DNA from: a virus | Strand: one strand, 5' to 3' | Length of the DNA stretch: 23,156 nucleotides | IMG/VR virus record: IMGVR_UViG_3300010885_070285 | Location: 1 to 23,156 of that record | Translations under genes and position numbers: made by a program | The notes under the pieces: model-generated | Told to the model about the DNA's origin: nothing | The model's database searches: none | Seen by the model: the letters and a program-made list of their open reading frames with translations, nothing else | Shown here: piece by piece, positions 1 to 23,156 of the stretch | Numbering within the stretch: the first letter of the stretch is position 1 | How the letters are laid out: each line of letters opens with the position of its first letter

Positions 1-642
1 GCTTAAAGCATAAATATTCTTAGATTCTAGAGCATTACTTTCCAAAAGCTTGCTCACATTTATATTAAGTCTTTTTGCCATAACGTCAATGAAATTAATC
101 TGATTATTTGTGATTTTTGATACAGTATCCTGATCTGGGTGATCTTCCATATCTTTGACCATTTCTTCAGCCGCAATAACTTTTCTTAGCTTTAATGCTC
201 GTCGTAAAGCTCTACCTTCTGCTCTGGTTTCCGCTACGGCAGTAGGATGGTTACGATATGCCTTGTCGCAGTTGCCCCAATAAACGTCAGCTGCACCGCT
301 CACGGCCCTATATTTAACATTCATGTCATCTGACACATCTCCTTTTAATACATAGCGTATGGTGTGTGTGGCGGTGGCTCTTTTTTCGTTATCTGGACTT
401 GGAGTTTGGACTATTTCTGTGATAGCCTCAATAACATCACAATTTAATGCTATCTCAAATATTCTCCTTAAACCGTCTGTTGTTGGATTACCACTAATCT
501 TTTCATCATCACTTAATAAACCTAGAACATGATCAGTCCACTCGAGATCATTAGGTGTGACAGTTTTTGTTTGTACTACTTCAACCGCTTCCAATGTCTT
601 CTCTTCAATCATCTCTTTGTTATCCTTCTTATTTTTGACCAT
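1..642 (-). CDS. Possible phage single-strand annealing (Rad52/Sak-like) protein, C-terminus cut by window edge
   Basis: The frame is open from an ATG at 642 to the left edge (214 residues, no stop), so the C-terminus is missing. After an acidic, low-complexity start of about 35 residues, a core follows that includes TATHTIRYVLKGD and GAADVYWGNCDKAYRNHPTA and then AVAETRAEGRALRRALKL. The AETRA-GRALR-type helix after a strand-rich half resembles the core of phage single-strand annealing proteins of the Rad52/Sak type, and a later segment beginning ITNNQINFIDVMAKRL looks like a small helical C-terminal domain. The role, annealing of complementary single strands during phage recombination, is an inference from this weak pattern. 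Only 1 nt separates it from the upstream nuclease gene, so it is the last visible gene of that transcription unit. It could instead be a conserved phage protein of other function. Confidence 0.55.
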   Translation of the reverse strand, partial: MVKNKKDNKEMIEEKTLEAVEVVQTKTVTPNDLEWTDHVLGLLSDDEKISGNPTTDGLRRIFEIALNCDVIEAITEIVQTPSPDNEKRATATHTIRYVLKGDVSDDMNVKYRAVSGAADVYWGNCDKAYRNHPTAVAETRAEGRALRRALKLRKVIAAEEMVKDMEDHPDQDTVSKITNNQINFIDVMAKRLNINVSKLLESNALESKNIYALS

Positions 643-643
643 T

Positions 644-1450
644 TTAATCCTCTATTACAAAAGTTCTGTTGTCTGGTTGTGGGAAAGATTGTTTAATATC
701 TTCTATGACTGTTTTGAGTTTAGCATAAATTATCTGTGATCTTGTTTTTGAAAAATCTTTAGTCTGCTTTATTCTTATCAGAGCCAATCCTTTACCCAAA
801 ATCAATCCTTGTTTTTTTTGATCATACGATATATTTTTAGCTAAAGCATCTTCTCCCCAAACAGGAAGAAAATGCGACGGCCCGTCTATTTCTATCGCCG
901 TATTCATTGTAGGAAGAAACAGGTCTATTTGCAACTTGGTATTTAGTAGGCTTTGCTCTTTGTGAAATTCCACCCTGTACCCATCTTGCAAAAGACTATC
1001 AAAAATAAACTTTTCTAGTTTTGATCCAACCTTGCTTGTTAAACGAACAGCGTCATTAGCCAATCTGATCATATTCTTTTTAGCTTCTTCGTCCATTCTT
1101 TCCCAAGCTTCTTTGCTCTTATTTTTTCTTTCTTGTAGAGTTTTACTATCTAATTCATCCCAAGATTTCAAAACTCCAATACCAATTTTATTTTTTTCTT
1201 CCACAGATCTTTCTTTGCCTTTTGTAGGATGTTGATGCTTGCCACTTTTAAGAGCATTCTTTTGAGCATCAGACTTATCTCTTATTGGTATTTTAAAAGA
1301 TACAGCGTCTCTTCTTATCTTATTTGCGTATGTCCCATACTCAGAAGCTATATCTGCAAAACTCTTTTTATTATCCAGATAGGACTTTCTTATAATACTT
1401 TCTTTTTCTGACTTAGATAATTTACTATACAAGATCTTTGATTGTTTCAT
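644..1450 (-). CDS. Vsr-like EDxHD nuclease with N-terminal DNA-binding region, probable free-standing homing endonuclease
   Basis: The 268-residue protein has two parts. Residues 1-140 are basic and helical, with an HTH-like segment at about 30-60 (SFADIASEYGTYANKIRRDA) and a Lys/Glu-rich stretch like the modular DNA-binding repeats of homing enzymes. Residues 145-250 match the Vsr-like fold. E165, D176 (QIDLFLP), H193 (GPSHF) and D210 (SYDQKK) fit the order of the EDxHD homing endonuclease family, whose prototype is I-Bth0305I from a phage recA intron. E187 (AIEIDG) sits 11 residues after the Asp, as in the paralogous-looking nuclease at 18161-18613. The start overlaps the end of the upstream gene by 26 nt, and the gene sits at the end of the glycosyltransferase block, a position typical of an inserted selfish gene. 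The family call rests on motifs; the homing role is inferred, and no cut or insertion site is evident. Confidence 0.7.
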   Translation of the reverse strand: MKQSKILYSKLSKSEKESIIRKSYLDNKKSFADIASEYGTYANKIRRDAVSFKIPIRDKSDAQKNALKSGKHQHPTKGKERSVEEKNKIGIGVLKSWDELDSKTLQERKNKSKEAWERMDEEAKKNMIRLANDAVRLTSKVGSKLEKFIFDSLLQDGYRVEFHKEQSLLNTKLQIDLFLPTMNTAIEIDGPSHFLPVWGEDALAKNISYDQKKQGLILGKGLALIRIKQTKDFSKTRSQIIYAKLKTVIEDIKQSFPQPDNRTFVIED

Positions 1451-1877
1451 ATGAAAAATCCTCCGATATACCTATTGGTTTTTTCCAGCACATATCATAT
1501 ATATCATAAAGTTGTTGATTCTTAGTTATTATATTCAGGTCTTTTGAATCGAATATTTCAGACCAATATTTAAAATTTTGGATATGTTTTGTCCAAGGCA
1601 ACTCATATGCATAATAAAATCTTTTTGATAGATTAATAAAATTTTTGCTCAATATTAACGACGGCATATCGAATACTACCAAATTGCCTTTGAAAAATTT
1701 GGCTTGGCTAATATGTAATATTGGTACTGAGTTATTTTCTACAATTTCTGAATAACTATTAAAAATACATATTTGACTATATGGATTATTATCAATAAGA
1801 GATTTTGCAGTTTTTAAAATATGTTCAGATGTTGTTGTATTCTCTAGTTTAATACATAGTATTCCCAGATCAATCAT
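1425..1877 (-). CDS. Hypothetical protein in glycosyltransferase cluster
   Basis: I do not recognise this 150-residue protein with confidence. It has alternating hydrophobic strands and helices (LGILCIKLE near the start, QICIFNSY, GNLVVFDMPSLIL, FYYAYELPW, LNIITKN) that read like one Rossmann-type half of a GT-B glycosyltransferase, but no substrate-binding motif is visible. It has no signal peptide or membrane segment. Its ATG overlaps the stop of the upstream glycosyltransferase-like gene by 4 nt, so it is translationally coupled to that cluster. A role alongside the neighbouring sugar-transfer proteins is inferred from position only. One possibility is that it supplies an N-terminal GT-B domain missing from the short protein next to it. 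Confidence 0.6.
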   Translation of the reverse strand: MIDLGILCIKLENTTTSEHILKTAKSLIDNNPYSQICIFNSYSEIVENNSVPILHISQAKFFKGNLVVFDMPSLILSKNFINLSKRFYYAYELPWTKHIQNFKYWSEIFDSKDLNIITKNQQLYDIYDMCWKKPIGISEDFSYETIKDLV

Positions 1878-2575
1878 GATTTTAATATCCTGTCTAAAAA
1901 TTTATTATATGTCTCTATGTCTTGAGATAATGAAATTTTATCTTCTATCAATTGTCCATCTTTTGGTCTTAAGATTTTTGTTCCACAACTTAATGCTTCT
2001 GGCAAATATAGATTATCAACCAACAAACAACTACTAGCTTTATTTAAAACTTCCGCCCTATCTTGTTCTGATAGTAAGCCAATATTTTGTTGATGTTTCA
2101 TCGACGATGGTCCAAAAATTCTTATATTAAATTTTTTATTTGGATATAAAACACTCAATAAATCATCATTAATATTTGAAGACCTATCAATAAAACATGG
2201 AATATATTTATCTCTCTGTTTATTTGTATTAAAGAATATATGTTTATTTATTAATTGTGGAATTTCTATCATAGAGCCTTTATCCGATTTTTTCCCGATA
2301 TTTAAGCAGTACTTACTTAGCGAGTCTATAACATTGTTATCTATAATATCATGATAAAGTATTATTTTTTTGCTTTTATTAAATTCATTTATATATTGAT
2401 ATATTTCATTAGTCATTAATGAAGAAACAAAAATATATGCATCAAAATCATATCTATAATGTATATGATACAGATTTCCATCAATTCGATCATTTATAAT
2501 AGTCAAATCATCAGATTCAATTATAGAAATATTATTAATAAATTTATCGTCGAATTCTTGTACAAATAATTTCAT
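1874..2575 (-). CDS. Glycosyltransferase-like protein (GT-B type, short)
   Basis: The 233-residue protein has a C-terminal segment resembling the nucleotide-sugar-binding half of GT-B enzymes: a strand-turn at FNIRIFGPSS, a helix with LSEQDRAEVLNKASSCLLVD, then LYLPEALSCGTKILRP. The ALSCGTKIL part matches the E-A-ascG-pvi pattern of GT4-like transferases. The N-terminal half is poorly conserved (YDFDAYIFVSSLM, KIILYHDII). At 233 residues it is much shorter than a usual two-domain GT-B enzyme of 350-400, so it may be a reduced enzyme, work with the adjacent 150-residue protein, or be inactive. It overlaps both neighbours by 4 nt, which indicates a tightly coupled operon. Donor and acceptor are unknown. 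Confidence 0.65.
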   Translation of the reverse strand: MKLFVQEFDDKFINNISIIESDDLTIINDRIDGNLYHIHYRYDFDAYIFVSSLMTNEIYQYINEFNKSKKIILYHDIIDNNVIDSLSKYCLNIGKKSDKGSMIEIPQLINKHIFFNTNKQRDKYIPCFIDRSSNINDDLLSVLYPNKKFNIRIFGPSSMKHQQNIGLLSEQDRAEVLNKASSCLLVDNLYLPEALSCGTKILRPKDGQLIEDKISLSQDIETYNKFLDRILKS

Positions 2576-3240
2576 ATAAATAGCTTAGCCTTTGATATAT
2601 CTTTTACTGTGTTAATTTTCATTATATTTTTTTTGCTTATGAAATGTTTATCAAATATAGTATTATGTTTTTCCATTAAAGTATTGATTAATTCAAAAAG
2701 AAATAATTGATCAATATTGTCGGAATCACAAATTTTTTTCATATTTTGAACAGCGTTATTATCTAAGAGGGCACATTCGGACCAGGGTGTTGGTAGATCA
2801 TAAAATAAATAATTGATTTCTTCCGATTCACCACATCCTATATTAAAATTTGTTTTTGGCTTGTCGATTAAAAATATTTTTGATTTAATAGAATTTTTAA
2901 TGCATAAATTTTTAAACAAAATACCGTTGCTAACTATTAATAGATTATTTGATGAGGTGTGATTATCTATAAACAGTTTTATTAGTTTTGCTTGATTGGT
3001 ATTTGTATAATTTGTATTTTCGATGACATGAACACGATTATATTTAGATATTACTTTCCTAATCTTATCGCACTCAAATCCTGCCCCAACATAAATATTA
3101 CAGTTATTATCTATTTTTTTAAATTGCTGTATCTGATAATCTAGTACTGTTGTTGAATTTTTGATTGTCAATAAGGCTTTGGATCCCAAGGATTTCATTC
3201 CTTTGGTAATTTCTGGTACTAGTAATAGTATATCAAGCAT
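2572..3240 (-). CDS. Nucleotidyltransferase-like protein (GT-A/NTP-transferase fold)
   Basis: The 222-residue protein begins LDILLLVPEITKGMKSLGSK, which reads like a degenerate nucleotide-binding loop of sugar or choline nucleotidyltransferases (hydrophobic strand, loop, then Lys followed by ALLTI). It continues with TTVLDYQIQQFKKI and NIYVGAGFECDKIRKVI, the usual second strand-helix unit. NTNYTNTNQAKLIKLF resembles the Y-x-x-TN segment of LicC-type cytidylyltransferases, and NNLLIVSNGILF occupies the place where the metal-binding acidic residue normally sits. The glycine-rich GxGxR signature and the usual Asp are not obvious, so activity is uncertain. If active it would make an activated sugar or alcohol for the adjacent transferases. 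It overlaps the previous gene by 8 nt and the next by 4. Confidence 0.55.
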   Translation of the reverse strand: MLDILLLVPEITKGMKSLGSKALLTIKNSTTVLDYQIQQFKKIDNNCNIYVGAGFECDKIRKVISKYNRVHVIENTNYTNTNQAKLIKLFIDNHTSSNNLLIVSNGILFKNLCIKNSIKSKIFLIDKPKTNFNIGCGESEEINYLFYDLPTPWSECALLDNNAVQNMKKICDSDNIDQLFLFELINTLMEKHNTIFDKHFISKKNIMKINTVKDISKAKLFI

Positions 3241-3973
3241 AGTATTTTATTAAAGGATTATCTATTTCTTTAAGAGCTAGTGTGATATCTGGGTTAACAG
3301 TGTCTTTAATCTCTTCATATGTTTTTAAGGATATGAATAGACCATCCGTCTCTTCTTGATTTCTATATAAAGCATGTGCTATTGGTTGTTTTATCGTGAC
3401 TATATAGTTTATGCTAGAAATATCTTTCTCCCATGAATCACAAGAAGACGCAAGATTAATCCATAGAAACTGATATTTATCTTTATTCGGATTAGTATTT
3501 AATACTATGCTAAGACTTTCTTGATAGTCAAATTCTTCCAACATATTATGTAGTTTCCAATCTATATTATTCTTTTCAAGATTTTTGAAAGAATTAATTA
3601 TACTTTCTGTATTATTCTTTTGATAAGTTATTATAGAAACAAATCCTGGCTTTATCGATAAATTGATTATCTTTTGTGCAATATCTGTGTGGTCGTTCTC
3701 CCCGAGAAAAACTATCAAATAATAGGTTGCTCTATTTTTAAAATATAAATGTTTTTTTAGATCTTCAATAGATCCTATTTTATCTTTATGTTCTTCATAT
3801 GCTTTCGTACTAAATGCGTATGGACAAAGATAGTTATGTATATAATAAAATTTTTCACTATTTATTATTAATTGTTTACTGTCTTTTATTTGATCAATAA
3901 TATTCATGACACAAGGATCTTGACTATCTGCATAGTCTGAGAAGATACATTTCTCACAATTTGTATTTTTCAT
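3233..3973 (-). CDS. Cys-cluster protein in glycosyltransferase block
   Basis: The 246-residue protein is not assigned to a family. Its N-terminus holds a Cys set (C6 and C9 in CEKC, C21 in DPCVMN, C50 in NYLCPYAFS) suited to bind zinc or an iron-sulphur cluster. The remainder has a possible GT-A-like or Rossmann start (ATYYLIVFLGENDHTDIAQK, FVSIITYQKN) and a helical C-terminus ending NPLIKYYA. No DxD metal motif of GT-A enzymes is clear. It sits between the methyltransferase-like and nucleotidyltransferase-like genes, overlapping them by 4 and 8 nt, so it is co-translated with the cluster. A binding or sugar-modifying role is inferred from context alone. Confidence 0.55.
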   Translation of the reverse strand: MKNTNCEKCIFSDYADSQDPCVMNIIDQIKDSKQLIINSEKFYYIHNYLCPYAFSTKAYEEHKDKIGSIEDLKKHLYFKNRATYYLIVFLGENDHTDIAQKIINLSIKPGFVSIITYQKNNTESIINSFKNLEKNNIDWKLHNMLEEFDYQESLSIVLNTNPNKDKYQFLWINLASSCDSWEKDISSINYIVTIKQPIAHALYRNQEETDGLFISLKTYEEIKDTVNPDITLALKEIDNPLIKYYA

Positions 3974-4395
3974 ATTCCTACTCTTTGAATGGTAATGTAT
4001 GTCTTAAAAAAATCTGTAGAGTTTTCTAATTTTGTGACTTTGAATTCTTGGTTTGATTCAAATATAAGTGTGATTTGCTTTAATGAAAAAATAGACTTAA
4101 CTCCGTTTATAAAACCAAGCATTTCCTTATCCGATAATGCATTATTAATATATTGTCTAGAAATATGCTTGAAATTATTTATTGTAAGAGTTACTAATCC
4201 ATTTGGTCTAATTTTTTCTTTTATTTCTTCCAAGATATTATTTGCTACTGATGAATCAAAATATTCTAAGCATCCACAATATATATGGTCTATTGAATAA
4301 TTAACAAGATTAGATAGATCATTGATTTCTATGTTGTCGAATCCCTGTATTGTATCTTGTTTCTTGATCGTATATAGATTTATTAATCTGTTCAT
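3970..4395 (-). CDS. Reduced SAM-methyltransferase-like protein
   Basis: The 141-residue protein resembles the second half of a class I methyltransferase domain: NYSIDHIYCGCLEYF matches the post-motif region (SiD-iy-shvLEHf), and NILEEIKEKIRPNGLVTLTI matches the L-e-rvLkPgG-l-i signature. A segment around HISRQYINNALSDKEMLGFING follows. The glycine-rich SAM-binding motif I is missing: the N-terminus (NRLINLYTIKKQDTIQGFDN) has no GxGxG. SAM binding is therefore doubtful, and the protein may be a structural remnant or partner. Usual family members are 180-250 residues. It overlaps neighbours by 4 nt on each side inside the glycosyltransferase block. Confidence 0.55.
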   Translation of the reverse strand: MNRLINLYTIKKQDTIQGFDNIEINDLSNLVNYSIDHIYCGCLEYFDSSVANNILEEIKEKIRPNGLVTLTINNFKHISRQYINNALSDKEMLGFINGVKSIFSLKQITLIFESNQEFKVTKLENSTDFFKTYITIQRVGI

Positions 4396-5273
4396 AGTAA
4401 AAGAGGTTCCTTTATTCTGTTAATAATGGTATCATAGATTTCATCTTGAAATTTTACTAGATCATACTTTTTAGCTAAAAAACTAATACGATCTTTAATT
4501 TTATCCACATTACGTATTTTTAAAGTTGATTCTATTATTAGATGAATTTTATTAAAATCATCTATATTTATGATTCCTTCTTCTTCTGGTACCGATGAAG
4601 ACAAAACATCACATCCGCAAGATAAAGCTATTAAAGAATCGAAAGTTTTTTTTATAGATATACAAATATTATATTCTTTTAAAGTGCTAATAATTTTTTC
4701 ATAAGAAATATTTTGATCAATATTTATAATGCCAGCATCTGGAAAATATTTCTTTACATAAGAATATAGTATATCCACCGATTTTGCATTATTGGGATTC
4801 AGTAAAACCACAGACTTGCGTGGTTGATCAAAATCAATTTTTACTTTTGGAATCCCATACGGTATATATTTACCATTATCTATAGACCATTCAGATTTTA
4901 ATGACTCATTAGTATATATTTTAAATGAATCGCCCAATCTGTTCTGTAATAAGAATTTATCTTCTTTTTTAAGTGCTGGGTCTGGTGATTCGTGGAAAAA
5001 TATCATATCCAGGATGTGTTCGCTTTTATAAAAACTAGCGTTAGACGTATACTGTACCGGATCGTTGTTCCAATATATGTCATAACAAAACATTCCACGA
5101 GTACGGATATACTCAGATTCATACATAAATGACATATCTAAATGTTTTATTAAAAATTTATCAAAAATACTATTACTATAATCATATAATATCTTTATAT
5201 CTTTTCTTTTAGGATCACCAGATAAGTAGAGTATAGGACTCAAAATATTCTGCATTATTGTAGAATATGACAT
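4392..5273 (-). CDS. Divergent glycosyltransferase-like protein (GT-B type)
   Basis: The 293-residue protein looks like a divergent GT-B enzyme. The N-terminal half contains ILDMIFFHESPDPALKKED and YTNESLKSEWSIDNGKYIPYG, the kind of segment that ends the acceptor domain of GT4 proteins. The C-terminal half starts SVVLLNPNNAKSVDILYSY and ends with a nucleotide-sugar-like motif at TFDSLIALSCGCDVLSSSVP, similar to ALSCGTKIL in the protein at 1874-2575, so the two may be paralogues. The canonical E-x7-E is not intact. It has no signal peptide or transmembrane helix, so it is cytoplasmic. It overlaps the upstream gene by 19 nt and the downstream one by 4 nt. Confidence 0.6.
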   Translation of the reverse strand: MSYSTIMQNILSPILYLSGDPKRKDIKILYDYSNSIFDKFLIKHLDMSFMYESEYIRTRGMFCYDIYWNNDPVQYTSNASFYKSEHILDMIFFHESPDPALKKEDKFLLQNRLGDSFKIYTNESLKSEWSIDNGKYIPYGIPKVKIDFDQPRKSVVLLNPNNAKSVDILYSYVKKYFPDAGIINIDQNISYEKIISTLKEYNICISIKKTFDSLIALSCGCDVLSSSVPEEEGIINIDDFNKIHLIIESTLKIRNVDKIKDRISFLAKKYDLVKFQDEIYDTIINRIKEPLLL

Positions 5274-6301
5274 ATTGTTTCTCCTAAATTTTTATTATTA
5301 TTTTTTTTCATTCTATTATTTTTATTATTTTGTTGATTTTTTATATCTATCATTTTTTTACAGAGGTCCGCTGTCGGTATTGAGGTCATTAAATCTTCAA
5401 GATCATTTGATGTATCTATACTTATTGCCGGTATTTGTATACTAGTAGTATTATGTTTGTTTATAATATTTTTTTCTGATTTAACAAAATATTTCTCATA
5501 AAGATACTGTGAATAATCATCGTTCAGAGATAGGAAACAATCAAAAGTATTTAATGATGCTATAACTGATTCTGTCTCTAGTCCATTAAAAATAAATACA
5601 ATATTATCATAGTCTATAATTTTAAGTTTTTGTTTTGTTTCTTTATAATAATTTTCTAAATCTTTTTTATCTTGCTCTGTACCTTTACAGCATATTAAAA
5701 GATTAACATTAGCATAAGAACGAAATGATATAAGAAAAGAATTAATGATTTTCTGAATAATCGAAATATTCTGTTTATAGGTTCCTATAAAACCAAAAAT
5801 AAAATTGTCTCCAATTTTTTCTCCAAGATTATATCTTTTATTAGAATGCTGCGATATTTCTTTATCTGAAAATGATTCATCAAAAACAACTATAGGAGAT
5901 GTTATATTTGATCTAATTAATATTGTTTTATCATGATCGTTGTCAACTAATACGTAGTCGAATGAATTAAGCTTCTGATAATTTTGATTATAGGAGACTT
6001 TTGATATTCTATTATCGATAATGGGTATTGCTATATTTTTAACAGATTTTTGTATTGAGAGGTATTCTACTGGTGCATGTTGTATTAGTGAATTTAATTG
6101 AAATTTTTCTGGAATATTCTCTATAAAATTAAGTATACCAGTATCATCTTGAGTTACAGACAGATCATCTATATATAATGGTCTACCTATAATAGACATT
6201 TTTTTTATGATAAAGGCTCTATGGATAGACTCTAAATAAATTTTTGATAGTTGCCCCATATAATCATATTGTCTATATGGACCAATGAATATTGTTGTCA
6301 T
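5255..6301 (-). CDS. Glycosyltransferase-like protein with Asn/Lys-rich tail
   Basis: This 348-residue protein has a GT-B-like outline. An N-terminal domain opens TTIFIGPYRQYDYMGQLS and includes NSFDYVLVDNDHDKTIL. A linker precedes a second Rossmann domain at DNFIFGFIGTYKQNISIIQK, ANVNLLICCKGTEQDKKDL and VFIFNGLETESVIASLNTFDCFLSL. The GFIGTY and FNGLETESVIASLNTFDCF segments are in the order seen in GT4 enzymes. The final E-x7-E region is not conserved. Residues of about 322-340 are a low-complexity Asn/Lys run (NQQNNKNNRMKKNNN) encoded by an AT-repeat-like stretch. The gap to the upstream glycosyltransferase is 8 nt. Function in sugar transfer is inferred and the substrate is unknown. Confidence 0.6.
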   Translation of the reverse strand: MTTIFIGPYRQYDYMGQLSKIYLESIHRAFIIKKMSIIGRPLYIDDLSVTQDDTGILNFIENIPEKFQLNSLIQHAPVEYLSIQKSVKNIAIPIIDNRISKVSYNQNYQKLNSFDYVLVDNDHDKTILIRSNITSPIVVFDESFSDKEISQHSNKRYNLGEKIGDNFIFGFIGTYKQNISIIQKIINSFLISFRSYANVNLLICCKGTEQDKKDLENYYKETKQKLKIIDYDNIVFIFNGLETESVIASLNTFDCFLSLNDDYSQYLYEKYFVKSEKNIINKHNTTSIQIPAISIDTSNDLEDLMTSIPTADLCKKMIDIKNQQNNKNNRMKKNNNKNLGETICHILQ

Positions 6302-6309
6302 AATAGTTC

Positions 6310-7974
6310 TTATGTGTTTGCCTTGATTGATGCATATTGTATGAAGTCGTCATTGAATTTAATATTTTCAGATCTAACCTTATCTGAATGATTTATATTG
6401 TCTATGTATGTATTTATATATGTTACTATATCATCATATTCATGCTTAGTAATATTAGACCCATGCATAGAAAAGCCATAATCTACATATTGTAACAAAG
6501 TTAGTATGCTCATAGATGATATCTTGTCTATATCTTTTAGATGACTAAAGCATAATTTTGCTGTATTATCAAAATGCTGACTGCTATTTGTGTCTATTTC
6601 TTTTTCAATTTTATTCATAAATGTTGCTGAACTGTGCCAGTCTGATCTATAGGTACTGTCTATATGATCCAAATGATTTTCCCATTTTTTTGCTATGTCA
6701 TCCCAATTATAGTATTTTTCTGTAAGCTGTCTAGTCTTTTGGCCTATAGCCGATCTCTCTGAGTCTGACATATTGCATAATTTAACTATTTCATTTGCTA
6801 ATTGTTCATTATCTGGATAAACTCTTATTGCTTTTGTTTCAAGTTCTTTAAAGTATGATTTTGGACTAATAGGAACAGCATCTAGCTTTTTTACAATATC
6901 GCACATTGCACTATAATCAACTGTAAATATTGGTAATCCGCAAGCTCCTGCTTCTGTTTGTGGGCATCCAAAACCTTCGCATATGGAATATTGTACATAA
7001 GCATCGAATAGATTATAGACCTTAGCTAGCTGTTCAGTTGATATTCCATTTGTTACAGAGGAGAATGTCATGCTTTTTTCCAAACATCTTGAACATACTT
7101 TTTGTGGTCCTACAAAGACACTTGAACTCATATTACCACAACGTCTACATAGATATGTAAATAGTACTCTGTTAGCTAGTCTGTGTTCTTTTAAAAGTTC
7201 TGGCAGATCCCAACCAGCATCAGGATAACTTGTATGAATATACAAATATATTTTTTTACCCAGCGGATTATTTTCTTCTTTCAAGATATCCATAGCTTTT
7301 CTAAAAGAAACCATAAGTTCTGGTATCAATTTTCTTTTTTGATTTCTCATAACTGATCCTATGACTATGCTGTCATTAGGTATGTCATACTCTTCTTTTA
7401 GAGATTTTTTGTCTTTTACTGGATGAAACGTAAAGAGATCAACCCCAGGGGATGCGGTATCTATATAATTTATCTTGCCTGAGCTTTGATCTTTTAGAAC
7501 ATTGGCACCCCAATCAGAATAAGTAAAAATACTGTCGGCAGAGAGAAATGTGTCTATCCACTCTTCCTGCTGTGGAGCGGAGTCAACTGTTGGCATAAGT
7601 ATCCAATGAAAGAATTTTCTTAAAGGCGATAGTGCTTGGTACGAACTCATCCAATAATCCCTAATATCTATCACAACATCTGGCTTAAAATCTAATAAGA
7701 CTTTTTCAAATCTCCATCTACCAAATTGATTATCTCCCCTCGAAGTATACTCTTTGTGTCTTGGATCATCTTCCTTGACTGCATTAGCATAGTATCTCCA
7801 AGGTATATTCTTATCTCTTGCATCATTTACCATGCCATAAGAAGCAAATTCTGCTATGTCATACTTGTTAGTCTTATACAGTCGAGATAGGATTTCTCTA
7901 GTATAAATTGAAAAGCCAGAGCTAAGAAAGCTGGCTTCAGAAACCATGAGTATTTTAAGTTTTGATTTATTCAT
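6310..7974 (-). CDS. GT4-family glycosyltransferase with inserted zinc ribbon
   Basis: The 554-residue protein is the clearest glycosyltransferase of the cluster. The N-terminal domain starts KILMVSEASFLSSGFSIYTR with the SGF-Y acceptor-side loop and contains PDVVIDIRDYWMSSY and DSIFTYSDWGANVL. The donor domain begins IVIGSVMRNQKRKLIPEL (Arg/Lys pair for the diphosphate) and has ICEGFGCPQTEAGACGLPIF with the retaining GT-B E-x7-E pair E333/E341. Between them is a four-Cys insertion, C276-x2-C279 and C294-x2-C297, which makes a zinc ribbon not present in ordinary GT4 enzymes. About 130 C-terminal residues after the catalytic core are helical and unassigned. It is the first gene after the ssb terminator. 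No Shine-Dalgarno sequence is visible before its ATG. It transfers a sugar from a nucleotide donor; the acceptor (virion, DNA base or host glycan) is unknown. Confidence 0.85.
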   Translation of the reverse strand: MNKSKLKILMVSEASFLSSGFSIYTREILSRLYKTNKYDIAEFASYGMVNDARDKNIPWRYYANAVKEDDPRHKEYTSRGDNQFGRWRFEKVLLDFKPDVVIDIRDYWMSSYQALSPLRKFFHWILMPTVDSAPQQEEWIDTFLSADSIFTYSDWGANVLKDQSSGKINYIDTASPGVDLFTFHPVKDKKSLKEEYDIPNDSIVIGSVMRNQKRKLIPELMVSFRKAMDILKEENNPLGKKIYLYIHTSYPDAGWDLPELLKEHRLANRVLFTYLCRRCGNMSSSVFVGPQKVCSRCLEKSMTFSSVTNGISTEQLAKVYNLFDAYVQYSICEGFGCPQTEAGACGLPIFTVDYSAMCDIVKKLDAVPISPKSYFKELETKAIRVYPDNEQLANEIVKLCNMSDSERSAIGQKTRQLTEKYYNWDDIAKKWENHLDHIDSTYRSDWHSSATFMNKIEKEIDTNSSQHFDNTAKLCFSHLKDIDKISSMSILTLLQYVDYGFSMHGSNITKHEYDDIVTYINTYIDNINHSDKVRSENIKFNDDFIQYASIKANT

Positions 7975-7992
7975 AATAATAAAGAGGGAAGA

Positions 7993-8019
7993 TAAAAATA
8001 GGGGCGTTTTACCGCCCCC
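7993..8019 (-). terminator. Rho-independent terminator after ssb
   Basis: Read on the minus strand, a GC stem GGGGCG / CGCCCC (8013-8018 with 8001-8006) closes a six-base loop and is followed directly by TATTTTTATC. It lies about 33 nt past the ssb stop and before the glycosyltransferase gene. In a genome this AT-rich, a 6-bp pure GC stem plus T-run is a convincing intrinsic terminator. It would separate abundant ssb transcripts from the glycosyltransferase operon, with read-through supplying the latter. Confidence 0.88.
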
Positions 8020-8051
8020 ATCTTTATGAAATTATATTCTAAATATCCTAA

Positions 8052-8432
8052 TCAGAAAGCAACGGACTCAGCAGGTTCCGCTTGTTCGCCCTTGCCCTGC
8101 TTTGACAACTTAGTAATCTTAGAGAAATTATTAACTCTAACCTTTAGACTACTATGCTTAACGCCATCCTTTTCCCACGTATCATTGCGTAGAGATCCTT
8201 CTACTAGAACCAGATCACCCTTCTTAAATGAAGATCCTATGATCTCAGCACCACTGTCCCATGCTTCGCAATTAATAAATGAAGTTACCTTATCCTTTTC
8301 ACCACTAGCCTTAGTATATTCCCTAGAGACAGCTACGGTAAAATTAACAACAGAAGTCTGCTTGCCGCCAGTATTAACGACTCTTAGCTCAGGATCTCTT
8401 GCTAAATTACCTCTCAAAATCGTGATATTCAT
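8052..8432 (-). CDS. ssb: Single-stranded DNA-binding protein
   Basis: The 126-residue protein has the bacterial-type OB fold: MNITILRGNLARDPELR at the start, VVNFTVAVSREY, TSFINCEAWDSGAEIIGSSF, KGDLVLVEGSLRNDTWEKDG and SSLKVRVNNFSKI. It coats single-stranded DNA at the fork and in recombination. The tail after the fold is short (about 20 residues) and ends AEPAESVAF, less acidic than the DDDIPF-type tip of bacterial SSB but keeping the terminal Phe used for partner docking. A good ribosome-binding site (AAGGAG, 8438-8443) lies 5 nt before the ATG. The gene has its own sigma-70 promoter and terminator, as expected for a protein needed in large amounts. Confidence 0.95.
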   Translation of the reverse strand: MNITILRGNLARDPELRVVNTGGKQTSVVNFTVAVSREYTKASGEKDKVTSFINCEAWDSGAEIIGSSFKKGDLVLVEGSLRNDTWEKDGVKHSSLKVRVNNFSKITKLSKQGKGEQAEPAESVAF

Positions 8433-8483
8433 ATCATCTCCTTAATTAAAAATTTAAACCAAACCAAACGAACACGATAACAT

Positions 8484-8511
8484 ATGATAATCGATGGCAT
8501 GTGATTGTCAA
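8484..8511 (-). promoter_or_regulatory. Sigma-70 promoter for ssb
   Basis: On the minus strand a perfect TTGACA (8506-8511) is followed after 16 nt by TATCAT (8484-8489, 5 of 6 to consensus). It faces ssb, whose start is about 50 nt downstream. The -35 box contains the TGA stop codon of the upstream polymerase gene (8508-8510), so the promoter is built into the gene end. Confidence 0.85.
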
Positions 8512-10130
8512 GATCTCGGCGTAAAACACTTATCGACAACCAAACCATCCTTTGTTTTTGTTTTGTTGCCAATAAAAATTAGCACATTACCTTGGAATAG
8601 ATGGTGCTTATATGTCTCTAATTGTTCCGGGAAAAAGATAACAGAATCCAATAGACCATAAGCATCTTCAACACTAACAAATGCCATTTCTTGTCCTGGA
8701 TTTTTTCCCTTTTTTGTCTTAATAATATTTACATTGCTAACTTCACCGGCTAAGATTATTTTTTCTGATAGTAGCGTAGTTTTAAATTCTTTACAATTAG
8801 TATTGGTCATGCTAATATCATAAGAGTCTAATTTAGAGCAAGATATGGCTACACCCAGAAAAGAGTTTTCTGAATCAGATAACCATTCTATCTTATCTGT
8901 TAATGAATAAGGAGGATGCTCCAGTGATCTTATTAAGTTAGAAATTGGCTCTATTCTCTTTTTTGTTATCTTTTCATTAAGCAATGCTTGTAGTACGACC
9001 TTTATATCTGATGTAGGCTTATCACTTATAAGGCCCGCAAATAGTTCTAACTCTTTCTTGGTTAGAGATGACAATATTTCGTAATGAAAAAGTATTTCAG
9101 TTCTATTTTTTCTAAAATAATCCAGAGCGCCACTACCAACAAGAGCTTTTGCAGCTGTTGAATTAATATTCAGTAATATGTGACAGATGCTTTGAATATA
9201 TCCTAATGAACTAATATCTTTTTGCTCATTAAGTTCTAGCAACTTTTTAAATACAGAATCTCCAACACCTTTGATATCTGTTAATCCAAAATATATATTC
9301 TTATCTTTAATGAAGAAATTCTTATTAAGATTGCGTAGATCTGGTAATCTAACATCAATACCCATCTCATTAGCATTTCTTGCCAATTCTTTTATCTCTT
9401 GCTGAGGATCTATCTTGTCTTTAGCAAACTTTAAATATGATGCAAAGAATATCCTGGAGAAGTGTGCTTTTGTATAAGCTGAGAGATATGCGTTCATAGC
9501 ATAACTTATACTGTGTGACTTATTGAAAGAGTATCTTTGTGATTTTTCAATCCAGCCAAAGATTTCTTCTGCCTGATCCTCTGTTACGATATTCTTTTCT
9601 TTGGATCCTGTTAAGAATTTTTTCTTCAATTTAGCCATTTCTTCTGGCTTCTTTTTTCCAATAGCCTTTCTTAACATATCAGCTTCCTGCAGATCAAATC
9701 CTGCAATATCATGGGCGATCTGCATACTCTCTTCTTGGTATATCATCTCTCCATATGTTGTCTTTAATGCTGGTTCTAATGCCATATGAAAATAGTCAAT
9801 ACTTTCCAATCCATTTTTCTTATCTATATAATGATTGGTAATACTCTTGCCATCTCTTACAGACTCTAAGCATCCTGGTCTAAGAATAGCTATCAACCCA
9901 GATAACTGTTCAATATTTTCTGGCTTAAGTTTTTTAGCCATCATTTGCCCGAGCCTAGACTCCAACTGAAAACATCCTTTAGTATTACCTTCGGATATCA
10001 AGTCCCAAGTTCTGTGACACTCCAAATTAAGATTCTCTATATTAGCAGAGAAATCTATTTTTGGAATATCGCCAGAATTGTCTATTACTTTAAACTTACA
10101 ACCGCAATCAAACGCAAAAAAATCAGACAT
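8508..10130 (-). CDS. dnaE: DNA polymerase III alpha subunit, C-terminal part (fingers, HhH, OB fold)
   Basis: This 540-residue protein is the second half of a family-C replicative polymerase. It opens with an extra leader, MSDFFAFDCGCKFKVID, then joins DnaE homology at TWDLISEGNTKGCFQLESR. Then come GLIAILRPGCLES, TYGEMIYQEESMQIAHDIAG, EADMLRKAIGKKKPEEM and FNKSHSISYAMNAYLSAYTK (fingers and DNA-binding surfaces), an HhH unit at LTDIKGVGDSVFKKLLEL and a C-terminal OB fold (KIILAGEVSNVNIIKTKKG to VLIFIGNKTKTKDG). The catalytic aspartates are in the partner protein encoded upstream. The ATG at 10130 is preferred over a TTG at 10136 because AAGGGG lies 10 nt before it. It overlaps the exonuclease gene by 8 nt. 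No beta-clamp motif is evident by eye. The two halves must presumably assemble. Confidence 0.93.
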   Translation of the reverse strand: MSDFFAFDCGCKFKVIDNSGDIPKIDFSANIENLNLECHRTWDLISEGNTKGCFQLESRLGQMMAKKLKPENIEQLSGLIAILRPGCLESVRDGKSITNHYIDKKNGLESIDYFHMALEPALKTTYGEMIYQEESMQIAHDIAGFDLQEADMLRKAIGKKKPEEMAKLKKKFLTGSKEKNIVTEDQAEEIFGWIEKSQRYSFNKSHSISYAMNAYLSAYTKAHFSRIFFASYLKFAKDKIDPQQEIKELARNANEMGIDVRLPDLRNLNKNFFIKDKNIYFGLTDIKGVGDSVFKKLLELNEQKDISSLGYIQSICHILLNINSTAAKALVGSGALDYFRKNRTEILFHYEILSSLTKKELELFAGLISDKPTSDIKVVLQALLNEKITKKRIEPISNLIRSLEHPPYSLTDKIEWLSDSENSFLGVAISCSKLDSYDISMTNTNCKEFKTTLLSEKIILAGEVSNVNIIKTKKGKNPGQEMAFVSVEDAYGLLDSVIFFPEQLETYKHHLFQGNVLIFIGNKTKTKDGLVVDKCFTPRS

Positions 10131-10818
10131 TCGCAAATGACCCCTTAAATTTTATCTTGTTAGATAAATTCCTATGCAATTTTAAAAACCTAATTAATAT
10201 ATCAGCAGTATCTTTTACGTCTTTCAGAGCATCATGAGCACCTTCTTTTGATATACCTAAATAATCTCTAAGATTATCTAGAGTATAATTTTTAAGCTCA
10301 TTGTTACCTTCAAACCAATAAAATACCATATTCATCAAGTCTACAACATCTCTAGGATAAAATAGACTAGACTTGCCCTCTTTATTGAGATTGTCATATT
10401 TTGTACTAAGTCTCTCAATAATTTTCAGATCAAACCTATTTATGTTATATCCCGCAGCAATGGGAGCACTAAAACAAGATTTTCTTTCGGATCTTGTATG
10501 ATACATATCCAGGTATGATGTAAACATTTTCCATCCATGATCCTGCTTCTGATAAGACTTCCATTCTTTTAGAATATCCTCTTTAGAAGAACCTCTCACC
10601 TTTGCATGAAAATCCAACACATCACTATCTGCATAGTCATATTCTGGATTATCTATCAATGCTTCTGGCTTAATACTAATATTAAACTCGGAGTCTGGCA
10701 CTACTTGTAGTTTAAGAGGATCTATAATTATGGCAGCTATCTGAACAGGACTACATTTCTCTGGATTAATACCGTCAGTCTCCAGATCGAAAACACAAAT
10801 TTTTTGAAAATTAGGCAT
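10123..10818 (-). CDS. DnaQ-like 3'-5' proofreading exonuclease (DEDDh)
   Basis: The 231-residue protein carries the three exonuclease motifs in order: Exo I KICVFDLETDG (Asp and Glu of DxE), Exo II GYNINRFDLKII (Asp), and Exo III AHDALKDVKDTADIL with the His/Asp pair of the DEDDh class. This is the epsilon-subunit type that removes mispaired 3' ends for a family-C polymerase. It lies between the two halves of the polymerase, overlapping the C-terminal half by 8 nt, and its start overlaps the preceding small gene stop by one base (TAATG). This indicates matched synthesis with the polymerase. Its C-terminal tail is short and basic. A role in RNA or other DNA trimming cannot be excluded. Confidence 0.92.
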   Translation of the reverse strand: MPNFQKICVFDLETDGINPEKCSPVQIAAIIIDPLKLQVVPDSEFNISIKPEALIDNPEYDYADSDVLDFHAKVRGSSKEDILKEWKSYQKQDHGWKMFTSYLDMYHTRSERKSCFSAPIAAGYNINRFDLKIIERLSTKYDNLNKEGKSSLFYPRDVVDLMNMVFYWFEGNNELKNYTLDNLRDYLGISKEGAHDALKDVKDTADILIRFLKLHRNLSNKIKFKGSFANV

Positions 10819-10994
10819 TAATTGACCACCACCATTAGGTTATCGGTAAAAAATACTCTTGAGTTAGCGTCATCTACCAAATGAGCATTAATAGACTGAC
10901 AACAACTAACTTTTACAGCATTTACCTTGGTATACTCAGAACCATTTACGCTAAAATTTTCTCCTACCGCTACTTCACCGAAAGTCTTTTCCAT
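10818..10994 (-). CDS. Small conserved-looking phage protein, 58 residues
   Basis: A 58-codon frame from ATG (10992-10994) to TAA (10818-10820) fills the gap between the two flanking genes. The protein begins MEKTFGEVAVGENFSVNGSE and continues YTKVNAVKVSCCQSINAHLV. It reads as a small all-beta protein with a central CC pair, a pattern I associate with small phage proteins of unknown function. Its ATG lies 2 nt after the polymerase N-part stop, and its stop shares a base with the exonuclease ATG, which is strong evidence for a real translated gene in the polymerase operon. Function is unknown; position suggests a polymerase- or exonuclease-linked factor. Confidence 0.75.
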   Translation of the reverse strand: MEKTFGEVAVGENFSVNGSEYTKVNAVKVSCCQSINAHLVDDANSRVFFTDNLMVVVN

Positions 10995-10996
10995 GG

Positions 10997-12817
10997 TTAT
11001 TCTCCATTTTTTAATAGGTCAGAAATAGTCATAATCTTATCTAGCATAGCTACGCCTAGAATATCAAATTTAATTACACCCAAAGATTCCAGGTCCTGCA
11101 TTTCCATGCCCGCAATAAGTTGATCATTTTTTGAATCATAAATCATGGGGCAAACATTACTCAATTCATCTATACTAATTACAATACCAGCAGCGTGTTT
11201 TGATTGATTAGATTTAGTTCCTTCCAAACGAATAGCCTGTTCAAAACGCTTGGCCAGAGGACCGGCTAATTCTCCTTCCTCATTAATATAGCACCACTCC
11301 TTGAGTTTGTCAACATTGTTTTCTAATGCCCAACGAATAATGGATGCTTCGCCAGTATCTTCTTTCATTTCTTGCAATTCGTCTGCAATTTTTGCTTCAT
11401 CCGGGATGTATTTTGTTATACGATTCATCTCTTCAAATGCCACGTTGCCATATACTCTTAATACTTCCTTTAAGGCTCCACGGCCTTTCATAGTATTATA
11501 AGTTATCATTTGAGATACCTTATTGCTTCCATACTTATTTTTAATATATGAGATGATTTCTTCTCTTTTGTTAATTGGTACATCAACATCTATATCTGGC
11601 ATGGAAATACGGTCAGCAGTATTTCGACCAGAATTATAAAATCTACTGAACAATAGATCATACTTTATAGGATCTATAGCAGTAATTCCTATTAAGTAGG
11701 ATACTAAACATCCAGCAGCAGATCCTCTTCCTGGTCCCGGAAGCCAATTATTAGACTTTACATTGTTAAGTATGTCTTGAATGATAAGAAAGTAGCTGGA
11801 CAGCCCAGCGCCCTGCAAAACATCCAATTCTTCCTTAATTCTATCAACATAGATTTGTTGTTTATCCTTTGGAATATTATTGGCTATCTTATCTCTCCAA
11901 CCATTTCTGCATAATTCTCTTAGATATTCATCTGGATTAAATCCTTTTGGACATTCAAAATTTGGAAGAGCAGGTTTATTTAGAATATCATATGACTCTA
12001 TCATAGAATCTACATGATTAGTATTATCTATTTCTTCTTGAGTGTGTAAATCAGCCATTTCTTCTGGAGACAATATGTAATAATTATCTGACTTAAAAAA
12101 ACATCCCATAGGAACATCTTCATTATTAAGTATCTTTTTATTGATATCAACAAGAGTAGTCTTTAGATTATTACATAAAAGGATCCTTTGATCAACAGCA
12201 TCAGATTTATCGCAATAATGAGCATCTGGTGTGCATATTACTTTTGTTTTAGTTATTGATCCAAGTTTTCTTATCAAATCTGTTAACTGAATCTGTTCTG
12301 GTATATGTTCTCTATCCATGAGTTGAGACTCTAGAAAGAAATTATCTTTACCAAACATATCCTTCATCTTAGCTATCATTTCAATAGCTTCTTTTTCGGA
12401 ATCATCTTTGGATCTTAGTATCTTATTTGCTAATACTGATCCTAAGTGACCACAAAAACCAATTAGATTACCATCTAAGAATTCTTGTAATCTATTAAAG
12501 CTCAATCTTGGCTTATGATAAAAATTATGCTTACTATTAGATTCAGATATTATTCTGATTAAACTAGCCCATCCCTTTTTATTCTTAGCTAAAACTATAA
12601 AATGTCCAAGCTTACTATTTTCTTTAGTCTTTATGTGAGAATCATCTTCGCTGATATATAGTTCACAACCTAAAATGGGTTTGATACCATTAGATTTCAT
12701 TGACTGGTAAAACTGCACAGTTCCAGATATTGTTCCGTGGTCAGTAATTGCACACGAAGTTACTCCAAGAGTATTACATCTTTTTGCAATTTGTGCAGGC
12801 TTAGATAGTCCATCCAA
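10997..12817 (-). CDS. dnaE: DNA polymerase III alpha subunit, N-terminal part (PHP and palm)
   Basis: The open frame from a TTG at 12817 gives 606 residues with the PHP domain followed by the family-C palm. PHP ligands visible are D26/H27 (ITDHGT), H124 (FCGHLG) and D198/H200 (PDAHY). The palm has GPGRGSAAG (361-369) and the catalytic aspartates D408 and D410 in MPDIDVDV and D585 in VIKFDILG. The protein stops 21 residues after the third aspartate, so all three catalytic residues are here while fingers and C-terminal domains are in the protein at 8508-10130. The TTG is probably not the authentic start: homology continues upstream through HYSLL, and then, in another frame, through YIPLHVHS (12838-12882). 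No ribosome-binding site precedes the TTG. See the separate element entry. Confidence 0.9.
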   Translation of the reverse strand: MDGLSKPAQIAKRCNTLGVTSCAITDHGTISGTVQFYQSMKSNGIKPILGCELYISEDDSHIKTKENSKLGHFIVLAKNKKGWASLIRIISESNSKHNFYHKPRLSFNRLQEFLDGNLIGFCGHLGSVLANKILRSKDDSEKEAIEMIAKMKDMFGKDNFFLESQLMDREHIPEQIQLTDLIRKLGSITKTKVICTPDAHYCDKSDAVDQRILLCNNLKTTLVDINKKILNNEDVPMGCFFKSDNYYILSPEEMADLHTQEEIDNTNHVDSMIESYDILNKPALPNFECPKGFNPDEYLRELCRNGWRDKIANNIPKDKQQIYVDRIKEELDVLQGAGLSSYFLIIQDILNNVKSNNWLPGPGRGSAAGCLVSYLIGITAIDPIKYDLLFSRFYNSGRNTADRISMPDIDVDVPINKREEIISYIKNKYGSNKVSQMITYNTMKGRGALKEVLRVYGNVAFEEMNRITKYIPDEAKIADELQEMKEDTGEASIIRWALENNVDKLKEWCYINEEGELAGPLAKRFEQAIRLEGTKSNQSKHAAGIVISIDELSNVCPMIYDSKNDQLIAGMEMQDLESLGVIKFDILGVAMLDKIMTISDLLKNGE

Positions 12818-12829
12818 AAGTGAGTAGTG

Positions 12830-12921
12830 TGACCCACTTAAGAATGGACGTGCAGAGGAATATACCTCTTATTCACGTCCATCTTTTATTTTCCTTCTTT
12901 TGGTATTTTGGGGGTGGGTCA
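12830..12921 (-). promoter_or_regulatory. Nested RNA stems enclosing the dnaE start site
   Basis: In the minus-strand transcript, TGACCCAC (12914-12921, in the 5' leader) is perfectly complementary to GTGGGTCA (12830-12837, just after the TAA of the short frame). Inside it, ATGGACGTG (12874-12882, containing the start codon) pairs with CACGTCCAT (12844-12852), and within that AGAGG pairs with CCTCT around a six-base loop (12854-12869). The ribosome-binding site lies in the single strand between outer and inner stems. The structure could control start-codon access, as the T4 polymerase operator does, or assist recoding at the TAA. Stem prediction is by eye. Confidence 0.65.
12838..12882 (-). 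CDS. dnaE: Out-of-frame 5' segment of dnaE encoding PHP motif 1
   Basis: From an ATG at 12882 with a ribosome-binding site (AAGGA, 12892-12896) the frame reads MDVNKRYIPLHVHS then TAA (12838-12840). The LHVHS part is the HxH metal-binding motif that begins the PHP domain of DnaE. The matching continuation, HYSLLDGLSKP, is encoded from 12829 leftward in another frame. A canonical junction would read HVHSHYSLLDGL, and 11 nt (TAAGTGGGTCA) stand between the Ser and His codons. Either ribosomes cross this gap, or the polymerase is made from the downstream TTG without HxH, or the sequence contains an error. Confidence 0.7.
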   Translation of the reverse strand: MDVNKRYIPLHVHS

Positions 12922-12941
12922 ATGAGAAACTGACTCGATGT

Positions 12942-12969
12942 ATTGTACGATACGAACGGGTGTTGTCAA
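12942..12969 (-). promoter_or_regulatory. Strong sigma-70 promoter for the polymerase operon
   Basis: On the minus strand a perfect TTGACA (12964-12969) and TACAAT (12942-12947, 5 of 6) are separated by 16 nt. The expected transcript start is near 12935, about 53 nt before the dnaE ATG at 12882, so the leader includes the left arm of the outer RNA stem. The arrangement is the same as at the ssb promoter. Confidence 0.88.
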
Positions 12970-12981
12970 GCGACCGAAATA

Positions 12982-14064
12982 TCATTCTGTGGTTCCGGGT
13001 GCTTTGTACTTTGCAAATGAGTGATTCTTATTCTTATACTCTTTTACAACAGAATCCATACCATTCAGATCAATATCATGTTTAATTTGTTCACATTTTG
13101 TCATTGTTGAACCAAGACTGCAAGTTTGATTTTCTCTATATTCTACTTGCGGTTGTATGTGAGTATTGTCGAATGTTGTTTTACCAAAATGGCATAATTT
13201 TGTACACATCCAAGTTTTATTAAGTCTTGGCCTTCTTGTATTCTTAACCACCTCAAATTTTTGACGTAACATATCCTCTGTCTTAGAAAGATCTGATTTA
13301 TCAAAACATATCGAAAAAGGTCCACCGTCATTGATAAAGTAGATAGAAAATATAATGTGGTCTATGTGAGGATACAAATGACTAATAGCATAATGATATA
13401 TTCTTAACTGTGGATCAGTCTGTAGTTTTTCTAAGGTCTTTTCCTTACCAGTCGCCCAATCTAATCTTCTACCAGTTTTCCAGTCAATAATTTCAATAGT
13501 ATTGTCGTTTACTAAGGTTATAAGGTCTATAGTACCCTTAATACCCAAATTACCTTCTAGCTTACCTTCTGGAGTATCATAAGAATATGCTGCCCAAGGT
13601 TTTTTAATCTCGATATCAAAATGTTGCTCTGGACATAGTATATGTCTATTCCTTGGATCGAACATACCATCATTAAATTCTATTGCTTTGTAAACCCATG
13701 CGTGACAATCTTTATAGTCTTTCAATGCCCACTTGTGATGAGAATTAGCTTCTGAATAATGCTTATATACTTCCTCTATAATAACATTCAAGCTATAGTT
13801 TGAGATATTTACTTTTCCTACCACATCATCATCGATAACTTTAACATCATCTTGCTGTGCCTTTTTTATAACTGCTAGTATTTCTAAGACTTTATGAACT
13901 ATGGTTCCTTTATCGGCTTTTTGGCCCGATGGACCACGATAGCCAAGAACATATTCGAGAAAATATTGCTGCTCGCACATTGAGTGTGTGTTATATGAAC
14001 TACTTCTAAAGTATGTGACTATAATGGTAGAATCTCCTGTAAAAATTTTTGTATATCCATGCAT
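12982..14064 (-). CDS. PD-(D/E)XK nuclease of the RecB/Cas4 type with probable Fe-S cysteines
   Basis: Counted from the ATG at 14064 (360 residues), the protein has the RecB-nuclease layout: YFRSSSYNTHSMCEQQYFLEY, KGTIVHKVLE (H57), GNLGIKGTIDLITL (D180), EIIDWKTGRR (D194, K196) and a helix with DPQLRIYHYAI. Cys residues C30 near the start and C287, C291, C315 and C324 near the end resemble the one-plus-three arrangement that holds a 4Fe-4S cluster in Cas4 and AddB nucleases. It would be an exonuclease or end-processing enzyme for phage recombination or replication. The start is uncertain: ATG 14064 overlaps the kinase gene by 46 nt and has no ribosome-binding site, whereas ACAGGAG sits 8 nt before an in-frame ATT at 14023-14025. 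No terminator follows before the polymerase promoter. Confidence 0.88.
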   Translation of the reverse strand: MHGYTKIFTGDSTIIVTYFRSSSYNTHSMCEQQYFLEYVLGYRGPSGQKADKGTIVHKVLEILAVIKKAQQDDVKVIDDDVVGKVNISNYSLNVIIEEVYKHYSEANSHHKWALKDYKDCHAWVYKAIEFNDGMFDPRNRHILCPEQHFDIEIKKPWAAYSYDTPEGKLEGNLGIKGTIDLITLVNDNTIEIIDWKTGRRLDWATGKEKTLEKLQTDPQLRIYHYAISHLYPHIDHIIFSIYFINDGGPFSICFDKSDLSKTEDMLRQKFEVVKNTRRPRLNKTWMCTKLCHFGKTTFDNTHIQPQVEYRENQTCSLGSTMTKCEQIKHDIDLNGMDSVVKEYKNKNHSFAKYKAPGTTE

Positions 14065-14741
14065 TGATCATATATGTTCATATTTTCATTATCGCAAATA
14101 TAATCAAAATTAGACCAATCATAGTTTTCTTTATCCAATGCTACTTCAGCTTTGGCTGATGAATTAAAAGGATTTCTGGTTAATCTAAGTACCTTACCAC
14201 CCTCTGTCTTAATACTATCAGCTTCGTTTGGGAATCTACAGTCAGCGATAATAGCTATGGAAGGTTTTTCTTCTTTGATCTTTTTTATGGTTGCTTCTAC
14301 CCAAACATTATTTTTAAGAGTACGAAAAATATTGGTTCCAATAATTTCCATAGCCTCTCTTCCAGAAAGCTGTTTATCATCCCATGTTAAGTCTGTTAAG
14401 GTATTTTTTTCTTCATCTGATCCATAACATTGTTCATACGTTAGTCCCAGGATATTCATACAAATATCTTTTTTTAGTGGATCAGCAAAACTATATACTT
14501 TAATGTGTTTCTCTAATTTTTCAACTACCTTATTTAGTATAAAGTCATTTCTATTAATATTAGATAGATCGAATATTCCAGCATAGTTTCTATCATTTAA
14601 AAGATCCGAAACTACTATTTGTCCATTTGGATTTATTGATACCTTTTGAGCTATTTCTAATTGAGCAATAAATAGGGAGATTATAAAATTGCTCGATGTA
14701 CTCTTGCCCGACTGCTTTTTTCCTGAAAATCCTATGATCAT
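14019..14741 (-). CDS. Deoxynucleoside monophosphate kinase (T4 gp1-like)
   Basis: The 240-residue protein starts with a P-loop, IIGFSGKKQSGKSTSS (residues 2-17). YSFADPLKKDICMNILGL, SGREAMEIIGTNIFRTL and PSIAIIADCRFPNEADSI follow, which together match phage dNMP kinases of the T4 gene 1 type, as does the closing RNPFNSSAKAEVALD region. It phosphorylates deoxynucleoside monophosphates with ATP to feed phage DNA synthesis. In other phages the family often handles modified dNMPs as well, but nothing here shows a modified base. Its start overlaps the primase stop by 4 nt and its end overlaps the next gene. Length is usual for the family. Confidence 0.9.
   Translation of the reverse strand: MIIGFSGKKQSGKSTSSNFIISLFIAQLEIAQKVSINPNGQIVVSDLLNDRNYAGIFDLSNINRNDFILNKVVEKLEKHIKVYSFADPLKKDICMNILGLTYEQCYGSDEEKNTLTDLTWDDKQLSGREAMEIIGTNIFRTLKNNVWVEATIKKIKEEKPSIAIIADCRFPNEADSIKTEGGKVLRLTRNPFNSSAKAEVALDKENYDWSNFDYICDNENMNIYDQCMDIQKFLQEILPL
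14023..14040 (-). promoter_or_regulatory. Ribosome-binding site before a possible ATT start of the RecB-like nuclease
   Basis: ACAGGAG (14034-14040) stands exactly 8 nt before ATT (14023-14025), which is in frame with the nuclease. Starting there would give IVTYFRSSS, with Met as first residue, and a 7-nt overlap with the kinase gene, typical of this operon. Confidence 0.45.
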
Positions 14742-15904
14742 ATAAAGTCTTTAATTAGAGGTTTAATTTCGTTATTAATTTCTTCAATACTCATTGAAGC
14801 TATGTCTTCTTTACTAGGAGAGATATTTTTGATATTATATGTTTTTTCGCATTTCTGCTTTATTTGAATAGCCGCCTTTTGACCAGCATCGTCATTGTCC
14901 ATTATAGTAATAATGGTCATGGCACCAGAAGTGTCCAAAATCATTTTCTGACGATCACTCAATGATGAGCCAAATATTGCTACAGCATTAAGTATACCCG
15001 CTTCAGACAATCTCCAAACATTTCCTGGGCTTTCAACAAGAATAACGCATGATGTTTCTTTGATTCTATGCTGTGCAATCCAAAAATTATACAAATGTTC
15101 TTGGGTTTTAAATCCAGTATTATGTCTCCATTTTGAGTATTTCCATAAAGAATCAGCAGATGGACAGCTTGTTTTTGGGTCGTGGTATGCTTTGCATTGT
15201 GGGCATTTCTCATATATACTTCGTCCGGTACAACCGACCATGTATTTAAAATCAGGGTCGTATATCGGAACCACGGCCCTCCCATTCATCTCTTTACCTT
15301 GAACCCGACAGTCTCCTACATCATAGTTGTTCAGAGTTAGGGCGGAAAATCCTCTGTTAAGAAAATAATCAGAAGGAATAGATAGACTTCTCCTAATTAC
15401 ATCTTTTGATATCTTTGGACTATCGTCTTGATTATTGTTGCTAATGTATTTAACCGTATTAACAAAGGCCGTTTTTTCTTTAGCTTTTCTCGATATCTTT
15501 ATGCTAGAAAAATCTTCTCGTATAAAAGCTGTTGCAAAATCTAGCGCTTCTTTGAATGAGCATAGCTTATCTCCAGACTTTACCCAACCATAAGTATTGT
15601 GAGATAAACATCCTCTAATGAATCCTATAATTGATCCTTTAAATGTTTCTTCACACTGATGAGTTCTACACTTCCAGTTACCTCTATATGAGTCACCTTG
15701 ATGATAAATATTAAGTGCAGACTCATTATCTCCACCATGAATTGGACAACTCATAGCAATAAGCTTACCAAGATTCTTATACCCCTCTATTCCTAGAGTG
15801 TCTAGAAGTTCTTCAATATTTTCACATAAAGCATCTGAAACGTATTTCAGTTTTGCTTGATCATACGAATGGGATTTCTTGATTTTGTTCATTATTATTG
15901 GCAT
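14738..15904 (-). CDS. DNA primase (CHC2 zinc finger plus TOPRIM)
   Basis: The 388-residue protein has an N-terminal zinc finger, C53-P-I-H56 and C79/C84 in WKCRTHQC, of the CHC2 type that reads the template. A catalytic region follows with the start of the RNA-polymerase core (GRAVVPIYDPDFKYMVG). An additional Cys group sits at YEKCPQCKAYHDPKTSCP (C234, C237, C247), and the TOPRIM domain has E291 (LVESPGNVW) and D336-x-D338-D339 (MDNDDAG). It makes RNA primers at the fork with the DnaB-type helicase encoded just upstream. Its ATG lies inside the helicase end (44-nt overlap); a second ATG at 15892 is possible. Neither has a clear ribosome-binding site. The extra zinc knuckle is unusual for bacterial DnaG but occurs in phage primases. 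Confidence 0.92.
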   Translation of the reverse strand: MPIIMNKIKKSHSYDQAKLKYVSDALCENIEELLDTLGIEGYKNLGKLIAMSCPIHGGDNESALNIYHQGDSYRGNWKCRTHQCEETFKGSIIGFIRGCLSHNTYGWVKSGDKLCSFKEALDFATAFIREDFSSIKISRKAKEKTAFVNTVKYISNNNQDDSPKISKDVIRRSLSIPSDYFLNRGFSALTLNNYDVGDCRVQGKEMNGRAVVPIYDPDFKYMVGCTGRSIYEKCPQCKAYHDPKTSCPSADSLWKYSKWRHNTGFKTQEHLYNFWIAQHRIKETSCVILVESPGNVWRLSEAGILNAVAIFGSSLSDRQKMILDTSGAMTIITIMDNDDAGQKAAIQIKQKCEKTYNIKNISPSKEDIASMSIEEINNEIKPLIKDFI

Positions 15905-17330
15905 CGATTAAAAATCCGTCTGAGTTTGATTTGTTATTATGCATTATCTCTAGCTTGGTCTGACCTTCGGTAATCTTGGCACACCAACCCTTCATATGAC
16001 AATTAATGTAGTCGTTGTCATCCAATCCTCCACCGTGCCTACTAATTACTGGTACTAGTTTACGATTACCAGATTTTCCTCCATCTTCGGCAATCTCTTC
16101 GTCAGACTTTCTTTTGAATATGGAAAAGTTACTGCATAGCCAGATAATTCTATCTGAACCACTTGCAGAATCGGTACTCTCTTTAGATATGCCATCACGA
16201 TTAAGCTGAATAAAAGAAAGTATTGGAACCTTATATTTAACAGCAAAATTATGTAGCGCAGTCATCATAAAACCTAGAACCTGATATTCTTTTAGGTCTT
16301 GAGATATTCCACCAGAATCCATTAACTTTAGATAGTCATATATAATAACACAATCCTTAGCTGTTCCATCATCATTTAAACCAACGTCCTTAACTAGCCA
16401 CCTTCTCATAATGGCTAATTGTTCATCGAATGGTTTTCCAGCGATAGACTTATGATAAAGCGGTGCGGCTTTAAGATCCTTAACTGCTTGTTCTATTTTC
16501 TTAGCATTAATAGGAGACTCTGTAAATTTGCCAGTCTCAATCTTGTTGATCTCAATTTCTGTACTCATAGCTAAAATTCTATGGATATGATCTTCTTTAT
16601 TCATTTCAGTATCCATATTTAATACTGGAATATTTTGTTTTGCTATATGGTAACCTATGTTATCAGATAAGAGGGTTTTACCAACTTTTGGTCTTGCTCC
16701 GATAACATTGATTGTTCCTTTTCTTAGTCCTCCACCTATTGACTGATCATAAACAGGGAACCCTGTGGAAATACCAACCTGATCGATCTTATTATTTTGT
16801 AGATATTCGATATACTCATCTAACCCAGCAGACATGAATGTTGGAGCATTATCGTTATCGTTATTCAGTGAGGATGAGAAGTTGAATATTGAATCTTCTG
16901 CGATACCAATAATAGATGATATTGATTCTGATCCTGATATATCTAGCAGCTTTTCCTGAGTATTGCCTAGTTCCTTATGTAGTAGTCTAGCTATCTCAAG
17001 CTTTCTGATCTTGGCTGCAAATTTTCTAATATTTTCCTTATTAACCGGAAAATCTTTAATAGCCTTTAGATGTTGGGCTTCTTCTTTCTGACTAAGAATA
17101 TGAGACATTCCTAGTTCTTGAGCGGACGAATATATAGAAGCTATGTCTATAGTAGATACTGATTGTCCCTTTTCAAAGATATGCTTACAGCACTTGAATA
17201 GAACCTGATTACTGTCAATAGTAAAAGATTCCTCTTGAACAATATCTCCTATATCAAGAAATACTTCTTCTCCATATTGGAGCATACCACTCAATACAGC
17301 TCTTTCGGCTGATGGATCACACAAAATCAT
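15861..17330 (-). CDS. dnaB: Replicative DNA helicase, DnaB type
   Basis: The 489-residue protein starts with the DnaB N-terminal helical domain (CDPSAERAVLSGMLQYGE), has a linker of about 40 residues around 150-190 and a RecA-fold motor. The motor opens GISTGFPVYDQSIGGGLRKG and has Walker A GARPKVGKTLLSDN (211-224), an Asp-Thr-Glu strand end (LNMDTEMN), Walker B CVIIYDYLKLMD, ILSFIQLNRD, and SRHGGG near the end in place of the usual K-R-N-G loop. It unwinds the fork as a hexamer, with the primase encoded immediately after. ATG 17330 lies 3 nt after the preceding gene, with an AGGAT upstream. Length is normal for the family, and no intein or insertion is present. Confidence 0.95.
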   Translation of the reverse strand: MILCDPSAERAVLSGMLQYGEEVFLDIGDIVQEESFTIDSNQVLFKCCKHIFEKGQSVSTIDIASIYSSAQELGMSHILSQKEEAQHLKAIKDFPVNKENIRKFAAKIRKLEIARLLHKELGNTQEKLLDISGSESISSIIGIAEDSIFNFSSSLNNDNDNAPTFMSAGLDEYIEYLQNNKIDQVGISTGFPVYDQSIGGGLRKGTINVIGARPKVGKTLLSDNIGYHIAKQNIPVLNMDTEMNKEDHIHRILAMSTEIEINKIETGKFTESPINAKKIEQAVKDLKAAPLYHKSIAGKPFDEQLAIMRRWLVKDVGLNDDGTAKDCVIIYDYLKLMDSGGISQDLKEYQVLGFMMTALHNFAVKYKVPILSFIQLNRDGISKESTDSASGSDRIIWLCSNFSIFKRKSDEEIAEDGGKSGNRKLVPVISRHGGGLDDNDYINCHMKGWCAKITEGQTKLEIMHNNKSNSDGFLIDANNNEQNQEIPFV

Positions 17331-17333
17331 AAT

Positions 17334-17711
17334 TTATCCTGCTGATGATGAACACTTATTACATTTATATCTTGATGGAGACTCGACCAATGAAGGACTT
17401 AGAGTTTCTTCTTTACCGCAAATTCTACACCTAACTACTATTGGCTCAAACTCTCTAGCTCTTGCAACTGGAGGATGCTTCGATAGTCTTTTATCTATCT
17501 CAGTATCCTCTTTATGCATATTCATTTCTGGCATATTTAAAAACTTATTAGAGTTTTGTGTTTGGCCTTTTGGCTTTCTCGAACTCTTTGTTTTAATGGG
17601 ACTAGTCTCCTCGCTGCTTTCATCAGAATCGTCTGACGGTAGCATATTCTGTAGTAAGGAGATAAGCTGTTTTAGCTGGTCGGGATTTTTACTTAGTTCA
17701 CTGAGGTCCAT
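17334..17711 (-). CDS. Small zinc-ribbon protein
   Basis: The 125-residue protein has an acidic-polar N-terminus (LPSDDSDESSEETSPIKT), a basic linker and a C-terminal zinc ribbon: VVRCRICGKEETL and RYKCNKCSSSAG give CxxC twice. The ARAREFEPIVVRC-ICGK and LVESPSRYKCNKC segments look like a recurring phage family of unknown role. It lies directly upstream of the helicase (3-nt gap) and overlaps the previous gene by 14 nt. A helicase- or recombination-associated DNA-binding role is suggested by position only. Confidence 0.75.
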   Translation of the reverse strand: MDLSELSKNPDQLKQLISLLQNMLPSDDSDESSEETSPIKTKSSRKPKGQTQNSNKFLNMPEMNMHKEDTEIDKRLSKHPPVARAREFEPIVVRCRICGKEETLSPSLVESPSRYKCNKCSSSAG

Positions 17712-18183
17712 TTTTCACCTTTGCTCTTTGAATAGATAACATAATATCAGATAAGTGTTTAATACTATTTGCTAAATATTGAAGTCTATCACTTCTTTGT
17801 TTAGCATATTTTTTAATCTTATTTAATGCTGATGCTTTCTCATTATTCTTAATGGCCTGAAAAGACTTTTCAATATATCCATATCCCTTATAATTATTAA
17901 TCTCTTCAGCAATTGTTTCTTTAATAGTCTCATCGGCCCAGTTTAATCTAGAAAGCTCTCTATTTATTGATCTCTGCACATGAAATGCGAACTGACCTAA
18001 TCTGTATGCTATTTCCCCACAAACCTCTGGGGTTGTTTTTTCTAGTTCATCCCTACTCATTTGAAAATAGTTATTAAGCTCCTCTTCTGGGAAAGAGTCT
18101 GCTCTATAAGATCCAAGACCAATATTCTTTTCATATTCGTCAAGAATCTTATCCCATTCATTAACTTGTTCTTTCGTGTTCAT
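17698..18183 (-). CDS. Helical protein of the recombination module, possible UvsY-like mediator
   Basis: The 161-residue protein is predicted by eye to be almost all helix, with charged surfaces: SINRELSRLNWADETIKETI, EEINNYKGYGYIEKSFQAIK, SALNKIKKYAKQRSDRLQYL and LANSIKHLSDIMLSIQRAK at the end. Size, helicity and position between the recombinase/nuclease pair and the helicase resemble T4-like UvsY, which loads the recombinase onto SSB-coated DNA, and the NNYKGYG turn sits where UvsY proteins have YY-G. There is no clear sequence identity, so this is a weak inference. It could also be a helicase loader. It overlaps neighbours by 14 and 23 nt. Confidence 0.65.
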   Translation of the reverse strand: MNTKEQVNEWDKILDEYEKNIGLGSYRADSFPEEELNNYFQMSRDELEKTTPEVCGEIAYRLGQFAFHVQRSINRELSRLNWADETIKETIAEEINNYKGYGYIEKSFQAIKNNEKASALNKIKKYAKQRSDRLQYLANSIKHLSDIMLSIQRAKVKNGPQ

Positions 18184-18613
18184 TTTTGATCCTTAATGTC
18201 CATTGATCCGTTTGATCAAATGGAAGTTCTATATACTCAATACCATTCAATTCACACCAATCTTTTTTTTCTTGATCTCGTTTCTTGTGTCTTATAAAAC
18301 CTAGAGGACTATTATGAAAAAATCTACTAAACTTATAATGCTGTTCTCCATGAACTTCAATACATCTTTTTATAAGAGGTAAGTAAAAATCTAAATATAG
18401 AGTTTCTGATCTTCTAATATTAACCGGTACTTCTTCTAATACCTGCAGAGTTGGAAAGCACTCATGTATTAAATCTCTTGCCTGTAAATGTAGACTAGAT
18501 TTATTTTGAATTGATCCATGAGCGATATTGCCAACTAACTGCCAATTATAAGAATTACCATCTAGATCTTTTACTTGCATTTGATGCCCATAGTATCCTT
18601 GACTTTTGTCCAT
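18161..18613 (-). CDS. Vsr-like (EDxHD-pattern) endonuclease linked to recA
   Basis: The 150-residue protein is nearly all nuclease domain. E61 (LEEVP), D75 (LYLDFYLP), E86 (CIEVHGEQ), H92 (EQHYKF) and D113 (KKRDQEKKDW), then GIEYIELP, follow the Vsr/EDxHD order. The D-to-E spacing of 11 and E-to-H spacing of 6 match the nuclease at 644-1450. It lacks that protein's long DNA-binding N-terminus. Its ATG is inside the recA end (43-nt overlap), so the two are co-translated. The family prototype I-Bth0305I lives in a phage recA intron, but recA here is uninterrupted. A resident recombination or repair nuclease seems as likely as a homing enzyme. Confidence 0.75.
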   Translation of the reverse strand: MDKSQGYYGHQMQVKDLDGNSYNWQLVGNIAHGSIQNKSSLHLQARDLIHECFPTLQVLEEVPVNIRRSETLYLDFYLPLIKRCIEVHGEQHYKFSRFFHNSPLGFIRHKKRDQEKKDWCELNGIEYIELPFDQTDQWTLRIKNEHERTS

Positions 18614-19593
18614 AAATCGTCATAAACTTCTGGATGGTCAACTAAGTATTGTCTTGTTTTTTCAAGACCTTGGAACTTAGGCTTGTCCTCGACAGATGAC
18701 ATAGTATACCATGCCCCACCCTTAGATACAAGCCCTAAATCTACAGCAAGTGTCAGTAATTCCATCTGTTTGTCAATCCCCTGACCATATCTAATATAGC
18801 TTGTAATCTTACCTCCGGGAGCACCTAGAGCAGAGCATAATACTTGCCAATGTACTTCTTGACCAATTTGAGGACTATCAGTACTTAAATTCCATGGACT
18901 AAAATAATTAGCCTTGATTTTGATATCTGTTTGATATGCAATAGCCTGACCACTCTTTTCTTTCCATTCACTATGTCCCATACCGGGGTTGCCCATTTGG
19001 TGAGTAATACCTATGACAATGTTTCTGTTAACAGGAATAACATTAGCCACCTTTCTGCAAAACTTAGCTAATAGCTTGGCACCATCTGCTCTTTGCATCT
19101 TATTCATATCGCTAGTGATTTCTGCTTCTGTACATAAAGCAGAATATGAGTCAATGATGACCACCGATCCTGGAATTTCATTAATAATTCTTTCACCAAT
19201 TTGCAAATATTCTTCTGCGTGTAAAATCTTACCTTCTTGAGACCCTATAATATTAAACTTTTCTAAATTTAATCCTGGGATACCTTCTAGGTCTCGTTTC
19301 TTTAATCGTCCTTCTATATTCAGATAGTATACTTCTCTGCCTTCCTTAAATGATCCGTGTGCATATTCTGGTCTTTGAGCAGTGGCGCAGAAATCTAATG
19401 AGGTTGTAGTCTTACCGCATTTTGGTTGACCGGTAAAAATAACAAAACTTCCTTCTGGGATACCACCATTTAGTACGACATCTAATGCTGGACTAACTGG
19501 AATAGTAATCAAAGACTTATCAATAACAGCATTTGCTGTTAACATTACGTTGTCACCAAAATTCTTCTTAACGTCTTCTTTAAGTGCCATCAT
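18571..19593 (-). CDS. recA: RecA/UvsX-type recombinase
   Basis: The 340-residue protein has a short N-terminal region, then the RecA core: SPALDVVLNGGIPEGSFVIF, Walker A GQPKCGKTT (55-63), YYLNIEGRL with the catalytic-type Glu E94, Walker B SVVIIDSYSAL (143-153), a loop around DMNKMQRADGAKLLAKF, and VIGITHQMGNPGMGH before the DNA-binding loop 2 region. It forms filaments on single-stranded DNA and drives strand exchange. The Walker A has Cys where RecA normally has Ser/Gly. The C-terminus is short, without an acidic tail like that of E. coli. AAGGA precedes the ATG; either of two consecutive ATGs (19593 or 19590) may be used. It overlaps the upstream unknown gene by 14 nt. Confidence 0.92.
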   Translation of the reverse strand: MMALKEDVKKNFGDNVMLTANAVIDKSLITIPVSPALDVVLNGGIPEGSFVIFTGQPKCGKTTTSLDFCATAQRPEYAHGSFKEGREVYYLNIEGRLKKRDLEGIPGLNLEKFNIIGSQEGKILHAEEYLQIGERIINEIPGSVVIIDSYSALCTEAEITSDMNKMQRADGAKLLAKFCRKVANVIPVNRNIVIGITHQMGNPGMGHSEWKEKSGQAIAYQTDIKIKANYFSPWNLSTDSPQIGQEVHWQVLCSALGAPGGKITSYIRYGQGIDKQMELLTLAVDLGLVSKGGAWYTMSSVEDKPKFQGLEKTRQYLVDHPEVYDDLWTKVKDTMGIKCK

Positions 19594-20008
19594 CTATTTC
19601 CTTAAGTTTGGATAGAACATTTTTCTTTACCAGATCTTTTCTATATGACTTATCGTTCTTTCGATCAATATCAATAGTAAGGTCTGTGTTTTGAGACTCT
19701 AGGAGTTCAGAATGTTTTTGTATAATAGCGGGCAAATGTGGTGCTCGCAAAGAGTAAATTTTTTCTGCTTCCTTGTCCCTGATAGCATTAATAATAGCTT
19801 TAGCGCCATATGTTTTTAAAAGCTTATGGGCAGAAGCTATTTGGTTCCTGTAGTAAGCTTCCCATTTCTTACTAACCCAAAACCTATAATGTAAATCAAG
19901 CTTATCTTTTCTTGCTTTATTTTCACATATTAATTCAGTGATATACTGTGCTGCTGAAACTGTCTTGCCATTAGAATACTTGGACAGATACTGGTTATTA
20001 TTTTCCAT
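19580..20008 (-). CDS. Hypothetical protein upstream of recA
   Basis: I do not recognise this protein of 142 residues (from the ATG at 20008). It is charged and mainly helical: YLSKYSNGKTVSAAQYITEL, HYRFWVSKKWEAYYRNQIAS, AHKLLKTYGAKAIINAIRDK and a Lys/Asp-rich tail. The HYRFW-KKWEAYYRNQI-A-KLL-Y middle looks like a compact conserved core. An upstream ATG at 20035 would add nine residues; 20008 is preferred because it gives an 11-nt overlap with the preceding gene, closer to the local habit, though neither has a clear ribosome-binding site. Co-translation with recA (14-nt overlap) suggests a recombination-related role. Confidence 0.75.
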   Translation of the reverse strand: MENNNQYLSKYSNGKTVSAAQYITELICENKARKDKLDLHYRFWVSKKWEAYYRNQIASAHKLLKTYGAKAIINAIRDKEAEKIYSLRAPHLPAIIQKHSELLESQNTDLTIDIDRKNDKSYRKDLVKKNVLSKLKEIDDGT

Positions 20009-20345
20009 TTTTTGGTTTAAAGATGAAACTATCATTTCTTGTTCTTGGGATATTTGCCATATTATCTTTTAGAGAATCATTAAGTGCTGATGCCGCACCT
20101 GTCATTATTGCTACATTATTAGTCTTCTTACCAGCAGTCTCAGTTATCATTAAATTTTTAGACTTACTTACCGAAGATTTAGCTGTCTTTAAATTGTTAT
20201 CAGATGTACTTGTACTGATCTTTTCTAATACTGTCAATACTTGCTTTTCTGTTATTTTTAATTCGTCAGCAATTTCTATTGGTGACTTATTCTGACTGTT
20301 TAACCAGCTAATAGCATACCCTAATGTTTTATTAATTCTAGCCAT
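19998..20345 (-). CDS. Small protein with N-terminal helix-turn-helix
   Basis: The 115-residue protein starts with a likely helix-turn-helix: ISWLNSQNKSPIEIADELKI and then TEKQVLTVLEKI, the pattern of a DNA-binding recognition unit. The remainder is Ser/Thr/Lys-rich and probably flexible, closing with RTRNDSFIFKPKNGK. It may be a phage transcription or replication accessory factor. It sits 3 nt after the small gene upstream and overlaps the following one by 11 nt. Function is not known. Confidence 0.7.
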   Translation of the reverse strand: MARINKTLGYAISWLNSQNKSPIEIADELKITEKQVLTVLEKISTSTSDNNLKTAKSSVSKSKNLMITETAGKKTNNVAIMTGAASALNDSLKDNMANIPRTRNDSFIFKPKNGK

Positions 20346-20348
20346 AAT

Positions 20349-20735
20349 TCATATCTCTCTTTCTGCGTTATTTAACCATGCAAGATTCTTAGTTTTCAAA
20401 AAGCTTAAATACATATTAAAAGCTTTTAGGTTTACTTCTTTGTATTTATTTTGAGCTCTACAAACTCTATCTAAAAACGAACTAATTTTTGTCTCTCCAT
20501 ATATAGACATTGGATTAAAAATTTTACCGTTGTTATCTAGTTTTATAGTATACTTAACAGCCCCATCGTCCCTTACAATTTTTTTAGCAAGTACATTGTT
20601 GTTGTCCTCACTATTGCATCTAGGATTATTATTTGAGTCAAGAAAATCTTCTTTTCCTCTAAAACAATAAAACTCATCTCCGCTTTGAATATTGTCTGAG
20701 GATGTATTTTTTGCTGAATGTATAAAATTATTCAT
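20349..20735 (-). CDS. Hypothetical protein, paralogue of the gene at 21361-21768
   Basis: The 128-residue protein has no recognised domain. It aligns by eye over its whole length with the 135-residue protein two genes upstream: EFYCFRGKEDFLDSNNNPR corresponds to KFYTLLGHESFCDDEGFPR, YTIKLDNNGKIFNP to YRFYIKTDPNKNIINP, and the C-terminal helix FNMYLSFLKTKNLAWLNNAE to FNQYINFLKTNNTKWLNSAQ. The conserved end is F-N-x-Y-x-x-F-L-K-T-x-N-x-x-W-L-N-x-A-x-R-E. It is an old duplication within the operon. The start overlaps the upstream gene by 8 nt. Confidence 0.75.
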   Translation of the reverse strand: MNNFIHSAKNTSSDNIQSGDEFYCFRGKEDFLDSNNNPRCNSEDNNNVLAKKIVRDDGAVKYTIKLDNNGKIFNPMSIYGETKISSFLDRVCRAQNKYKEVNLKAFNMYLSFLKTKNLAWLNNAEREI

Positions 20736-21018
20736 TTTTTGTTCCTGTATCTTTTTCGTATGTCTTTTGTGCTGAACTAGCCAAGCATCCTTCTAAAAAA
20801 CCAAAGAATGAATTCATAAACTCTTTATAGTCAGCATCTTCTTTTACTGGGATATGGTAATGCTTAGTGCAAATTTCTTCATATCCAGCATCTTCTCCCT
20901 TTTCATTTTCACTTATTACACTAGCAGTAATATTGAAAATAATTTCATGCTTACAACTAATCTTCTTGTTCTGTCCTTCAAATAGAGAACTATATTGATT
21001 TTCCATTTTTATACCCAT
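20728..21018 (-). CDS. Hypothetical small protein
   Basis: The 96-residue protein is not recognised. Features: a beta-rich first half (CKHEIIFNITASVISENEKG), a CTKHYHIPVKEDADY segment and an aromatic helix EFMNSFFGFLEGCLASSAQK. It has no complete metal motif and no signal peptide. ATG 21018 gives a 10-nt overlap with the upstream zinc-ribbon gene; an in-frame ATG at 21006, 2 nt after that gene's stop, would remove four residues and is equally plausible. It is flanked by the two duplicated genes. Confidence 0.7.
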   Translation of the reverse strand: MGIKMENQYSSLFEGQNKKISCKHEIIFNITASVISENEKGEDAGYEEICTKHYHIPVKEDADYKEFMNSFFGFLEGCLASSAQKTYEKDTGTKNE

Positions 21019-21356
21019 TTAGTCTTTGGAGTTTTCTTCATTCTGGTCATTCCCTTTGGTAATTCCGATGGTGCTGGACCTTCCTTATAGTCGTTGTGCT
21101 TTTGATATAGATTTAATTTTTGATCATCCGTTAATTTATCTCTATTTCTATTAGCTAGATCGCCGATAGTTTTAAGTTCGGAATCAGATTTCTTAACCGA
21201 TGAGTTTATAGTTAGTAGATCTTCAGTATATGCTCTAATAACATTCCTAGAATTAGAACACTTTTCGCATCTTTGTTTATCTGAATAATCTTTTATGCTA
21301 CATATAATTTCAAATTTATATTTGCATTTTTCACAATAGAAGGTATATGCTGGCAT
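21009..21356 (-). CDS. FmdB-like zinc-ribbon protein
   Basis: The 115-residue protein starts with a zinc ribbon, MPAYTFYCEKCKYKFEIICS and RCEKCSNSRNVIRAY, which is the CxxC...CxxC arrangement of FmdB-type ribbons. About 35 polar residues follow, and then LPKGMTRMKKTPKTKWV, a basic end I associate with phage members of this group. It probably binds nucleic acid or a protein partner, with no enzymatic motif. It lies 4 nt after the upstream paralogue gene and overlaps the following gene by 10 nt. Confidence 0.8.
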   Translation of the reverse strand: MPAYTFYCEKCKYKFEIICSIKDYSDKQRCEKCSNSRNVIRAYTEDLLTINSSVKKSDSELKTIGDLANRNRDKLTDDQKLNLYQKHNDYKEGPAPSELPKGMTRMKKTPKTKWV

Positions 21357-21360
21357 ACTA

Positions 21361-21768
21361 TTACTTCAGTTCTCTCTGTGCACTATTTAACCATTTAGTA
21401 TTATTTGTCTTTAGAAAGTTAATATACTGATTAAAGACACTTTCTGTTACTTCAGAAAATACGGCTTCTATCTTACAGGTTTTGTTTATGAATGAAGACT
21501 TTTCTTTAGTTTTTATTGAATGCGTCTCTACTGGATTAATAATATTCTTATTAGGATCAGTCTTGATATAAAATCTATATGATAGATTATTTGATCCAAA
21601 AGCTTTTGCCACCTTACTCTTTACAGCTTTAGCAAACGTATGATCACTTTCAGTTTCTGATCTTGGAAATCCTTCATCATCGCAAAATGATTCATGTCCT
21701 AGTAGGGTATAGAACTTATTCTGCTCCTGGCTTTGTTTAATCCTAAAATCTTCAGTATCAACTCGCAT
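21361..21768 (-). CDS. Hypothetical protein, paralogue of the gene at 20349-20735
   Basis: The 135-residue protein has no recognised domain and is collinear with the 128-residue protein encoded at 20349-20735. The shared C-terminal helix here reads FNQYINFLKTNNTKWLNSAQ, and a central element NNLSYRFYIKTDPNKNIINP matches its partner. The N-terminus differs and is charged (RVDTEDFRIKQSQEQ). The gene is spaced 4 nt from both neighbours. Function is unknown; retention of both copies suggests distinct roles or a heteromer. Confidence 0.75.
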   Translation of the reverse strand: MRVDTEDFRIKQSQEQNKFYTLLGHESFCDDEGFPRSETESDHTFAKAVKSKVAKAFGSNNLSYRFYIKTDPNKNIINPVETHSIKTKEKSSFINKTCKIEAVFSEVTESVFNQYINFLKTNNTKWLNSAQRELK

Positions 21769-21772
21769 TTAA

Positions 21773-22357
21773 TTATCCTATATATGATTCTGGCAAATAT
21801 AGATGCCATTCTTGAGGAATATCTGTTCTTATAGTAGATAGGTGGTGTGATATGGGCAAGTAGCGGATATTTTTTTGTGGTATGATTGGCAAGTTTAGTA
21901 ATGGCATATTAGCTTGTTTTGGAGTTTTATTTCCTTTTCTCCTATTACATTCTACACAAGCCGTCACTATGTTTGTCCATGTAGTTGGGCTTGCCTCTTT
22001 ATACTTCCAAGCTGATTTTGGAATAACATGATCGTAAGTAAGCTTATTAAGCTCTTTTATATTTCCACAATATTGACATGTATAACTATCTCTAATAAAT
22101 AAGTTTTTACGAGAAAAAGTTACTTTTTGATTATTGATACGAAAATATCTATTAGTTTTTACTACTGCTGGAATAGGATGCTTTTTATTGTTAACTCCAA
22201 TAATAAAATCGTCTTTATAAAAATCTAGTATTTCTATACCATGATTACTTTTATTTTCATATTTTACACACCAAGTTATAGCTTTTTTCCAATCTATAAT
22301 ACCTAATGGGGAATAGTCTCCATTTAGTACTAAGCATTTACTATTTTCTGTTTTCAT
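21773..22357 (-). CDS. HNH endonuclease
   Basis: The 194-residue protein has an N-terminal part common to one HNH group (CLVLNGDYSPLGIIDWKKAI, then a beta-rich segment) and an HNH domain at about 85-150. The domain has zinc ligands C94/C97 (CQYCG) and C134/C137 (CVECNRRKGNKTP), D109-H110 in LTYDHVIPKS, and N129 in TTWTNIVTA. It cuts DNA, and the family includes both free-standing phage nucleases and proteins acting in packaging or host DNA breakdown. It overlaps phoH by 17 nt in a tight operon, which favours a resident gene over a recent homing insertion. Confidence 0.9.
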   Translation of the reverse strand: MKTENSKCLVLNGDYSPLGIIDWKKAITWCVKYENKSNHGIEILDFYKDDFIIGVNNKKHPIPAVVKTNRYFRINNQKVTFSRKNLFIRDSYTCQYCGNIKELNKLTYDHVIPKSAWKYKEASPTTWTNIVTACVECNRRKGNKTPKQANMPLLNLPIIPQKNIRYLPISHHLSTIRTDIPQEWHLYLPESYIG

Positions 22358-23066
22358 TTTCGTATGAGTCTAAACGACCTATAATTTTTCCTATGATAGG
22401 ATTTCTAACTATGTCTGCAAATTCAAGCTTAGAAATACCTATACCTTCAACATCAGCAAGTGCTGACAACATATCATAAAAGCCTCCCTGCATATGTCTA
22501 TGTAGGTCAGACTGACTAACGTCTCCTGTTAATACCATTTTACTGTTATTACCTATTCTGGTTAATAACATTTTTAGTTGATCATATGAAGCATTCTGAC
22601 ATTCATCAGCAACTATAAAAGCATTATGGAAATTACGTCCTCTCATCAAACCCAACGGTACAATCTCAATCTTATTGTTTGTTTTTAAGCTATTGTATTG
22701 TGCCGATGGGATGAAATGGTTAACTTCGTCTAATAGAGGGAGAAGATATGGATGCAATTTTTCTTCTGCTGTGCCGGGTAGATATCCTATCTTTTCTCCA
22801 GATTCTACAACTGGTCTTGTGATGATAATCTTTTTAACTTTTTCATCAAGTAAGTATTCTAAAGCCATGCCTATGGCGATATGAGTCTTACCACTACCAG
22901 CAACACCTTGACAAAAAGTTATAGTATTTTCTGCTACTGTTCTAATATATTCTTTTTGATTTTCTGTTCTTGGTTTAAGCCTATTTCTATAAGCGGATGG
23001 GATTTGGATCTCATTTGTAGCATCGATAACCCTGGGTCTTTTCTTAGAGCTATTTTTTTTTCTCAA
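22341..23066 (-). CDS. phoH: PhoH-like ATPase
   Basis: The 241-residue protein has the PhoH core: IPSAYRNRLKPRTENQKEYI, Walker A CQGVAGSGKTHIA (52-64), IIITRPVVESGEKIGYLPGT, GLMRGRNFHNAFIVADECQN with the Walker B Asp-Glu, and KMVLTGDVSQSDL. It is the phage form of an RNA-helicase-related ATPase; its role in infection is not settled. A basic N-terminus (KKNSSKKRPR) precedes it. The only start in frame is TTG at 23066, with AAAAGGG 6 nt before it, and an in-frame TAG lies 18 nt upstream. It is the first gene after the right-hand promoter. Confidence 0.93.
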   Translation of the reverse strand: MRKKNSSKKRPRVIDATNEIQIPSAYRNRLKPRTENQKEYIRTVAENTITFCQGVAGSGKTHIAIGMALEYLLDEKVKKIIITRPVVESGEKIGYLPGTAEEKLHPYLLPLLDEVNHFIPSAQYNSLKTNNKIEIVPLGLMRGRNFHNAFIVADECQNASYDQLKMLLTRIGNNSKMVLTGDVSQSDLHRHMQGGFYDMLSALADVEGIGISKLEFADIVRNPIIGKIIGRLDSYENENRK

Positions 23067-23112
23067 ATTATGCCCTTTTAACTACAGAGGATAGGACCTT
23101 CCAATCATAAGT

Positions 23113-23140
23113 ATAATACACCGTTAATAAGAGTTGTCTT
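23113..23140 (-). promoter_or_regulatory. Likely sigma-70 promoter for the phoH operon
   Basis: On the minus strand, AAGACA (23135-23140, 4 of 6 to TTGACA) and TATTAT (23113-23118, 5 of 6) are 16 nt apart, the same spacing as the two better promoters in this window. They lie about 47 nt upstream of the phoH TTG. The rest of this 90-nt right-edge stretch holds no other feature I can support. Confidence 0.6.
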
Positions 23141-23156
23141 ATTTTATCCCACTAGA

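Follow-up and report, generated by a model that had tools for sequence, protein, structure and literature searches.

A conserved block of glycan-enzyme relatives with one catalytically intact GT4 glycosyltransferase behind the SSB gene of an uncultured phage

Layout of the block and its flanks

The window analysed here comprises positions 1-23,156 of the virus record IMGVR_UViG_3300010885_070285, the containing record having 151,782 bases. Its minus strand carries eight open reading frames (g1-g8) at 1425-7974 (Table 1), and the eight-gene block described in an earlier sequence-only reading of this DNA is therefore real. The overlaps of 4-19 nt which that reading gave for almost all of the genes were found at six of the seven junctions: from the coordinates g2/g3 overlap by 19 nt, g5/g6 by 8 nt, and g3/g4, g4/g5, g6/g7 and g7/g8 by 4 nt each, g1 and g2 being separated by a gap of 8 nt.

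The whole block had also been described as AT-rich. This holds for g2-g8, with GC contents of 0.239-0.270 against 0.287-0.409 for the other genes of the window, but not for the GT4 gene (g1), which at 0.333 resembles the replication genes; the AT-rich part is thus 1425-6301 and not the whole of 1425-7974. GC3 was 0.146-0.22 in g2-g8 and 0.247 in the GT4 gene. In a scan of 1134 windows lying within 20-kb pieces, windows at the piece borders being outside the scan, no 4.9-kb stretch of the record had a lower GC than the block (0.256, with a median of 0.338). Moreover, in each of the 84 loci measured the block was poorer in GC than the remainder of the locus (means of 0.274 and 0.334), so that a GC content matching the flanks was not what we found and the claim of a compositional difference stands.

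In the block-carrying loci of the compared set the SSB gene precedes the GT4 gene. The terminator-like element between them was found in 75 of 82 loci, against none of 82 mononucleotide-shuffled copies and none of 80 polC2-SSB controls. At the other end the endonuclease-like gene overlaps g8 in all 76 loci when the longest possible starts are used. The protein beyond it may be a recombination protein, an identity to which neither Pfam nor PHROG gave support.

Table 1. Features of the block and its flanks, in window positions
Feature	Position	Strand	Evidence or state
SSB gene, next gene upstream of the block	8052..8432	-	Pfam SSB 4e-25
Terminator-like GC-rich hairpin, then T tract (minus strand), between SSB and GT4	8001..8018	-	
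g1, GT4 glycosyltransferase, 554 aa	6310..7974	-	Pfam PF00534 2.4e-10
g1 Cys4 insert, residues 276-297, CxxC...CxxC, zinc-ribbon-like	7084..7149	-	four invariant Cys
g1 EX7E catalytic motif, residues 333-341	6952..6978	-	intact
g2, GT-B (GT4) relative, EX7E lost	5255..6301	-	profile matches
g3, GT-B relative	4392..5273	-	profile match to g1 E 2.4e-4, to g7 1.1e-5
g4, weakly methyltransferase-like, 141 aa	3970..4395	-	weak Pfam matches; motif I absent
g5, Cys4 N-terminal domain and GT-A-fold domain (~80-246)	3233..3973	-	predicted structure
g6, nucleotidyltransferase relative without the catalytic Arg and Asp	2572..3240	-	profiles
g7, short GT-B relative	1874..2575	-	profile match to g3 1.1e-5, to g1 1.3e-3
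g8, stand-alone GT-B N-terminal (acceptor) half with closing helix, 150 aa	1425..1877	-	predicted structure
Endonuclease-like gene closing the block	644..1450	-	phrog_559 1.7e-12; overlaps g8 by 26 nt

The proteins of the block

The full GT4 enzyme claimed for the block is g1. Its match to PF00534 reaches 40.7 bits, above the curated cut-off of 26.4, and its residues 7-436 match phrog_2170 (E 2.9e-25). It resembles the BshA-like GT-B proteins of the GT4 family in this match and in keeping the EX7E motif, and differs from them by the Cys4 insert, a C-terminal extension of about 115 residues and its location behind SSB; its profile finds BshA chains at 3e-6 for the whole sequence, with no single passing stretch. 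Both the EX7E motif and the four Cys were present in 89 of 89 loci. The motif counts given here come from loci in which g1 and g2 occur together, so that the minimal blocks and the relative L293 described below lie outside them. In some relatives, intein-like insertions stand directly ahead of the motif. The Cys4 set was not seen by eye in the GT4 of the relative L300.

The sequences of g2-g8 of the window alone gave no usable match to Pfam or PHROG, and profiles of g2, g3, g5, g6, g7 and g8 had no significant match among PDB sequences. Nevertheless, profiles place g2, g3 and g7 among the divergent GT-B-like proteins that had been proposed, and the predicted structure adds g8 as a GT-B half. 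Glycos_transf_1 is matched by 4 of 21 g2 members at E <=1 (best 1.8e-14); the EX7E motif is retained in 8 of 89 loci, the g2 of the window having other residues there. The g3 profile matches the gene at the same place in the relative L334 (8.2e-13), which is a canonical GT4 (2.8e-19). For g7 the second motif Glu is present in 75 of 81 sequences, and its L300 orthologue matches Glyco_trans_1_2 at 3.2e-4, with 21.1 bits, below the cut-off of 25. The AF2 model of g8 (pLDDT 95.1) aligns by VIA to a GT-B transferase over 145 of 150 residues (Z 13.7, rmsd 2.7); it does not have both Rossmann halves, the donor half being absent.

Structure-based searches covered g5 and g8, and the folds found were not unrelated to those proposed. 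The Cys-cluster protein of the first reading proved to be g5, which joins a Cys4 domain (66 of 66) to a GT-A domain; the latter was found by Foldseek (9.3e-6) and by VIA against mannosylglycerate synthase (Z 14.6, 159 aligned, rmsd 2.8) with an AF2 model of pLDDT 94.7. No DxD was seen at the strand inspected in the window, and 28 of 66 sequences have DxD anywhere in residues 111-205.

The nucleotidyltransferase-like protein is g6, recognised by sequence profiles, with NTP_transferase matched by 6 of 21 members at E <=1 (best 3.5e-4) and NTP_transf_3 by the L300 orthologue at 1.6e-15. The catalytic R/K/D are intact in 6 of 84 sequences, and the window has Gly at both the catalytic Arg and the metal Asp. 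A loop, ITKGMKSxG, is near-invariant, so an unrecognised activity is possible.

As for the putative methyltransferase without motif I, the absence of the motif was confirmed (the SAM glycine-rich GxGxG occurs in none of 87 g4 sequences) and the likeness itself is weak: the best non-g4 match of the g4 profile (E 0.0084) resembles by eye a SAM methyltransferase and the next, at 0.011, is not a methyltransferase. Among the matches listed for PDB sequences the best was a leucine-rich-repeat protein (0.0054, without a passing stretch), a methyltransferase first appearing at 1.9.

Conservation and history of the operon

Distinct viral loci that keep the order SSB, GT4, g2-g8, endonuclease number 77; g5 is present in 58 of them and missing from 19. 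When each gene is given its longest possible start, neighbours overlap at 536 of 589 junctions, and at 579 the distance is no more than 10 nt. Lengths are conserved across loci. The dN/dS of g1-g8 was 0.03-0.24 in four pairs (g5 in two of the four), and the genes are under purifying selection in the pairs tested; block dS is similar to flank dS. The dNMP-kinase row of the pair L010-L011 (30% identity, contig edge) and the exo row of L009-L015 (dS undefined) were excluded. A survey of gene content counted 53 full loci and, besides these, minimal blocks of some relatives with no detectable g2-g4 or g7, and on the GT4 tree the presence of g5 changed state at least seven times.

The relatives also bear on how the motifs may have been lost. 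In the polymerase tree 38 of the 38 rows of the window's clade have neither the g2 EX7E nor an intact g6 motif, and both are intact in L300. This relative is one of the three deepest branches, which the tree does not place in a firm order. L334, once added, also falls at that unordered base; its version of the operon has canonical g2, g3 and g6 and in addition a GT2, an epimerase and a GT25, and is a full glycan cluster. Intact g2, g3 or g6 thus occur in the same operon of deep-branching relatives, which bears out the view of the enzymes as stripped down. Inside the larger clade the catalytic residues of g6 are again intact in L288 and L289, so the history of g6 is not one single loss; its state changed at least twice on the wider set and once on an earlier, narrower set. 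Moreover, the 152,676-base record L293 has g6 and a g5-like gene that shares 44% identity with its L288 counterpart, whereas no GT4 was found anywhere in the record; a g5-like gene and g6 can therefore persist without a GT4.

In one IMG/VR scan (E <=1e-3) a relative of this GT4 is encoded by 529 of the 563 stretches matched, the best 80 of the matches having been inspected, and the phage group that carries the operon is therefore probably abundant. Polymerase, RecA and GT4 searches of the phage collection revealed no closely related cultured phage. Among the matches listed for isolate phages, identity was at most about 33% for the polymerase, at most 29% for RecA and about 23% for the GT4 in three records; there was no g5-like protein, and g6 gave one partial match (E 0.005).

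In the open-access literature we recognised no description of this operon. The Moraphages are large aquatic phages in which four core orthogroups are putative glycosyltransferases (PMC12619734). Their description mentions a 'family B' marker gene, which we read as a DNA polymerase, whereas the DNA polymerase of the window is of the PolIII-alpha type.

Possible roles of the block

The self-contained glycan pathway proposed earlier fails for the window, where there is no intact nucleotidyltransferase motif, no motif I and one intact transferase motif; its record has no epimerase family match. As a description, a glycan-building pathway does fit the relative L334.

Computation establishes the relationship, the motif differences, the retention under purifying selection, the synteny and the hairpin. 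Most likely the block of the window is a reduced descendant of a glycan operon, retained for another reason, and the motifs of g2-g8, incomplete, gone or never found, suggest that these proteins are now parts of a larger machine. We are tempted to propose, with a probability of about 0.43, a reduced glycan-biosynthesis operon in which g2-g8 are non-catalytic partner subunits of the GT4 enzyme. An ancestral phage glycan-biosynthesis operon would have followed SSB in a large clade of uncultured phages and would have changed from intact to worn. In the lineage of the window the GT4 would be the one enzyme still transferring sugar, and g2-g8, derived from or resembling glycan enzymes, would serve it by acceptor binding, donor binding, scaffolding or specificity, perhaps in a physical complex. 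Translational coupling would probably let the g2-g8 proteins be produced together, in small amounts that may depend on how often transcription reads through the hairpin that follows SSB. Since minimal blocks have no detectable g2-g4 or g7, and g5 changes at least seven times, this would be no fixed stoichiometric complex. The persistence of a g5-like gene and g6 in the GT4-less L293 counts against the partner-subunit view.

In GtfA/GtfB, an inactive GT-fold partner stands alongside an active GT, and this is the idea shared with the block, which has several different worn folds where GtfA/GtfB has one partner; against the GtfA equivalog TIGR02918 g1 scores 25.2 bits, the cut-off being 574.6. 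Alg13/Alg14 is a split GT-B type, which g8 would resemble as a predicted free acceptor half; the block differs in having no proven donor-half partner, g7 being a candidate. A bolder form, in which the whole glycan operon, with its several GT-B relatives, GT-A, nucleotidyltransferase and probable methyltransferase, was turned into co-translated pseudoenzyme subunits around the live GT4, coupled to the replication genes and with a new job (e.g. modification of DNA, or of a host factor for replication or defence), appears to us rather doubtful.

Decoration of a virion protein or of a host envelope glycan is an unlikely role. It would be consistent with the complete surface-glycan-like cluster of L334, with a second glycan cluster in the window's virus that has a UDP-galactopyranose-mutase-like gene (by eye), and with Synechococcus phage S-CBS4, where a GT4 homologue 23.7% identical to g1 forms a trio with galactosyltransferase and methyltransferase genes by the portal gene, in a structural-gene context and with partners other than those of the block. 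However, the block here sits among replication genes, and no polymerase or flippase-type protein was recognised in it. Thr/Pro-rich virion linkers were considered as acceptor and rejected, because tract counts do not follow GT4 presence: 57, 19, 23, 59, 23 and 1 in G001, G008, G022, G026, G005 and G027, 39 in the GT4-less G028 and 0 in the block-carrying G020.

In T4-like phages, glycosyltransferases of the replication region glycosylate DNA bases against restriction. Addition of sugar to phage DNA by the present block, with the same benefit, would agree with its fixed position between SSB and the endonuclease-like gene in the replication region, with a deoxynucleotide monophosphate kinase gene close by, with the Cys4 domains of both g1 and g5, and with the carbamoyltransferase and Anp1-like transferase found among polymerase genes in the distant record L041. 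Nevertheless a thymidylate-synthase-family hydroxymethylase was found in none of 21 records (possibly fragments), the control being positive in 9 of 14 genomes, and ThyX was present in 11 of 21 records of a partly different set, which makes such a role distinctly unlikely. A TET/JBP oxygenase search gave 0 of 21 records, with the control also silent.

That g2-g8 form a complete pathway of enzymes acting through other residues is quite improbable: purifying selection, the g6 loop and the g7 Glu favour it, but g6 has lost its Arg and Asp, g2 its EX7E, g4 is without the SAM motif and g8 without the donor half. Even less probable are sponges against host defence, worn folds that merely bind signal nucleotides or nucleotide-sugars. 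The folds were formerly nucleotide-binding and evolve faster than replication genes, and gene content varies, down to the GT4-less L293; the strict gene order with overlapping neighbours that most loci show is, however, atypical of independent sponges, and the GT4 is catalytically intact in all 89 loci with both g1 and g2. Recent import of an AT-rich island, or gene decay, to which the low GC of the window might point, can be rejected because low GC, gene order and purifying selection are all clade-wide, with conserved lengths, dS like the flanks and dN/dS well under 1.

The block is of wider interest. Seven selected genes without complete motifs, together with relatives in which several of these motifs survive, make up a natural series in which to study how enzymes turn into structural or regulatory parts, and the nine-gene segment is a defined unit for expression and testing.

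Layout and composition of the block

The block lies in a 23,156-base virus record of IMG/VR, and its genes and their neighbours were also found with 100% protein identity in a longer viral record of 151,782 bases (G001). The GC content is 0.239-0.270 for g2-g8 (GC3 0.146-0.22), 0.333 for the GT4 gene g1 (GC3 0.247) and 0.287-0.409 for the remaining genes of the locus. Since the GT4 gene resembles the other genes and g2-g8 are lower, the AT-rich block of eight genes proposed in the sequence-only reading holds for g2-g8 and not for GT4. The GC check suggested there agreed with it, the block being poorer in GC than the rest of the locus in 84/84 loci. In the deep-branching relative L300 the drop is only small (0.375 vs 0.400). 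The low GC would be better explained by weaker constraint on the proteins together with low expression, in genomes with an AT bias, than by import.

Coordinates and composition of the features discussed
Feature	Record	Position	Strand	Remarks
Eight ORFs, g1 (GT4)-g8	window	7974 to 1425	minus	ORF calling
AT-rich stretch	window	1425-6301		g2-g8
Endonuclease-like gene	window	644-1450		after g8, 26 nt overlap
GC-rich hairpin, T-rich tail	window	8001-8018		between SSB and GT4; terminator-like
DNA polymerase III alpha	window	8508-12817		two ORFs, exonuclease gene in between
Second, ordinary glycan cluster	G001	about 125-145 kb		L068, L069
g5-like gene, g6, endonuclease	L293	12127-14308		
Sigma-70-like gene	L300	12123-12641		PF04542, 1.8e-10
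Sigma-70-like gene	L334	8507-8998		by eye
Sigma-70-like gene	L232	5369-5830		by eye
Full glycan cluster behind SSB	L334	8986-19295		GT4s, GT2, nucleotidyltransferase, epimerase, GT25
L334, first part	L334			SSB, sigma-like, GT4, g2, g3, g4, g5, GT2 (1.9e-25), g6
L334, after g6	L334			GT (PF13524, 1.3e-22), epimerase (1.1e-31), unassigned 349-aa protein, GT25 (1.7e-10)

Such a GC-rich hairpin with a T-rich tail was present between SSB and GT4 in 75/82 loci, against 0/82 mononucleotide-shuffled copies and 0/80 polC2-SSB spacers, its shape being conserved and its sequence not. The GT4 start lies close behind it in the loci printed, leaving little room for a promoter, and we infer that the block is expressed by read-through of the hairpin. 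With the longest possible starts, which favour overlaps, 536 of 589 block junctions in 76 loci overlap, as do g8 and the endonuclease-like gene in 76/76 loci. The latter gene is homing-endonuclease-like yet conserved, not sporadic. In deep lineages a small sigma-70-like gene stands just upstream of GT4.

Distribution and selection

The block is old and shared among viral loci, and no description of the operon was recognised in the searches made of an open-access library. A search with the GT4 protein matched 46 viral loci, most of them repeating the gene order of the window, with flanking genes more identical than g2-g8. Wider searches (best 80 matches each) gave the complete block in at least 77 distinct loci, 58 of which carry g5 while 19 do not. 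Loci were treated as distinct unless g1 and g6 were identical, and near relatives are therefore included. The tally has 21 further entries, namely truncated contigs, distant GT4s, L032 and L129 (complete, two g1 matches). Another search, started from a distant member with the polymerase fragment adjoining SSB, gave a best 80 loci, not dereplicated and overlapping in part with those above, of which 53 extended more than 8.5 kb downstream; among these, GT4 was present in 52 and g6 in all 53. Locus L293 has just a g5-like gene and g6 between SSB and the endonuclease, and GT4 was not found anywhere in its 152,676-base record. Its g5-like protein, which the g5 profile does not reach, is 44% identical to that of L288 (2e-81).

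The polymerase N-part match begins 1-2 kb farther upstream in L015, L019, L020, L021, L031 and L036 than in other loci, which suggests an insertion in or beside the polymerase gene. In the distant phages L038-L047 the GT4 has a long C-terminal extension, and in several it lies just downstream of a polymerase gene. The extension in L041 weakly matches heptosyltransferases (9.5e-4); a carbamoyltransferase (2.6e-63) and an Anp1-like transferase (9.5e-5) are encoded nearby.

Every block gene present in four close pairs (g5 in two only) showed dN/dS of 0.03-0.24, synonymous changes being partly saturated in three of the pairs. In the least saturated, L014-L017, which is without g5, block values were 0.05-0.16, compared with 0.005-0.06 for most replication genes and 0.12 for the dNMP kinase; dS was similar in block and flanks.

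Identity of the proteins and state of their motifs

By the GT4 tests made on its sequence, g1 is a predicted GT4 enzyme, with the EX7E motif and four cysteines in 89/89 loci. Three of 89 GT4s are about 950 aa long. Among the GT4s of L078, L130 and L138, at least two have an intein-like insertion right in the catalytic motif, immediately ahead of Cys-Glu of CEGFG, an unusual place and an unusual enzyme for an intein.

Four of 21 g2 orthologues match Glycos_transf_1 (best 1.8e-14). Profile-profile comparison linked g3-g7 (1.1e-5), g1-g3 (2.4e-4), g1-g7 (1.3e-3), g2-g7 (2.8e-3) and g1-g2 (3e-3). Among 72 controls run against replication families the lowest value was 0.018; g4-g7, a pair outside the expected set, scored 3.8e-3. 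The predicted structure of g8 (pLDDT 95.1) superposes on GT-B transferases over 145/150 residues (Z 13.7, rmsd 2.7). By itself, Foldseek gave weak matches (best E 0.031) interspersed with unrelated catalases. That of g5 (pLDDT 94.7; Foldseek 9.3e-6) has a GT-A fold at residues 80-246 (Z 14.6, rmsd 2.8, 159 aligned), preceded by a domain with four cysteines invariant in 66/66. For g6, 6/21 orthologues match NTP_transferase within an E limit of 1, the best at 3.5e-4. Any assignment of g4, which is weakly methyltransferase-like, would be tentative.

Each of g2, g4, g6 and g8 lacks a feature that defines the enzyme family it descends from or resembles. EX7E is kept by g2 in 8/89 loci and Arg, Lys and Asp by g6 in 6/84, GxGxG was found in g4 in 0/87, and the second Glu of g7 is kept in 75/81. 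On a thinned polymerase tree, a quick one that leaves open the order of its three deepest branches and several other forks, neither the g2 nor the g6 motif is present in any of the 38 rows of the window's clade. Both motifs are present in L300, one of those three branches, where g2 matches Glycos_transf_1 (3.4e-16), g6 NTP_transf_3 (1.6e-15) and g7, under the cut-off, Glyco_trans_1_2 (3.2e-4). The g6 residues are also kept by L288 and L289, elsewhere on this tree. State changes on the GT4 tree number at least three for g2, one for g6 and seven for g5; a 43-row polymerase tree including L334 gives at least three for g2 and at least two for g6.

Possible working and origin

An intact transferase and motif-incomplete partners translated in step suggest a complex of GT4 with partner subunits, in which those without complete motifs would bind the acceptor or the donor, or else determine specificity. 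GtfA/GtfB and Alg13/Alg14 resemble the block by analogy, not by membership. Counting against such a complex, GT4 is not found in L293, where a g5-like gene and g6 are kept, and the partner set varies.

The acceptor may be a surface glycan, which fits L334 but not the window's reduced set. The virus of the window has a second glycan cluster, including by eye a UDP-galactopyranose-mutase-like gene. DNA may instead be the acceptor, as the position of the block would fit, but a TS-family hydroxymethylase was found in 0/21 records; ThyX was found in 11/21, a partly different set. Against Thr/Pro-rich virion linkers as the acceptor, tract counts do not follow presence of the block. Many such mucin-like linkers, 57 tracts, occur in structural proteins of G001 (e.g. 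44277, 2439 aa), with counts varying widely among relatives.

The L334 cluster gives the strongest support to the earlier idea of a glycan-building pathway, which has to be qualified for the window, whose set is reduced. In L334, g3 is a canonical GT4 (2.8e-19) recognised by the g3 profile (8.2e-13), and g2 has EX7D instead of EX7E; no g7, g8 or endonuclease was detected within the 19.6 kb read. This locus is a long branch at the unresolved base of the 43-row tree, and its cluster may have been enlarged by gain of enzymes. The simplest history would make the window's block a reduced form of an operon that built glycans.
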